64,000 nt of DNA, from NCBI GenBank assembly GCA_016214955.1, contig JACRMN010000023.1, positions 1 through 64,000 of the forward strand, in the 5' to 3' direction. Origin of the DNA: Deltaproteobacteria bacterium (GTDB lineage: Bacteria > Myxococcota > Myxococcia > Myxococcales > Anaeromyxobacteraceae). Of this stretch, positions 1 through 64,000 are shown piece after piece (within the stretch, counting starts at the first letter, position 1; every line of letters starts with the position of its first letter). Both the position numbers and the translations under genes were made by a program. The notes beneath the pieces are model-generated. The model worked only from the letters and a program-made list of their open reading frames with translations. It had not been told where the DNA came from and ran no database searches.

Positions 1-103
1 CTGGCGCGGGGCGGTCATGCAGAGGGCACTGGCAGGCGCCGTGCCGCAGCGGGCGAGAGGAAGGCCGCGAGGTTGGAGAGCGGAGCCCGTCCGCGGCGGA
101 GCC

Positions 104-201
104 GGGCGGTCGCCGCGCGGTACTCTCGGACGGGTCCGCCGGACGGGTCCGCCGGTCCGCCCCCGGGGCGGTCGCCGCGCAGTACTCTCGGACGGGTCCG
201 C
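104..201. repeat. Two copies of a 36-nt repeat, 62-bp period
   Basis: Positions 104-139 and 166-201 are identical at 35 of 36 positions; the difference is G versus A at the sixteenth base. Each copy ends in the palindrome CGGACGGGTCCG. The sequence suggests a local tandem duplication upstream of the fliL promoter. Confidence 0.75.
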
Positions 202-218
202 GCTCTCGGACGGGTCCG
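127..218. repeat. Four copies of palindrome CGGAC-GG-GTCCG
   Basis: The 12-mer CGGACGGGTCCG occurs at 127-138, 140-151, 189-200 and 207-218. Each is an inverted repeat with a 2-nt centre. The array lies about 115-205 bp upstream of the -24 element of the fliL promoter, the range where sigma-54 activators bind. An activator-binding role is inference; simple G+C-rich duplication is the alternative. Confidence 0.55.
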
Positions 219-333
219 CGGTCCGCGGTGCCGCGGTCCGCTCCCGTCACGTCCCTGGCGCCGCCCCTCCCCTCGTCACCCCGCTGACGCGCCGATCTCG
301 CAGTGGTGTCGGCGACTTGCGCTGCTCCGCCCA

Positions 334-349
334 GGGCACGCGCCTTGCT
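334..349 (+). promoter_or_regulatory. Sigma-54 (-24/-12) promoter of the fliL operon
   Basis: The sequence GGGCACGCGCCTTGCT matches the consensus TGGCACGNNNNTTGCW except at the first base. The invariant GG (335-336) and GC (347-348) are separated by the required 10 nt. Transcription would start near 360, leaving a leader of about 15 nt that contains the fliL ribosome binding site. This supports RpoN control of the first flagellar run. Confidence 0.75.
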
Positions 350-374
350 CAAGGTCCGGCCCGAGGGAGCGCTC

Positions 375-908
375 ATGGCCGACAAGGAAGAGAAGAAGGA
401 AGGCGGCGGTGGTGGCGGTGGCGGCTCGAAGCTGCTGCTCATCCTCGTCGCGGTGAACTGCCTGCTCTCCGCCGGCGCGCTGGCGGTGGCCCTCCTGCGC
501 CCCGGCGCCGCCAAGGCCCCGGCGGCCCACGCCGAGGTGGGCAAGGACGGCGCCAGGGCCGAGAGCCCCGGCGAGAAGGGCGACAAGAGGGACGAAAGGG
601 CCGGCCCCGGCCCCACCCTCAAGCTCCCCGACTTCGTCGTCCACCTGCGCGACCCCGAGGTCGACCGGTACGCCAAGCTCACCATCGAGGTCGAGGTCGA
701 GAACGACAAGGCCAAGGAGGCGCTCACCGCTCGCATGCCGCAGGTGCGCGACGCCTTCATCGCCTACCTCTCCGACCGCACCACCGCCGACCTGCGCGGC
801 TCCGAGGCCATCGCCCGGGCCAAGGTCGAGCTGGCCGAGCGGCTCAGGGGCTCCGCCCCCGGCGTCGGGGTGAAGGGGCTCTACATGACCGACCTCGTGG
901 TCCAGTAG
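375..908 (+). CDS. fliL: Flagellar basal body-associated protein FliL
   Basis: This is an inner-membrane protein that associates with the stator around the flagellar motor. The 177-residue product has a charged, glycine-rich N-terminus, one membrane segment at about residues 19-41, a charged linker, and a FliL domain in the C-terminal half ending close to the C-terminus. I chose the ATG at 375 because GGGAG lies just upstream and because an in-frame ATG at 303 would start upstream of the sigma-54 promoter. fliM follows after 9 nt. It is the first gene of a long operon running through fliA. Confidence 0.9.
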   Translation: MADKEEKKEGGGGGGGGSKLLLILVAVNCLLSAGALAVALLRPGAAKAPAAHAEVGKDGARAESPGEKGDKRDERAGPGPTLKLPDFVVHLRDPEVDRYAKLTIEVEVENDKAKEALTARMPQVRDAFIAYLSDRTTADLRGSEAIARAKVELAERLRGSAPGVGVKGLYMTDLVVQ

Positions 909-917
909 GAGCGCGCC

Positions 918-1949
918 ATGGCGGTCACCCTCTCCCCGGAGGAAGTCAAGGCGCTGATGAGCGCCATCCAGGACGGGAAGATCTCGACCGAGGGCGGCGG
1001 CCGCGGCCCGCGCGGCCCGGTCGCCACCTACGACCTCACCAGCCAGGACCGCATCATCCGCGGCCAGATGCCCACGCTGGACGCGATCAACGAGCAGATC
1101 GCGGGCCAGCTGGCCATGGGGCTCACCGGCCGCACCCGCATGACGCTCAAGGTCTCGAGCGCCGCCGCCACCCTCCTCAAGTTCGCCGACCTCACCCCGC
1201 TCCTCGCCCCGCCGGCCACCGTCTGCGTGCTGGGCCTGGGCGCCAGCTACGGCTACGGCCTGGCGCTCCTCGAGCCCGGCGTGGCCGAGGCGCTCCTGGC
1301 CGCGGCGCTGGGCGACCGCCGCTCCCGCAACGGCCCCGAGGCCCAGCCCGAGGGGCGGCGCGAGTTCACCGCCGTCGAGCAGATGGTGCTGAAGCGGCTC
1401 CTCACCATCCTCACCGAGGCCATGGGCCACTCCTGGGAGCAGGTGATCCCGTTCCGGCCCGAGGTCCTGCGCCTGGAGTTCGACCCGCGCATGGCCAACA
1501 TCGCCCCGCCCAGCGACGTGGGCATCGTCTCCGCGTTCGAGATCACCGGCAGCATCGAGGGCCGGCTGCAGCTGGTCATCCCCTACGCGGCGGTGGAGCC
1601 GGCCAAGGCCAAGCTGGCGGCTCCGCGGCGCCTGGCCCAGCGCGGCGACGACCGCATCCAGGAGCTGCTACTCCGCGAGATCGAGCAGGTGCCGGTGGAG
1701 CTGCGCGGCGTGCTCGGCAAGACCACCATCAACCTCTCCCGCCTGCTCTCGCTCGAGCCCGGCGAGGTGCTGCTCCTCGACACCGACGAGGACCGCCCGC
1801 TGCCGGTCTTCGTGCAGGGGCGCGAGAAGCTGCGCGGCCGCCCCAGCGTGGCCGGCGGCGCCATGGCCATGCAGGTGGAGACGCCCATCACCGGCATGCG
1901 CCCTCCTCCCCCCAACCGCAGCCCCAGCCCGGCCCGGAGTAACCGATGA
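918..1949 (+). CDS. fliM: Flagellar motor switch protein FliM
   Basis: FliM forms the middle part of the cytoplasmic C-ring and binds phosphorylated CheY to switch rotation. The 343-residue product starts with [13 protein letters not shown], matching the N-terminal CheY-binding motif (LSQxEIDALL in other species). It continues with a CheC-like middle domain (about 45-235) and a SpoA/FliN-like C-terminal domain (about 255-320). A proline-rich tail follows. Length is normal for the family. The stop codon overlaps the fliN start by 4 nt, implying coupled translation. Confidence 0.95.
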
Positions 1950-2236
1950 GCACCGCCCAGACCCCCGAGGAGCAGGGCCGCCGCATCGACCTGCTGCTCG
2001 ACGTGCCGCTCGACGTCTCCGTCGAGCTGGGCCGCAACCGCATGACCATCCAGGACCTGCTGGCCCTGGGGCCGGGTTCGGTGATCGAGCTCGACAAGGT
2101 CGCCGGCGAGCCCCTCGACATCCTCGTCAACGACCGGCTGGTGGCCCGCGGCGAGGCGGTGGTGGTGAACGACAAGTTCGGCGTCCGCATCACCGACATC
2201 GTCAGCCCCCAGGAACGCATCGCGCGCCTGCGCTGA
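1946..2236 (+). CDS. fliN: Flagellar motor switch protein FliN
   Basis: FliN is the SpoA-domain protein at the base of the C-ring; it works with FliM in switching and helps dock the export ATPase complex. The 96-residue product is essentially one SpoA domain, with the typical run [12 protein letters not shown], then [11 protein letters not shown] and [11 protein letters not shown]. It lacks the longer N-terminal extension of enterobacterial FliN. Its ATG overlaps the fliM stop. fliO follows after 9 nt. Confidence 0.95.
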
Positions 2237-2245
2237 GGAGCAACC

Positions 2246-2830
2246 ATGCTGCCCGCATTCCTGGCCCTGGCCCTGGCGACGACTCCGGAGGCGACCGCGA
2301 CCCAGGCCGCGACGTCGACCCCGACCTCGATCCCGACCCCGATCTCCACCGCGACGCAGACCGCGGCTCCTGCCCCGTGGGCGCCGCCGGCCAGCACGGG
2401 CAGCTTCGCGGGTGGAGTGGCCATCCCCGCGCTCCTGCTCGCCGGCCTGGGCGCCGCTGCCTTCCTCGTCACCCGCAAGCGCACCCAGCGCACCCGCCTC
2501 GTGGAGGTGCTGGAGACCCAGAGCCTGGGCACCCGCCGCTCGCTGGTGGTGGCGCGGCTCGGCGACGAGCTGCTGGTGCTCGGCGCCAGCGAGGCCGGCA
2601 TCGCCCTGCTCACCACCACGCCCGCGCCCCTGGCCGCGCGCGCCCCGGCCCAGGCCCAGGCCCCGGCCACCGAGGCCGCGCCCGCCGACGACCGCGGCCT
2701 GCTGGCTCGCCTCCGCCTGCGGCCGCAGCGCTCTCCGGCCCCGGTCTTCGACTCGCTCCTCACCGAGAGCATGGAGGACCTGGAGCTCCGCCGGAAGCTG
2801 GCCGTCGGCCAGGGCGGGAGCGTCCGGTGA
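2246..2830 (+). CDS. fliO: Flagellar export apparatus assembly protein FliO
   Basis: FliO is a membrane protein that helps FliP assemble into the export gate. The 194-residue product has a Thr/Pro-rich N-terminal stretch (about 12-45), one membrane segment (about 52-76), and a small cytoplasmic domain with VEVLETQSLGTRRSLVVAR and LLVLGASEAGIALL, which is typical of FliO. The Thr/Pro-rich part is encoded by degenerate CCCGAC-type hexamers (see the repeat entry), so this part of the protein may have expanded by repeat slippage. Identification relies on the C-terminal domain and on its place between fliN and fliP. Confidence 0.85.
   Translation: MLPAFLALALATTPEATATQAATSTPTSIPTPISTATQTAAPAPWAPPASTGSFAGGVAIPALLLAGLGAAAFLVTRKRTQRTRLVEVLETQSLGTRRSLVVARLGDELLVLGASEAGIALLTTTPAPLAARAPAQAQAPATEAAPADDRGLLARLRLRPQRSPAPVFDSLLTESMEDLELRRKLAVGQGGSVR
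2292..2364 (+). repeat. Degenerate CCCGAC-type hexamers inside fliO
   Basis: Units such as GACCCC, GACCTC and GATCCC recur in frame and encode the Thr/Ser/Pro-rich segment of FliO. The same kind of hexamer occurs in the gap at 62079-62169 and, on the other strand, at 52362-52406. Confidence 0.5.
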
Positions 2831-3528
2831 CCTCCGCCGCCCTGCAGCTGCTCCTCGCCGCCGGCCCGCAGGAGCCGGGGCTCTCCCTGTCGGTGGGAGG
2901 GGGGAGCTCGGCGCCGGTGAAGATCTTCCTGCTCCTCACCGCCCTCTCCTTCGCCTCGGCGCTCCTGGTCTCGGTCACCTCCTTCACCCGCATCGTCATC
3001 GTGCTCTCCTTCCTGCGCCAGGCGCTGGGCACGCCCCAGCTCCCGCCCAACCAGGTGGTCATCGGCCTGGCGCTGGTGCTGTCCGGCTTCGTCATGGCCC
3101 CCACCGCCAACCGTGTCTACGGCGAGGCGCTGGGCCCGTACCTGGAGGAGCGGCTGCCGCCCGGCGAGGCCCTGGCCCGCGCCAGCGTGCCGCTGCGCGA
3201 GTTCATGCTGCGCCAGACCCGGGAGCAGGACCTGGCGCTCTTCGTGGAGCTCTCGCGGAGCCCGCGCCCTACCCGCGGCGACGAGCTCCCCATGACGGTG
3301 GTCATCCCGGCCTTCATGGTCTCCGAGCTGACCACCGCCTTCCGCATGGGGCTCTTCCTCTACGTGCCCCTGCTGCTCATCGACCTGCTGGTGGCCGCGG
3401 TCATGACCTCGATGGGCATGATGATGGTCCCCCCGATGATGGTGGCGCTGCCGCTCAAGGTGGGCGTCTTCGTCATGGCCGACGGCTGGCGCACGGTCAT
3501 CGCCTCGCTGGCGCGGAGCTTCGGATGA
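2827..3528 (+). CDS. fliP: Flagellar type III export gate protein FliP
   Basis: FliP is the core subunit of the FliPQR export gate in the inner membrane. The 233-residue product starts at a GTG that overlaps the fliO stop, with GGGAG upstream. It has the expected N-terminal hydrophobic segment (SFASALLVSVTSFTRIVIVL), the FliP signature FLRQALGTPQLPPNQVVIGL, and C-terminal membrane segments ending in MVALPLKVGVFV. The N-terminal leader before the first membrane segment is shorter and less hydrophobic than the cleaved signal peptide of enteric FliP. Confidence 0.95.
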   Translation: MTSAALQLLLAAGPQEPGLSLSVGGGSSAPVKIFLLLTALSFASALLVSVTSFTRIVIVLSFLRQALGTPQLPPNQVVIGLALVLSGFVMAPTANRVYGEALGPYLEERLPPGEALARASVPLREFMLRQTREQDLALFVELSRSPRPTRGDELPMTVVIPAFMVSELTTAFRMGLFLYVPLLLIDLLVAAVMTSMGMMMVPPMMVALPLKVGVFVMADGWRTVIASLARSFG

Positions 3529-3788
3529 GCATCGAGATGCCGGGCGCGCTGCTGCGCGAGGGGCTGCTGGTGCTGGCCTCGGTGGGTGGGCCGGTGCTGG
3601 GCGCGCTCCTGGTGGTGGGGCTGGTGGTGGGTGTCCTGCAGGCCGCCACCCAGATCAACGACCCCGCCGTCGGCTTCCTTCCCCGCGGCCTGGCCGCCAT
3701 CGGCGTGGTGTGGCTGGCCGGCGGCTGGATCATGGAGCGGCTGGCCGGCTTCCTGGGCCAGGCGCTCACCCGCATGGCCGGACGCTAG
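3525..3788 (+). CDS. fliQ: Flagellar export gate protein FliQ
   Basis: FliQ is a small protein with two membrane segments in the FliPQR gate. The 87-residue product has hydrophobic segments at about 13-40 and 53-75, and the conserved LQAATQINDPAVGFLPR between them. Its ATG overlaps the fliP stop by 4 nt. fliR starts immediately after its stop. Confidence 0.95.
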   Translation: MSIEMPGALLREGLLVLASVGGPVLGALLVVGLVVGVLQAATQINDPAVGFLPRGLAAIGVVWLAGGWIMERLAGFLGQALTRMAGR

Positions 3789-3789
3789 C

Positions 3790-4533
3790 GTGGACGTGCC
3801 GGTCGCCAGCGCCTGGGGATTCGGCCTGGTCCTGCTGCGGACGCTGGGCCTCTTCCTCACTGCCCCCATCCTCTCGGGCCGCGTGGTGCCGATGCGCATC
3901 CGGCTGGCGGCGGCCCTCGCCACCTCGGTCGCCGTCTGGACCGGCGCCGGCGCCCCGGTCGCGGCCGCGCCCGCCGGCATGTGGCCGCTCCTCTCCGGCG
4001 TGGCGGTGGAGACGGCCATGGGCGCGCTGGCGGGCTTCGGCGCCCGGGCGGTGCTCGAGGCGGCCACCTCCGCCGGCCAGCTCATGAGCCTCTCGGCCGG
4101 CCTGGGCTTCGGCTCGCTGCTCGACCCCAACAGCGGCGCCGAGTCGAACGCCATCGCCGAGCTGCTCTCGGTCACCGCCCAGGGGGCCGCCCTGGCCGCC
4201 GGCCTGCACCGGGAGGCCATCGCCTGGCTGGCCCGCTCCACCCTGGCCTTTCCGCCCGGCGGCGGCGCGGGGCTGCGCGACCTGGCCGTCCGGGCCATCT
4301 GGGAGTCCACCGGCGCCGCGGCGCTGGCGGTGCGCATCGCCTTCCCGGTACTGGCGGCGGTGATGGTGGGCCACCTCATCCTCGGCGTCCTCTCCCGCCA
4401 GGCCTCGCAGCTGGGGCTCGGGAACATCGGCTTCACCATCTCGGTGCTGGCCGGCGGCGGCGCCTTCTACCTGGTGGCGCCCGGGGCCGCCGAGATCGTG
4501 GCCCGGGCCGCCGTGGCCGTCTTCCTCTCCTAG
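3790..4533 (+). CDS. fliR: Flagellar export gate protein FliR
   Basis: FliR completes the FliPQR gate. The 247-residue product has about six hydrophobic segments and family features such as FLTAPILSGRVVPMRIRLA near the N-terminus and LGNIGFTISVLAGG near the C-terminus. I chose the GTG at 3790, one base after the fliQ stop, because the family normally begins just before the first membrane segment. flhB follows after 9 nt. Confidence 0.93.
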   Translation: MDVPVASAWGFGLVLLRTLGLFLTAPILSGRVVPMRIRLAAALATSVAVWTGAGAPVAAAPAGMWPLLSGVAVETAMGALAGFGARAVLEAATSAGQLMSLSAGLGFGSLLDPNSGAESNAIAELLSVTAQGAALAAGLHREAIAWLARSTLAFPPGGGAGLRDLAVRAIWESTGAAALAVRIAFPVLAAVMVGHLILGVLSRQASQLGLGNIGFTISVLAGGGAFYLVAPGAAEIVARAAVAVFLS

Positions 4534-4542
4534 GAGCGGGCC

Positions 4543-5613
4543 GTGGCCGAAGAGGAAGGCGGACAGGATCGCACCGAACAGCCGAGCGGCCGGCGGCTCG
4601 ACCGCGCCCGCGAGGAGGGCAAGCTGCCCGTGGGCCGCGACGTGGCCCTGGTCGCCGGCCTGGGGGTGGCCGGCCTGGCGCTGATGCTGCTCGGCGCCTC
4701 CATCCGCGCCGGGCTGGTGCGGGCCGTCTCCACCGCGGTGCAGGAGCTGCCCCGGGCCGACTTCGCGGTGCTGCGCGACCTGGTATGGGGGCCGTCCTGG
4801 GGCGTGCTGGGCGTCTGCGCGGCCGCCGCCGTGGCCGGCGCCGCCGCCACCATCGCCCAGACGGGAGGTGGCCTCTGGCCCCACCTCGTCCTGCCCGACG
4901 TCTCGCGCCTCTGGGGCGTGGGACGGCTCAACCTCTTCCGCAGGGACATCTGGCTCGACCTCGCGAGCGCGGCCGTCAAGGTGGTGGCACTGGCCTGGGT
5001 GGCCTGGTTCGCGGTCCGCGCCGACTTCCTGACGTTGCCGGCCCTGCTCACCGCCAGCCCGGCCGACCAGATGGCGCAAGCCTTCCGGATCGCAGGGCGA
5101 ATCGGCTGGCGGCTCCTCCTGGTCTCGCTGGTGATCGCGGGTCTGGACCTTGCACTCCAGCGCTGGCGGTTCACCTCGAGGATGAAGATGACCAAGGAAG
5201 AGGTTCGCAGGGAGGGCAAGGAGGACGAGGGCGACCCGGGCATCAAGGGGCAGCGCCGCAAGCGCCACCGCGATCTGGCCAAGGGCCGGGCGGTGGTCGA
5301 GGTGCCCCGCGCCGACGCGCTGCTCGTCAACCCCACCCACATCGCCATCGCCCTGCGCTACCGGCGCGACGAGGGGCGGGCCCCGCGCGTCACCGCCAAG
5401 GGCAAGGGCGAGCTCGCCGAGTTCATGCGCGACCTGGCCCGCTCGAACGGCATCCCCATCGTCGAGGACATCCCGCTGGCCCGCCTGCTCTACCGCAAGG
5501 TCAAGGTCGGCGGCGAGGTGCCCGCCTCCACCTACAAGGCGGTCGCCGCGGTGCTGGCCTTCGTCTACCGCATCACCGGGCGCACACCCTCGCAGAACGG
5601 GGTGCGCGCATGA
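4543..5613 (+). CDS. flhB: Flagellar export switch protein FlhB
   Basis: FlhB is the export-gate protein that changes substrate class from rod/hook to filament proteins after self-cleavage. The 356-residue product has an N-terminal Thr/Glu/Arg-rich segment (EQPSGRRLDRAREEGKLP), four membrane segments, and a cytoplasmic domain with the cleavage motif N263-P264-T265-H266 intact, so auto-cleavage is expected. The GTG start is preceded by TAGGAG. Its stop overlaps the flhA start by 4 nt. Confidence 0.95.
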   Translation: MAEEEGGQDRTEQPSGRRLDRAREEGKLPVGRDVALVAGLGVAGLALMLLGASIRAGLVRAVSTAVQELPRADFAVLRDLVWGPSWGVLGVCAAAAVAGAAATIAQTGGGLWPHLVLPDVSRLWGVGRLNLFRRDIWLDLASAAVKVVALAWVAWFAVRADFLTLPALLTASPADQMAQAFRIAGRIGWRLLLVSLVIAGLDLALQRWRFTSRMKMTKEEVRREGKEDEGDPGIKGQRRKRHRDLAKGRAVVEVPRADALLVNPTHIAIALRYRRDEGRAPRVTAKGKGELAEFMRDLARSNGIPIVEDIPLARLLYRKVKVGGEVPASTYKAVAAVLAFVYRITGRTPSQNGVRA

Positions 5614-7682
5614 GCCAGGCCTCGAGCGGCCGCGCCGAGACCCTGCTGGCCCTGGTGGTCCTGGCGGTCATCGCCATCCTCATCCTGCCGGTCCCGGCGG
5701 TGGCGCTCGACGTGCTGCTGGCGCTCTCCCTGGGCGTGGCGGTGCTGATGCTCATCGTGGCGCTGTCGCTCAAGCGCTCGGCCGACTTCTCCGTCTTCCC
5801 TTCCCTGCTCCTCATCGTCACCCTCTACCGGCTGGCCCTCTCGGTGGCCACCACCCGCCTCATCCTCCTCAAGGGCGGCGAGGGCGCCGGCGCCGCCGGC
5901 CACCTCATCGAGACCTTCGGCCGCTTCGCGGTGGGCGGCAGCCTCATCGTCGGCTTCGTCATCTTCCTCATCCTCCTGGTGGTGAACTTCGCGGTCATCA
6001 CCAAGGGCGCCAACCGCGTCTCCGAGGTGGCGGCCCGGTTCACCCTCGACGCCATGCCCGGCAAGCAGATGGCCATCGACGCCGACCTGGCCGCGGGCAT
6101 CATCGACGACCGCGCCGCCAAGACGCGCCGCCAGGAGCTGGAGCGCGAGGCCGAGTTCTTCGGGGCCATGGACGGCGCCTCCAAGTTCGTGCGCGGCGAC
6201 GCCGTCGCCGGCCTGGCCATCACCGCCATCAACATCGTCGGCGGCCTCGTGGCCGGCCTCCTGCGCGACCACCTCTCGCTGGCCCAGGCCGCCGAGACCT
6301 ACACGCTGCTCACCGTGGGCGACGGCCTCGTCACCCAGATGCCGGCGCTGCTGGTCTCCACCGGCGCCGGCATCGTCGTCACCCGCGCCACCGGCGAGGA
6401 GCTGGGTGCCCAGCTCGGCAACCAGATGCTGGGCCGCTCCCGTTCGCTCTCCACCTCGGCGGTGGTGCTGGGCGCCATCGGCCTGCTGCCCGGCATGCCG
6501 CTCCTGGCGTTCGGCGGCGTCGCCGCCGCCCTGCTGCTCCTGGCGCGCCGCGCCGCGGCCACCGAGCGCGCCGGCGTGGCGCCCAAGGCGAAGCCCGCCG
6601 AGCCCAGGGCCTCGGACCGGATCCAGGACGTCCTGGGCCTGGAGGCGCTGGAGCTGGAGGTGGGGTACGGCCTGGTGCCGCTCATCGACCTCGCCAAGGG
6701 GGGCGAGCTCCCGGGCCGGGTCACCGCCCTGCGCCGGCAGCTGGCCACCGACCTGGGCGTGGTGCTCCCCTCGGTGCACCTGCGCGACAACCTCCGGCTC
6801 GAGCCCACCGGCTACCGGGTGCTGCTCCGCGGGCTCGAGGTCGGGCGCGGCACCGCCCACCTCGACCGGCTCATGGCGCTCGACCCGGCCGGCGACCCGC
6901 CCGACATCGAGGGCGTCCGCTCCACCGATCCGGCCTTCGGCCTGCCCTCGGTCTGGATCACCCCGGCCGACAGGGCCCGCGCCGAGGCCCGCGGCCTCAC
7001 GCTGGTGGACGCCGCCTCGGTCATCACCACCCACCTCTCCGAGCTCCTGCGCCGCAACGCCCACGAGCTGGTGGGCCGCCAGGAGGTGCAGGATCTGCTC
7101 GGCATCCTGGGCAAGGAGGCGCCCAAGCTGGTGGAGGACGTGGTCCCGGGAGTGCTCAGCCTGGGCGACCTGGTGCGGGTGCTGCGGGCGCTGCTCCGCG
7201 AGGGCATCTCCATCCGCGACCTGCGCACCGTCCTCGAGGCGGTGGCCGACGGCGCCACGCGCTCCAAGGACACCGGCTGGCTGGTGGAGTGCGCCCGCCG
7301 CCGCCTGGCGCGCCAGATCACCGGCCGGGTGGCCGGGGGCGACGGCGTGGTCCGCGCCCTGACGCTCGAACGCGGCACCGAGGAGCTCCTGCGCCAGAGC
7401 CTGGGCCAGAGCGACGGCGAGGCGGCCCTGGCCCCCGACGTCGAGAGCGCCCGGCGCCTGGTGCACAGCCTCGAGGTGCAGGCCAGCCGCCTCACCACCG
7501 GCGGCCAGCCGGTGGTGGTGCTCTCGCCGCCCGACCTGCGCCGGCCCATCTTCGACTTCGCCTCGCGCTTCGTGCCCGACCTGTGGGTGGTCTCGGCCCG
7601 CGAGCTCGTCCCCGGGACCACCGTCGAGCCCGCTGGCCTGCTGCAGGCCAGCCCCGTCCAGCTGGAAGGCGCCGCCGCCTAG
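5610..7682 (+). CDS. flhA: Flagellar export gate protein FlhA
   Basis: FlhA is the nonameric export-gate protein that couples proton flow to export and docks chaperone-substrate complexes. The 690-residue product has about eight N-terminal membrane segments, the FHIPEP family signature region (TLYRLALSVATTRLIL, then GANRVSEVAARFTLDAMPGK), and a cytoplasmic domain from about residue 330. Length is normal. It overlaps flhB by 4 nt and is followed 13 nt later by flhF. Confidence 0.96.
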   Translation: MSQASSGRAETLLALVVLAVIAILILPVPAVALDVLLALSLGVAVLMLIVALSLKRSADFSVFPSLLLIVTLYRLALSVATTRLILLKGGEGAGAAGHLIETFGRFAVGGSLIVGFVIFLILLVVNFAVITKGANRVSEVAARFTLDAMPGKQMAIDADLAAGIIDDRAAKTRRQELEREAEFFGAMDGASKFVRGDAVAGLAITAINIVGGLVAGLLRDHLSLAQAAETYTLLTVGDGLVTQMPALLVSTGAGIVVTRATGEELGAQLGNQMLGRSRSLSTSAVVLGAIGLLPGMPLLAFGGVAAALLLLARRAAATERAGVAPKAKPAEPRASDRIQDVLGLEALELEVGYGLVPLIDLAKGGELPGRVTALRRQLATDLGVVLPSVHLRDNLRLEPTGYRVLLRGLEVGRGTAHLDRLMALDPAGDPPDIEGVRSTDPAFGLPSVWITPADRARAEARGLTLVDAASVITTHLSELLRRNAHELVGRQEVQDLLGILGKEAPKLVEDVVPGVLSLGDLVRVLRALLREGISIRDLRTVLEAVADGATRSKDTGWLVECARRRLARQITGRVAGGDGVVRALTLERGTEELLRQSLGQSDGEAALAPDVESARRLVHSLEVQASRLTTGGQPVVVLSPPDLRRPIFDFASRFVPDLWVVSARELVPGTTVEPAGLLQASPVQLEGAAA

Positions 7683-7695
7683 AGGGTGAACACGC

Positions 7696-8826
7696 ATGAG
7701 CCACGTCGTCCAGACCTTCCGCGCTCCCGACCCCGCCTCGGCGCTGGCAGCAGTCAAGGCCGCGCTCGGGCCCGACGCCGTCCTGCTCTCCACCCGCACG
7801 GTGCAGACCGGCCTCCTCCGGCGCCGCGAGGTGGAGGTCACCGCCGCCGCCGCCGCGCCCGCGCTGGCCGAGCCGCCGCGCCCGGCCGCGCCGCCCGCGC
7901 CCCGGCCCCGCCTGGCGCCTGCCGGCGACGAGGCCCTGGCCGCCGAGGTGCGCCACCTGCGCCGCTCGGTCGAGGAGGCCCGCCGCGCGCTGGCCGCCGT
8001 GACCCGCGAGGCCCGCGCCCACCGCGACCTGGACCTGCCGCCGCCGGCCGTCGAGCTGTACGCCCGGCTGCTGGGGCGCGGCGTCGAGCCGGTGCTGGCG
8101 GAGGAGCTGGTGCGGCAGGCCCTGGAGCTCGCCCGCTCCCGGCCCGCCCCGCTCGACGCCCTGGTCCGCGACCTGCTGGGCGAGCGGCTCCTGCCCTGCC
8201 GCGCCCCGTGGCTCCACGAGGGGCGGCACGTCATCGCCCTCGTCGGCCCCACCGGCGTGGGCAAGACCACCACCCTGGCCAAGATCGCCGCCCGGGCGGT
8301 GCTCGAGGCCCGCCGCAAGGTGGCGCTCCTCACCGTGGACACCTACCGCATCGGCGCCACCGATCAGCTGGCCCGCTACGGCGAGATCATGGGCGTCCCG
8401 GTGCTGGTGGCCCGCGACCGCAACGAGCTGCGCCGCGCCGCCGAGCGGGTGCGCGAGGCCGACCTGGTCCTCATCGACACCGCCGGCCGCTCCAGCGCCG
8501 ACGACGTGGCCCGGCAGGCCGAGCTGGTGCGGTCCGTGCCCCGGGTCCAGCTGCACCTGGTGGTCTCGGCGGCTTCCGGCGCCAGCGCCCTCGCCGCGGT
8601 GGCCGAGCAGTACCGCGGACTCATGCCGGATCGCTTGGTTTTCTCCAAGCTCGACGAGAGCTCCGGCCCCGGCGCGATCCTCTCCGCCGCAGTGCGGGTG
8701 GGTCGGCCCGTGGCCTGCATCGCCGATGGTCAGCGCGTGCCCGAGGACCTACACGCCCCCACGGGACCGGAGCTGTGCGAGCTGGTGCTGACCGGGTACG
8801 GGACTCACACGCGCGAAAGGGAATGA
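7696..8826 (+). CDS. flhF: Flagellar SRP-type GTPase FlhF
   Basis: FlhF sets flagellar position and number and belongs to the SRP GTPase family with Ffh and FtsY. The 376-residue product has an N-terminal basic domain, an Ala/Pro-rich linker (about 48-80), a helical N domain, and a G domain with P-loop GPTGVGKTTT from residue 184, then DTYRIGATDQL, DTAGRSS and SKLDES. All nucleotide-binding motifs look intact. Its stop overlaps the flhG start, as usual for this pair, which suggests polar flagellation (inference). Confidence 0.95.
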   Translation: MSHVVQTFRAPDPASALAAVKAALGPDAVLLSTRTVQTGLLRRREVEVTAAAAAPALAEPPRPAAPPAPRPRLAPAGDEALAAEVRHLRRSVEEARRALAAVTREARAHRDLDLPPPAVELYARLLGRGVEPVLAEELVRQALELARSRPAPLDALVRDLLGERLLPCRAPWLHEGRHVIALVGPTGVGKTTTLAKIAARAVLEARRKVALLTVDTYRIGATDQLARYGEIMGVPVLVARDRNELRRAAERVREADLVLIDTAGRSSADDVARQAELVRSVPRVQLHLVVSAASGASALAAVAEQYRGLMPDRLVFSKLDESSGPGAILSAAVRVGRPVACIADGQRVPEDLHAPTGPELCELVLTGYGTHTRERE

Positions 8827-9698
8827 CCTTGGACCAGGCCAACGGACTTCGTGAGCTGGTGGAGCGCAGCCGCCCTGCCGGCGCGCCGCTCCGGGTCATG
8901 GCAGTGACCAGCGGCAAGGGCGGCGTCGGCAAGACGCACATCGCCTGCAACCTGGCGCTGCTCTTCGCGCGCACCGGGCGGCGGGTGCTGGTGATCGACG
9001 CCGACCTGGGCCTGGCCAACGCCGACATCGTCATGGGCATCGAGCCCCACATGCACCTCGGCCACCTGCTCGAGGGCACGGCCCCGCTGCAGGAGGTGCT
9101 GGCCCCCGGCCCCGAGGGCGTGCAGGTGCTGGCGGCCTCCACCGGCGTCCAGGAGCTGACCCGCCTCGACGACGCCCAGAAGCTGCGGCTGGTGACGGCC
9201 CTCGACTTCATCGACGACCGGTTCGACCTGGTGATCCTCGACTGCGGCGCCGGCATCGGCGACAACGTGCTCTTCTTCGCCGGCGCGGCCCAGGAGGTGC
9301 TGCTGGTCGCCTCGCCCGAGCCCACCTCGCTCACCGACGCCTACGCCACCGTCAAGGTGCTCTCGCAGCAGGCCGGCGTGGAGCACTTCCAGGTGGTGGT
9401 CAACCAGGTGCCCTCCGATCTGGCGGGCCGCGAGGTCTGGCAGAAGCTCACCGGCGTCACCGACCGCTTCCTCACCGCCCGGGTGAGCTTCCTCGGCCAC
9501 GTGCCCCGCGACGAGAACCTGCAGCGGGCCCTGATGGCCCAGCGCCCGGTGGTGCAGCTCTTCCCCCGCTCGCCCGCCAGCCGGGCGCTGCAGGGGCTGG
9601 CCGACCGGCTGCTGGAGCGCTCGCCGCCGGCGTCGCTGCAGGGTGGGCTCAAGTTCCTGTGGCAGCGAATCCAGCGGGAGGGCGCTCCCGCCGCCTAG
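8823..9698 (+). CDS. flhG: MinD-like ATPase FlhG (FleN/YlxH)
   Basis: FlhG is a MinD/ParA-type ATPase that limits flagellar number by acting on FlhF and, in some species, on the master regulator. The 291-residue product has a deviant Walker A GKGGVGKT at 31-38, DADLGLANADIVMG, and the switch motif DCGAGIGDNV. A short N-terminal helix (residues 1-20, LDQANGLRELV) matches the segment that stimulates FlhF in other bacteria. It overlaps flhF by 4 nt and precedes fliA by 2 nt. Confidence 0.95.
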   Translation: MTLDQANGLRELVERSRPAGAPLRVMAVTSGKGGVGKTHIACNLALLFARTGRRVLVIDADLGLANADIVMGIEPHMHLGHLLEGTAPLQEVLAPGPEGVQVLAASTGVQELTRLDDAQKLRLVTALDFIDDRFDLVILDCGAGIGDNVLFFAGAAQEVLLVASPEPTSLTDAYATVKVLSQQAGVEHFQVVVNQVPSDLAGREVWQKLTGVTDRFLTARVSFLGHVPRDENLQRALMAQRPVVQLFPRSPASRALQGLADRLLERSPPASLQGGLKFLWQRIQREGAPAA

Positions 9699-9700
9699 CC

Positions 9701-10384
9701 ATGCACCGCGCGCACGCCAGATACGCCGCCGAGGCCGCGTCCGACGACGCGCTGGTGGTGCGCCATGCGCCGCTCATCGACAGGGCGGCGCGCCGGCTGG
9801 CGATGCGCACCGGCGGCGCCGTCTCGCCGGAGGACCTGTGGTCGGCGGGGGCGATGGGCCTGCTCGATGCCGCCCAGCGGTACGACCCCGGCCGCGACGT
9901 CAAGTTCGAGAGCTTCGCCGAGCGGCGCATCCGCGGGGCCATGCTCGACGAGATGCGCCGGATGGACCACCTGCCGCGCCGGCTCCGCGCCCAGGTGGAG
10001 AAGGTGGAGCGGGCCCGGAGTCGCGCCAGCCAGCGGCTGGGGCGCGAGGCCCACCCCGACGACGTGGCCGAGGAGCTGGGGCTGCCGGTCGACGAGGTCG
10101 AGGCCCTGGTGGTGCTCGGGCAGCCGCAGGTGGGCGTGCTCGAGGAGCTGGTCTCGTCCCTGCCCGACGCCGACGACGAGGCCTCCCGCGCCGAGACCGT
10201 GAGGGCGCTGGCCGGTGCGGTGGCGAAGCTGCCCGACCGCCTGCAGCTGGTGCTGTCCCTCCACTACGAGGAGGGGCTCACCTACCGCGAGATCGCCAAG
10301 GTGCTCGACGTCTCCGAGCCGCGCATCTGCCAGCTCCACGCCGAGGCGGTGGGGCTGCTGCGGAAGCTGGTGGCGCCGGAGTAG
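9701..10384 (+). CDS. fliA: RNA polymerase sigma-28 factor FliA
   Basis: FliA directs transcription of late flagellar genes. The 227-residue product has region 2 (EDLWSAGAMGLLDAAQRYDP, then FESFAERRIRGAMLDEMRR), region 3 (about 100-145) and region 4 with a helix-turn-helix (YREIAKVLDVSEPRICQLH). I start it at the ATG at 9701, right after the flhG stop; upstream in-frame codons would overlap flhG. It is the last gene of the first flagellar run. Its antagonist FlgM is encoded at 16045-16353. Confidence 0.93.
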   Translation: MHRAHARYAAEAASDDALVVRHAPLIDRAARRLAMRTGGAVSPEDLWSAGAMGLLDAAQRYDPGRDVKFESFAERRIRGAMLDEMRRMDHLPRRLRAQVEKVERARSRASQRLGREAHPDDVAEELGLPVDEVEALVVLGQPQVGVLEELVSSLPDADDEASRAETVRALAGAVAKLPDRLQLVLSLHYEEGLTYREIAKVLDVSEPRICQLHAEAVGLLRKLVAPE

Positions 10385-10390
10385 GCCGCG

Positions 10391-10406
10391 GCGGGCCGCG
10401 GCCCGC
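10391..10406 (+). terminator. G+C-rich hairpin after fliA
   Basis: GCGGGCCGCGGCCCGC is a perfect inverted repeat (7-bp stem around GC) starting 6 nt after the fliA stop. No T-run follows, so intrinsic termination would be weak; it lies between the convergent fliA and fliJ. Confidence 0.4.
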
Positions 10407-10533
10407 TGGGCGCCTCGGACCCGGCCGGGAGTACCCGGCGCTCCGGCGTGAGGCCTTCCCGGAACGAGCGCCGATTCCTTGCGGCCTGGCGAGGGAGATC
10501 GCCCGGCGAAGTGCCAGGCCCCCCGCCACCGAC

Positions 10534-10956
10534 CTACCGCCGGTTGAAGCGGAGCGTGGCCACCTCGTCGAGGGAGCGCCGCTCGCGCCGCGCCAGCTCC
10601 AGGAGGATCTCGGCGCGCTTGCGGTCCGCCACGCGGCGCACGGTCTCCGCGTCCTGCCGCGCCTCCCGGTAGCTCGCCGAGGCGTCCTCGCGCTTCACCG
10701 ACGCGCTCGACACCTCGCCCTCGGCCACCCGCACGAGCTGCAGGGCACGCCGGTGCGCGTTCTCCTCCAGCTCCCACAGCGCCGCCCGGCCCGGGGCGCG
10801 GCCGTCGCTGCGGGACGCCTCCACCGCGCGCTCCAGCCGCTCGCGCGCCGCGTGCAGCGTGTGCTGGGCGCGGGCCAGATCGACGGCGGCGTCGTCCTCT
10901 TCCCTCTCCCGGAGCTGCACCAGCTTGTCGAGCCGCGTCCTCGGCATCATGCCCAT
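10534..10956 (-). CDS. fliJ: Flagellar export chaperone-like protein FliJ
   Basis: FliJ is a small coiled-coil protein of the export ATPase complex. The product is up to 140 residues, almost wholly helical and charged, and starts with the FliJ-like pattern RLDKLVQLREREEDDAAVDLARAQ (split here: RLDKLVQLREREEDD then AAVDLARAQ). AAGGA upstream favours the second ATG (residue 3) as the start. It sits alone on the minus strand, away from fliI, between fliA and the flgF promoter region. Other short coiled-coil proteins could look similar, so the call rests on pattern plus context. Confidence 0.7.
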   Translation of the reverse strand: MGMMPRTRLDKLVQLREREEDDAAVDLARAQHTLHAARERLERAVEASRSDGRAPGRAALWELEENAHRRALQLVRVAEGEVSSASVKREDASASYREARQDAETVRRVADRKRAEILLELARRERRSLDEVATLRFNRR

Positions 10957-10998
10957 CCTTCGACACGAGGATAACCGATTGATTCGTTCTCCGCGAGA

Positions 10999-11034
10999 GG
11001 CAGCAATTGCCGCGGATAGGCAGTAATTGCCGCG
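10999..11034 (+). promoter_or_regulatory. Twin 16-bp sites upstream of the flgF promoter
   Basis: GGCAGCAATTGCCGCG (10999-11014) and GGCAGTAATTGCCGCG (11019-11034) differ at one base and are spaced 20 bp centre to centre, about two helix turns. Each contains the inverted repeat GGCA-N5-TGCC. They end 54 bp before the -24 element of the sigma-54 promoter, where enhancer-binding proteins bind. Function is inferred from position and symmetry. Confidence 0.65.
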
Positions 11035-11037
11035 CGC

Positions 11038-11051
11038 GTCAATCCTTTGAC
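11038..11051 (+). promoter_or_regulatory. Inverted repeat GTCAA-TCCT-TTGAC
   Basis: A perfect 5-bp inverted repeat with a 4-nt spacer lies between the twin sites and the sigma-54 promoter. It could be a further operator, possibly shared with the divergent fliJ. I cannot assign a binding protein. Confidence 0.4.
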
Positions 11052-11087
11052 GCAGCTCAACCTGCCGCCGTCACGGCGTTTCTCGCT

Positions 11088-11103
11088 TGGCAGGACCCTT
11101 GCT
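11088..11103 (+). promoter_or_regulatory. Sigma-54 (-24/-12) promoter of the flgF operon
   Basis: TGGCAGGACCCTTGCT matches TGGCACGNNNNTTGCW at all but one defined position, with GG (11089-11090) and GC (11101-11102) separated by 10 nt. The expected start is near 11114, followed by GGAGG (11118-11122) and the flgF ATG at 11133. Confidence 0.85.
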
Positions 11104-11132
11104 CTGGTGCGCAATCCGGAGGCTCGTGACGA

Positions 11133-11834
11133 ATGGCTGACGGATTGTATGTAAGCATGTGTGGTGCGGCAGCGCGCGCCGAGCAGCTCGACGCCGTCGC
11201 CGACAACCTGGCCAACGCCCAGACGCCCGGCTTCAAGCCGGCGCGCCCGGCCTTCGAGTCCTTCCTCGCCGCCAGCGGGGCGCCCGACAAGGTCTACCCG
11301 GCGGCCGTGGCCGGCGGCTTCGACCTCTCCCCGGGCCTCCGCGTGCGCACCGACAGGCCCCTCGACGTCCTGCCGGAGGAGGGGGCCTTCCTCCAGGTCC
11401 GCCTCCCCGACGGCTCCACCGGCTACACCCGCGACGGCCGGCTCCAGATCGACGCCAGCCGCCACCTCACCGCCGCCGGCCGCCCCGTCCTCGACAAGGC
11501 CGGCAACCCCATCGCCATCCCCGAGAACGAGACCCCGGTCGTCGACGCCCGCGGCGACGTCCTCGTCCGCGACCTCCCCGTCGGCTCGCTGGCGCTGTGG
11601 AAGCTCTCCGGGCCGGCCAACCGCGTCGGTACCGCACTGCTGGCCCCGGGAGACGGCGGCCGCGCCGACCCCGTGGCCGTCGCGGTCCACAGCGGCGAGA
11701 TCGAGACCGGCCAGGCCCTCGAGGCGGCCGTGAGCCTCATCAGCCTCCAGCGTGGCTTCGACGCCGCCATGCAGGCCATCCAGACCTACCGGCGCATGGA
11801 CGACCGCTCCACCGAGCTCGGCCGCGTCCGCTGA
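11133..11834 (+). CDS. flgF: Flagellar rod protein, FlgF type
   Basis: This is a proximal rod protein exported by the flagellar type III system. The 233-residue product has the N-terminal rod/hook motif (DAVADNLANAQTPGFK) and the C-terminal helix common to rod, hook and junction proteins (VSLISLQRGFDAAMQAIQ). It lies directly before flgG. FlgF and FlgG are paralogues, and the shorter length and order favour FlgF. It is the first gene after the sigma-54 promoter. Confidence 0.85.
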   Translation: MADGLYVSMCGAAARAEQLDAVADNLANAQTPGFKPARPAFESFLAASGAPDKVYPAAVAGGFDLSPGLRVRTDRPLDVLPEEGAFLQVRLPDGSTGYTRDGRLQIDASRHLTAAGRPVLDKAGNPIAIPENETPVVDARGDVLVRDLPVGSLALWKLSGPANRVGTALLAPGDGGRADPVAVAVHSGEIETGQALEAAVSLISLQRGFDAAMQAIQTYRRMDDRSTELGRVR

Positions 11835-11849
11835 CGAAAGGAAACCCAG

Positions 11850-12635
11850 ATGCTCCGCTCCCTCTACACCTCCGCAACCGGCATGGAAGCCCAGCAGCTG
11901 CGGATGGACACCATCGCCCACAACCTGGCCAACACCTCCACCACCGGATTCAAGAAGGTGCGGGCCGAGTTCGAGGACCTGCTCTCCGAGACGCTCCGGG
12001 GCGCCGGGGCGCCCGATCCCCGCGGCGGCAACGACCCGGCACCGCTGCAGGTGGGCCTCGGCGTCCGCGCCGGCGCCACCACCCGCTCCTTCGGCCAGGG
12101 CGAGCTCACCACCACCAACAACCCCCTCGACGTGGCCATCGAGGGGGCCGGGTTCTTCCGCGTCCAGCGGGCCAACGGCGACTTCGCCTACACCCGCGCC
12201 GGCAACTTCCGCGTCGACGCCACAGGCCGCCTCGTCACCCAGCACGGGGAGATCATCGAGCCCGGCGTCTCGGTGCCGCAGGACACCACCGAGCTCACCA
12301 TCCGCGGCGACGGCGCCATCCTGGTGCGGACCGCCCACTCCTCGGATCAGACCGAGATCGGCCAGCTGGAGCTGCACCTGTTCCCCAACCCCGGCGGCCT
12401 CTCGGCCATGGGCGCCAACCTCTTCCAGGAGACGCCGGCCAGCGGCGAGTCCCACCGGGTTCGCCCTGGCGAGCAGGGCGCCGGGGCGCTGGCCCAGGGC
12501 TACCTCGAGGGCGCCAACGTCAAGGCGGTGGAGGAGATGATCGACATGATCTCCACCCAGCGCGCCTACGAGCTCAACTCCAAGGTCATCCAGACCGCGG
12601 ACCAAATGCTGCAGCGGCTCACCACCCTGCGCTAG
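11850..12635 (+). CDS. flgG: Distal rod protein FlgG
   Basis: FlgG forms the distal rod. The 261-residue product has the strong N-terminal signature LRSLYTSATGMEAQQLRMD followed by NLANTSTTGFK, the central LTTTNNPLDVAIEGAGFF, and the C-terminal EEMIDMISTQRAYELNSKVI. All match FlgG closely and the length is normal. AAAGGAAA precedes the ATG. It is separated from flgF by 15 nt and from flgA by 2 nt. Confidence 0.96.
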   Translation: MLRSLYTSATGMEAQQLRMDTIAHNLANTSTTGFKKVRAEFEDLLSETLRGAGAPDPRGGNDPAPLQVGLGVRAGATTRSFGQGELTTTNNPLDVAIEGAGFFRVQRANGDFAYTRAGNFRVDATGRLVTQHGEIIEPGVSVPQDTTELTIRGDGAILVRTAHSSDQTEIGQLELHLFPNPGGLSAMGANLFQETPASGESHRVRPGEQGAGALAQGYLEGANVKAVEEMIDMISTQRAYELNSKVIQTADQMLQRLTTLR

Positions 12636-12637
12636 CC

Positions 12638-13264
12638 ATGGCCGCCGCGCTCGCCATCGCCCTCGCCCTCGCCGCCCAGGCGGCACCGCCCTCCCCGGCA
12701 GTCTCCGAGGCGCTGCGCGCGGCGCTGGCGGTGCCCGGGGCGCGCCTCGCGGTGGAGGGCTGCTCGGCGGCGCTGCCCCGGGGCTGCACCGAGGTCGGGG
12801 CCGAGGCGCTGCGCCCGGTGGTCGCCACCGGGCAGGCGCCGGTGCGGCTGCGCGGCGTCGCCGCCGGCCGCGCCTGCGAGGCCACCGGCTGGGCCCGGGT
12901 ACGGGTCTTCGCGCCCGCGCTCCTGGCCTCCCGCGCCATCGCCGAGGGGGAGCGGCTGGAGGGCGCGGCGGTCCCTGGCGAGGCCGAGGTGTCCGCCGGA
13001 CGGCGGCTCCTCTCCGAGCTCCCCGCGGGCGCCACTGCCGCCCGCCCCATCGCCGCCGGAAGCCCGCTGGAGGCGGCCCAGGTCCGCGTCGGGCCGCGCC
13101 CCGGCGAGTCGGTGACGGTGCGCCTGGCGGTGGGCGAGGTCGTGGTGGAGCAGGAAGCCCGCGCCCTCCCCTGCGCCCGCGGCCGCGGCTGTGCCCTGTT
13201 GCCCTCTGGGCGCCGGGTCGAGGGCGTCCTCGACGGCACCCGCATCCTCGTGGAGCTGCCATGA
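12638..13264 (+). CDS. flgA: P-ring assembly chaperone FlgA
   Basis: FlgA is a periplasmic chaperone for assembly of the FlgI P-ring. The 208-residue product has a short, weakly charged signal peptide (about 1-16) and a C-terminal SAF-like domain (ASRAIAEGERL, AARPIAAGSPLEAAQVR) as in FlgA. The central GEVVVEQEARAL region also fits. Sequence conservation in this family is low, so the order flgG-flgA-flgH is important support. Its stop overlaps the flgH start by 4 nt. Confidence 0.83.
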   Translation: MAAALAIALALAAQAAPPSPAVSEALRAALAVPGARLAVEGCSAALPRGCTEVGAEALRPVVATGQAPVRLRGVAAGRACEATGWARVRVFAPALLASRAIAEGERLEGAAVPGEAEVSAGRRLLSELPAGATAARPIAAGSPLEAAQVRVGPRPGESVTVRLAVGEVVVEQEARALPCARGRGCALLPSGRRVEGVLDGTRILVELP

Positions 13265-13971
13265 AGCGCCTGGTCCTCGCCGCCCTCCTCTTCGACGCCC
13301 TGGCCGCGGCCTTCGTCCTCTCCGGCTGCGGCGGTGTCTCCCACGTGGGCAAGTACCAGCCCAAGCGCCGCGAGTACGAGCTCACCGGCACCTCGTCCAG
13401 GGGCGAGGAGCCGCCCTCGCCCGGCAGCCTGTGGCGCGACGGGCGCCCCTCGACCCAGCTCTACACCGACGCCCGCGCGCTCCGGGAGAACGACCTGGTG
13501 GTGGTGAAGATCGAGGAGATCGCCGACGCCAAGCGCAGCTCCGACACCGACATGGTCCGCAACTCCCAGACCTCGGCCACCGCCGCCTTCCTGCAGGCCT
13601 CGGGCGTGGCCGGCGTCGCCGGCACCGGCACCCAGGTCGAGCTCCGGGGCGGGCTCAACCAGAACTTCCGTGGCACCGGCACCACCGCCCGCACCGAGCG
13701 GCTCACCGCCACCGTGCCGGCGCTGGTGCGCAAGGTGCTGCCCAACGGCAACCTCTTCATCGAGGGACACCGGGTGGTGCTGGTCAACAAGGAGGAGCAG
13801 CACTTCTACATCTCCGGCGTGGTGCGCCCCATCGACATCGACCAGGAGAACAGCGTCAAGAGCACCGCCATCGCCGACGCCGAGATCGAGTTCACCGGCC
13901 GCGGCATCCTCTCCGAGAACCAGGAGCAGGGCTTCCTGGCCAAGTACCTCTCCTGGCTCTGGCCGTTCTGA
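13261..13971 (+). CDS. flgH: L-ring lipoprotein FlgH
   Basis: FlgH forms the outer-membrane L-ring bushing. The 236-residue product has a lipoprotein signal peptide with lipobox LSGC (lipidated C23), then the family features SLWRDGRPSTQLYTDARA, NDLVVVKIEEIADA and the C-terminal GNLFIEGHRVVLVNKEEQ and VRPIDIDQENSV. It confirms that the organism has an outer membrane. It overlaps flgA by 4 nt and is followed by flgI. Confidence 0.95.
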   Translation: MKRLVLAALLFDALAAAFVLSGCGGVSHVGKYQPKRREYELTGTSSRGEEPPSPGSLWRDGRPSTQLYTDARALRENDLVVVKIEEIADAKRSSDTDMVRNSQTSATAAFLQASGVAGVAGTGTQVELRGGLNQNFRGTGTTARTERLTATVPALVRKVLPNGNLFIEGHRVVLVNKEEQHFYISGVVRPIDIDQENSVKSTAIADAEIEFTGRGILSENQEQGFLAKYLSWLWPF

Positions 13972-13978
13972 GGCGCCC

Positions 13979-15301
13979 ATGGACCCCACCCCCGTCCGCC
14001 TCGCCGCCCACCCCGCCTACGCCGGGACGCCGCTCGCGGCCCGCACCCTGCGCCCGGTCTCGCGCGGGATGGAGACCACCGTGACCCTCTCCCCCGAGGG
14101 CGCCGCCGCGCCCGTTCCCGGCGCCACCGGCACCGAGCCGGCCCCGTCTTCCGCGCCGGCCGGCCTGGGCGCCGCCTCGGTGGTGGCGCTCCTGGTCCTC
14201 GGGGCGGCGCTCCTCCTCCTCGCCCTGCCGGCCCGCGGCGCGGTGCGCATCAAGGAGCTGGCCGACGTCCAGGGCGTCCGCGACAACGAGCTCTTCGGCT
14301 ACGGCCTGGTGGTCGGCCTGGCGGGCACCGGCGACTCGGAGCGGGTCTTCTTCACGCAGCAGTCGGTGGCCGGCATGCTGGGCCGCCTCGGCGTCCGGGT
14401 CGAGCCGCGCGACGTCCGGGCCCGCAACGTGGCGGCGGTGATGGTCACCGCCCGCCTCCCCGGCTTCGCCCGCCCCGGCGCCCACCTCGACGTCACGGTG
14501 GCCTCCCTCGGCAACGCCCGCTCCATCTCCGGCGGCCTGCTGCTCGTCACCCCGCTCACCGCCGCCGACGGCCAGGTCTACGCCGTGGCCCAGGGGCCGG
14601 TGCAGGCCGGCGGTTACGCGGCCGGCGCCTCCGGCTCCTCGGTCTCCAAGAACACGCCCACCACCGGCCGCGTCCCCGGCGGCGGCACGGTGGAGCGCGG
14701 CGTGGTGCCCAGGCTGGAGGGGCCGCTCCTGCTGGCCCTGCGCCGGCCCGACTTCACCACCGCCACCCGCGTGGCCGCCTCGGTGAACGCCGCGCTCGGC
14801 GACGGCGCCGCCCGGGCCATCGACCCGGCCGCCATCGAGATCACGCCCCCGGCCGACCAGCCCGACGTGGTGGCGCTCCTCGCCAGGGTCGAGGCCCTGG
14901 AGGTCGAGGCCGACGGCCGCGCCCGGGTCGTCATCTCCGAGCGCACCGGCACCGTGGTGGCCGGCGAGCGGGTCCGCATCCGCCCGGTGGCAGTGGCCCA
15001 CGGCGGCCTCCAGGTGGCCATCGCCTCCACGCCGCTCGTCTCCCAGCCCAGCCCGTTCAGCACCGGCAGGCCCGGGCAGGCGGGCGCGGCGGCGGGCGGC
15101 GCCCGCACCGTGGTGGAGCGCAGCGCCGTCCCCACCGCCACCGAGGAGTCGCGGCAGGCGGTGGCCCTGCCGGCCACGGCCTCCGTCGAGGACCTGGCCC
15201 GGGCGCTCAACGCCCTCGGCGCCACCGCCCGCGACCTGGTCTCCATCCTCCAGGCCATGAAGGCCGCCGGCGCCCTCGACGCCGAGCTCGAGGTCATCTG
15301 A
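13979..15301 (+). CDS. flgI: P-ring protein FlgI
   Basis: FlgI forms the periplasmic P-ring. The body of the protein is typical: RIKELADVQGVRDNELFGYG, GLAGTGDS, then ARLPGFARPGAHLDVTVASL, SISGGLLLVTPL and a C-terminal segment ending in AGALDAELEVI. From the ATG at 13979 the product is 440 residues, longer than the usual 350-380. About 60-90 residues, with low complexity, precede the hydrophobic signal segment (about 61-81), which ends PARGA. An in-frame ATG at 14069 shortens the extension but does not remove it. The true start is uncertain. The stop overlaps flgJ. Confidence 0.9.
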   Translation: MDPTPVRLAAHPAYAGTPLAARTLRPVSRGMETTVTLSPEGAAAPVPGATGTEPAPSSAPAGLGAASVVALLVLGAALLLLALPARGAVRIKELADVQGVRDNELFGYGLVVGLAGTGDSERVFFTQQSVAGMLGRLGVRVEPRDVRARNVAAVMVTARLPGFARPGAHLDVTVASLGNARSISGGLLLVTPLTAADGQVYAVAQGPVQAGGYAAGASGSSVSKNTPTTGRVPGGGTVERGVVPRLEGPLLLALRRPDFTTATRVAASVNAALGDGAARAIDPAAIEITPPADQPDVVALLARVEALEVEADGRARVVISERTGTVVAGERVRIRPVAVAHGGLQVAIASTPLVSQPSPFSTGRPGQAGAAAGGARTVVERSAVPTATEESRQAVALPATASVEDLARALNALGATARDLVSILQAMKAAGALDAELEVI

Positions 15302-16029
15302 TGCTCCCGGCCGCCCTCCGCCCCGGCGACGAGGCCCAGCGCGAGAGAGCGCGGGAGGCGGCGCGCGCCCTCGAGGCCATGGTCCTCAAGCAGCTGGTGC
15401 AGAGCAGCAAGGCCTTCCAGGGCGGCGACACCGCCGGCGCCGGCATCCGCGAGGAGCTCTTCGCCAGCACCCTGGCCGAGGCCCTGGTGAAGGGCGGCGG
15501 CATCGGCCTCGCCGCCCAGGTGGAGCGCAGCATCTACGGCGAGGCGCCCCCTGCCCGGCCGGCCGCGCCCGCCCCCTCGGCCGCTCCCGCGCTCCCGGCC
15601 CCCGCCGCGGCGGCCCTGCCCGGCGACGGGACGCTGACGAGCGGCTTCGGCCTCCGCGCCGATCCCTTCACCGGCAGGCAGGCCATGCACCGCGGTATCG
15701 ACCTCGCCGCCCCCGAGGGCAGCCCGGTGCGGGCGGCGCTGCCGGGCGTGGTGCGCTCCGCCGGCGAGCGGGGCGGCTACGGGCTGGCGGTGGAGGTCGA
15801 GCATGAAGGCGGCTTCACCACCCTGTACGCCCACGCCTCCGAGCTCCTGGTGAAGGAGGGGGAGCGGGTGACCCCGGGTCAGACCATCGCCAGGGTGGGT
15901 CGCACCGGCCGATCCACGGGCGCCCACCTGCACCTCGAGGTCCGGAAGAACAGCCAGGCGGTCGATCCCATGCGCGCCCTTAATCTTTACGGCAGGCGTG
16001 TCGAAGAGCCTGCAGGAAGCGGGTCCTGA
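15301..16029 (+). CDS. flgJ: FlgJ rod-binding domain fused to M23 peptidase
   Basis: FlgJ caps and helps assemble the rod. Residues about 15-80 of this 242-residue product match the FlgJ rod-binding domain (LEAMVLKQLVQSSKAF, EALVKGGGIGLA). After an Ala/Pro linker (about 82-108) there is an M23/LytM metallopeptidase domain with ligands H130, D134 (HRGID), H209 and H211 (HLHLE). Enteric FlgJ instead has a C-terminal muramidase domain. The enzyme would open peptidoglycan for the rod by cutting peptide crosslinks rather than glycan (inference). It overlaps the flgI stop and precedes flgM. Confidence 0.9.
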   Translation: MLPAALRPGDEAQRERAREAARALEAMVLKQLVQSSKAFQGGDTAGAGIREELFASTLAEALVKGGGIGLAAQVERSIYGEAPPARPAAPAPSAAPALPAPAAAALPGDGTLTSGFGLRADPFTGRQAMHRGIDLAAPEGSPVRAALPGVVRSAGERGGYGLAVEVEHEGGFTTLYAHASELLVKEGERVTPGQTIARVGRTGRSTGAHLHLEVRKNSQAVDPMRALNLYGRRVEEPAGSGS

Positions 16030-16044
16030 CCATGGAGGTCAGTC

Positions 16045-16353
16045 ATGAAGGTCACGGACACCAGTCAGATCAGGGCGTTGGACCTGAATCGACAGGCCGA
16101 AGCGAATCGTGTCCAGAAGCCGGAGCAGCCGGATACCGAGGACCGGGTCACCACCGAGCAGTCGTCGCGCATCGCGGCGGCGGTCGCGGAGGCGACGAAG
16201 CGGTCCGGAGTGGGCTCGAGGACCGAGATGCTGCAGGCCATCGAGGCGTCGGTGCGCCAGGGAACCTACAGGCCGGATCCCAATCGCATCGCGCAGAAGA
16301 TCCTGGACGAGGCGGAGCTGGCCGCTCGGTTGCAGGCACTCCTGCAGCGTTAG
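16045..16353 (+). CDS. flgM: Anti-sigma-28 factor FlgM
   Basis: FlgM binds FliA and blocks late transcription until it is exported through the finished hook. The 102-residue product is polar with a disordered N-terminal half, and its C-terminal half holds the FlgM core (VRQGTYRPDPNRIAQKILD). Length and position between flgJ and flgN are as in other species. The target FliA is encoded at 9701-10384. Confidence 0.9.
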   Translation: MKVTDTSQIRALDLNRQAEANRVQKPEQPDTEDRVTTEQSSRIAAAVAEATKRSGVGSRTEMLQAIEASVRQGTYRPDPNRIAQKILDEAELAARLQALLQR

Positions 16354-16376
16354 CAAGCGCTGACAGGGAGCGTCCC

Positions 16377-16850
16377 ATGAGCCTCGAGTCCGCCGTCGGC
16401 GCGGCCGTACGGTTGCGCGAGAGCCTCGCCCGCGAGGTGGAGGCGGCGCGCGGGGAGCGGATCCTCCTCCGCAAGCTCGACAGCCAGGCCCTGCTGACCC
16501 GCGCCGCCGAGCGCGCGCACTTCCTCTCCCACACCGCCCGGCAGGAGCGCGACCTGGCCGACGCACTCTCCGCGGCCGCCCAGGCCCTCGGGCTCCAGCA
16601 GGTCACCGTGGCCTCCCTGACCCGCGCCTCGCCGCGCCTGGGCGCGCAGCTCGGCGACCTCCTGAGCCAGATCCGCGCACTGGCCGGCGCCCTGCGCGAG
16701 CTCGATCAGCTCAACGCCTCCCTGGCCCAGCGCGCCCTCTCCTGCGTCCGCGGCTACGTGGAGGCCCTGTCTCCCACCCCGCGCGCCTACGACCGCGGCG
16801 GCCTGCGGGCCGACGCCCGGGCGCTCGTCTCCGTTTCCTCGAGGGCCTGA
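16377..16850 (+). CDS. flgN: Hook-filament junction chaperone FlgN
   Basis: FlgN is the cytoplasmic chaperone for FlgK and FlgL. The 157-residue product is almost entirely helical, with heptad-rich segments (about 15-60 and 85-130), as in FlgN-family proteins. Sequence conservation is weak. Position between flgM and flgK is decisive. AGGGAG lies upstream of the chosen ATG. flgK starts one base after its stop. Confidence 0.83.
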   Translation: MSLESAVGAAVRLRESLAREVEAARGERILLRKLDSQALLTRAAERAHFLSHTARQERDLADALSAAAQALGLQQVTVASLTRASPRLGAQLGDLLSQIRALAGALRELDQLNASLAQRALSCVRGYVEALSPTPRAYDRGGLRADARALVSVSSRA

Positions 16851-16851
16851 C

Positions 16852-18261
16852 ATGGCGGACCTGCTCTCGATCCTGGCCAACGCCGCCTCCAGCCTGCAGG
16901 CCCAGCGGGCGCTCACCGCCACCGCCAGCCACAACATCCAGAACGCCAACACCCCCGGCTACGCCCGCCAGCGCGCCTCCCTCGAGGCGGTGGAGCCTGC
17001 CGAGGTGGTGAACGGCGTCTACATCGGCCGCGGCTCGACCCTCACCACCGTCACCCAGGTCCGCGACCGCTTCGTCGAGGCCCAGCTCGGAGGGGCCATC
17101 GCCAACGCCGCCCGCTCCACCGCCGAGTCGGAGGCCCTGGCCTCCCTCTCCAGCCTCGACGCCAGCGCCCAGGGCGGCCTGGGCGCGGCCATCAGCGGCT
17201 TCTACGGGGCGCTGCGGAACCTCTCCCAGAACGCCAGCGACGCCGGCCTGCGCACCACCGTGCTGGGCTCGGCCAGGACCATGGCGTACGCCTTCAACCG
17301 CACCGCCCAGGAGGTGGCCGCGGCCCGCACCGCCCTCGACAGCCAGGTGACCGGCCTCGCCGAGCAGGTGAACGAGGAGGCGCGGGCGGTCGCCGACCTC
17401 AACCTCCAGATCCGCGCCTCCCGCGTCGGCGGCCACGAGCCCAACGACCTCCTCGACCTGCGCCAGCGGCACGTCGACAAGCTGGCCGAGCTGGTGGGCG
17501 CCATCACCGTCGAGACCAGCGAGGGCGACGTCAACATGGTGCTGCCGGGCGGCGTCGGCCTGGTGGGCGGCGGGCTCCACGCCACCCTCTCCACCGCCAT
17601 CGACGTGGCCAACGACCGCCACCTCCGGCTGCAGCTCACGGCCATGGACGGCAGCGGCCCCACCGCGGTGGCCAACGCCGCCTTCTCCGGCACCCTGGGC
17701 GGCTCGCTGGCGGCCCGCGACGGCGGCCTGCGGGACACCGCCGCCAAGCTCGACCAGCTGGCCTTCGACCTCGCCGGCGCGCTCAACGCCGTCCACTCCG
17801 CCGGCGCCGGCCTCGACGGCGTCTCGGGCCGCAACCTCTTCGTGGCCCCGGCCGCGGTGAGCGGCGCGGCCGGGCGGCTCGCCGTCCAGGTCACCGACGC
17901 CAGCCAGCTGGCGGCGGCCGCGGCGCCGGTGCCCCCGGCCACCGTGGCCCCCGGCGACGCCTCCAACGCCCAGGCGCTGGTGGCCACCGAGAGCCAGGCG
18001 CTCAGCACCGGCGTCGACGTCCAGGCCACCTTCTCGGCCATCATCTCCAGCTACGGCTCCGAGACGCAGCGGGCCAGCGCCTTCGCCACCCAGGACCGGG
18101 CGATGCGGGACAACCTCGAGGGGATGCGCGAGGCCGCCTCGGGCGTCTCCATCGACGAGGAGCTCATCGAGATGCAGCGGGCGCAGCGCGGCTACGAGGC
18201 CATCGCCAAGATCATCCAGACGGCCGACGCCATGCTCCAGACGCTCATGCAGCTCCGCTAG
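16852..18261 (+). CDS. flgK: Hook-filament junction protein FlgK
   Basis: FlgK (HAP1) is the first junction protein between hook and filament. The 469-residue product has the N-terminal helical motif with SHNIQNANTPGYARQRA, a long helical region with the FlgK pattern NLNLQIRASR-like (DLNLQIRASRVGGHEPNDLL), and the C-terminal helix EMQRAQRGYEAIAKIIQTAD. Length is toward the short end for FlgK. It is co-directional with flgN and flgL. Confidence 0.95.
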   Translation: MADLLSILANAASSLQAQRALTATASHNIQNANTPGYARQRASLEAVEPAEVVNGVYIGRGSTLTTVTQVRDRFVEAQLGGAIANAARSTAESEALASLSSLDASAQGGLGAAISGFYGALRNLSQNASDAGLRTTVLGSARTMAYAFNRTAQEVAAARTALDSQVTGLAEQVNEEARAVADLNLQIRASRVGGHEPNDLLDLRQRHVDKLAELVGAITVETSEGDVNMVLPGGVGLVGGGLHATLSTAIDVANDRHLRLQLTAMDGSGPTAVANAAFSGTLGGSLAARDGGLRDTAAKLDQLAFDLAGALNAVHSAGAGLDGVSGRNLFVAPAAVSGAAGRLAVQVTDASQLAAAAAPVPPATVAPGDASNAQALVATESQALSTGVDVQATFSAIISSYGSETQRASAFATQDRAMRDNLEGMREAASGVSIDEELIEMQRAQRGYEAIAKIIQTADAMLQTLMQLR

Positions 18262-18270
18262 GAGGCCGCC

Positions 18271-19176
18271 GTGCGGGTCACCGACAGGCTCGTCTTCGAC
18301 AACGCCATCCTCAGCACCGGCAAGGCCCGCGAGGCCTCGGAGGCGGCGATGAGGCGCGCCGCCAGCGGCAGCAGGGTGGACCACCCGTCCGACGACCCGG
18401 CCGCGGCCGGCCTGATGCAGGCGCTGGGCTTCTCCGCCGCCCGCCTCGAGGCGGTGTCGCGCAACGCCGGCCTGGCCCAGAGCGAGCTCCAGTCGGCCGA
18501 CTCCGCCCTCGACCAGGTCTCGAACGCCCTGGCCCGCGCCCAGCAGCTGGCGGTGCAGATGTCCAACTCCACCTTCGGCGCCCAGGAGCGGGGCTTCGCC
18601 GCCTCCGAGGTGCAGCAGCTCGTCTCCATGGTCATCGCCGCCGGCAACACCCGCTTCGGCAACCGCTGGATCTTCGGTGGCAACCGGGACGGCGCGCCGC
18701 CCTTCGCCGACGGCACCGACCCGGTGATCCCGGCCGGCACCTACCTGGGCGACGCGGCGGTGCGCCAGGTCGAGATCGCGCCCGGCGTGCTGCAGGACGC
18801 CTCCATCCGCGGCGACGTGACCTGGAAGGGAGCCGGCGGCGGCGTGGACGTCATCGCCACGCTGCAGGGTCTCCAGGCCGCCCTGGCCAGCAACGACACG
18901 GCGGCGGTGAGGGCGGCCCTCACCCCTCTCGACGCCGCCGTGGGCCAGGTGGGCGCGGCCCGCTCGCGGGTGGGCGCCTCCATGGACGCCTTCTCCACCG
19001 CCAACGCCGCCACCAAGCTCGCCGCCGGGGAGACCCAGACCCGCGCCGACAAGCTCGGCGAGGTGGACATCGCCGAGTCCTCCATCGAGCTGGCCGCCGC
19101 CCAGCGCGCCCTGGAGGCCTCGCTCTCGGTCGCCGCCCAGGGCTTCCAGCTCTCGCTCCTCGACTACATCACCTGA
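18271..19176 (+). CDS. flgL: Hook-filament junction protein FlgL
   Basis: FlgL (HAP3) is the second junction protein and is flagellin-like. The 301-residue product has the N-terminal flagellin helix (RAASGSRVDHPSDDPAAAG), the NRWIFGGNRDGAPPF turn typical of FlgL, and a C-terminal flagellin-type helix (DIAESSIELAAAQRALEASL). It starts with GTG preceded by AGGAGG. An unassigned gene follows after 3 nt. Confidence 0.93.
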   Translation: MRVTDRLVFDNAILSTGKAREASEAAMRRAASGSRVDHPSDDPAAAGLMQALGFSAARLEAVSRNAGLAQSELQSADSALDQVSNALARAQQLAVQMSNSTFGAQERGFAASEVQQLVSMVIAAGNTRFGNRWIFGGNRDGAPPFADGTDPVIPAGTYLGDAAVRQVEIAPGVLQDASIRGDVTWKGAGGGVDVIATLQGLQAALASNDTAAVRAALTPLDAAVGQVGAARSRVGASMDAFSTANAATKLAAGETQTRADKLGEVDIAESSIELAAAQRALEASLSVAAQGFQLSLLDYIT

Positions 19177-19179
19177 CCC

Positions 19180-21456
19180 TTGGCCCCCTCGACCCTCACC
19201 GCCCGCCCGCCCCGGAGCCGCGAGCGCGCGCCCCTCCGCGGCGACGCACGCCTGGCGGCCGAGGCGCTGCTGCGCTGGCGCGCCTGGTGGATGGGCCACC
19301 ACCTTCAGCGGCCGCTCGCCTCCGCGGCCCGGCTCTTCCCGGTGATGCTCCACGCCAGCTTCCCGGTGGCCCGCCTGTCGGGCGAGGCGCCGGGCGTCGC
19401 CGGCCTCCAGTTCCGGCGCCGCTGGTCCTCGCTGGCCCGGTCCCTCGACCTCCCGCCCCCGAACCGCATGCAGCGCGGGCGCCCGCTGGTGGATGCGGTC
19501 CTCGCCATCCCCGCGCCGCGCGGCCTCGACCTGCTCCTCCTGGTGAGCGCCGAGGCCCAGCCCGAGGAGCTGGGCGCGGTGCAGGCGCGGATGGAGGCGG
19601 CCGAGTCCCTCTTCCGCGCCTTCGGCGCCCAGGTGCGGGCCAGCATCTACCCCCCGTCCCGCCTGGCGGCCGACCCCGAGGCCGGGCCGCGGGCCGTGGC
19701 CTTCGGCGCCCTCCTGGCCGGCCGGCCCTCCGCGGCCGCCTGGGCGGCCCTGGAGGAGAGCGCCAGCCGCCCCTTCGACGGCTGGATCGCCACCGCCCTG
19801 GCCGCCAGCGCTCCCACGCCGCTCGCCACCCTGGCGCTCACCCTCCTCTCCCTGCACCGCGCCCCGGGCCCGCTGGTGGCGGCCCGCGGGCTCCTGCTCG
19901 AGGGCGAGACGGCGCGGCGCCTCGCCAGCGTCGACCTCTTCGCGGTGGGCTGGGCCGGCCGCATCCCCGATCTGCACGAACCGCTGCTGGCGGCGATGGC
20001 CCGCGCCCGCCGCGACGCCGGGTCCGACCCCGCCGACCTGCCGGCGGTGCTGCGGCTCGGCGCCAGCCTGGCCGTCTCCTGCAGCGGTGCCATCCGGCGC
20101 GCCCGCGGCCAGCTCGATCGCCACACCAAGCGGCTCTGGCAGGAGGCCCTCGGCCCGGGCATGCCGCGGGTGCTGCTGCCGGCGCTCGGCGACCTGGTCC
20201 GCGCCCACGCCGCCGCACACGGCCGGCTGCCCCTCGACCCGGTGCGCGCCGGCCGCCACTACGAGGTGCGGCTCCCCGACGGCACCGCGCTGGGCCGCGG
20301 CCGCGACCCGGTGCAGGCCCGCATCCGCGCCCTCGGGCTCTGCGCCCAGGCCTGCGCCGCCAGCCAGGACCCGGCGGCCGCCGCCGACCTCTTCCACCAC
20401 CTCGACCCCACCTGGCGGGTCGTCGCCCGGCGCCTGGCGCAGCCCCGCGAGCGCCAGGCCCAGGTGCTGGTGGTCGAGGCCGGCGGCGGCTCCCGCCCCG
20501 GCCCGCCCTTCGACGTCCTCAACCGCGGCGTGGACCGGGCCATGGAGTTCGAGGGCGCGCTGGTGGTGACGGTGGCCCCGGGTCGCCGCCCCTCGGGGCG
20601 GATGCTCGCGGCGCACGAGGCGGTCGAGGCGGTCATCCGCAGCTCCGGCGACGACGTGCCCGTGGAGATCCTGGCCTCGCGCGCCGAGTCGCGCCCGGTG
20701 GCCTCGCGCCTGTCCCAGATCGCCCAGCTGGTCCGCGACACCGCCCACCACGGCCCGGTGGCGGTCGAGGCCGGGGGCCAGGTGTACCTTCCCTTCCGCG
20801 GCGGCCTGCGCCGCTACGCCCTGGATCGCTTCGCCTCCCGGCCCCGCAGCTTCACGCCCGATCCCGAGGCACCCGACCTGGCGGCCGGCCCCGGCGAGCG
20901 GCCCGCCCGCGGCCGGCTGCCGTCCGGCATGCTGGCCTGCAGGGTCACCCTCTGCGGCGACGACCAGGCGGCGCTGCTCTTCGCCAGCGGCGACGGCGGC
21001 ATGCTGCGCGAGGTCATCCCGCTCCCGGAGCTGGAGGAGCACCTGCGGGAGGTGCGGTCCATCGTCCGCGAGGCGCGCCCGCCGGCGGTGCTGACGGTCC
21101 GGCTCTCCGACGACGTCGAGGCCGAGGTGCGCCGCAGCGGCCAGGTGCGCCAGGCCACCGCGGTGGCGGTGCGCGGCAACCTTCCCCGCGTGGAGGTGGA
21201 GGTGGGAGGCGAGCGCTTCGGCGGCGGCTCCAGCCTCGGCTGGGACGCGGCCGCCGACGCCCTGCTGGCCCGCTGGCCGGCCCGGGGCGGCGGGCGGATT
21301 GGCGTCAGCGCCGTGACGGCCACCGTCCACGACAGGCCGGCCGCGCCGCTGCTCGCCGTCTGGGCCGCGTCGGTGGCACGCCGCCGCCTGCGCGTGCGCC
21401 TGGAGCGCTCCCTGAAGGCTTATCGCGAGGCAGCCGCGAGTCGAAGAACTCCCTGA
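19180..21456 (+). CDS. Unassigned 758-residue protein, possibly class I adenylate cyclase-like
   Basis: I do not firmly recognise this gene. It lies between flgL and fliC and apparently starts at TTG 3 nt after flgL; a downstream start is possible. The product is soluble and rich in Ala, Arg and Leu, with no signal peptide. By memory-based comparison, three stretches resemble E. coli class I adenylate cyclase. One is an early helix (AARLFPVMLHASFPVARL), one a strand-helix-strand unit (GLDLLLLVSAEA, then AESLFRAFGAQVRASIYPP) like its nucleotidyltransferase fold, and one a C-terminal PVEILASR...SRLSQIAQLV segment. The catalytic GS loop and the first Asp of the DxD pair are missing, so it would be inactive as a cyclase. 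This link is tentative. Confidence 0.4.
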   Translation: MAPSTLTARPPRSRERAPLRGDARLAAEALLRWRAWWMGHHLQRPLASAARLFPVMLHASFPVARLSGEAPGVAGLQFRRRWSSLARSLDLPPPNRMQRGRPLVDAVLAIPAPRGLDLLLLVSAEAQPEELGAVQARMEAAESLFRAFGAQVRASIYPPSRLAADPEAGPRAVAFGALLAGRPSAAAWAALEESASRPFDGWIATALAASAPTPLATLALTLLSLHRAPGPLVAARGLLLEGETARRLASVDLFAVGWAGRIPDLHEPLLAAMARARRDAGSDPADLPAVLRLGASLAVSCSGAIRRARGQLDRHTKRLWQEALGPGMPRVLLPALGDLVRAHAAAHGRLPLDPVRAGRHYEVRLPDGTALGRGRDPVQARIRALGLCAQACAASQDPAAAADLFHHLDPTWRVVARRLAQPRERQAQVLVVEAGGGSRPGPPFDVLNRGVDRAMEFEGALVVTVAPGRRPSGRMLAAHEAVEAVIRSSGDDVPVEILASRAESRPVASRLSQIAQLVRDTAHHGPVAVEAGGQVYLPFRGGLRRYALDRFASRPRSFTPDPEAPDLAAGPGERPARGRLPSGMLACRVTLCGDDQAALLFASGDGGMLREVIPLPELEEHLREVRSIVREARPPAVLTVRLSDDVEAEVRRSGQVRQATAVAVRGNLPRVEVEVGGERFGGGSSLGWDAAADALLARWPARGGGRIGVSAVTATVHDRPAAPLLAVWAASVARRRLRVRLERSLKAYREAAASRRTP

Positions 21457-21494
21457 AGGGCGAACGCTAGGGTCGCCCATAACCAGGAGACTCC

Positions 21495-22325
21495 ATGGCT
21501 CTCTCACTCCGTACCAACGTGGCGTCCCTCAACGCCCAGCGCAACCTCTTCAGCACCCAGAACTCCCTCGACGGCTCGATGTCGCGCCTGTCGTCGGGTA
21601 TGCGCATCACGACGGCGTCGGACGACGCCGCCGGTCTGGGTATCAGCGTTCGGCTCGAGGCGCAGATCAGCAGCTACAACCAGGCCGCCCGCAACGCCTC
21701 GGACGGCATGTCCCTCATCCAGACCGCGGAGGCGGCGCTGAACACCGCGTCGAACATCCTCTCCCGCATCCGCGAGCTGGCGATGCAGGCCGCCACCGAC
21801 ACCGTCGGCTCCACCGAGCGCGGCTACCTGAACGGCGAGAAGAACAACCTGATCTCCGAGATCGACCGCAACGCCGCCACCGCGGTCTTCAACGGGGTCA
21901 GCCTGCTCACCGCCTCGACCTCGACCCTGAACTTCCAGGTCGGCATCGGCGCCACCACCAGCGACTCCATCTCCGTCACCACGGTGGACGGGACCTCGGG
22001 CGCCGGCGGCCTCAACGTCGCCACCCTGGACCTCACCACCCAGACCGCCGCCCAGGCCGCCCTCGGCACCATCGACAGCGCCCTGAACGCCGTCTCGTCC
22101 CGCCGCGCCACCCTCGGCGCCGCCGGCAACCGGCTCCAGATGACGCTGCTCAACATCAAGACCTTCTCCGAGAGCCTCTCGGCCGCCAACTCCCGGATCC
22201 GCGACGTCGACGTGGCCGAGGAGACCTCCAAGCTGGCCCGGTCGCAGATCCTGGTGCAGGCGGGCGTCTCGGTCCTGTCGCAGGCCAACACGATGCCGCA
22301 GATCGCCCTGAAGCTCCTCGGCTAG
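21495..22325 (+). CDS. fliC: Flagellin FliC
   Basis: This is the filament subunit. The 276-residue product has conserved D0/D1 ends (NVASLNAQRNLF, SRLSSGMRITTASDDAAGLG and the C-terminal DVAEETSKLARSQILVQAGV), with a very short central region (about 140-190). It thus lacks large variable outer domains and is among the shorter flagellins. AGGAGA precedes the ATG. A strong hairpin follows the gene, before fliD. No clear sigma-28 promoter with correct spacing is visible just upstream. Confidence 0.97.
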   Translation: MALSLRTNVASLNAQRNLFSTQNSLDGSMSRLSSGMRITTASDDAAGLGISVRLEAQISSYNQAARNASDGMSLIQTAEAALNTASNILSRIRELAMQAATDTVGSTERGYLNGEKNNLISEIDRNAATAVFNGVSLLTASTSTLNFQVGIGATTSDSISVTTVDGTSGAGGLNVATLDLTTQTAAQAALGTIDSALNAVSSRRATLGAAGNRLQMTLLNIKTFSESLSAANSRIRDVDVAEETSKLARSQILVQAGVSVLSQANTMPQIALKLLG

Positions 22326-22359
22326 ACGCCGGGGCCGCAGTGAAGCAGTGAACCCGCAC

Positions 22360-22387
22360 CGCCCCGCGGCCCACCGGCCGCGGGGCG
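22360..22387 (+). terminator. Strong hairpin between fliC and fliD
   Basis: CGCCCCGCGGCC and GGCCGCGGGGCG form a perfect 12-bp stem around the loop CACC. There is no T-run. It could terminate part of the transcripts or protect the 3' end of fliC mRNA, so that flagellin exceeds FliD. Confidence 0.65.
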
Positions 22388-22399
22388 TCGGAGTCGAGA

Positions 22400-23764
22400 A
22401 TGGCGACCATCACCACAGGGGGACTCGCTTCCGGTCTCGACACCAACTCGATCATCGACAAGCTGGTCCAGATCGAGTCCCAGCAGATCAAGCTCCTGCA
22501 ACAGCAGCAGACGGGCGTGCGGTCGCAGGTCTCGGCGCTCGGCGACCTGGCCTCGAAGCTCGGCGCCCTCCAGACCGCCACCCAGTCGCTCTCCGACTCC
22601 GGCGCACTCGGGGTCAAGACCACCAGCACCAACACCGCCTTCACCGCCGCCGCCACCGCGGCCGGCCTGCCCGGCTCCTTCCAGGTCACGGTCCAGCAGC
22701 TGGCCACCAGCGCACGCGCCCGCAGCCAGGCCTTCACCTCCGACGCGGTCCGGGGAGGGACGCTCTCCCTCGACATCCGCGGCACCACCTACGACGTCAC
22801 GGTGGACGACGGCATGAGCCTCGCCGACCTGGCCTACCGCATCCGCCAGAGCGGCGCACCGGTGTCGGCCACCGTCTTCGACGACGGCGTGGGCAACAAG
22901 TACCTCTCGCTCACCGCCCGCGACAGCGGCTACCCGCAGACCGGCCTGCCCTCGGCGGCGCTGGGCGTCACCTTCAGCGCCACCGGTTCGCTGGGAACCG
23001 CTCCGGCCTTCGCCGTCACCGACGCCCAGAACGCCCACCTGGTGGTGGACGGCATCCAGTTCGAGCGCACCAGCAACACCGTCACCGATGTGGTGCCGGG
23101 CGCCTCGCTCACCCTCAGCAAGCTGAGCGACGGCGTCACCCCGCCGGCCGCGCCAGGTGGCGACCCCTCGGGCGGCACGGCCGAGACCCTGACGATGGCC
23201 ACCGACGCCGCCGTCACCCAGTCGCGGCTCAAGGGCTTCGTCGACGCCTACAACGCGCTGATGGCGGCCATCCAGAAGCAGCTCGCCGTCGCCCAGGGCG
23301 CCGACCGCGGCGCCAACCTGGCCGGCGACTCCACCGTGCGCGGGCTGCAGGCCCGGCTCCAGGCCCTGGTCAGCACCTCGGCCACCGGCCTCTCCACCGG
23401 CATCCGCTCGCTGGCCGACCTGGGGGTCAAGACGGGCCGCGACGGCACGCTCTCCATCGACTCGGCGGCGCTCTCCACCGCCCTGGGCAAGGACGCCAGC
23501 GCCGTCAACGCCATCTTCTCCACCGCCACCTCCGGCATCGCCGCCACCGTGACGGCGATGAACACCACCTACACCCGCAGCGGCGACGGCCTGTTCACGG
23601 TGCGGCAGGACACCCTCAACACCCAGATCCAGCGGCTCACCGACTCGATGGCCGCCCAGCAGAAGCGGGTCGAGCTCTACCGCCAGACCCTGGTGAAGCA
23701 GTTCACCGCCATGGAGAACGTCGTCAGCCAGTGGAAGACCGTGGGCAGCTACCTCGGCAGCTGA
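22400..23764 (+). CDS. fliD: Filament cap protein FliD
   Basis: FliD (HAP2) caps the filament tip and folds exported flagellin. The 454-residue product has the N-terminal FliD domain (TGGLASGLDTNSIIDKLVQIE), a central region, and the C-terminal domain with the helical segment QIQRLTDSMAAQQKRVELYR followed by LVKQFTAMENVVSQWKTVGSYL. Length is normal. fliS follows after 20 nt. Confidence 0.95.
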   Translation: MATITTGGLASGLDTNSIIDKLVQIESQQIKLLQQQQTGVRSQVSALGDLASKLGALQTATQSLSDSGALGVKTTSTNTAFTAAATAAGLPGSFQVTVQQLATSARARSQAFTSDAVRGGTLSLDIRGTTYDVTVDDGMSLADLAYRIRQSGAPVSATVFDDGVGNKYLSLTARDSGYPQTGLPSAALGVTFSATGSLGTAPAFAVTDAQNAHLVVDGIQFERTSNTVTDVVPGASLTLSKLSDGVTPPAAPGGDPSGGTAETLTMATDAAVTQSRLKGFVDAYNALMAAIQKQLAVAQGADRGANLAGDSTVRGLQARLQALVSTSATGLSTGIRSLADLGVKTGRDGTLSIDSAALSTALGKDASAVNAIFSTATSGIAATVTAMNTTYTRSGDGLFTVRQDTLNTQIQRLTDSMAAQQKRVELYRQTLVKQFTAMENVVSQWKTVGSYLGS

Positions 23765-23784
23765 CCAACCTCGAGGACACGTCG

Positions 23785-24165
23785 ATGAGCTACGCCAACC
23801 GCTACGCCCAGGCCCAGGCCGAGACCGCCTCCCCGGAGCGCCTGATGGTCCTGCTTTTCGAGGCCGCCCTGAAGCACATGCGCACCGCCGCCGTGGCCCT
23901 GGAGCAGGGCCGCCCCGCCGACGCCCACCGCTCGCTGTCGCGCGCCGGCGAGATCGTGGCCCAGCTCCACGCCTCCCTCGACCCTTCCCGCGCGCCCGAC
24001 CTGTGCGAGCGGCTCGGCGAGCTCTACCGCTTCGTCTGCGGCAGGCTGCTCGACGCCACCACCGGCAACGACCCGCAGAAGGCCCGCGAGGCCGAGCGGG
24101 TCTTCGCCCCCATCGCCGAGGGCTTCACCCAGGCGGTGGCCTCGCTGGGCGGCGCGCGGCCGTGA
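23785..24165 (+). CDS. fliS: Flagellin export chaperone FliS
   Basis: FliS binds the C-terminus of flagellin and prevents early polymerisation. The 126-residue helical product has the family start YANRYAQAQAETASPERLMV followed by LLFEAALKHMRTA. The order fliD-fliS is standard. Its stop overlaps the next small gene by 4 nt (GTGA). Confidence 0.95.
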   Translation: MSYANRYAQAQAETASPERLMVLLFEAALKHMRTAAVALEQGRPADAHRSLSRAGEIVAQLHASLDPSRAPDLCERLGELYRFVCGRLLDATTGNDPQKAREAERVFAPIAEGFTQAVASLGGARP

Positions 24166-24437
24166 GCGCGCCTGCGCTGCTCGAGGCGCTCGAGGCCGCC
24201 GGGCGGGCCCTCGACCAGGGCGACGCCGTGGCCGCCTCGGCCGCCATGGAGCGCGCCCAGCAGGCGCGCCTCGCCCTGGAGGCCAGCGGGCAGCGGCTCG
24301 ACCCGGCCGATCTGGCCCGGGCCCGCGAGCTGCACGCCGCCTGCGGCCGCTCCATCGAGACCTGCCGGGCGCAGCTGACCACCGCCCTGGAGCGCAGCGG
24401 CCGGTCGGTCCGGGCGGCCGAGGCCTACCGGCGCTGA
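24162..24437 (+). CDS. Small helical protein, FliT-like chaperone candidate
   Basis: The 91-residue product is predicted to be all helix, with charged Ala/Arg/Glu-rich segments (about 3-40 and 48-88). It starts at a GTG overlapping the fliS stop, which implies coupled translation. Its size and place after fliD-fliS are those of FliT, the FliD chaperone, but sequence alone does not prove this. Its last 13 nt overlap the convergent mobB 3' end. Confidence 0.6.
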   Translation: MSAPALLEALEAAGRALDQGDAVAASAAMERAQQARLALEASGQRLDPADLARARELHAACGRSIETCRAQLTTALERSGRSVRAAEAYRR

Positions 24438-24967
24438 CGCGCGGGCCGGCGCTGGCGACGCACCCAGCCCACCACCCAGGACGCGAGCCGCTCCACCTCG
24501 CCGGGCGCGAAGGTGGGCAGCGGCCGTGGCGGCGGCTCGTCGGTCACCACCGCCACCACCCCCCGGTCCTCGGCGCAGAGGAAGGCCCGGTCCACGCGCC
24601 GGCGGTGCACCTCCACGCGCGGCAGCCGCTCCCGCTTCCAGCCCTCGCCCAGCACCAGGTCGCAGGGCGGCAGGAGCCGCGCCAGCGCCCGCGGCCCGCC
24701 CGCCGGCGGCCCGAACCAGGCCAGGCCGGCCGGCCCCTCGATGGCCGCCGCCACGGCGCCGGCGCGCCGGAGCCTCTCGGTGTCCTTGCCGCGGACGTCG
24801 AGGGCGTGGCGGTGGCCGGTGTGCTTCACCACCGCCACCGCCAGGCCGCGGGCCCGCAGCGCCGGGATGAGCCGCACCAGGAGGCGCGTCTTCCCGGCGC
24901 CGCTCGGGCCGGAGAAGACCAGGAGCGGGGGCGCGCGCCGCCGGGCAGACCGTGCGCTCCCGCTCAC
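24425..24967 (-). CDS. mobB: Molybdopterin-guanine dinucleotide biosynthesis protein MobB
   Basis: MobB is a GTP-binding helper in forming the bis-MGD form of molybdenum cofactor. The 180-residue product has a P-loop GPSGAGKT near the N-terminus, then AVVKHTGHRH as in MobB (VVKHxxHxF in relatives) and the GEGWKRERLPRVEV segment. It starts at a GTG that overlaps the moeA stop, so the two are translationally coupled. Its 3' end overlaps the last flagellar gene by 13 nt. Confidence 0.9.
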   Translation of the reverse strand: MSGSARSARRRAPPLLVFSGPSGAGKTRLLVRLIPALRARGLAVAVVKHTGHRHALDVRGKDTERLRRAGAVAAAIEGPAGLAWFGPPAGGPRALARLLPPCDLVLGEGWKRERLPRVEVHRRRVDRAFLCAEDRGVVAVVTDEPPPRPLPTFAPGEVERLASWVVGWVRRQRRPARQRR

Positions 24968-26130
24968 CGCCCGTCCTCCAGGAGCCAGGCCTCCACCGGC
25001 GCTCCGGCAGGCAGGCTCCCGGTTCCCTCGCGCAGGTGCAGGAGCAGGTCGGCGAGCGCCGGGCCCCGCACCTGGGCTGCGTCGCGCCCGATGGGGGCCG
25101 CACGCCCCTGCTCGTCGAGCCGCGCCCAGAGGAAGCGGGCCCGCCCGGCGCGCCCCTCCACCGGCTCGGCGAGCGGCAGGGCGAGGGTCCGGCGCCTCAC
25201 CTCGGTGGCCCCGGAGAGGCGCAGGAGGGCCGGGCGGGCGAAGACCTCGAAGGCCACCAGGCAGGCCGAGGGGCTGCCCGGCAGGCCCAGGAACGGCTTG
25301 CCGCCCACGATGGCGAAGAGGAAGGGCTTGCCCGGCTTCATGGGCACGCCGTGGATCCGCACCTCGCCGCCGAGCAGCCGGAGCGCCGCCGGCACGTGGT
25401 CGCGGCGGCCCACCGAGACGCCGCCGATGGTGAGCACCGCGTCGGCCTCGCCCAGCGCCGCCTGCAGCGCCGCCGCCACCGCCGCGAGGTCGTCGCCGAC
25501 GGCGCGCCGGCTCACCGAGGCGCCCATGTCGGCGAGGGCCGCCCCCAGCACGGCACCGTTGGAGTCGGGCGTCCGCAGCCCCACCACCTCGTCGCCGGTG
25601 GAGACCAGCGCCACGCGCGGCCGGCGGATGACGCGCGGCTCGTCGGCGGCCACCGCCGCGCAAAGCCCCAGCTGCCTCGGGCCGAGGCGCGCGCCGGCCG
25701 GCAGGGCCAGCTCCCCTGCGGCAACGTCCTCGCCGGCCTGCCGCACGTTGTCGCCGGCCCGCGCCGCGGCGCGGAACGAGGCGCGGCCCGCCTCCTCGCG
25801 GACCTGCTCCTCCATCACCACGGTGTCGGCGCCCGCCGGGAGCGGCGCGCCGGTGAAGACGCGCACCACTTGGCCCGGCGGCAGCGGTGCCGGCGGCTCG
25901 TCGCCGGCGTAGACGGCGAAGGCCACCGGCAGCGACACCGGCCCGGCCACCTCGGAGGCCCGCACCGCGTAGCCGTCCATGGCCGAGCAGCTCTCCGGCG
26001 GCGCCGCGCGTCGAGCCACCACCGCCTCGGCCAGCCAGCGGCCCCCCGCGGCAGCCAGGGTGCAGCGCTCGGCCGGGAGCGGAACGACCGCCCCGAGGAC
26101 CTGTTCCCGCAGCGACTCGAGCCGATCCAT
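24964..26130 (-). CDS. moeA: Molybdopterin molybdenumtransferase MoeA
   Basis: MoeA inserts molybdate into adenylylated molybdopterin. The 388-residue product has the expected domains: SAMDGYAVRA near residue 50, then RVFTGAPLPAGADTVVM, STGDEVV, and the MoaB/Mog-like domain with TIGGVSVG-type glycine motif and KPGKPFLFAIVGGKPFLGLP. I use the ATG at 26130 (MDRLESLREQ), which fits the family N-terminus; an upstream in-frame ATG at 26244 would add an unrelated stretch. It diverges from the FNR-like gene. Confidence 0.93.
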   Translation of the reverse strand: MDRLESLREQVLGAVVPLPAERCTLAAAGGRWLAEAVVARRAAPPESCSAMDGYAVRASEVAGPVSLPVAFAVYAGDEPPAPLPPGQVVRVFTGAPLPAGADTVVMEEQVREEAGRASFRAAARAGDNVRQAGEDVAAGELALPAGARLGPRQLGLCAAVAADEPRVIRRPRVALVSTGDEVVGLRTPDSNGAVLGAALADMGASVSRRAVGDDLAAVAAALQAALGEADAVLTIGGVSVGRRDHVPAALRLLGGEVRIHGVPMKPGKPFLFAIVGGKPFLGLPGSPSACLVAFEVFARPALLRLSGATEVRRRTLALPLAEPVEGRAGRARFLWARLDEQGRAAPIGRDAAQVRGPALADLLLHLREGTGSLPAGAPVEAWLLEDGR

Positions 26131-26230
26131 GCGCGGCACATCTTGCCATGGAGGCCGGGGCTGGAAAGCGGACGACAGCCCCCGCCCGGGGTGGGCCGCC
26201 GCGCACTGCAAAGGTTGCGCTGCCTCCCGC

Positions 26231-26311
26231 TTGATCCCGGGCAAAGCGCAAGCGGTGCAGCGAAAACCCCTGGAACCGCGGGCCTAGCTTGTGCAAACAG
26301 ACGGAGATCAA
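26231..26311 (+). promoter_or_regulatory. Possible FNR-type half-sites in moeA/FNR-like gene gap
   Basis: TTGAT-CCCG-GGCAA (26231-26244) matches 8 of 10 bases of the FNR box TTGAT-N4-ATCAA, and an ATCAA half-site lies at 26307-26311. They sit in the 211-nt divergent gap upstream of an FNR-like regulator. Autoregulation is plausible but unproven. Confidence 0.3.
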
Positions 26312-26341
26312 GAAATCCCGCTACACCCGCCGGAGGTCCCC

Positions 26342-27001
26342 TTGCTCTCCAACAGCCCCGTCTCAGACTGCAGCGCCTGTACGCTGGGAGTGGCCTCCGG
26401 GCAGGGGCGCTGCCGCTTCACGCCCACCGCCCGCGAGTCGGGCGCCACCATCTGCGCCCAGGGCGAGAGGCCGCGCACCGTGTACTTCATCAAGGAGGGC
26501 TTCGTCTCGCTCTCCGCCGTGAGCACCCGCGGCTCCGAGATGCAGCTCACGCTCCGCGGCCCGCACTCGCTCCTCTGCACCGAGGCCATGCGCGGCGAGC
26601 CCTCGCCGTCCGAGGTGCGGGCCCTCTCCCGCGTGAAGCTCTGCGGCCTGGCCGGCGACGCCATGAACCAGTGGGTCGGCCCGGAGCGGAGCCCGGCCCG
26701 CGCCGTGCTCGACCTGGTGCTCTCCGAGTCGAAGCTGCAGCGCGACGAGGTGAACTACCGGCAGGGCGACTGCCTCGCCCGCGTGGCCCGGTTCGCCCTG
26801 GCCCACGCCCGCTTCCTCGCCGATCGGCCCAACGCGGTTCGCAAGCAGGTGGTGGCCCGCCTGCTGGGCATGCGCCCCGAGACCCTCTCCCGCTGCCTCA
26901 CCCGCCTCGAGCGCGACGGCGTCCTCGACGCTTCGCGCGGCGTGCGGGTGGTCGATGCCCGCCGGCTCGCGGTCATCGCCTCCGAGGACGTTGCGGCGTA
27001 G
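26342..27001 (+). CDS. FNR-like transcription regulator with candidate Fe-S cysteines
   Basis: The product belongs to the CRP/FNR family: an N-terminal beta-roll and a C-terminal helix-turn-helix (ARLLGMRPETLSRCLTRLER). I chose the TTG at 26342 because GGAGG lies 6-7 nt upstream, giving 219 residues; a GTG at 26291 is an alternative. Counted from the TTG, cysteines lie at 10, 13, 24, 38, 79 and 101. C10/C13/C24 plus C101 match the arrangement of the four [4Fe-4S] ligands of FNR, so oxygen or NO sensing is likely (inference). tatA follows after 9 nt. Confidence 0.85.
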   Translation: MLSNSPVSDCSACTLGVASGQGRCRFTPTARESGATICAQGERPRTVYFIKEGFVSLSAVSTRGSEMQLTLRGPHSLLCTEAMRGEPSPSEVRALSRVKLCGLAGDAMNQWVGPERSPARAVLDLVLSESKLQRDEVNYRQGDCLARVARFALAHARFLADRPNAVRKQVVARLLGMRPETLSRCLTRLERDGVLDASRGVRVVDARRLAVIASEDVAA

Positions 27002-27010
27002 GATGCATCC

Positions 27011-27223
27011 ATGTTCGGACTCGGCATCGGCGAGCTGCTCCTCATCCTGGCCGTGGTGGTGCTCCTCTTCGGCGCCACCAAGCTCCCCCAGCTCGGTGCC
27101 GGGCTGGGAGAGGGGCTGAAGAGCTTCAAGAAGGCCTTCTCGGATACGCAGGAGCCCGAGCAGAAGCCGGAGCAGAAGGGTCCACCAGCGCAGCCGCCCG
27201 CTCCGCGGCCGCCGGCGACGTAG
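27011..27223 (+). CDS. tatA: Twin-arginine translocase subunit TatA/E
   Basis: TatA forms the pore-like element that moves folded, cofactor-bearing proteins across the inner membrane. The 70-residue product has a membrane helix (about 6-20), the FG motif ([12 protein letters not shown]), an amphipathic helix, and a short Pro/Glu/Lys tail. tatB and tatC are not adjacent. Its place after an FNR-like gene and near moeA fits export of molybdoenzymes (inference). Confidence 0.93.
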
Positions 27224-27248
27224 CAGCGGCGCCATCGCCACGGCGCCA

Positions 27249-27267
27249 GGTGCGGCGGCGCCGCACC
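27249..27267 (+). terminator. Hairpin after tatA
   Basis: GGTGCGGC-GGC-GCCGCACC is a perfect 8-bp stem with a 3-nt loop, 26 nt after the tatA stop. No T-run follows. The rest of the gap up to 27464 shows no gene; its last 60 nt are unusually A+T-rich and may hold a promoter. Confidence 0.5.
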
Positions 27268-27464
27268 CCGCTCCGTGTCCTTCGACCACCCAGGGTAGCC
27301 AGCGCCCCAGGCGATGCCCTGCGTCAGGGTGTGATTCGCCGCCAGTGATGGCAGGACGTTCATCGCTGTCGCGGAACTTCCACCGGGGGCACGGTTCTTT
27401 CACCTTGATGCCGAACGAGCAGGGATATTCGGCAGAACCATTGTTTACAGAGAGAGGCGACGCG

Positions 27465-27806
27465 ATGTCGGTTCAGACGACCGAAGTCCCAGGTAGCGAG
27501 CTCCTGCTCCGCCTGACGGGCGACTTCGAGGCGGCAGACGCCTGGAAGGTCCACGAGACCATCCAGAGCGCGGAGCACGGCAGCCACGTGGTGCTCGACT
27601 TCAGCCAGGTCCGCCACTTCGAGGACTTCGCCATCGCCCTCATCGCCCCCGACCTGGTTGGCGGCGCCGAGCACCGCATCCGCATCCGTGGCCTCGGCAT
27701 GCACCAGCGCCGCATCCTCGAGTACTTCGGCGTCAAGGGCACCGCCCTCGACGAGCGAGCCCGCTGGGACGATCTCGTCGACGACATGGTGGCCGCCCGC
27801 GCCTAG
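27465..27806 (+). CDS. STAS-domain protein
   Basis: The 113-residue product is one STAS-like domain (anti-sigma-factor-antagonist fold): an early strand (SELLLRLTGDFEAADAWKVH), a middle strand HVVLDFSQVRHFEDFAIAL, and a final helix. The usual phosphorylatable Ser/Thr after the D-S/T-S motif is replaced: the loop reads FSQVRHFEDF. Regulation by Ser phosphorylation is therefore doubtful. I chose the ATG with GAGAGG upstream; a longer frame from 27345 lacks family similarity. It converges on the phospholipase D-type gene. Confidence 0.7.
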   Translation: MSVQTTEVPGSELLLRLTGDFEAADAWKVHETIQSAEHGSHVVLDFSQVRHFEDFAIALIAPDLVGGAEHRIRIRGLGMHQRRILEYFGVKGTALDERARWDDLVDDMVAARA

Positions 27807-27817
27807 CCGCTGCGCAG

Positions 27818-28903
27818 CTACCTCCGCAGCAACCGGCCCGTGAGCCGGGCCGCGCGCGCGGCCCAGGAGCCGGCCACGTCCAGCACCCACCGGCGCAAGA
27901 GCGAGCGGTTCATGACCGCGTCGGCCTCCACCGGCCGGGCGCTGGCCACGTGGCGGGCGATCCACCGCTCCGCCTGCCCGGCCGCCGCCTGGTCGTGCAC
28001 CTCCAGCAGCGTCTCCAGGTTGGCGAGCGACAGCGGGTCGAGGTTGAAGCTGCCGATGAGCATGCGCTCGCCGTCCACCACCGCCGCCTTGGCGTGCAGG
28101 ACGCTCCCCTCCCACTCGTGGATGCGCACGCCCGCCGCCAGGAGCCTGCGGTAGAGCCTCATGCTGGCCGAGCGGGCGAAGGGAACGTCGCTGCGGCCCG
28201 GGAGCAGCAGCGTCACCGCCACGCCGCGGCGCGCGGCGGCGGTGATGGTGCGGACCATCCGCCTGTCGGGCAGGAAGTAGGCGTGGGCGATCGACACCGA
28301 GCGGCGCGCCGACCCGATGGCCTTGAGGTAGCGGCGCCGCAGCGGCCGCCCCCCACCGATCCCCGAGAGCCAGAGCCGGACCGGACCGGCCAGCGGCCGG
28401 ACCTGCTGCCGGCGCAGGCGGCGCCCCAGCCAGGCGCAGATGGGGCCGCGAAGCTCGACCGCCAGGTCGGCCCAGCCGGGCTCGACCTCCCCGCCCCCCT
28501 CGTACTCGTCGCCGACGTTCACGCCGCCCAGGTAGGCGACCTCGTCGTCCACCAGGAGCAGCTTGCGGTGGTTCCTCCGGAAGTGGCCGAGGAACACGGC
28601 CCGCAGCGGGTTGAAGATCCGCACCCGGACGCCGGCCGGCTCGAGCAGCGTCTGCAGCGACCGGCCGTCGAGCGCCGACCCCAGCCCATCCACCACCAGG
28701 TCGACCTGGACGCCGCGGCGCGCGGCAGCACCCAGGGCGGCCGCGAAGCGCTCGCCGGCGGCGTCGAGGGCGAAGGCGTACACCTCCAGCCGCACCTCGC
28801 GGCGGGCCCCCTCGATGGCGGCAAGCATGGCGGGGTAGACCTCGCCGCCACCATCGAGGACGCGGACCGGGGGTGCCAACGCGGCGTTGGCCAGGGCGGG
28901 CAT
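27818..28903 (-). CDS. Cardiolipin synthase-like phospholipase D protein
   Basis: The product joins or exchanges phosphatidyl groups, most likely to make cardiolipin, at the inner membrane. The 361-residue protein has two HKD motifs: H112-x-K114-x4-D119 (HRKLLLVDD) and H270-x-K272-x4-D277 (HAKAAVVDG), followed by IGSFNLDPLSLANLE. It lacks the N-terminal membrane helices of ClsA and so resembles ClsB (YbhO). It diverges from the universal stress gene, with 20 nt between the starts. Confidence 0.88.
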   Translation of the reverse strand: MPALANAALAPPVRVLDGGGEVYPAMLAAIEGARREVRLEVYAFALDAAGERFAAALGAAARRGVQVDLVVDGLGSALDGRSLQTLLEPAGVRVRIFNPLRAVFLGHFRRNHRKLLLVDDEVAYLGGVNVGDEYEGGGEVEPGWADLAVELRGPICAWLGRRLRRQQVRPLAGPVRLWLSGIGGGRPLRRRYLKAIGSARRSVSIAHAYFLPDRRMVRTITAAARRGVAVTLLLPGRSDVPFARSASMRLYRRLLAAGVRIHEWEGSVLHAKAAVVDGERMLIGSFNLDPLSLANLETLLEVHDQAAAGQAERWIARHVASARPVEADAVMNRSLLRRWVLDVAGSWAARAARLTGRLLRR

Positions 28904-28923
28904 CTGGCTGCTAGCCTACGCCC

Positions 28924-29346
28924 ATGAGGCGCATCTGGGTGGGCATCGACGGGTCGGCGACCGCGCAGAAGGCGGCCGGGATGGCGGCCGAAATCGCGGA
29001 CCGCTTCGGGGCGCAGCTCACGCTGGTCTACGTGGTCCCGCGGCTGCTCCTGCCGCCCGACGCCTACGGCCTGACGGTGGCCGAGGTCGAGGCCGAGCAC
29101 CGCAGCCACGCCGACGAGGTGATCCGCGCGGCGGTGCAGGCCCTGGGGCCAGCCGGCGCCCGGACCGCGACGCAGGTGCTCTACGGCCCTCCGGCCGAGA
29201 CCCTGGCCGAGGCGGCGGCCGCCGGCGGGGCCGACCTGCTGGTGGTGGGGAGCCGCGGCCACGGCGCGGTGGCCCGGGTGCTGCTCGGCTCCACCAGCGA
29301 CCGCGTGGTCCACGTGGCCGCCATGCCGGTCCTGGTGGTGCATTGA
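28924..29346 (+). CDS. Universal stress protein, UspA family
   Basis: The 140-residue product is a single Usp domain. It has the N-terminal strand IWVGIDGSATAQKA and the ATP-binding motif G-x2-G-x9-G-S (GSRGHGAVARVLLGS), so it is the nucleotide-binding type. It starts a run with a CBS-pair protein and a globin-coupled kinase, which suggests a role in the energy or oxygen stress response (inference). Confidence 0.92.
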   Translation: MRRIWVGIDGSATAQKAAGMAAEIADRFGAQLTLVYVVPRLLLPPDAYGLTVAEVEAEHRSHADEVIRAAVQALGPAGARTATQVLYGPPAETLAEAAAAGGADLLVVGSRGHGAVARVLLGSTSDRVVHVAAMPVLVVH

Positions 29347-29384
29347 GGGCGCGGGGTGTGGCAGCATCGCCAGGTGGCGGGCCC

Positions 29385-29855
29385 ATGGAGGGGCGCGTGA
29401 AGGGAGAGCCGGTGGAAGGGGGCATCCGCGTGATCACCGTTGGCGACTTCATGACCCGCGACCTGGTGACGGTTCGCGAGGACGACGACCTGGCGCTGGC
29501 CGACTCCATCCTCCGGCTCGGGGGCATCCGCCACCTGCCGGTGGTCCAGGAGGGCCGGATCACGGGGCTGGTGACCCAGCGCGACCTCCTCCGGTCGGCG
29601 GCCCAGCGCAGCCACAAGACCACGCGCGCCGCCGACATCATGGTGCGCGAGGTGGTGACCGTGCGCCCCGACACCTCGCTGGTGCAGGCGGCCAAGATCA
29701 TGCTGGCCAACAAGTTCGGCTGCCTTCCGGTGGCCGAGGAGGACGGCAAGCTGGTGGGCATCATCACCGAGTCGGACTTCGTCCGCTTCGCCGCCGACAT
29801 GGTCCAGGACCTCGACATGGTGGCCGAGGCCGTCAGCACCGGGACCCGGGCCTAG
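29385..29855 (+). CDS. CBS-pair protein
   Basis: The 156-residue product consists of two CBS motifs (about 20-75 and 87-140), which usually bind adenine nucleotides. Each repeat has a recognisable core: [19 protein letters not shown] with HLPVV, and [20 protein letters not shown] with [17 protein letters not shown]. No other domain is attached, so it probably acts on a partner. The start is one of several in-frame possibilities; GTG codons follow downstream. A gap of 38 nt separates it from the Usp gene. Confidence 0.88.
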
Positions 29856-29904
29856 TCTTCCCGGGGGCCTCCCGACGGGGTTGCTTCCCGGCCTCCGCGG
29901 CCCT

Positions 29905-31056
29905 ATGAGTCCGGGCGTGGCCGAGACCCTCCTCGAGGAGCTGCGGCGATACGTCGGGTGGGGGTCGGAGGACGAGCGGGCCCTCCGCGCGCTCCATGGC
30001 CCGGCCCGGGCTCGCTTCCCCGCCATCGCCGAGGTCTTCTACGACACCATCCTGCGCCACGACGAGGCCCGCGCCTCGCTGGTGGGGGGCGAGAGCCGGG
30101 TCGGCCACCTCAAGGTGACCCTGCAGCAGTGGCTCGACACGCTGCTCTCCGGCCCCTGGGATCAGGCCTACCTCGACTCGCGCTGCCGCATCGGCCGGGT
30201 GCACGTGAAGATCGCCCTGCCCCAGCACTACATGTTCGGCGCCATGAACGTGGTGCGGCGCGAGCTCAACCAGGTCATCGACGACACCTACCTCTCGCGC
30301 CCCGCGGAGCTGGCCTCGGCCCGCCGGGCGGTGGGCCGGGTGCTCGACCTGGAGCTGGCCATCATGCTCCACACCTACCGCGAGGACATGCTGGCGGCCC
30401 AGGCGCGGCAGGAGCGGCTGGCCACCTTCGGGCAGCTGGTGGGCTCCATCGGGCACGAGCTGCGCAACCCGCTCTCGGTGATGGAGACCTCGGTCTACAT
30501 CCTGCGCGGCAAGGTCCCCGACGAGGAGGGCATCCGGCGCCACCTGGACCGCATCGGCGACCAGCTCCGCGCCGCCAACGGCATCATCACCAACCTCCTC
30601 GACATCATCCGCGACCGGCCGGTCTCGCAGCAGCCGGTGGCGCTGGCCGCGGTGCTGGAGGAGGCGGCCGGGGCGGTGGCGCTCCCCGAGGCGGTGGCGC
30701 TCGACCGCGGCGACCTGGCCAGCCTGCCCTCCATCCGCGGCGACGCCCTGCAGCTCCGCCAGGTGTTCGTCAACCTGCTGGAGAACGCCGCCCTGGCGGC
30801 GGCGCCGGCGGGGAGCATCTGGGTGCGCGGCTCGGAGGTGCCCGGCGCCATCCAGGTGGCGGTCGAGGACTCGGGGCCGGGCGTGGACGAGGCGGTGCAG
30901 GCCCGCCTCTTCGAGCCGCTCATCACCACCCGCGAGCGCGGCGTGGGGCTGGGGCTGGCGCTCGTCAAGCGCATCGTCGAGCGCCACGGCGGCAGCGTGG
31001 CCTACCAGCGCGGCGCCGCCGGGGGCGCCTGCTTCACCGTCCGCCTCCCCGCCTGA
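29905..31056 (+). CDS. Globin-coupled histidine kinase
   Basis: The 383-residue product couples a heme globin domain (about 1-145) to a histidine kinase. The globin part matches the protoglobin/globin-coupled-sensor family: [39 protein letters not shown], with H100 as likely proximal heme ligand. The kinase has the phospho-acceptor H184 ([12 protein letters not shown]), an N box ([10 protein letters not shown]) and G boxes ([16 protein letters not shown]). It probably senses oxygen. No membrane segment is seen. The start may instead be TTG at 29881. It is followed 8 nt later by a double-receiver gene. Confidence 0.85.
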
Positions 31057-31064
31057 GATCGACC

Positions 31065-31783
31065 ATGGGCCGCAACTACCTGCTCGTGGACGACAACCGC
31101 GCCTTCGCCGAGAACGTGGCCGAGATCGTGCGCGACTTCGGCGACGAGGTGGCGGTGGCCGACTCGGGCCCGCGGGCGCTGGAGCTGGCGCGGCTGCGCC
31201 GCTTCCAGGCGGTGATCACCGACATGCGGATGCCGCTCATGGGCGGCGCCGAGCTGGTGCGCGAGATCCGGAAGATCGACCCGGGCGTGGCCGCCATCGT
31301 GGTCACCGCCCACGTGGCCGACGCCGAGCTCCAGGCGGCCCGCCGCGAGGGGCTGCTGGCGGTGCTCGGCAAGCCGGTGCCCATCCACCCGCTCCTCGAC
31401 CTGCTGGGCGCCGCCCGGCGCGACGGGCTGGTGGCGGTGGTGGAGGACGACCTCGACCTCTCCGAGAACATCTGCGAGGTGATGCGCGGCCGCGGCTTCT
31501 CGGCGGTCACCGCGGCCACGGTGCTGGAGACCGACTGGCCCGGAGCCGCCCGCCCCTTCGCCGGCCTGGTGGACCTGCGTGTCCCCGGCGGCCCGGCCGG
31601 CGAGGCCATGCTCCGGCTCGGCGCCCGCTTCCCCGGCCTTCCCCTGGTGGTGATGAGCGGCTACGACGACCCGGCCCCCGCCCCCTGCGCCGTGCGGCTC
31701 ACCAAGCCCTTCCCCAGCGCGGTGCTGCTGGAGGCGCTGGAGCGCTTCCACGCCGCCGCCACCCCCACCCTCGCGCCCCGTCC

Positions 31784-31787
<4 letters not shown>
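31065..31787 (+). CDS. Double receiver-domain response regulator
   Basis: The 240-residue product consists of two receiver domains in tandem with no output domain. The first has D53 as phospho-acceptor (AVITDMRMPLMGG) and a GKPVP lysine. The second has acidic residues VVEDDLD, D170 (GLVDLRVPGG) and TKPFP. Such proteins often relay phosphate between kinases. Its stop overlaps the next gene by 4 nt, and the upstream gene is the globin-coupled kinase, a likely phosphate donor. Confidence 0.88.
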
Positions 31788-34326
<2,539 letters not shown>

Positions 34327-34494
34327 ATGGGCGCCTTCATGCCATGGATGCGCAAACCCTGCACGCTTTCTTTCGACCTGCAACCGTTGCGCAGGCTTAC
34401 GGTTGGACGAAACGAAGGGGTTCCAGTTACTTGCCCGAATGGGGCGCGCACGGAAGGAGAATGGAGACCCGCTCGGGGAAATCCCCAGAACGCG

Positions 34495-35127
34495 TCAGAT
34501 GCGGCCCAGGCGGTCGTAGGGGCGCCAGCGGAAGCGGGCACCCAGCGACTCAGCGGCGCGGCGGCACTCCTCCTCGGAGAGGCCCGGCAGGGCCACGCAA
34601 GAGGCCGCCACGTCGGGGATGGCGCCCACCGCCCGGCGGATGAAGTCGCGCACCGCCTCCCAGGCCGACTCGCCGTGGGCGCTGGGGCAGATGCGGGCGT
34701 AGGTGGCCGAGTCGGCGGCGTTGAGCGAGACGCTGAGGGCGTTGACGCCGGCCGCCGCCAGCTCCGGCACCACGTCGCGCCCCTCGCGCAGCGAGGCCAG
34801 CCCGTCGGTGTCCACACGGACGCGGGTCACGCCCGCGGCCCGGAGCCGCTGCGCGATCTCCAGGAGGACCGCCAGGCGCCGGGTGGGCTCCCCGAAGCCC
34901 GTGAAGACCACCTCGCTCCTCCCGGCCAGGCCGGCTTCCTGCGCCGCCGCCCATACCCGATCGGCGCCGGGCGCCTGCGAGAGCCGCAGGTCGAAGCCAC
35001 CCACCGTGAAATCGCCGTCGCGGATCTTCGGGCAGAAAACGCAGGCCAGCGTGCAGGCGCTCGTCAGATTGAGGTAGAGCGCGTCGCCCAGCGGATAGGC
35101 GAGGACGGGAGAAGCCTTGTCGGTCAC
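34495..35127 (-). CDS. Radical SAM protein, TatD-associated type
   Basis: The 210-residue product has the radical SAM cluster motif C25-x3-C29-x2-C32 (CTLACVFC), a glycine-rich SAM site (VVFTGFGEPTRR) and a normal N-terminal start (LAYPLGDALYLNLTSAC). It resembles the short radical SAM family often found beside or fused to TatD; here tatD lies about 10 kb away (44315-45094). No C-terminal extra cluster is seen. The substrate is unknown. I chose the GTG at 35127 to match the family N-terminus. Confidence 0.8.
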   Translation of the reverse strand: MTDKASPVLAYPLGDALYLNLTSACTLACVFCPKIRDGDFTVGGFDLRLSQAPGADRVWAAAQEAGLAGRSEVVFTGFGEPTRRLAVLLEIAQRLRAAGVTRVRVDTDGLASLREGRDVVPELAAAGVNALSVSLNAADSATYARICPSAHGESAWEAVRDFIRRAVGAIPDVAASCVALPGLSEEECRRAAESLGARFRWRPYDRLGRI

Positions 35128-35182
35128 GCCCGTTAGATAGGCCGGAACGGGGCGCGCCGCCAGCCGGGCCGCGCGGAAGAGG

Positions 35183-35509
35183 CTAGGCGGCCCCGCGCCC
35201 CGACGAGCAGGCGATGCAGTAGCGCGCCTCGGGGATGGCGCGGATGCGCTGCAGGCCCAGCGGGCCGCCGCAGGCCATGCAGTCGCCGTAGCGCCCGGAC
35301 TCGATGCGGCCCAGCGCCTCGTCGATGGCCGCCAGCTCCTCGGCCCTGGCGTCGTCCATCCGGCCCAGCGCCGGCGCGGCAAGCGCGCTGCCCGCCTGGG
35401 CCTCGGCCGGCCACAGCGAGTGGCGCCGCTCCAGGAGCAGGCGCCGCGCTTCGTTCTCGAGCTTGCTGAGGGCCATGGCAAACGGGCTCGCGCCCGGCCC
35501 GCTCTCCAT
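35183..35509 (-). CDS. DksA/TraR-type zinc finger protein
   Basis: The 108-residue product has a C-terminal C4 zinc finger (C77, C80, C98, C101) preceded by the family helix AAIDEALGRIESGRYGDC. The N-terminal part is helical. DksA-type proteins bind RNA polymerase through its secondary channel and respond to ppGpp; the acidic DxxDxA tip is not obvious here, so function may differ. GGAG upstream favours the start at 35509. It stands alone, 55 nt from the radical SAM gene. Confidence 0.83.
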   Translation of the reverse strand: MESGPGASPFAMALSKLENEARRLLLERRHSLWPAEAQAGSALAAPALGRMDDARAEELAAIDEALGRIESGRYGDCMACGGPLGLQRIRAIPEARYCIACSSGRGAA

Positions 35510-35651
35510 ACACGCTCCGTGCCGCAGGAAATCGCTTGCGTTCCAGGCAGTTGCCACCCACCAGCCCCATGTTGGATCCGCACCTTCTGCGCTCGGCAGC
35601 GCACCCGAAGGAGCCGCGCGGAGGTTTTTGCGCTGCGCGAGACCGGCGGGA

Positions 35652-37004
35652 TCAGCCCGGGAGCGCCCGCTTCACCGCTGGTCCCTGCGCCAGATCAATT
35701 CGATCGCCGACCGGGGCGCCCGTCCCGGGGTCGCAGAGCCGAGCCAGCGGCGTGGCGAAGGTTTCCGGGTCCCGCACCGGGGAGATCGAGCGGGCCCGGC
35801 GGCCGTCCGCGAGCTCCAGCAGGGTGCCCGGCGGCCAGCGCCCCAGCCCGTTGACGAGCAGGCGCAGCAGGAGCGGGTCGTAGAAGGCCGATGCCGCGCG
35901 GGACATGGCGCCCAGCACGTCGGCCTGGGTGATGCGCTGGCCGTGGACGCGCTGGAAGCTGCAGTAGTCCTCGGCCACCCGCAGCACCGCGCCCAGCAGC
36001 GACGGGCGCCCCTGCGGGTCGGCGTGGCCGCGGTGGTGGTCCAGCACCGCCCGGAGGCGCCTAACCTTGGCGTCGCTCCAGCCGCGCTGGCGCAGCATCA
36101 CGCGGGCGCCCTCGCCGGGGTGGCGCGCCAGCCCCTCGGGGCCCGAGAGTGCCGCGCCACCGCCCATGGCCGCGTAGCCCACGTCGTGCACCAGGGCGGC
36201 CACGCCCAGGTCCTGCAGCACCGCCTTTCCCAGGCCGGCGCCGCTCCCGAGCAGCAGGGCGTGGAGGGCCACCGCCACGGCGTGCTCCTGGCGCGGCATG
36301 CGGGTCACCCAGGCGTCCCAGAGCTCCGGCGAGGAGGGGCCGATCTCGATGAGCTCGGCCACGGCCCGGCGGAGCGGGAGCGGGTTGAAGACCCGGCCGG
36401 CGGCCAGCGCCTCCCAGGCCTCCTGGGCGAGCTCCATGGTGCGCTGCAGCGCCGCCGCCGGGTCGACCTCGCCGGTCTCCAGGTCCTCGCTGGTGCGGTA
36501 GCGGAAGATGCCGTGGAGCTCCACGGTCCGGACGCCGTCCTGCTCCAGCCGCTCGCGCAGGGCGGTGCGCGGGTGGGGCTCGGCGGCGGGGCCGGCGAAG
36601 CCGGCCACCAGCCTGCGGACCTCCGGCTCGGCCATTGCGGCGTGGAAGCTGACGCCGCCGACGTTGTGCTTCTTGAGCTCGCCCCCCAGCTCCCGCAGGC
36701 CGGGCTTCCCCTCGGCGCGGAGCCGGATCTCGTTGAGGTAGGCCTGGTCCTCCACCGCCACCAGGTGAACCACGCCCACCAGGTCCTGAAGCGTGGCCAG
36801 GGCCCGCGCGAACTCGGCCACCGGCGCGTCGAAGGCGCGGTTGTCGAGGGCGTGGACGCGGGACATCTTGAGCAGGCCCGAGAGCATCTGGCCCAGCGCC
36901 TCGCCGTTCTCGCGGACCTTCTGCGAGAGCTCGCGGTCCTCGCCGGCCCGGGCCTTGTGGAGCGAGCGGCCCAGGTGCTGCTGGGCCTGGCGCAGGTCAT
37001 CCAT
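35652..37004 (-). CDS. HD-domain protein
   Basis: The 450-residue product has a helical N-terminal part and a C-terminal HD-type metal phosphohydrolase domain: H in EHAVAVALHAL, HD in LVHDVGYAAMG, HPGEGARVML, and HH in VLDHHRGHAD. The pattern is like that of HD-GYP proteins, but the GYP signature itself is replaced, so c-di-GMP hydrolysis is uncertain. It overlaps the HEAT-like gene by 8 nt, which suggests one operon and a joint function. Confidence 0.75.
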   Translation of the reverse strand: MDDLRQAQQHLGRSLHKARAGEDRELSQKVRENGEALGQMLSGLLKMSRVHALDNRAFDAPVAEFARALATLQDLVGVVHLVAVEDQAYLNEIRLRAEGKPGLRELGGELKKHNVGGVSFHAAMAEPEVRRLVAGFAGPAAEPHPRTALRERLEQDGVRTVELHGIFRYRTSEDLETGEVDPAAALQRTMELAQEAWEALAAGRVFNPLPLRRAVAELIEIGPSSPELWDAWVTRMPRQEHAVAVALHALLLGSGAGLGKAVLQDLGVAALVHDVGYAAMGGGAALSGPEGLARHPGEGARVMLRQRGWSDAKVRRLRAVLDHHRGHADPQGRPSLLGAVLRVAEDYCSFQRVHGQRITQADVLGAMSRAASAFYDPLLLRLLVNGLGRWPPGTLLELADGRRARSISPVRDPETFATPLARLCDPGTGAPVGDRIDLAQGPAVKRALPG

Positions 37005-38649
37005 GGGCGGCCCCCTTGCGGCGGCGGGCCAGGGCCGCCAGGCAGTGCTTGCGCAGCTCGTCCTCGGCGTCCTGGGCCAGGGCCTGGAGCTGCCGCTCCG
37101 GCTCGTCGCCGGGCAGGCAGGCCATCCCCGCCACCGCTGCCCACTGCAGCCGCTTCTGCTGGGCCGAGGGGCCGATGAGGAAGCGGCCCTTGGGGCGCAG
37201 CCAGCCGGCGAAGTGGCGCCCGGCCTGGATGGGCGCCAGGTCGGCCAGGGCCCGCCCCAGCGCCTCGACCTCGCGCGGCGCCCGCTCCTGGGTCTGCAGC
37301 ACGTCGAGGAGCGCCGGCATCACCGTCTCGTCGCCGCGCCGGCCCAGCACCTCGATGACCTTGGTCCGCATCCCCTCGGAGGGATCGGAGAGCAGGGAGA
37401 GGAGCGGCGGCAGCGGGATCTCGCCCGGCGCCCGGGCCAGCGCCTCCAGCCCCTCGAGCCGCAGCGGCTCGCTCCTCTGCTGCAGCAGCAGCCGCCCCAC
37501 CTCCAGCGCCTTCTCCGGAGCCCGCGCCGCCAGGCCGGTGGCCAGCGCCCGCGCCAGCTGCGGCTCCAGCTGCGGCAGCCGGCGCAGCACCGCGTCGGCC
37601 GCCCGGGGCAGCCGGGCCAGCACCAGCTTGAGGAGGAGCGCCCGCCGCCTGTCCAGTTGCTCCACCGCCAGCTTGTCGAGGGCGGCCTCCAGGCCGAGCA
37701 GCGGCACGAAGGCCAGCAGCTCGGGCGGGAGGTCGGTGGCGCCCTCGGGGAGGGCCTCGAGGATGAGGTCGAGGGTGCGGGCGTCGCCCAGGCCGGCCAG
37801 CAGCTCCTCGCGGATGTCGCCGGCGCCGGCCTCGGCGATGAGATCCACCAGCTGCCGCAGCGGGCCGAGCTTCCCCTCCGCCAGGAGCGCGTCGCGCAGC
37901 TCGCAGAAGTACTGGAGCAGGTCGCGGTTGGGCCGGGGCCAGTGGCCCCGCACCGCCTCGGAGAGCAGGTCGCGCCCCAGGCCGAGCGCGGTCCGGACCA
38001 GCGCCTCCTCCGACTCCGACTCCCGGAGCGCCTCCAGCGCCTCGGGGCTCACCGGCTGCCAGGCCAGCGGCCCCGGCCCGGGGAGGCGCGGCAGGGGCGT
38101 GTCCCAGCCCTCGGGCGGCTTCACGCCCTCGCGCTTCTTCTCGCCGCTCTCCGGCTCGGGCCGCTCCTCGGCGGGCGCGAAGCCCTCCACCGCCACCAGC
38201 TTCAGGCCCGGCAGGTCGGCCTTGCGCAGCAGCGTGACGGCGTCGTCCTCCTGCTGGCGCACCGCCGTGTAGCGCAGCGCCACGATCTGCAGGAGCTGGA
38301 GCAGCTCGCTCCACTCGACCCCCGGCAGCAGGGTGATGCGCCGCACGCCGTCGCGGAAGAGCTTGAAGGCCAGCGACTTCTCGCGATCGGGGTCGTGGTA
38401 GACGACCTCGCCGCGGAAGGTGACGTCGAAGGGCCGGAATTCGAGGGGCGTCTCGCCCAGCTGCGCCACCGCCGCGAGCGCCTTCTCGCGCCAGGTCTGG
38501 AGGAGCTGCCGGATGACCTCGTTGCTGGCGTCGTAGAGGACGAAGCTGCGCGCGGCGCGGGCCAGCGCCTGCACCGCCGCGGAGACCGCCGCCCCCTCGG
38601 GCGACTGCGCCGCAAGCCCTGCCGCGACCGGGTGCGTGCTCGTGGCCAT
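36997..38649 (-). CDS. HEAT-repeat-like protein
   Basis: The 550-residue product has an N-terminal part with no recognised domain (about 1-190) and a C-terminal half of short helical repeats resembling HEAT repeats (for example GMRTKVIEVLGRRGDETVM and PLRLEGLEALARAPGE). Such repeats act as protein-binding scaffolds. It is soluble, without a signal peptide. It is upstream of, and overlaps, the HD gene and diverges from the SRAP gene with an 84-nt gap. Confidence 0.7.
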   Translation of the reverse strand: MATSTHPVAAGLAAQSPEGAAVSAAVQALARAARSFVLYDASNEVIRQLLQTWREKALAAVAQLGETPLEFRPFDVTFRGEVVYHDPDREKSLAFKLFRDGVRRITLLPGVEWSELLQLLQIVALRYTAVRQQEDDAVTLLRKADLPGLKLVAVEGFAPAEERPEPESGEKKREGVKPPEGWDTPLPRLPGPGPLAWQPVSPEALEALRESESEEALVRTALGLGRDLLSEAVRGHWPRPNRDLLQYFCELRDALLAEGKLGPLRQLVDLIAEAGAGDIREELLAGLGDARTLDLILEALPEGATDLPPELLAFVPLLGLEAALDKLAVEQLDRRRALLLKLVLARLPRAADAVLRRLPQLEPQLARALATGLAARAPEKALEVGRLLLQQRSEPLRLEGLEALARAPGEIPLPPLLSLLSDPSEGMRTKVIEVLGRRGDETVMPALLDVLQTQERAPREVEALGRALADLAPIQAGRHFAGWLRPKGRFLIGPSAQQKRLQWAAVAGMACLPGDEPERQLQALAQDAEDELRKHCLAALARRRKGAAHG

Positions 38650-38733
38650 CCCCTCCCCCTCCGGGCCCATCCGACCGCCGCACCGCGGATCCGTCAAGAC
38701 CAGGGACGCGGGATCCGCTATCTCTGTGGGCGC

Positions 38734-39387
38734 ATGTGCGGGCGCTTCACCCTCACCACCGCCGACGTGGACGCGCTGGCCCGCGAGCTGGCCGCCCGGG
38801 TCGACGAGGCCCATCGGGCCCTCTACCGGCCCCGCTGGAACGCCGCTCCCACCGACGCCTGCTGGATGGTGCGCGAGGGCCCGGCGGGGCGCGAGCTCCT
38901 CCCGGCCCGCTTCGGCTTCAGCGCGCCAGGCCGCCCGGCGCTCATCAACGCCCGCGCCGAGACCGCCCCGCGCCTGCCGGCCTTCCGGCGCCCCTTCGCC
39001 GAGGCCCGCTGCCTGGTGCCGGTGGACGGCTTCTACGAGTGGGTGGACGAGGACGGCGGCCGCCGTCCCCGCTGGCTGCACCGCACCGGCGGCGGGCTGC
39101 TGCTGCTCGCCGGCCTGTGGCGGGAGGAGGCCGGCGGCCCGGCCTTCGTGCTCCTCACCACGCCGGCCAACGCCCTGGTGAGCGGCCTCCACGGCCGCAT
39201 GCCCGCCATCCTCGCCCCGGAGCAGGCCGACGCCTGGCTGGCCCGGCCCGACCCCTCGCTGCTGGTCCCGGCCCCGGAGGACTGGCTGGTGGCCACGCCG
39301 GTGGGCAGCCGCGTCAACTCGGTGCTCCACGACGATCCCGGCTGCCTCGCCCCTCCCGCACCGCGGCGCCAGGGCACCCTCTTCTAG
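38734..39387 (+). CDS. SRAP-family DNA-protein crosslink protein (YedK/HMCES type)
   Basis: The product caps abasic sites in single-stranded DNA by forming a covalent bond through its N-terminal cysteine. The 217-residue protein starts MCGRFTL, so C2 becomes the catalytic residue after Met removal. Other conserved motifs are present: NARAET, PVDGFYEW with the active-site Glu, and HGRMP with the His. Length is normal. It stands alone, with gaps of 84 and 63 nt to its neighbours. Confidence 0.95.
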   Translation: MCGRFTLTTADVDALARELAARVDEAHRALYRPRWNAAPTDACWMVREGPAGRELLPARFGFSAPGRPALINARAETAPRLPAFRRPFAEARCLVPVDGFYEWVDEDGGRRPRWLHRTGGGLLLLAGLWREEAGGPAFVLLTTPANALVSGLHGRMPAILAPEQADAWLARPDPSLLVPAPEDWLVATPVGSRVNSVLHDDPGCLAPPAPRRQGTLF

Positions 39388-39450
39388 ACCCGCGGCCGGC
39401 GGCCCGTTCCGGTTGTCTCCCGGGCGGGCTTCGGCTAGCTTCCGCCAACC

Positions 39451-41049
39451 ATGGAAAAGATCTGGGCCAAGGACGTCAAGGAGGCGGAGAAGGTGAAGAG
39501 CACCTTCCTCGTCGCTCGCAAGGCCGTTCCCACCGCCAAGAGCGGGAAGACCTACCTGGCGGTCACGCTCCAGGACAAGACCGGCGAGCTCGAGGCGCGG
39601 GCCTTCGACAAGGTCGAGGAGCTCGCCGCCACCTTCGAGGAGAAGGACTACGTCGAGGTCGAGGGGCTGGTGGGCACCTTCCAGGGCCGGCCGCAGCTCC
39701 GCATCGAGACGGCGGCCAAGGTCGATCCGGCCACCCTCGAGGCCTCCGAGTTCGTCTTCGTGCCGCCGCCCGAGCCCAAGAAGCCGGAGCGCACCGGCTT
39801 CGGCGAGGCGGAGGAGGCGCTCTGGAAGGAGCTCCAGGGCCTGGTCGAGGCCATCGCCGACGAGCACGTGAAGGACATCGTCAAGTCGTTCCTGCTCGAC
39901 GAGGATCTCTCGGCCAGGCTGCGCCGGGCGCCGGCCGCCAAGACGGTGCACCACGCCTACCCGGGCGGCCTGCTGGAGCACACCGTCTCCTGCCTCAAGC
40001 TGGCCCACCGGCTCGCCGACCACTACCCGCAGGTGGACCGCGACCTGCTGGTGGCCGGGGCCTTCCTGCACGACATCGGCAAGGTGCGCGAGCTCTCCTA
40101 CGGCGGCGGCACCGAGTACACCGACGAGGGGCGCCTGGTGGGCCACCTGGTGATGACCGCCCAGTGGATCCACGACAAGGCCCGGCGGGTCGGGGCCTCC
40201 AAGGACCTGGAGCACCACCTGGTGCACATCGTCCTCTCCCACCACGGCAAGAAGGAGTACGGCTCACCCAAGGAGCCGGCCACGCTCGAGGCCGCGCTGG
40301 TCCACTACCTGGACGAGCTCGACAGCCGCGTGAACAGCTGGCTCAACCTCATGGGGCGCGACGGCGGCAACCGGCGCTGGACCGACGCCCAGAACATCTA
40401 CGGCCAGCACATCTGGCGCGGCACCCTCCCCACCGTGCAGGCGGAGAAGAAGGGGCCGCCGGCCGAGCTGATGACGCCGGTCATCTACGTGCCGCGCGAG
40501 AACCAGGGCGGCGGCCAGCGCCAGGGCGGCAACGGCGGCGGCGGCAACAGCAAGAAGAAGGCGCCGCGCCCGCCTCGCGAGCCCCGCGCGGAGGCCTCCG
40601 CCAGGCCCGAGGGAGCGCCCGGCGAGGCTCCGGCCGAGCAGAAGGCCGAGGGCGCGCCGCCGGCCGAGCGCCCGCCTCGCCCGCCTCGCCCCGAGCGGCC
40701 CGACCGCGGTCCCCGCGGCCCGGGCGGCCCCGGCGGCCCGGGGGAGCGGGGCGACCGCAAGCCGCGCTACACGGGCCCGCGCCTGCCCGGCGACAAGGGG
40801 CCCCAGTTCCGGCCCGCCAAGAAGGACCCGGCGCTGACCCACAACCCCTTCGCCGCACTTGCCCAGAAGCTGGAGGGGGGCCCGGCAGAGGGCGCCGCTC
40901 CGGCCGAGCCCGCCGCGGAGGCTCCTCCTCCGGCAGCCGCCGAGGCTCCTCCGCCGGCAGCGGTCGAGGTCGCTCCGCCGGCCGCACCGGAGGCCGCCGC
41001 TCCCCAGGAGACGGCTCCCCCGGGGGACGCGGGTGGCGGCCAGGCCTAG
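39451..41049 (+). CDS. YhaM-like OB-fold/HD-domain nuclease with long disordered tail
   Basis: The 532-residue product has an N-terminal OB-fold (about 15-95; KTYLAVTLQDKTGELEAR) and an HD domain (about 160-290; YPGGLLEHT, FLHDIGK with H207/D208, LSHHGKKEYGSP, DELDSRVN). YhaM of Bacillus is a 3'-5' exoribonuclease with this architecture and about 314 residues. About 180 extra residues at the C-terminus are Pro/Ala/Gly/Arg/Glu-rich and probably disordered; the RPPRPPRP-type basic part could bind RNA (inference). Confidence 0.85.
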   Translation: MEKIWAKDVKEAEKVKSTFLVARKAVPTAKSGKTYLAVTLQDKTGELEARAFDKVEELAATFEEKDYVEVEGLVGTFQGRPQLRIETAAKVDPATLEASEFVFVPPPEPKKPERTGFGEAEEALWKELQGLVEAIADEHVKDIVKSFLLDEDLSARLRRAPAAKTVHHAYPGGLLEHTVSCLKLAHRLADHYPQVDRDLLVAGAFLHDIGKVRELSYGGGTEYTDEGRLVGHLVMTAQWIHDKARRVGASKDLEHHLVHIVLSHHGKKEYGSPKEPATLEAALVHYLDELDSRVNSWLNLMGRDGGNRRWTDAQNIYGQHIWRGTLPTVQAEKKGPPAELMTPVIYVPRENQGGGQRQGGNGGGGNSKKKAPRPPREPRAEASARPEGAPGEAPAEQKAEGAPPAERPPRPPRPERPDRGPRGPGGPGGPGERGDRKPRYTGPRLPGDKGPQFRPAKKDPALTHNPFAALAQKLEGGPAEGAAPAEPAAEAPPPAAAEAPPPAAVEVAPPAAPEAAAPQETAPPGDAGGGQA

Positions 41050-41170
41050 CGTCGGTGTCGCCGGGGGTCCTTGCGCCCCCCGCCCCGCCGGGCAGACTCG
41101 TCGGGGCACCACCCCGAAGGCGGCCTCGGTCGGCGTTTCGCAAACGGTCGCGGCCGTCTAGAATCGCGGC

Positions 41171-41896
41171 GTGGTTCCCTTCGGGCGCACGGCCGCGATC
41201 TTCGACGTCGACGACTCGCTCCTCGACGGCAACGCCGGCACCATCTTCACCTGGTACCTCTACAGCGAGAAGGTGATGCGGCCGGATCTGCGCGCCCGGG
41301 TGCCGCGCATCATCTACGAGTACGCCCGCAAGCGGCTCTCCGAGCAGGACATGGTGGAGGTGGGCTCGCGCTGCCACGAGGGGCTGCGGGCCGACGAGGT
41401 GCGGGCCCACGCCGCCACCTGCTTCCAGCGCCACATCCGCAAGCGCATCACCACCGGCGCGGTGCGCATGGTGCGCAAGCACCTGCTCTCCGGCCACCTG
41501 GTGGTGCTGGCCTCCGGCTCGCCCCAGGTGATCATCGACGAGGTGGCGCGCCACCTGCGGGCCCACGTGGCGGTGGGCACCCGCACCCGCATCGTCGACG
41601 GGCGGATCACCGACCAGATCGTGCCCCCGGTGGTCTTCCGCGAGGGGAAGCGGGCGGCGGTGGAGCGCATCGCCGAGGAGTACGACCTCGACCTCTCCCG
41701 GAGCTTCCTCTACTCCGACTCGGTGGCCGACGTGCCGCTCTTCGAGACCGTGGGGAACCCGGTGGTGGTGAACCCCAAGCAGTCGTTCCGGGCGGTGGCG
41801 GAGGAGCGGGGCTGGGAGGTGGCCGAGTGGCGGGAGCGCTCCAAGGGCCAGGTGGCGCCCGACTCGGCCGACGAGTGGGGGAGCTGGGACGGGTAG
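41171..41896 (+). CDS. HAD-superfamily IB phosphatase
   Basis: The 241-residue product has the HAD motifs: nucleophile FDVDDSLLDGN (DxDxS), VLASGSPQ (motif II Ser), a Lys in REGKRAA, and the acidic motif YSDSVADVPLF. It fits subclass IB (SerB-like and CicA-like proteins). The substrate cannot be told. It starts at GTG at 41171, and a DUF1801 gene follows after 17 nt. Confidence 0.87.
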   Translation: MVPFGRTAAIFDVDDSLLDGNAGTIFTWYLYSEKVMRPDLRARVPRIIYEYARKRLSEQDMVEVGSRCHEGLRADEVRAHAATCFQRHIRKRITTGAVRMVRKHLLSGHLVVLASGSPQVIIDEVARHLRAHVAVGTRTRIVDGRITDQIVPPVVFREGKRAAVERIAEEYDLDLSRSFLYSDSVADVPLFETVGNPVVVNPKQSFRAVAEERGWEVAEWRERSKGQVAPDSADEWGSWDG

Positions 41897-41913
41897 CCCC
41901 GATCTCCACCCCC

Positions 41914-42321
41914 ATGACCTTCCCCTCCTATCGCAAGGACTCGATCGAGGAGCTCCTGGCGTCCTGCAGCCCCTCGGTCCGCAGGCTGGTCGAGGCCTCG
42001 CGCCGGCGGGTGCTTGCGCTGGTGCCAGGCGCGACCGAGCGGCTGCGCGCCGGCTGGGGGATCCTGGGCTACGACGCCCCCCGCTACTTCGCCTACGTGG
42101 CGCCGCAGGCCGACCACGTCCGCATCGGCTTCGAGCGCGGCGTGCTGCTCGAGGACCCCACCGGCCTCCTGGAGGGACGGGGAAGCCAGGTGCGCCACGT
42201 CTGCATCCGCGCCCCGGCCGACCTGCGGTCGACGGCGCTGGCCCGGCTCGTCCGCCAGGCGGCGGACCTGGGGGCGCCGCGGCCGCCGGCGCGCAGGCGG
42301 CGCCGGCCCGCGCCGCGCTGA
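41914..42321 (+). CDS. DUF1801-domain protein
   Basis: The 135-residue product has the DUF1801/YdhG-like pattern: helix with VLALVPGATERLR, an aromatic GYDAPRYFAYVAPQ strand, a HVRIGFERGVLLEDPTGLL segment and VRHVCIRAPADL. The function of this family is unknown to me. A basic Arg/Pro tail ends the protein. It probably shares a transcript with the HAD phosphatase. Confidence 0.78.
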   Translation: MTFPSYRKDSIEELLASCSPSVRRLVEASRRRVLALVPGATERLRAGWGILGYDAPRYFAYVAPQADHVRIGFERGVLLEDPTGLLEGRGSQVRHVCIRAPADLRSTALARLVRQAADLGAPRPPARRRRRPAPR

Positions 42322-42441
42322 GGCGCTCCGGCCCGCGCCGGGCGCGACGACCCCGCACTGCCGGCTACTTGCCCGCCCCCTCCCCCCGGGCTGTAATCGG
42401 CTGTCGCTCCTCCCGGGAGCGGGGGGGAGCAAGGCGCGAAC

Positions 42442-44100
42442 GTGTCGATTCACATCGCCTCCATCCTGCGCCTCTCCCGCGAGCTCCAGCGGGCCACCAC
42501 GACCGAGCAGCTCATCGAGGCGGCGCGGGAGGCCGTGTCGCTCACCACCGGCTACCGCACCGCGTGGCTGGCCCTCGTGGACAGGGACCCGGACCCGATG
42601 GTGGAGATCCTCCTGGCCTCGGGCTCGGGCCAGGAGAACATCGCCCGCCTGCCCCGCTTCCCCTCCCGCGGCGACGCCATGCTGGCCGAGATCTTCGCCT
42701 GCCGGGCCCCGGTGGTGGTCGAGGACGCCCGCACCGATCCGCGCACCAACAAGGAGATCGTGGCCCAGGTGGGCAACCGGACCATCGTCAACGTCCCGCT
42801 CCTCCTCGGCGACGACCTGCTCGGCGCGCTCGGAGCCGGGACCTTCGCCCCGGAGGAGCCGCGCGCCCCGGGCCCCGGCGACCTCGAGCACCTGGTGGTC
42901 ATCGCCACGCAGGTGGCCGCCGCGCTGCAGCGGGTCCAGCTGCTCCAGTCCCAGGCCTCCATGCAGCGGCAGCTCCAGGCAGCGCAGCGGCTGGAGAGCC
43001 TGGCGGTGCTGGCGGGGGGAGTGGCCCACGACTTCAACAACCTGCTGACCGTGGTCCTGAGCAGCCTGGAGCTGGCCCGGCCCGACGTGGGAGCCGAGCC
43101 GCGCGGCCTCATCGACGACGCCATGGAGGCGGCCAGCCGGGGTGCCCAGCTCACCCGTCAGCTCCTGGCCCTGGCGCGCCGCCAGCCGATGGAGCTCGCC
43201 CCGGTGGACGTCGCCGCCCGCCTGCGGGCGCTCCTGGGCATGGCGCGCCGCCTCCTCCCCGAGTCCATCGCCATCGAGGCTGCCGTCCCGGAGCGGCTGC
43301 CGCAGGTGCTCGCCGACGGGCCCCAGCTCGACCAGGTGCTCCTCAACCTCTTCGTCAACGCCCGGGACGCCATGCCCGGTGGCGGCCGCCTCCGCGTCAC
43401 CGCCAGCGAGGTGGCCGGCGGCGACGAGCGGGGGCGGATGCTCCGCGTGACGGTGGCCGACGACGGCGTGGGGATGTCGCAGGAGGTGCTGGAGCACGTC
43501 CTCGAGCCCTTCTTCACCACCAAGGAGCCGGGCCAGGGCACCGGCCTGGGGCTCTCGGTGGCCGCCGGCATCGTCGAGCAGCACGGGGGCAAGCTGGAGG
43601 TCCGCAGCGCACCGGGCCAGGGGGCCACCTTCGACGTCTCCCTGCCGGTGTTCGACGGGACCGGGACGCCGCCGCACGAGGCCACGGCGCACCCCGCCGC
43701 GACGAGCGGCAGGGAGCGCGTCCTCCTCGCCGAGGACGAGCGGGCGGTGCGCGCCATCGCCGAGCGGGTGCTGGCGCTGGCCGGGTACCGGGTCACCGCC
43801 GTTGCCGACGGGCGCGAGGCCATCGAGGCCGCGCGCAGCGGCCGCACCTTCGACCTCATCGTCCTCGACGCGGTGATGCCGCGTGTCGGCGGCCGGCAGG
43901 CCTGGGAGGAGATCCGCCTCCTCCAGCCGGCGGCGCGCTTCCTCGTCGTCAGCGGCCACGCCGCGATGGCCTTCCGGCCCGAGGAGATCCGGGAGCTGGG
44001 AATCCCCTTCCTGGAGAAGCCCTACACGCCCGAGACCCTGCTGGCCGCCGTGGCCGGGGCGCTGCGGCTCGCCCCGGCGCCGCGGGGGACGGTGGCCTAG
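42442..44100 (+). CDS. GAF-domain hybrid histidine kinase
   Basis: The 552-residue product has a GAF domain (about 15-160; TGYRTAWLALV, VVVEDARTDPR, IVNVPLLLGDDLLGAL), a kinase core with phospho-acceptor His in GGVAHDFNN, N box (NLFVNARDAM), G boxes (DDGVGM, GTGLGLSVA), and a C-terminal receiver (about 425-545; LIVLDAVMPRVGG, LEKPYTP). No membrane segment is seen, so it is cytoplasmic. Its start is GTG. The signal is unknown. Confidence 0.9.
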   Translation: MSIHIASILRLSRELQRATTTEQLIEAAREAVSLTTGYRTAWLALVDRDPDPMVEILLASGSGQENIARLPRFPSRGDAMLAEIFACRAPVVVEDARTDPRTNKEIVAQVGNRTIVNVPLLLGDDLLGALGAGTFAPEEPRAPGPGDLEHLVVIATQVAAALQRVQLLQSQASMQRQLQAAQRLESLAVLAGGVAHDFNNLLTVVLSSLELARPDVGAEPRGLIDDAMEAASRGAQLTRQLLALARRQPMELAPVDVAARLRALLGMARRLLPESIAIEAAVPERLPQVLADGPQLDQVLLNLFVNARDAMPGGGRLRVTASEVAGGDERGRMLRVTVADDGVGMSQEVLEHVLEPFFTTKEPGQGTGLGLSVAAGIVEQHGGKLEVRSAPGQGATFDVSLPVFDGTGTPPHEATAHPAATSGRERVLLAEDERAVRAIAERVLALAGYRVTAVADGREAIEAARSGRTFDLIVLDAVMPRVGGRQAWEEIRLLQPAARFLVVSGHAAMAFRPEEIRELGIPFLEKPYTPETLLAAVAGALRLAPAPRGTVA

Positions 44101-44314
44101 CGCCGCAGCAACGAGGGAGGCCGGCAGCCGCGCCTCAGCGATACCCGGCCGACGGCGCGCCCCCTCCCGCGAAACCGCGCAGCGGAGAAGGCTGGCCCTG
44201 GCGGGCGCTCGGCCCCCTCCGCGCTGCAGGTGAAGGAAGAGGATCGATCCGCCTCCGGAGCACCGGTCGCGCCGGCGGGCCCGGGCGGCGCCAGGGCCCG
44301 GCCGTCCCGCGCGG

Positions 44315-45094
44315 TCAGGCCAGCCGGAACAGGCGGCGGGCGTTCTCGGTGGTCTGCTCCCCCACCGCCTCGGGGCTCTCGCCCCAGAGCTCGGCCACCT
44401 TCTCGGCGGTGCGGGCCACGTAGGCCGGCTCGTTGCGCTTGCCGCGCCAGGGGATGGGGGCCAGGAAGGGGCAGTCGGTCTCGACGAGCAGCCGGTCGCG
44501 GGGGACGAGCCTCACCGCCTCCCGCAGCGCCTCGGCGGTCTTGAAGGTCACCACCCCGGCCACCGAGAGGTACAGCCCCATGTCCAGGTAGCGGCGCGCC
44601 GCGGCGGCGTCGCCGGTGAAGCAGTGGATGACGCCGCCGGCCGGCGGCACGCCCTCGGCGGCCAGCACCTCGGCGCAGGCCTGGTCGGCCTCGCGCACGT
44701 GCACCACCGCCGGCTTCCCGGCGTCGCGGGCGATGCGCAGCGAGCGGCGGAACGACTCGACCTGCACCGGGCGCGGGGAGTGGTCGTAGTGGAAGTCGAG
44801 GCCGGTCTCCCCCACCCCCGCCACCGCCGGATCCCGCGCCAGCTCCTCCAGGCGGGCCCAGTCCTCCTCCGGCACCCGGGCGCACTCGTGCGGGTGCACG
44901 CCGACGGTGGCGGCGAAGGTGCCCGGGTCGCTCCGCGCCAGCTCGAGCGCGTTGCCGAACTGCCCCGGCGCCCGCCACAGCCCGATGCAGACGATGCGCT
45001 CCACGCCGGCGGCCCGGGCCCGCTCCACCACCGCCGGGAGGTCCGCCTGGTAGTCCTCGAAGTCGAGGTGGGCGTGGCTGTCGACGAGCCGCAC
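44315..45094 (-). CDS. tatD: TatD-family metal-dependent DNase
   Basis: TatD proteins are TIM-barrel metal hydrolases with 3'-5' DNase activity and a role in repair of oxidative DNA damage. The 259-residue product has H7 and H9 (DSHAHLD), GETGLDFHYDHSP, a His in VHVREAD, HCFTG and the Asp in LLVETDCPFLAP. It starts with GTG directly at the end of metG (no gap). The neighbouring pair metG-tatD is common in bacteria. About 220 nt beyond its 3' end (44101-44314) shows no gene. Confidence 0.93.
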   Translation of the reverse strand: MRLVDSHAHLDFEDYQADLPAVVERARAAGVERIVCIGLWRAPGQFGNALELARSDPGTFAATVGVHPHECARVPEEDWARLEELARDPAVAGVGETGLDFHYDHSPRPVQVESFRRSLRIARDAGKPAVVHVREADQACAEVLAAEGVPPAGGVIHCFTGDAAAARRYLDMGLYLSVAGVVTFKTAEALREAVRLVPRDRLLVETDCPFLAPIPWRGKRNEPAYVARTAEKVAELWGESPEAVGEQTTENARRLFRLA

Positions 45095-47167
45095 TCACTT
45101 CACCCGCGTGCCCGGGGCGATGCCCTCGCCCACGCTCACCAGCTGCAGGTTGGGCGACTCGCCGGCGGCGAGCAGCATGCCCTGCGAGAGGATGCCGCGC
45201 AGCGGCCGGGGCTCGAGGTTGGCCACCACCACGATACGCCGCCCCACCAGCGCCGCCGGGTCCGGGTAGGACTGTGCGATGCCGGCCACGATGGTGCGCG
45301 GCGCGGGCTCGCCCACGTCCACCGAGAGCTGAAGGAGCTTGTCGGCCTTGGGCACCGCCTGGGCCGCGAGGATGCGGGCCACCTTGAGCTCCACCCTGGC
45401 GAAGTCGTCGTAGCCGATGACGCCCGGCGGCGGCGGGGGCGGCGCCGGCTTGGCACTGGCCTTGCTCGCGGTCTCGGCCGGGCTCAGGGCCTTGGCCACC
45501 TTCTGCGGCTCGTCGGCCGGCGGCGTGACGATGAGCCTGGCCACCTGCCTGGCGTCGAGCCGGGCGATCTGGGGCGGCTTGCCCTTGATCTCCACCGGCC
45601 CGGAGAAGGGATCGAACCCGTCCCAGGCAGGCAGGGTGGCGCCGAAGGCCGCCACCAGGCCGGCGGCGAAACGCGGCATCACCGGCTGCAGGAGCTGGGC
45701 GATGCCCACCAGCGCCTTGGCAGCGTTCCAGAGGAGCGCCTGCTCGGCGTCTCCCAGCGGGTTCTCCCAGGGCTTGGCGGCCTGGACCCGCTTGTTGCAC
45801 AGGTCGGCGATCTGGTTGGCGTTGCGGACGACGTCGCGGTACTGGAGCGCCTCGTAGGCCGCCCGAGAGTGCTGCAGCATCGCCAGCGTGGTCCGGCGGA
45901 TCTCCTCGTCGGGCGCGCGCGTCACCGGCCCGCCGGCGCGCTGCAGCAGGGTGGCCACCCGCGAGGCCAGGTTGGCGATGTTGTTGGCCAGGTCGGCGTT
46001 GATGCGGTTCCTGAACTCCTCCAGCGAGAGGTCGATGTCGTAGATGCCCGGCCCGAGGTTGGCCGCGTAGAAGTAGCGCAGCAGCTCGGGGTCGAGCCCG
46101 CTCTCCAGGTAGGTCTTGCCGGTGACGAAGGTGCCGCGGCTCTTCGACATCTTCTCGCCGTTGACGGTGAGGTGGCCGTGCACCGCCAGCCGGTCGGCGC
46201 GCTTCACGCCCGCCGACCAGAGCATGGCCGGCCAGAAGACCGAGTGGAACCGGAGGATGTCCTTGCCGATGAAGTGCTGCAGCTCGGCGTCGGCCCCCTC
46301 GGCGAGCCAGCTCTTCTCGAAGGCCTCGGGGGAGAGGCCGCGCTGGGTCGCGAAGAAGTTCTCGGCACTGGCCAGGTAGCCGATGGGCGCGTCCACCCAG
46401 ACGTAGAGGTACTTGCCGGCGTACTCGGTCTCCTCCGGCGGCACCGGGAAGCCGAAGTAGGGGGCGTCGCGGGTGATGCACCAGTCCTGCAGGTCGTCGA
46501 GCCAGCCCTGCACCTGGGCCCGCACCGCCGGCTCCAGGTGGCCCTCGGCCCGGACCCACTCCTGCACCACCCCGAAGACGTTGCTCTCCCGCAGGTTGAC
46601 GTAGGCGTGCTTCGAGGCCCGCACCACCGGCGGCGTGCCGCAGAGCACGCAGCGGGGCGCGGCGAGCTCGCGCGGGTCGTAGGTGGTGCCGCACTTCTCG
46701 CAGACGTCGCCGTACTGGTCGGGCGTGCCGCACTTGGGACAGGTGCCCTTGACGAAGCGGTCGGGGAGGAAGCGAGCGTCCTTCTCGCAGTAGAGCTGCT
46801 CCACCTCCCGGGCGTAGATGAGCCCCTTCTGCTTCAGCGCCCGGTAGACGCGCCAGGACCACTTCTGGTTCTCGGGCGAGTCGGTCGTGTAGAAGACGTC
46901 GAAGTCCACCGAGAAGCGGCGGAAGTCCTCGGCCTGCTCGGTGCGCCACTTCTCGGCGAAGGCCCCCGGCGCCATCCCGGCCTTCGAGGCGTTGACCTCG
47001 ATGGGCGTGCCGTGCGAGTCGGCGGCGCAGACGTAGGCCACCTCGTGGCCCAGGGCGCGCCGGAACCGGACGTAGACGTCGGTCTGGATGTACTCGACCA
47101 GGTGGCCGAGGTGGATGGGCCCGTTGGCGTACGGCAGGGCGCTGGTCACCAGGAGTCGCTTCTTCAC
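45095..47167 (-). CDS. metG: Methionyl-tRNA synthetase
   Basis: MetG charges tRNA-Met. The 690-residue product has the class I HIGH motif (YANGPIHLGH), a zinc knuckle CPKCGTPDQYGDVCEKCG, the KMSKS motif (GEKMSKSRG), an anticodon-binding helical domain, and a C-terminal tRNA-binding OB domain (FARVELKVARILAAQAV, about 580-690) that drives dimer formation in other species. A Pro/Ala-rich linker precedes the OB domain. It starts at GTG, overlapping the holA stop by 4 nt. Confidence 0.97.
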   Translation of the reverse strand: MKKRLLVTSALPYANGPIHLGHLVEYIQTDVYVRFRRALGHEVAYVCAADSHGTPIEVNASKAGMAPGAFAEKWRTEQAEDFRRFSVDFDVFYTTDSPENQKWSWRVYRALKQKGLIYAREVEQLYCEKDARFLPDRFVKGTCPKCGTPDQYGDVCEKCGTTYDPRELAAPRCVLCGTPPVVRASKHAYVNLRESNVFGVVQEWVRAEGHLEPAVRAQVQGWLDDLQDWCITRDAPYFGFPVPPEETEYAGKYLYVWVDAPIGYLASAENFFATQRGLSPEAFEKSWLAEGADAELQHFIGKDILRFHSVFWPAMLWSAGVKRADRLAVHGHLTVNGEKMSKSRGTFVTGKTYLESGLDPELLRYFYAANLGPGIYDIDLSLEEFRNRINADLANNIANLASRVATLLQRAGGPVTRAPDEEIRRTTLAMLQHSRAAYEALQYRDVVRNANQIADLCNKRVQAAKPWENPLGDAEQALLWNAAKALVGIAQLLQPVMPRFAAGLVAAFGATLPAWDGFDPFSGPVEIKGKPPQIARLDARQVARLIVTPPADEPQKVAKALSPAETASKASAKPAPPPPPPGVIGYDDFARVELKVARILAAQAVPKADKLLQLSVDVGEPAPRTIVAGIAQSYPDPAALVGRRIVVVANLEPRPLRGILSQGMLLAAGESPNLQLVSVGEGIAPGTRVK

Positions 47168-48543
47168 GCAACACCTCTCATGTCCCGCTCTCCGAGCAGG
47201 TCGAGCAAGAGCCGCTCCACCGCCGCCCGCGCGTCCCGGCCGCTCTTGGCGAAGAGATCGGCCTCCGCCAGGCGGCACTGGGCGCGCAGCAGCTCGTCGC
47301 GGCCGAACTTCTGCGCCGCCTGGTACTTCATCCAGAAGCCGTAGGGCTTCTTCTCCCCCCGCTCCTCCTCGCCGACCGTGGGCCAGACGAGCCGCTCCCA
47401 CTCCCGCGCGTCGGCGATGCGACGCTCCCCCGCCACCCGGCGGGCCCGCTCCCGCTCCTCGATCATGCGGCGCACCGTCGAGGCCAGGAGCGAGATCACC
47501 ATGTGGACGCTGCCGCCGTCGGCCAGGGTGCGGTCCAGCACCGCCAGGGTCTCGGGCAGGTTGCGCCCCTCGACGGCGTTGCCCAGGGCGAAGAACTTGT
47601 CCTCCGCCACCCGCACCACCACCTGCCCCACGTCGGCGGCGCGGATGACCTTGCGGTCGCCGACGAAGGACACCAGCTTCTGGAGCTCGCTGGCCAGGGT
47701 GCGGGCGTCGTCGCCCACCCGCTCGGCCAGGAGCTCCTCGGCGCCCCGGTCCACCGCCTTGGCGGCCTGGCCGGGCAGCACCAGGGTGGCGAGCAGGCTC
47801 TCGATCACCGGCCCCAGGTCCAGCCGCTCGTTCTGCCAGGTGCCCACCTTCTCGATCTGGAAGGTCACCCGGCGGCCGGCGGCGGCCAGCTTCTTCACCA
47901 GCGGCAGCCGCCCGTCCACCTTGCCGGCACCGACGACCAGCACGTGCCCGGCGGGCAGGCCGCGCTGCAGCAGGGCGTCGAGCGCCGAGGCATCGTCCCG
48001 GGCCACCTTGAGCTCGCGCTCCACCGCCCAGCGCGCCGCGGCGCGGACGAACTCGGCCCCCTCGGCGTCGAGCTCCACCGAGAGCTCGCGCTGCCACTCC
48101 CCGGCGCCGGGCGCCTCGTCTCCGGCCAGCTCCTCGGCGCTCCAGCCGGCCTTGGCCGCCAGCGCCAGCAGACGCCGGGCCGCCTCCCGCTGGCCGCCCT
48201 TCTTCCACTTGTCGAGGGCGTTGCGGAAGGCCTCCCCCTGGTCCTCCTTGGAGGTCAGGAAGGTCGGCTCGGAGAGCAGCACCACCTTGCCGCCGCCGAA
48301 GAGGCCGAAGGTGGAGAGCTCGGCGGCCACCTCGGCGGGCGAGGCGGCCGCGTCCAGCTCCACCAGGTTGAGGGAGCGCTGGGCCTCGGGCACCAGGGCA
48401 TGGGCCAGCTCGCGGGCGGCGCGGCCGGAGAGGAAGGCGTCGCCGTCGAAGAGGTAGACGGGCCGGGCCTGGCCGGCGCGGGCCTCGTCGAGGCAGGTGG
48501 CCAGGGTGGCGCCGCCGCCCTTGCCGCGGGGGCTAGCAGCCAT
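47164..48543 (-). CDS. holA: DNA polymerase III delta subunit HolA
   Basis: HolA opens the sliding clamp during clamp loading. The 459-residue product has the HolA order: N-terminal AAA+-like part (PVYLFDGDAFLSGRAAREL), the clamp-contact region (STFGLFGGGKVVLLSEP), then HVLVVGAGKVDGRLPL and the helical collar domain (EDKFFALGNAVEGRNLPETL). It is longer than the usual ~340, because of insertions at about 110-180. It overlaps holB by 11 nt and metG by 4 nt. Confidence 0.88.
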   Translation of the reverse strand: MAASPRGKGGGATLATCLDEARAGQARPVYLFDGDAFLSGRAARELAHALVPEAQRSLNLVELDAAASPAEVAAELSTFGLFGGGKVVLLSEPTFLTSKEDQGEAFRNALDKWKKGGQREAARRLLALAAKAGWSAEELAGDEAPGAGEWQRELSVELDAEGAEFVRAAARWAVERELKVARDDASALDALLQRGLPAGHVLVVGAGKVDGRLPLVKKLAAAGRRVTFQIEKVGTWQNERLDLGPVIESLLATLVLPGQAAKAVDRGAEELLAERVGDDARTLASELQKLVSFVGDRKVIRAADVGQVVVRVAEDKFFALGNAVEGRNLPETLAVLDRTLADGGSVHMVISLLASTVRRMIEERERARRVAGERRIADAREWERLVWPTVGEEERGEKKPYGFWMKYQAAQKFGRDELLRAQCRLAEADLFAKSGRDARAAVERLLLDLLGERDMRGVA

Positions 48544-49570
48544 GGAACCACCCGATGAGCATGCGCTCCAGCGCCAGGCCGGCGGCCGCGTTCTGGCGCA
48601 GCGACCCGAGGGTGAGCCGCACCTGCTCGATGCGGCGCAGGACCTCGGCCGGCGAGAGGGCCCCCGCCACCTGCCGCGCCGCGCCCGCCAGGTCGGCGAG
48701 GGCCAGCCCGGCGCCTTCCCCGGCCGCCTGTGCCACCAGCACGTCGCGCAGCCACACCAGCAGGAGCTCGCAGGTCTCGCGGGCCGCCTCCCGGTCCTCC
48801 CCCTGCGCCCGGGCGAAGGCGATCCAGGCGCCGGCGTCGTCGGCCGGGAGGGCTGCGGCCGCCTCCACCGCCTCCCGCCGCGCCGCCAGGGTGGCGGTGT
48901 CGAGGGCCAGCGCCCGGCCCAGCGAGCCGCCGGCCAGCGCCACCGCCAGGCGGGCCTCGGCCGGCGGGCGCCCCTCGGCCTCGAGCCGCGACGCCACGAA
49001 GGCGTCGGGCAGCGGCGCGAAGGGGAGCCGCAGGCAACGGGAGCGGATGGTGGGCAGGAGCACGTCGGCGGAGGAGGAGACCAGGCACAGCACCGTGTCC
49101 TCGGGAGGCTCCTCCAGGGTCTTGAGGAGGGCGTTCTGGGCCTGCGGGTTCATGGCCTCGGCCGGGTCGACGATCACCACCCGCCGCCGGCCCTCGAAGA
49201 GCCGGAGCGCCAGCCGCCTGTCGGTGAGATCGCGCACCTGGTCGACGACGATGTCCTTGCTCGGCGTCTTGCCGCCGCGGGGCTCCCAGCGGCCGGCCCT
49301 GGCCATCGTCCGCTCCTCCTGGAGGAGGAGGACGTCGGGGTGCAGGCCCCGGGCGATCTTGCGACACGGGCCGCAGGCCCCGCAGGCGTCGTCGGGCGCG
49401 CGATCCGGGGCCTCGCAGTTGAGCGCCTGGGCCAGGATCCGGGCGGCGGTGCCCTTCCCCACCCCCTCCGGCCCGGCCAGCAGCAGGGCGTGGTGCAGCG
49501 TGCCGGCGCGGAGCGCGGCGCGGAGCGTGGAGAGGGCGCGGTCCTGCCCGGTGAGCTCGGAGAAGGGCAT
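48533..49570 (-). CDS. holB: DNA polymerase III delta' subunit HolB
   Basis: HolB is the delta' part of the clamp loader. The 345-residue product has an AAA+ domain with P-loop GPEGVGKGT, a zinc module (CGACGPCRKI), the Asp-containing VVIVDPAEAMNPQAQNALLK segment, and the SRC arginine-finger motif (IRSRCLRLPF). The P-loop and SRC motif are both present; E. coli delta' lacks a working P-loop, so this protein may still bind nucleotide. It is the first gene of the set holB-holA-metG-tatD. Confidence 0.9.
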   Translation of the reverse strand: MPFSELTGQDRALSTLRAALRAGTLHHALLLAGPEGVGKGTAARILAQALNCEAPDRAPDDACGACGPCRKIARGLHPDVLLLQEERTMARAGRWEPRGGKTPSKDIVVDQVRDLTDRRLALRLFEGRRRVVIVDPAEAMNPQAQNALLKTLEEPPEDTVLCLVSSSADVLLPTIRSRCLRLPFAPLPDAFVASRLEAEGRPPAEARLAVALAGGSLGRALALDTATLAARREAVEAAAALPADDAGAWIAFARAQGEDREAARETCELLLVWLRDVLVAQAAGEGAGLALADLAGAARQVAGALSPAEVLRRIEQVRLTLGSLRQNAAAGLALERMLIGWFHGC

Positions 49571-49621
49571 GCGGCGCCGCGGAAGATAGCACGCGATCCC
49601 GGCAAGGAGGACCGGGCCCGG

Positions 49622-51745
49622 CTACCGACCCGCGAGGCGGGCCACCGCCTCGGTGAGCGCCGCGGGCTCGATGGGCTTGGCCAGCCAGACCTGGTACCCG
49701 GCCTGCAACGCCTCGCGCCGGCGGTCGCCCTGGGTGAAGGCCGTCAGGGCGGCAGCCGGCACCTTGCCGCCCCGCTCCGGCGCCAGGGCGCGGACCGAGC
49801 GGATGAGGTCGTAGCCGTCCTGGCCCGGCATGGCGATGTCGGAGAGCAGCACGTCGGGGGGCGCGGCCTGCAGCCGCTCCAGGGCCTCCCCGGCCGAGCC
49901 GGCCGAGGTGACGCTGGCCCCGGCCTGGGTGAGCAGCTGCGCCAGGGCCTCGCGGGTGTCGGCGTCGTCGTCCACCACCAGCACCCGCAGCGCCCGGAGC
50001 GACATGGGGGAGCGCGCCTCGATGCCCGGGGCCGGGGTCGAGACCTGCGCATGCTCTCCGGTGGCGCGGCGCGCCCGGGGCGAGGCCATGGGCAGGCGCA
50101 CGTAGAAGGTGGAGCCCAGCCCCGGTCCGGCGCTCTCCGCCGCCACGGTGCCGCCGTGGGCCTCCACCAGGTGCCGGACGATGGCCAGGCCGAGCCCCAG
50201 GCCGCCGTGGGCCCGGGTGGTGGAGGAGTCGGCCTGGCGGAACCGCTCGAAGAGGTGGGGCAGGAACTCGGGGGAGATCCCCTTGCCGTTGTCGGAGACC
50301 GCGATCTGCACCCCCTCGGCCGCCGCCTCGGTGCGCACCAGCACCCGCCCGCCGGGGGGCGTGAACTTGATGGCGTTGGCGAGCAGGTTCCAGATCACCT
50401 GCTGGAGCCGACCGGGGTCGCCGGAGACCGGCGCCGGGGCGCCGTGGTCCACGGCGATCTCGATGTCCCGGGCGCGGGCCGCCGGCTGCACCGTCTCCAC
50501 GGCCGCCTCGATCACCGGCCCCAGGTCCACCGGGCGCACGTCGAGCCGCAGGGCGCCGCGAACGATGCGGGAGACGTCGAGGAGGTCGTCGACGATCTGG
50601 GCCTGGGTGGTGGCCCCGCGACCGATGGCCTCCACCGCCTGGTGGACGCCTGCCGGGTCCAGCTTGCCGGTGCGCAGCAGGCGGGCCCAGCCCAGCACCG
50701 AGTTGAGCGGGGTGCGCAGCTCGTGGGAGAGCGTGGCGATGAACTCGTCCTTGGCCCGGCTGGCGCGCTCGGCCTCGGCCCGAGCCAGCTGCTCCCGCTC
50801 CAGCAGGCTCATGCGCTCGGCCTCCACCCGCCGCAGCCACTCGCGCTCGGCCCGCAGCGTCTCCTCGACGCGGGCCCGCTCGTCGTCGGCGGCCTGCACC
50901 TCGCGGGCGTTGCGCCACACCACCAGCGAGCCGCCCACCACCGCCGAGACCACCACCAGCGAGGCCCCCACCAGGGCCTCGTACTGGCCGAGGCGCGGGC
51001 CGCCCACCAGGAAGATCCAGCCCAGCATCATGGGGATGAGCACCACCGGCAGGAGCAGCCGCCGCACCAGCGCCCCGCCCGGCCCGTCGGAGGCCAGCAG
51101 GCGCATGGGCGACTCCTCGGGCCGCGCCGCCAGCAGGGCCGCTGTCACCATCGCCAGCCCCACCGCCGCGTGGGGCGCCACCTGGTTGAAGTGGGAGCCG
51201 CCGTAGTGGGGGCGCACGCCGTAGGCGAAGCTCATCAGCGTCTGCAGGGGCACGAGGCCGCTCGCCAGCGTCAGGAACTGGGCCGGGCGGGCCCCGGTCC
51301 CGCGCTTGCGGTCGAGGAGGACGAGGGAGAGCCCCACCAGCAGGAGCGACAGCGCCGCCAGCAGCGGCGGGCGCACCGGGTTCTCCTCGCCGGCGACCAC
51401 CGAGACACGGGCCACGCCCAGCGGTCCGACGCCGAGCCACTCCAGGATGGTGGCCGCGGCCCCCAGGACCACCAGGGCCCCGAGCGCCTGAGACGCGCGC
51501 CGGGCCACCGCCGGCGCCCGCGCCGGCGCGGTGAGGGCCACCGCCACGCCGGCGAGGAGCAGCGACACCGCGGTGTGGGCCGGCATGGGGATGAAGCCGG
51601 GGAACAGCACCGTCAGGGCATCGACGTCGAGGATCCAGCCGGCGAGCACCAGCGACGCCAGCGCCGCCACGGCCAGGCCGCAGCCGCGCGCGAAGAGGCG
51701 GAAGGCCGGCGCCAGGCCGGGCGCGGAGTCGGGAGGCACGCCCAT
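49622..51745 (-). CDS. Membrane-bound hybrid histidine kinase
   Basis: The 707-residue product has seven or eight N-terminal membrane segments (about 15-275) with no recognised sensor domain, a coiled coil (about 280-335), a kinase core with phospho-acceptor His in FIATLSHELRTPLNSVLG, N box (NLLANAIKFTPPGG), G boxes (DNGKGI, GGLGLGLAI), and a C-terminal receiver (about 590-705; LLSDIAMPGQDGYD, AKPIEP). It diverges from the DivIVA-domain gene, with a 109-nt gap. The signal may be a membrane or small-molecule cue; this is not shown by sequence. Confidence 0.9.
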   Translation of the reverse strand: MGVPPDSAPGLAPAFRLFARGCGLAVAALASLVLAGWILDVDALTVLFPGFIPMPAHTAVSLLLAGVAVALTAPARAPAVARRASQALGALVVLGAAATILEWLGVGPLGVARVSVVAGEENPVRPPLLAALSLLLVGLSLVLLDRKRGTGARPAQFLTLASGLVPLQTLMSFAYGVRPHYGGSHFNQVAPHAAVGLAMVTAALLAARPEESPMRLLASDGPGGALVRRLLLPVVLIPMMLGWIFLVGGPRLGQYEALVGASLVVVSAVVGGSLVVWRNAREVQAADDERARVEETLRAEREWLRRVEAERMSLLEREQLARAEAERASRAKDEFIATLSHELRTPLNSVLGWARLLRTGKLDPAGVHQAVEAIGRGATTQAQIVDDLLDVSRIVRGALRLDVRPVDLGPVIEAAVETVQPAARARDIEIAVDHGAPAPVSGDPGRLQQVIWNLLANAIKFTPPGGRVLVRTEAAAEGVQIAVSDNGKGISPEFLPHLFERFRQADSSTTRAHGGLGLGLAIVRHLVEAHGGTVAAESAGPGLGSTFYVRLPMASPRARRATGEHAQVSTPAPGIEARSPMSLRALRVLVVDDDADTREALAQLLTQAGASVTSAGSAGEALERLQAAPPDVLLSDIAMPGQDGYDLIRSVRALAPERGGKVPAAALTAFTQGDRRREALQAGYQVWLAKPIEPAALTEAVARLAGR

Positions 51746-51854
51746 TCCCTAGCCATTCCCGGCCGTTTCCGCAAACGCCGATGCGCGGCAGGGCGCCGTC
51801 CCCCCGAAATGGACGCCCTCGCCGGGCGCGGTATCATGCCGCGCGGAGACCGCC

Positions 51855-52346
51855 ATGAAGATCACGCCCCTCGACATCACCCAGAAGCGCTTCCCCGCTG
51901 CGCTGCGCGGCTACGACCGCCAGGAGGTGGAGGCCTTCCTCTCGCTGGTGGCCTCGGAGTTCGAGGAGCTGGTGCGCGAGGTCCAGGCGCTGCGCTCCGA
52001 CGTCTCCCGCATGGACGAGGAGATCGCCGAGCACCGCAGCCGCGAGCGGGCGCTGCAGGAGACGATGGTCACCGCCCAGAAGGCCTGCGAGGACATCCGC
52101 GAGTCGGCCCGCAAGGAGGCGGAGATCACGCTGGCGGAGGCGGAGCTGCAGGGCGAGCGGATCGTCCAGGGCGCGCACACCAAGTTCCTGCGGATCGTGG
52201 ACGACATCGCCGAGCTGAAGCGCCAGCGGGCCGCCTTCGAGGCCCAGGTGCGGGCGGTGGTGGAGAGCCACGGGAAGCTGCTCGACGTCTTCCAGGAGGC
52301 GGACGGCGAGGAGCAGGTGCAGTACCTGCCGGCGAAGAAGAAGTAG
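51855..52346 (+). CDS. DivIVA-domain protein
   Basis: The 163-residue product has the short N-terminal DivIVA domain (PLDITQKRFPAALRGYDRQE then VEAFLSLVASEFEEL) followed by a long coiled coil. DivIVA proteins of Gram-positive bacteria bind curved membranes and mark poles. Versions with this length also occur in myxobacteria-like organisms. A polar or cell-division role, and a link with polar flagella, are inference only. It stands alone, and a G+C-rich palindrome begins at its stop codon. Confidence 0.87.
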   Translation: MKITPLDITQKRFPAALRGYDRQEVEAFLSLVASEFEELVREVQALRSDVSRMDEEIAEHRSRERALQETMVTAQKACEDIRESARKEAEITLAEAELQGERIVQGAHTKFLRIVDDIAELKRQRAAFEAQVRAVVESHGKLLDVFQEADGEEQVQYLPAKKK

Positions 52347-52361
52347 GCCCCGGGGCCCGGG

Positions 52362-52406
52362 CTCGAGATCGCGGTCCAGTCCGCGGTCGAGGTCGGGGTC
52401 GCGGCC
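52362..52406 (+). repeat. Degenerate GGTCGA/GGTCGG hexamer tract
   Basis: Units such as GGTCGA, GGTCGG, GGTCGC and GGTCCA recur in the 77-nt gap between divIVA and polA. On the minus strand these are the CCCGAC/CTCGAC type seen at 62079-62169. The short inverted repeat CGCACT-TC-AGTGCG (52418-52431) overlaps the polA stop. Confidence 0.5.
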
Positions 52407-52423
52407 CTGGCCTCCCCCGCACT

Positions 52424-55120
52424 TCAGTGCGCGTCGGCCCAGCTCTTCCCCCACCCCACCTCGACCTCCAGCGGCACCCGGAGCGTCCCGGCGGCCGACA
52501 TCTCGCGCGCCAGCAGCTCCCCCACCGCCGGCGCCTGCCCCTCGTCCGCCTCCACCAGGAGCTCGTCGTGCACCTGGAGGAGCAGCCGCGCCCCGGGCTG
52601 CTCGGCCCGCAGGGCGGCGTCGGCGCGGATCATGGCCCGCTTGGCCAGGTCGGCCGCGGTGCCCTGGATGGGCGTGTTGACGGCCATGCGCTCGGCCGCC
52701 TGCCGGAGGCCCGGGTTGCGCGAGCCGATGTCCGGAAGCGCCCGGCGCCTTCCCCACAGGGTGCGGACCTCGCCGCTCTTCTTGGCCTCGGCCACCGTGG
52801 CCTCGAGCCAGCGCTTCACCCCGGCGTAGCGGGCGAAGTAGCGGTCGATGATGGCCTTGGCCTCGGCCGCGGGCAGGTCCAGCCGCTGGGAGAGGCCGAA
52901 GGCGCTGAGGCCGTAGGCGATGCCGAAGTTGAGCACCTTGGCCACCCGCCGCTGGTCGGCGGTGACCGCCTCGCGCGCCACGCCGAAGGTCTCGGCGGCG
53001 GTGGCGGCGTGCACGTCCTCGCGCTTCTCGAAGGCGGCGAGCAAGGCCGGGTCCTCGGCGTAGTGGGCCAGGATGCGCAGCTCCACCTGCGAGTAGTCGG
53101 CCGAGACCAGCACCCGCCCCGGCGGCGCGGTGAAGGCGGCGCGGATGCGCCGCGACAGCTCGGTGCGCACCGGGATGTTCTGCAGGTTGGGGTCGATGGA
53201 GGAGAGCCGCCCGGTGGCGGCCCCCAGCTGCTGGAAGGTGGTGTGGATGCGCCCGTCGGGCTCGATGAGCTGGGGCAGCGTGTCGGCGTAGGTGCCCTTG
53301 AGCTTGGCGAGGGAGCGGTGCTCCAGCACCAGCCTCGGCAGCTCGTGCTGCTCGGCCAGCTTCTCCAGCACCTCCACGTCGGTGGAGGGACCGGTCTTGA
53401 GCCGCTTCACCACCGGCAGCCCCAGCTCCTCGAAGAGCACCTGCCCGAGCTCGCGGGTCGAGGCCACGTTGAAGGCGTGGCCGGCGGCCGAGTGGATGCG
53501 GGACTCGAGATCGCGGAGCGCCTTGCCGAACTCGGTGGAGAGGGCCTCCATGGCCCCGCGGTCCACGGCGATGCCGGCCCGCTCCATGCCGGCCAGCACC
53601 GCGACCAGGGGCCGCTCCACCTCGTCGTGGAGCCGGGAGAGACCCTCGTCGGCCAGCGCCCGGGAGAGGGTCGCGGCCAGGTCGCAGAGCACCGCGGCCC
53701 GGGCCCCGGCCACCGCCGCCACCTGCTCCACCGGCAGGGAGCCAGGCCCCGCCGCCTCCCTCCCGCGGGCCGGCGCCTCGGCGGTCAGCGCGGGCAGCTC
53801 GCAGGAGAGCCGGTCGCGGGCCACGTCGGCGAGGGCGTGCTCCTTGCGCGCCGGCTGCAGCAGGCGGCTCGCCAGCTCGGTATCCAGGCCGGCGCCGCGG
53901 CAGGCGAGGCCCAGCCGCGCGGCCACGTGGTCGAGGGCCTTCTGGTCGTGGGCGTGCTTGGGGAGGGAGGCGTCCTCGAGGAGCGGCCGGAGCTCGCGGG
54001 CCGCGTCGGCCTCGCCGAGCTGCGCCGGCGCCCCCAGGTAGCGGTGGCCGAGGGGCAGGTACCAGGCGCGGCCCCCGGCGCCGAGCCCGAGCCCCACCAG
54101 CGCGCCGGTGCGGGGCGAGGTGCCCTCGTGGAGCGGCTCCACCCCCACCTGCCCGGCGGCGCGAGCCGCCTCCACCGCGCGGCGCAGGGCCGCGGCGTCG
54201 AGCAGCGTCTCCACCTGCTCGGTGCGCGCGGTCGGGGGCGGCGGCGGCAGGTCCTTGAGGAGCCGGTTGAACTCCAGCTCGGCGAAGAGGCGCCGGGCCG
54301 CCTCGTCGTCGGCGGGGCGCCGCGCCAGCTCCTCGGGCCCCACGGGCAGGTCGAGGTCGCCGCGCAGCTCCACCAGCTTGCGGTTGAGCCGGAGCCGCTC
54401 GGCGCCGGCCCTGATCTTCTCGGCCAGCTTGGCGCCGCCGCGGGACACCGCCTGCGGGATCTCGTCGGCCCGCGCCAGCATCGCCTCCACGGTCCCGAAG
54501 TGCTTCACCAGCGCCGCCGCCGTCACCTCGCCCACGCCGGGGATGCCGGGGACGTTGTCCACCTTGTCGCCGAGCAGGGACTGGTACTCCACCACCCGCT
54601 CCGGCGGCACCCCCATCTTCTTCTCCACCTCGGCCGGCCCCGTCCAGCCGCCCCGCCCGCTGGCCTCGGCCATGGGGTCGTAGAGCGAGATCCCCTCCCC
54701 GACGAGCTGGGTGAAGTCCTTGTCTCCGGTGACGATCACCACCTCCCAGCCCAGCGCCCGGGCCCGGCGCGCCAGCGTGGCGATGACGTCGTCGGCCTCC
54801 ACCCCCTGCTCCTCGAGGATGGGCACCGACAGGGCGCGGGTCACCTCGCGCACCAGCGGGAACTGCGGCGCGAGATCCGGCGGGGTCTCGGGCCGGTTGG
54901 CCTTGTAGGTGGGGTCGAGGTCGGTGCGGAAGCTCTTCCGGCTGGCGTCGAGCACCATGGCCACGTGCGTGGGGGCGTGCTCGCGCAGCGCCTTCAGCAG
55001 CATGGTGGTGAAGCCGTAGACCGCGTGGGTGGGCACGCCCTTGGTGTTGGAGAGCGGCGGGAGCGCGTGGTAGGCGCGGAAGACGAAGCCCGAGCCGTCG
55101 ATGAGGGTGAGCGTGGGCAC
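52424..55120 (-). CDS. polA: DNA polymerase I
   Basis: Pol I removes RNA primers and fills gaps. The 898-residue product has an intact 5'-3' nuclease domain (DASRKSFRTDLDPTYKANR, EADDVIATLARR, TGDKDFTQLV, GDKVDNVPGIPGVG) and polymerase motifs A (SADYSQVELRILAH), B (RRVAKVLNFGIAYG) and C (LLQVHDELLVE). The middle proofreading domain is degenerate: in the ExoI motif, the D-x-E pair reads E328-P-L330, and the ExoII Asn is replaced (HDQKALDH). Proofreading is probably lost, as in Bacillus and Thermus enzymes. The start is GTG. Confidence 0.95.
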   Translation of the reverse strand: MPTLTLIDGSGFVFRAYHALPPLSNTKGVPTHAVYGFTTMLLKALREHAPTHVAMVLDASRKSFRTDLDPTYKANRPETPPDLAPQFPLVREVTRALSVPILEEQGVEADDVIATLARRARALGWEVVIVTGDKDFTQLVGEGISLYDPMAEASGRGGWTGPAEVEKKMGVPPERVVEYQSLLGDKVDNVPGIPGVGEVTAAALVKHFGTVEAMLARADEIPQAVSRGGAKLAEKIRAGAERLRLNRKLVELRGDLDLPVGPEELARRPADDEAARRLFAELEFNRLLKDLPPPPPTARTEQVETLLDAAALRRAVEAARAAGQVGVEPLHEGTSPRTGALVGLGLGAGGRAWYLPLGHRYLGAPAQLGEADAARELRPLLEDASLPKHAHDQKALDHVAARLGLACRGAGLDTELASRLLQPARKEHALADVARDRLSCELPALTAEAPARGREAAGPGSLPVEQVAAVAGARAAVLCDLAATLSRALADEGLSRLHDEVERPLVAVLAGMERAGIAVDRGAMEALSTEFGKALRDLESRIHSAAGHAFNVASTRELGQVLFEELGLPVVKRLKTGPSTDVEVLEKLAEQHELPRLVLEHRSLAKLKGTYADTLPQLIEPDGRIHTTFQQLGAATGRLSSIDPNLQNIPVRTELSRRIRAAFTAPPGRVLVSADYSQVELRILAHYAEDPALLAAFEKREDVHAATAAETFGVAREAVTADQRRVAKVLNFGIAYGLSAFGLSQRLDLPAAEAKAIIDRYFARYAGVKRWLEATVAEAKKSGEVRTLWGRRRALPDIGSRNPGLRQAAERMAVNTPIQGTAADLAKRAMIRADAALRAEQPGARLLLQVHDELLVEADEGQAPAVGELLAREMSAAGTLRVPLEVEVGWGKSWADAH

Positions 55121-55237
55121 GCGCGCACCATAACACCGGGGTGCGACCGGGGACCGAGACCCGGGAGAGGCGCGGCGAGGGGCGCGCCCCCGGGCCAGGC
55201 CGGGAGCGCGCCGGCGCGCGACAGGAGGCTGCGCGGA

Positions 55238-57604
55238 TCAGCGGACCGAGGTGACGACCCCGGTACGTGGAACCACGCTGACCACCTCGTTGCTGGTGAA
55301 GGAGGCGAACACCGTGGAGGACCGCGACGCGTCGATGGCCTTGGCGTCGAGCCAGACGATCGAGGTCGGTACGCCCTGGGCCGCGGGGGAGCGCCAGGCG
55401 GTGACCGCCAGGCCCGACGTGGAGTTGATGCGCAGCACGGCACCGGCGCCGGGCTGGGCGCAGGAGAGCCCGCCCTCGCAGCCGATCTTGAACTTCAGGA
55501 TCGGTCCAGGCTCCAGGGGATCGGGGCCCGGCGGCGTGACCAGCGGCGACTCGCACGCGCTGGTGAGCGCGGCGGGAGGCGTGCCGGTCTCCGTCCCCGG
55601 GATCTCCGCGCCGCACGGTGCGTCGGCCGGGTAGAAGCGCCGGCGGAGCTTCCGGTCCACCGCCAGCGCCTCCCCGGTGAGGCCCGCCTCGGGCTGGTAG
55701 CGGAGCTCGAAGTCGGCGTTGAGGGTGGGCCGCCCGAGGTAGCCGAGCGCCACCCCGCTGAGGACCAGCTCCGCCGCCTTGATGGTCACGGCCGCGGTCA
55801 CCGGCCCAGGCGCCGCGGCGCCGACCACCGCGGCACCGCCGGCGCACGGGGTCTCACCGGCTGCACTGCCGTCGCCGGCGTGGCTCAGGACCAGCGACCC
55901 CCCGGGGAAGGCGGCGCTGGGCGCGCGAACCGTGACCACCCGGGCCACGAAGCCGTCGGCGCAGGTTCCCGTCCCGGGGACGGCCTGCACCAGGTCTCCC
56001 GGCCGGATGCCGAGCTCCGGCTCGGCCAGGTGCGCGGTGGCCACTTCGCCCACCTGGAGGGCGGCCACCGGCAGCCCCGCGTCCCACTCCACGATCCCGG
56101 GGCGGGCCCGGAGCCCGGGCAGGGCGCCCTGCCAGGCGACGGTGAAGGCCTCGGCATCGCCCGCCAGGTAGCCGGGGCTGGCCCGCACCTGCTTGTACAT
56201 GTCGCCAGTGACGAGGACCTCGTCGCCGGCCCCTGTCACGCCGTTCCACAGGCCGAGGCGGGGAGTGCCGGCCTCGGTCACGGTGGTGGTCATCGAGGAG
56301 ATCAGGAGGCGGCGATCGGCGTCCAGCCGCTGGGCGGCGTCGACGACGCCCCAGCGGCCCGGATCGACGGCCACCAGCCTGCCGTCGGTCAGCCCCACCA
56401 CCAGGAGCGCGGTCTGCCAGAAGCGGACCGGGGCCAGCCCGGCGGACGAGGCGCCGAGCACCATCAGGTCGGGGACGACGGCGGGCGGCGTCTCCCAGGA
56501 GATCCCCACCGGCGTGCCCTCGTCTCCGCCCTTGCGCGGCATCACCAGGGACAGGGCCATCGGGGCGGCGCCGAGGGTCAGCGGAGCGCGGTAGCCGAGC
56601 TCGCCCGAGGGGTCGGGCGGAATCCCGACGTCGGGCAGCACCGCGACGACACCGCAGTTGATCGCCTTGCGGCTGCCGCACCCCGCCTCGTCGAGCACCG
56701 CAAAGACCTGGAGCCGGGGCGCGCTCTCGAAGACCACGGAGGAGGCCAGCGTGCGCTGGGCCAGGACGCCGGCCGTCACCAGCCGCGTCGGAGCCCGGGC
56801 ATCGAGGCCGACGATCGACCAGACCGAGGCGGCGCTCCCTCCCACCACCGCGACCTGGCCCACGCCGAGGACGGTGGCGCCGCCAGCATCCTGCAGCGGA
56901 TCGCTGGTGGCCACGAAGAGCCGGGAGGCATCGGGGGCCACCGCCAGGTCGAGGGCGTCGAAGCGGCCGGCCCCGGTGATCAGGTCCTTCCGCTGCAGCG
57001 GCAGCGAGGTGCGGACCACGGGCCGTCGCGCCACCGGCAGGGTCGAGGTGGGGTCGCGCTCGAACTCCAGCACTGCCAGGTTGCCGCCCGTGAGCCCGAC
57101 CAGCACCCAGGCGCCTCCACCGGGCCGGGTGACGGCGGCCAGCGACAGCACCGCGGCGCCGGGGTAGGCCGTCGCCAGGTCGTCCGCCGCCGGCAGGTCC
57201 ACGGCCCGGAGCTGCTCGGTCCAGGTGGTCACCAGCTGGAGGCTGGGCGGGGTCTGGGTGGCCACCACCAGGAGATCGGCGCCGGGGTCCGGGTCGGCCT
57301 CCGGCTCCAGGCGCGCCGAGGCCAGCTTCCAGGGGCGCGGGTGCGTGGGGACGGAGAGCGGGAAGGCCAGGGTCGAGGAGAGGACCGGCTCGTTGTCGAG
57401 CGGGTCGAGCACCGTGAGCTCGTCGCGCAGCAGGTTGGCGACCGCGACGTAGGGCCGAGGCTTGCTCTCGGCGGGGTGCTTCAGCGAGTAGCCGTGGAAG
57501 GCGGCCAGCGAGGACGGGCCGGCGAACTTGGCCGCCGCGAGCTTCGCCCCGCTGTTGCACGACGCGGCGACGACGAGCGAGAGGGCCAGGGGCCAGAGGC
57601 GCAT
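55238..57604 (-). CDS. Large lipoprotein, possible beta-propeller
   Basis: The 788-residue product has a lipoprotein signal peptide with lipobox AASC (C16). The mature part has repeated short hydrophobic strands with the pattern YVAVANLLRDELTVLDP, LLVVATQTPP and RLFVATSDPLQD, as in beta-propellers such as YVTN/YncE-like proteins, and contains several cysteines, fitting an extracytoplasmic site. I do not recognise a family. An in-frame GTG at 57616 overlapping the upstream stop is an alternative start. It is co-directional with, and 8 nt downstream of, another lipoprotein gene, likely one unit. Confidence 0.7.
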   Translation of the reverse strand: MRLWPLALSLVVAASCNSGAKLAAAKFAGPSSLAAFHGYSLKHPAESKPRPYVAVANLLRDELTVLDPLDNEPVLSSTLAFPLSVPTHPRPWKLASARLEPEADPDPGADLLVVATQTPPSLQLVTTWTEQLRAVDLPAADDLATAYPGAAVLSLAAVTRPGGGAWVLVGLTGGNLAVLEFERDPTSTLPVARRPVVRTSLPLQRKDLITGAGRFDALDLAVAPDASRLFVATSDPLQDAGGATVLGVGQVAVVGGSAASVWSIVGLDARAPTRLVTAGVLAQRTLASSVVFESAPRLQVFAVLDEAGCGSRKAINCGVVAVLPDVGIPPDPSGELGYRAPLTLGAAPMALSLVMPRKGGDEGTPVGISWETPPAVVPDLMVLGASSAGLAPVRFWQTALLVVGLTDGRLVAVDPGRWGVVDAAQRLDADRRLLISSMTTTVTEAGTPRLGLWNGVTGAGDEVLVTGDMYKQVRASPGYLAGDAEAFTVAWQGALPGLRARPGIVEWDAGLPVAALQVGEVATAHLAEPELGIRPGDLVQAVPGTGTCADGFVARVVTVRAPSAAFPGGSLVLSHAGDGSAAGETPCAGGAAVVGAAAPGPVTAAVTIKAAELVLSGVALGYLGRPTLNADFELRYQPEAGLTGEALAVDRKLRRRFYPADAPCGAEIPGTETGTPPAALTSACESPLVTPPGPDPLEPGPILKFKIGCEGGLSCAQPGAGAVLRINSTSGLAVTAWRSPAAQGVPTSIVWLDAKAIDASRSSTVFASFTSNEVVSVVPRTGVVTSVR

Positions 57605-57612
57605 GGGGGCGG

Positions 57613-58896
57613 TCACGGGTTCGCCGGCGTGATGACGGTGGGGAGGATGGTGGCGACGCCTGCCCGGCTCGGGTCGTCGACCACCACGGTGGAGACGACC
57701 CCATCGTCGAAGGAGGCGATGAAGTAGCGGACGGCGCTCGCGGAGGTGGCGGTGCGGTAGGGCGACTCCACGGCCAGGCCGAAGGGGCGCCTGCCGAGGA
57801 TGGGCGTCCCGCTGGCGTCCGTGCCGATGACCTGGACCACCGCGCCGACCTCGTCGTCGTAGACGTGGAAGCTGGAGTCGTCGGTGCAGGTGACCGCCAC
57901 CAGGTCGCGCATGCCCAGGGCGCGGCGGTCCACGGTGCGGACGTGGGCGGGGCCCATGCCCAGCGGAACGAGCCGCAGCAGCGTGGCCGCGGGTCCGCCG
58001 GTGGGCAGCTCGGTGAGGTCGAGCACCGCCAGGGCCGCGCCGAGGTCGATGCCGCGGCCGTTGCTGGAGGCCACCGCCACGTTGAAGAGGCGGAGGGCGA
58101 CGTAGGCCCGGGTGCCGTCGGCCGAGATGGCGAGGGCGGAGGCCTCGCCGGGCACGGGGATGGTCACCGACCGACCGCCGGCGGGGTTGGCGATGTGGGC
58201 CCAGTGGAGGAAGGCGGTGGGGCCAGCGTAGACCGTGGTGGAGTAGACGCGCTCGGTGTTGGGGTCGTAGGCGACCGACTGCGCCGGCGGTCCGCCGTCG
58301 GTGCCGGGCACCTCGGGTGCCAGGGACGGCAACAGGACCGGCTGGAAGAAGCCCTGGCCGACGTAGGAGCCGAGGAAGCCGACCCAGGCGGTGAAGTCGC
58401 CCGGGCCGCGGCAGCCCACGGCGATGGAGAAGGGATCGCGCAGGTGCGCGTCGAGCGTCCGCTCGCAGCCGTCGCCGCAGGTCGGGGCGCCGTCGGCCCC
58501 GACGGCCATGCCGTAGACGGAGCCGCTTGAGCGGGAGGTCACCAGCACCAGCGGGTCGCCGCTCCAGCCGCTGCAGGTGGAGGAGTCCACCAGGGCCACG
58601 TCGCCGGCGAAGCTGCCCATGCGCACCGGGGCGCCGACGCGCCTCGAGGTGTCGGGGTCCACGGCGGTGAGGGCCCCGCCGGTCTTGAGGTCGTAGCGCA
58701 GGTCGAAGTTGGACGAGGCCACGTAGAGGCGTGTCTGGCAGCCGGCGGTCCCGCCCTGGCAGCCGGCGGGGACGTGCCCGACCGCGATCCCCGTTGGGAA
58801 GTAGAAGATGTCGGCCGGGGAGACGCCGGTGCGGGCGTAGTCGCCGCACCCGGCGAGCAGGGCCGCAAGTGCCAGGAACTTCGGGAGCTTGGTCAC
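57613..58896 (-). CDS. Lipoprotein, possible beta-propeller
   Basis: The 427-residue product has lipobox LAGC (C17), then repeated strands of the beta-propeller type (GTRAYVALRLFNVAVASS, RLYVASSNFDLRYDLKTGG, GGALTAVDPDTS). Cysteine pairs (for example CGDGCE, TCSGW) suggest disulphides outside the cytoplasm. I do not recognise its family. It shares start-of-gene style (GTG) and pattern with its downstream neighbour at 55238-57604, and both may form a cell-surface pair. Confidence 0.72.
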   Translation of the reverse strand: MTKLPKFLALAALLAGCGDYARTGVSPADIFYFPTGIAVGHVPAGCQGGTAGCQTRLYVASSNFDLRYDLKTGGALTAVDPDTSRRVGAPVRMGSFAGDVALVDSSTCSGWSGDPLVLVTSRSSGSVYGMAVGADGAPTCGDGCERTLDAHLRDPFSIAVGCRGPGDFTAWVGFLGSYVGQGFFQPVLLPSLAPEVPGTDGGPPAQSVAYDPNTERVYSTTVYAGPTAFLHWAHIANPAGGRSVTIPVPGEASALAISADGTRAYVALRLFNVAVASSNGRGIDLGAALAVLDLTELPTGGPAATLLRLVPLGMGPAHVRTVDRRALGMRDLVAVTCTDDSSFHVYDDEVGAVVQVIGTDASGTPILGRRPFGLAVESPYRTATSASAVRYFIASFDDGVVSTVVVDDPSRAGVATILPTVITPANP

Positions 58897-58952
58897 GGGA
58901 CGCGAAACCTAGCCGCGGGTCAGGCCCGGGGTCAAGGGGAACGGGGACGGCC

Positions 58953-61043
58953 TCAAGCGGCTGCCGCCTCGACCTGGATCTTCCGGAAGTCGGCGACGCC
59001 GGCGAAGAGGGCCCCCACCCGGCGCATGAGGCCGAGCCGGTTGTCGCGCAGCCTCGGATCCTCGGCCATGACCAGGACGTCGTCGAAGAAGGCGTCGACC
59101 GCCGGCTTGAGGGTGGCCACCGCCCGCAGCACGCCCGACCAGTCGCGCCCGGCGCGCAGCGCCGCCGCCTCGCCCTCCACGCGGGTGAGCTCGGCGAAGA
59201 GCGCCTTCTCGGCCTCGTCCTGGAGCAGGGCCGGATCGACGGCCGCGTCGCCCGGGGGCGCCTTCTCCTGGATGTTGGCGACACGCTTGAAGGCCACCGC
59301 CAGGGGCTGGAAGTCGGGCCGGCCGCGCAGTCCGGCAAGCGCGTCGAGCCGCCTGCGGGCGTCGACCAGGTCGTCGAAGCCGGCCGCCAGCACCGCGTCC
59401 ACCAGGTCGGCAGGCTGCTCCTCGCCCCACTGGGCCTTGATGCGGCCGCGGAGGAAGTCGAGCACCTGGGCGGCCACCGCCTTGCGATCGCCCGCCAGCT
59501 TCACGCCCTGCAGCGCGTCGAGGGCCGCGTCCACCGCCGCGTGGAGGGAGAGGTGGTAGCCGCGGTCCTGCAGGATGCGCAGGATGCCGATGGCGGCGCG
59601 GCGCAGGCCGAAGGGGTCGGCGGCGCCGGTGGCCTTCTCGCCCACGCCCAGGATGCCGACGAGCTGGTGCAGGCGATCGGCCAGGCCCACCAGGGCCCCC
59701 AGGTCGCCGCGGGGCATCTCGGCCGAGGCGCCGATGGGCCTGTAGTGGTCCTCGATGGCGTCGGCGATGGCCGGCCGGTAGCCCTCGATGCGGGCGTAGT
59801 GGCCGCCCATGATGCCCTGCAGCTCGGGGAACTCGCCCACCATGCCGGTGCCGAGGTCGGCCTTGCAGAGCCGGGCCACCTCCTCCACCTCCACCACCAG
59901 CTCCTCCCGGCCGAGGGCGCGGGCCAGCGCGGCGCCGATGGCGCCAATCCGGGTGACGCGGTCGAGCTCGCTGCCGAGCCTGGCCTGGTAGGTGCGGCGG
60001 CCCAGGTCGGCCACGCGGTCGGCCAGCTTGCGCTTCCTGTCTTCCTCGAAGAAGAAGCGGGCGTCGGCGAGGCGGGCGCGCAGCACCCGCTCGTAGCCGT
60101 GGCGCGCGACCTTGGGGTCGCGCACCGGCGTGCCGGAGACGGCGATGAAGTTGTTGGTGAGCCTGCCCTGGCCGTCGAGCACGGCGAAGTACCGCTGGTG
60201 GTTGCGCATCTCCGAGATGACCACCTCGGGCGGCAGCTCCAGGTTGGACTTCTCGAAGGAGCCCAGCACTGCGGTGGGGTGCTCCACCAGGTAGGTCACC
60301 TGCTCCAGCAGCGGCTCGTCGGGCCGGACCACGCCCTTCACCTTGTGGGCCGCCCTGGCCAGGGCGCTCTGGATGGCGACGCGCCGCTCTCGCGAATCGA
60401 CCTCGACGAAGGCCTTGCGCAGCTTCTGGACGTAGTCGTCCGCGGTGCCCTTGAGGGCGATGGCCCTGGGCGCCAGGAAGCGGTGGCCGTGGGTGACCTT
60501 GCCGCTCACCACCTCGCCGAAGCGCACCTTGATGGGCTTGCCGCCGTAGAGGGCGGTGAGCCAGCGCACCGGGCGGGCGAAGGTGACCTCGTCCCACCGG
60601 CTGCGCATGGCCTTCTTGAAGCGCAGGCCCGCGACGAGCTTCTCCAGGATTGCCGGCAGCACGGCCTCGGCCTTCCGGCCCTTCTCCACCCTGGTGGCCG
60701 CCAGCCGCTCGCCCTTGGGCGTGGTGGCGCGCTCCAGCGCCTCGACCGCCACGCCCTGGCTCCTGGCGAAGCCGAGCGCCGCCGGGGTGGGCTTGCCCTC
60801 GGCGTCGAAGGCCTGGGCCACGGAGGGTCCGAGCGCCTGGGTGCGGGCGTCGGCCTGGCGCGCGGCCACGCCGCCGGCCCAGACCACCAGGCGGCGCGGG
60901 GTGCCCATGGCCTCCACCTCGCCGCAGGAGAGCCGCGCCTCGGCGAGCGCCCTGGCCAGGTCGTCCCTGAGCTGCTGCACCGCCGGGGGGACCATGCCCG
61001 CCGGGATCTCCTCGGCCCCGATCTCGAACAGAAGGTCGGCCAC
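58953..61043 (-). CDS. glyS: Glycyl-tRNA synthetase beta subunit
   Basis: GlyS is the beta subunit of the alpha2-beta2 bacterial GlyRS; it binds the tRNA. The 696-residue product starts DLLFEIGAEEIPAGM, a strong family signature. It also has MRNHQRYFAVLD, HPTAVLGSFE, ARFFFEEDRK and a C-terminal anticodon-binding-like helical region. It starts at GTG 2 nt after the glyQ stop, as expected for a glyQS operon. Confidence 0.97.
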   Translation of the reverse strand: MADLLFEIGAEEIPAGMVPPAVQQLRDDLARALAEARLSCGEVEAMGTPRRLVVWAGGVAARQADARTQALGPSVAQAFDAEGKPTPAALGFARSQGVAVEALERATTPKGERLAATRVEKGRKAEAVLPAILEKLVAGLRFKKAMRSRWDEVTFARPVRWLTALYGGKPIKVRFGEVVSGKVTHGHRFLAPRAIALKGTADDYVQKLRKAFVEVDSRERRVAIQSALARAAHKVKGVVRPDEPLLEQVTYLVEHPTAVLGSFEKSNLELPPEVVISEMRNHQRYFAVLDGQGRLTNNFIAVSGTPVRDPKVARHGYERVLRARLADARFFFEEDRKRKLADRVADLGRRTYQARLGSELDRVTRIGAIGAALARALGREELVVEVEEVARLCKADLGTGMVGEFPELQGIMGGHYARIEGYRPAIADAIEDHYRPIGASAEMPRGDLGALVGLADRLHQLVGILGVGEKATGAADPFGLRRAAIGILRILQDRGYHLSLHAAVDAALDALQGVKLAGDRKAVAAQVLDFLRGRIKAQWGEEQPADLVDAVLAAGFDDLVDARRRLDALAGLRGRPDFQPLAVAFKRVANIQEKAPPGDAAVDPALLQDEAEKALFAELTRVEGEAAALRAGRDWSGVLRAVATLKPAVDAFFDDVLVMAEDPRLRDNRLGLMRRVGALFAGVADFRKIQVEAAAA

Positions 61044-61045
61044 GG

Positions 61046-61978
<933 letters not shown>

Positions 61979-62078
61979 GTGTGGCTCCTCCGCCCGCGCG
62001 GGAAAGCGGCTGCCGGCGCGGGATCGCGCACGGTAGGGCGAGGCGGGGCGGCTGTCAAACAGACGAGCAATGCGGTCC

Positions 62079-62169
62079 GACCCCGACCCCGACCCCGACC
62101 TCGCGACCCCGACCCCGACCTCGACCTCAACCCCGACCTCGACCCCGACCCCGACCCCGACCCCGACCC
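62079..62169. repeat. Hexamer tract of CCCGAC/CTCGAC type
   Basis: About 15 units, mainly CCCCGA with CTCGAC variants, occur in the 238-nt gap between glyQ and recO. The period is 6 nt. The rest of the gap shows nothing except the hairpin at 62193-62209. Confidence 0.8.
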
Positions 62170-62192
62170 TCGCCTCGGCCGCGACCGGATGT

Positions 62193-62209
62193 CCTCCACT
62201 GAGTGGAGG
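62193..62209 (-). terminator. Hairpin after recO
   Basis: CCTCCACT-G-AGTGGAGG is a perfect inverted repeat (effective 6-bp stem, 5-nt loop) 7 nt beyond the recO stop. No T-run follows on the minus strand. It could end recO transcription. Confidence 0.5.
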
Positions 62210-62216
62210 CCACTCG

Positions 62217-62972
62217 CTACCGCAGGAAGGGGCCCACCTCGTCGAGGAACTTCCGCGAGGGGAGCTTGCCGCCCACCTGCTGCTCGATGAAGCGGGCGAG
62301 CAGGTCGCGCACCTCGCCACCCACCCCGGGCGGCAGTGCGCCCGCGGCCAGCCCCTCGGCCGAGAGCGCCAGGAGGGCGGCGGCGGCGGCGGGCGAGCAG
62401 GGCACGGCGAGCGGCAGCCCCGTCCGGCAGGAGCCGCAGACCAGCCCGCCCTCCGGGCTCCAGGCCAGGCTGCCGTGCGCGCCGGGGAGCGGCGCGCCGC
62501 AGCGGGCGCAGGCGTCGAGGCGCGGGGAGAGGCCGGCATCGCGCAGCGCCAGGAGCTCGAAGGCGCGCAGGGTCTCGGGCCGGGCCGGGGCGCCGTCCAG
62601 CAGCGTGAGCAGGGCCACCAGATCCGCGAAGAGCTCGGGGTGGGGCTCGTGGTCGCGCACCAGCGCCCGGCTGAGGTCGCAGGCGTAGCCGGCGCAGGCG
62701 ATGCGCGAGAGGTCGCCGCGGATGGCGCCGAAGCCGCGCTGCACCGACACCGACTCCAGCCCCCAGAGCTCGGCGCCCGGCTTCTCGCGGAGCTCCGCCG
62801 ACAGCAGCGTGAAGGGCTCGAGCGCACCGCCGAAGCGCTTGCGCGAGGCCCGGGCGCCGCGGGCGAAGGCCGAGAGCCGCCCGTGCTCCTCTGAGAGCAG
62901 GGCCACCACCCGGTCCGACTCGCCGTAGTCGGTGGTCCGGAGGACGACCGCCTGGAGCTTCCGGTGACCCAT
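62217..62972 (-). CDS. recO: DNA repair protein RecO
   Basis: RecO works with RecR to load RecA at gaps. The 251-residue product starts with an OB-fold ([20 protein letters not shown] then [20 protein letters not shown]), continues with a helical region, and has a zinc site ([12 protein letters not shown]). I chose the ATG at 62972; an upstream ATG at 63155 would add a low-complexity stretch and overlap the divergent gene. Length is normal. Confidence 0.93.
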
Positions 62973-62999
62973 GGAGGGGTTGTACCGCGGGGGGAGGAC

Positions 63000-63026
63000 G
63001 CGGGCGAGGCGCCCGCGGGGCCTCGC
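63000..63026 (+). promoter_or_regulatory. Overlapping hairpins upstream of the Asp-box lipoprotein
   Basis: GCGGGCG-AGG-CGCCCGC (63000-63016) and GCGAGGC...GCCTCGC (63004-63026) are mutually exclusive stems in the 97-nt gap between recO and the lipoprotein gene. They could form a leader switch, but no short peptide or T-run is seen. Confidence 0.25.
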
Positions 63027-63069
63027 CGCGATCGCCAGCGCACCGAGGAGGTGAGAGGATCGCCGGCGC

Positions 63070-64000
63070 ATGGCCCGAGCCCGCGCCGCCTCCTGCCCCC
63101 CGTTGCTCGCGGCCGCCGCCGCCCTGGCCCTGGCTGCCTGCGGCGAGGGGCGCAAGCGGCCGCCCCCGCCCGACCCGCCCGACCCGCTCGCCTCACCGGT
63201 TCGCGCCAGCGGCGCCTCGCCCTACCCCGGCGGCTGCAACCCGCCGGTGGGCGGCGCGCGCCTCTACCTCGGGGCGGAGGTGGAGCCGCACCTGGCGGTG
63301 CACCCCTCCGACGACCTCCGCCTGGCAGCCGCCTGGCAGCAGGACCGCTGGACGGCCGGGGGCGCCAATGGCATCGGCGCCGCTGCCTCGACGGACGGCG
63401 GGCACACCTGGATCGCCGCCTCGCCGCCTCTCACCGGCTGCTCCGGGGGCGACGCCGACAGCCACGACCGGGCCACCGACCCGTGGCTCTCCTTCGCGGC
63501 CGACGGCACGCTGCACCTCGTCTCCCTGGTGTTCGACGACCCCTGGAAGACGGCGCGCCAGGCGGTGGTGGCCAGCCGCTCCACCGACGGCGGCCTCACC
63601 TGGAGCACGCCGGTGGCGCTGGCCACCGAGACCAGCACCGACGCGGCCCTCGACAAGTGCACCCTCACCGCCGACCCGGTGCGGGCGGGCCACGTCTACG
63701 CCGTCTGGGACCGGCTCACCGGCCTCTCCGGGCCCGCCGCCCAGGTCGCCGGCCCCACCTGGCTGGCGCGCAGCACCGACGGCGGCGCCACCTGGGAGGC
63801 GGCGCGCGCCATCCACGACCCCGGCGCCAACGCCCAGACCATCTCCGGCCAGATCGCGGTCCTGCCCGGCGGGACGCTGGTCTGCTTGATCGTGGTCATC
63901 ACCTCGCTCGACGCGCCCCGCTCGCCGGCCAGCCTGGTGGTGATCCGCTCCGACGACGCCGGGGTCACCTGGTCGGCACCCATCGCCGTCGCCGACCTGC
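63070..64000 (+). CDS. Lipoprotein with Asp-box (BNR) repeats, 3' end outside window
   Basis: The frame is open to the window end (310 complete codons). The product has lipobox LAAC (C24), a proline-rich linker, and a mature domain with four Asp-box motifs S-x-D-x-G-x-T-W: STDGGHTW (from residue 107), STDGGLTW (171), STDGGATW (235) and SDDAGVTW (294). Spacing of about 60 residues fits a six-bladed sialidase-type propeller. A sialidase or other glycan-binding or hydrolysing activity is possible, but catalytic residues cannot be judged from this partial sequence. Confidence 0.82.

Follow-up and report, generated by a model that had tools for sequence, protein, structure and literature searches.

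What does the unassigned gene between flgL and fliC of a myxococcal genome encode, and does it serve the flagellar programme? The gene, here called X, is located on contig C19 of a 5.3-Mb genome. The window, to which all coordinates refer, is the whole stretch of 64,000 nucleotides that was analysed. A first-pass annotation had described X as an unassigned 758-residue gene with scattered resemblance to class I adenylate cyclases and suggested a pseudo-enzyme of the flagellar programme.

The locus and its reading frame

The + strand of the window carries a flagellar cluster in the order flgG, flgH, flgI, flgJ, flgM, flgN, flgK, flgL, X, fliC, fliD and fliS, with fliS recognized by sequence reading only. 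The genes closest to X are the following:

16045..16353, + strand, flgM (PF04316)
16377..16850, + strand, flgN (PF05130; start read from the sequence)
16852..18261, + strand, flgK
18271..19176, + strand, flgL (PF00669/PF00700)
19180..21456, + strand, X, 758 aa, probable TTG start, interpreted below as a pseudo class I adenylate cyclase
21495..22325, + strand, fliC, flagellin (PF00669/PF00700)
22400..23764, + strand, fliD

Gaps of only 3 bp and 38 bp separate X from the flgL stop and the fliC start, respectively. The 758 codons of X contain no internal stop, and G+C at codon positions 1, 2 and 3 is 0.83, 0.59 and 0.97, with third-position values likewise high in flgK, flgL, fliC and fliD. The intact open reading frame, the existence of a conserved family and the absence of any family match by sequence in Pfam, NCBIfam or PDB uphold the description as an unassigned gene. 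A search of the literature, restricted to open-access full text, found no description of such a gene either. X matched neither the FliW model PF02623 nor PF05130 or related chaperone models of the FlgN/FliS type, and FlgN is encoded by a separate gene. No membrane or secretion signal was recognizable in X by eye.

The TTG start directly past the flgL stop is plausible and remains unproven. X lies in the frame of flgL, and a single codon (CCC) separates the flgL stop from the TTG. The two genes (18271-21456) form one frame with one stop and one codon between them, and read-through would produce a fusion protein. On the opposite strand, an antisense open reading frame of 1598 codons (16711-21507, - strand) faces flgK-flgL-X and is most likely a shadow frame of high G+C. 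Searches for sigma-54 and sigma-28 consensus sites returned counts at chance level, and searches for terminators and sigma-70 sites found none. The transcription unit is thus inferred from spacing alone. A Crp/Fnr-type regulator with a cyclic nucleotide-binding domain is encoded 2.5 kb past fliD (26291-27001). It was considered as a cAMP link to X and dropped, as such regulators are also found by the flagellar cluster in relatives without X; the genomes with one close to the cluster are G001, G002, G010 and G011.

Homology to class I adenylate cyclases and the missing catalytic loop

The resemblance to class I adenylate cyclases proved to be real homology. The profile of X aligned with 14 class I cyclases at P=6.6e-7 in hhalign (133 columns, residues 27-159), while controls made by reversing or column-shuffling gave P between 0.38 and 0.99. 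The same profile retrieved the class I cyclase of the Myxococcota genome G145 with E=6.4e-4 in the genome search and 1.5e-6 in a small set. Sequence homology is significant for the first ~160 residues only. Past residue ~160, the likeness rests on the order of elements in two predicted models, that of X (AlphaFold; pLDDT 90.7, pTM 0.83) and that of the G145 cyclase, which is of medium quality only (pLDDT 70). When the two models are compared, 46 of the 47 secondary-structure elements of X (helices and strands) find a counterpart in the cyclase in the same order; permuting the order of elements 2000 times never gave an equally good score. The parts of X can be delimited as follows:

19258..19656, + strand, aa 27-159, N-terminal domain homologous to the N-terminal (nucleotidyltransferase) domain of class I cyclases
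19489..19545, + strand, aa 104-122, beta hairpin at the spot where the class I catalytic loop GSxGTxxQTxxSDxD is missing
19780..20229, + strand, aa 201-350, helical middle region of the AlphaFold model
20239..21447, + strand, aa 354-756, C-terminal alpha/beta regions, equivalent by element order to the C-terminal half of class I cyclases

The most conserved residues of the C-terminal regions are R554, P555 and R735. The predicted fold is compatible with a nucleotidyltransferase/class I cyclase topology, and this shared topology supports the earlier reading of the N-terminal part as nucleotidyltransferase-like. Foldseek points in the same direction without being significant alone. Its top matches to X include the nucleotidyltransferases ANT/AAD(9)/MNT, and nucleotidyltransferases are also among the top matches of the G145 cyclase model; none of these is significant, and X yielded no significant match against PDB and viral models. 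Numerous matches of X to reverse transcriptases were judged to be background. The model of X represents the class I cyclase topology confidently and over the full length; a sequence search found no solved structure of a class I cyclase.

The likeness could also stem from convergence of an unrelated protein on the common nucleotidyltransferase-like fold. The window protein has no match to PF12633 or PF01295 at the curated score, and the best of 24 family members reaches only E=0.035. However, the profile-profile alignment is significant under its controls, element order is matched over the full length, and other Myxococcota have an intact class I cyclase in the slot of X, which together make convergence most improbable. 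We have little doubt that the ancestor of X was a class I (CyaA-type) adenylate cyclase and that X has lost the catalytic motif.

The absence of the GS loop and first Asp, originally remarked on for the window protein, extends to the whole family. GS and the first catalytic Asp are missing from 21/21 members covering the region, whereas GS and SDxD are present in all 14 aligned class I cyclases. The first two core strands are joined by a loop of about 13 residues in active cyclases (positions 129-143 in the G145 cyclase) and of ~2 residues in X. The second carboxylate position is kept, as D117 in the window protein and as D or E in 17 of the 21 members. Without the catalytic motif, X should not cyclise ATP by the class I mechanism, although this inability to make cAMP is predicted from sequence, with no activity data. 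X might still be an enzyme that makes or transfers a nucleotide through a shifted active site, given the retained nucleotidyltransferase-type core and the acidic residue at the second Asp position in most members. Yet no member retains the GS loop and first Asp, the hairpin is far shorter than in active cyclases, and the top conserved residues are Arg, Pro, Gly and Trp, without acidic pairs. We therefore regard residual catalysis as highly improbable. The direction from active to dead enzyme is itself an inference, drawn from the fact that class I cyclases generally carry the motif.

The flgL-fliC slot across Myxococcota

In three genomes of another Myxococcota family (G145, contig QMME01000012.1; G146, JAAZNF010000012.1; G151, JALVPF010000223.1), the flgL-fliC interval holds FliW followed by a class I adenylate cyclase. 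These cyclases match PF12633 (E down to 5e-47) and PF01295 and carry the intact motif GSxGTxAQTxxSDxDLW. They are the sole PF12633 proteins in the 195 Myxococcota genomes, and none was found in the 145 genomes of Myxococcales. The G151 cyclase gene (L149:5248-8034) is split by an in-frame stop, and whether this is a real inactivation or an assembly error is undecided. Outside Myxococcota, the flanks examined around class I cyclase genes contained none of the flagellar marker genes (axial, ring) used in the test. By sequence, the flagellar cyclases of family f11 resemble X no more than other class I cyclases do. Direct descent of X from an f11-type cyclase hence rests on position, and the loss of activity at exactly this locus is likewise inferred from the shared position.

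FliW occupies the flgL-fliC interval in families f11, f17 and f20, and the active cyclase does so in f11. Hybrid histidine kinases take the place of X or FliW between flgL and fliC in G157 (L150:4706-6640) and G187 (L151:6028-7497). Regulators seem to occur in this interval repeatedly in Myxococcota. None of the X-bearing genomes, including that of the window, contains FliW (27 genomes with X, nine with FliW, no overlap). This exclusion may be only a lineage effect.

A protein search found X in four more genomes from its family and in 25 of the 145 genomes of its own order, Myxococcales. An alignment profile search returned strong matches in 27 of the 195 Myxococcota genomes to which all figures on distribution are confined. 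Flagellin was detected in 51 of the 195, including every genome with X. Strong matches are thus present in 27/51 flagellin-positive genomes and in 0/144 flagellin-negative ones (Fisher p=2e-19), and the association is also found inside Myxococcales alone (p=5e-24); neither value is corrected for phylogeny. A presence of X in non-flagellated relatives, which would have spoken against a flagellar function, was hence not encountered as a strong match in this sample. Weak profile matches in G035, G049 and a 62-aa stretch of G132 (contig C19) were taken as noise. A contig scan with peptide patterns from the window protein recovered no relatives and missed even those in Myxococcota, the patterns being too specific.

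Wherever the contig reaches far enough, in Myxococcales and in G171 outside the order, the genes follow the order flgK-flgL-X-fliC(-fliD) on one strand. Among homologues, the start of X ranges from -4 to about +26 bp relative to the flgL stop, which suggests translational coupling to flgL; the overlap is 4 bp in at least six genomes. About 20 full-length homologues share 22-54% protein identity and are open throughout. X is thus a conserved protein and no chance open reading frame. When sequence identities are compared pair by pair, the values for X follow those for FlgI, FlgK, FlgL and FliD (r=0.85-0.92) as closely as these four follow one another. The correlation is lowest with FliC (r=0.68). 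X is the fastest evolving gene of the operon, with a median identity of 28% vs 45-62%. The correlated divergence and the open full-length copies indicate that X was inherited with the operon without decay.

The rapid divergence also bears on the possibility that X handles flagellin, as a chaperone, export adaptor or part of a modification system, with the old cyclase fold binding flagellin or FlgL and expression left unregulated. A protein that must keep pace with a variable surface is expected to change fast, and X lies between the genes of the putative substrates. However, it is with FliC that X correlates least, FlgN is already encoded elsewhere in the operon, known flagellar chaperones are much smaller than X, and no family of modification enzymes matches it. 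We consider a handling role rather unlikely, although it cannot be excluded.

The idea that X always accompanies fliC could not be maintained. Three genomes of one genus of the same family (G001, G002 and G007) have complete flagellar clusters in which fliC directly follows flgL, and most flagellates outside Myxococcales lack X as well. X is therefore dispensable for having a flagellar operon. The genus is inferred to be Anaeromyxobacter dehalogenans-like. A 55.7-kb flagellar cluster has been described in A. dehalogenans 2CP-C, along with a remark that swimming is not often seen (PMC2330069). G001 (L032:6445-11263) and G002 encode a second fliC past fliD, a possible compensation for the loss of X. 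The assemblies of G138 and G049 are too fragmented to judge the presence of X.

Outside Myxococcales, X was found in G171 only among the 195 genomes. One copy lies in the flgL-fliC slot. In a second copy (contig C42, L139:9215-12985, - strand), the X domain is fused to a preceding zinc ribbon and Ser/Thr protein kinase domain; this copy is unlinked to the flagellar locus, with no flagellar genes seen nearby. The expected flagellar linkage thus stood for the slot itself, which is kept wherever it can be checked, and failed for this kinase-fused copy. The fusion suggests that the X domain is a sensing or binding module. The absence of X from the A. dehalogenans-like genus and other flagellated Myxococcota, together with its rapid divergence, could also mean that X strayed into the operon and is simply passed on with it as a passenger. 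Against this stand intact copies at the same place in several families and one lineage outside the order, as well as the lack of strong matches in flagellin-negative genomes. A mere passenger is very hard to reconcile with this pattern, and we think it very likely that X has a dedicated role in the flagellar programme.

A possible regulator of filament production

Overall, the best explanation, which we consider probable, is that X is a pseudo-cyclase with a fixed place in the late flagellar operon and that it probably controls filament production as a cytoplasmic regulator. In this reading, X derives from a class I cyclase and lies between flgL and fliC in the late operon of flagellated Myxococcota. 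On the way to Myxococcales it lost the catalytic loop but retained the overall fold, as homology, the model and conserved synteny show. X would be co-produced with the hook-filament junction and filament proteins, as inferred from the tight and often overlapping coupling to flgL. It might then act as a cytoplasmic, non-catalytic, binding regulator of filament production, for which there are no partner, expression or phenotype data. X could set flagellin synthesis or export by binding a nucleotide, a protein partner (for example flagellin, a chaperone or a regulator), or both. We favour a regulator because the slot repeatedly holds regulators (FliW, the active cyclase and hybrid histidine kinases) and because genomes with X lack FliW. 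Any specific mode of regulation remains tentative.

A more speculative possibility, which we hold to be doubtful, is a checkpoint between completion of the hook junction and flagellin production, in which a former cAMP enzyme turned pseudo-enzyme replaces the CsrA-FliW switch. We know of no earlier class I pseudo-cyclase with an assigned role, and X would be the first if the checkpoint were true. Myxococcota are better known for gliding, and X adds an undescribed, widely kept gene to their flagellar programme.

Several known systems can be compared with X. The aminoglycoside nucleotidyltransferases ANT(9)/AadA and the MNT antitoxins (PDB 6xz0, 7uy4, 7aer) share a nucleotidyltransferase core and match both X and the cyclase model weakly in Foldseek. 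The match to X is not significant, however, and these proteins are small single enzymes or antitoxins without a flagellar link. CsrA-FliW is an established switch of flagellin synthesis (PMC6529632). FliW resembles X in lying in the flgL-fliC interval of other Myxococcota, but belongs to an unrelated, much smaller family (PF02623, 122 positions) and is absent from all X genomes. Class I adenylate cyclases such as CyaA of enterobacteria (PF12633 Adenyl_cycl_N and PF01295 Adenylate_cycl) are of similar length to X and share with it a remote but significant N-terminal homology and the order of nearly all secondary-structure elements. In contrast to them, X lacks the GS...SDxD loop, is missed by the Pfam models and lies inside a flagellar operon. 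The cyclases of G145, G146 and G151 are homologous to X and occupy the same slot in the same orientation (flgK-flgL-...-fliC-fliD), but have an intact motif, fliW upstream and a greater length (about 925 aa). With an active second-messenger enzyme and dead relatives in the same operon slot of related lineages, the switch from enzyme to pseudo-enzyme becomes open to comparison.
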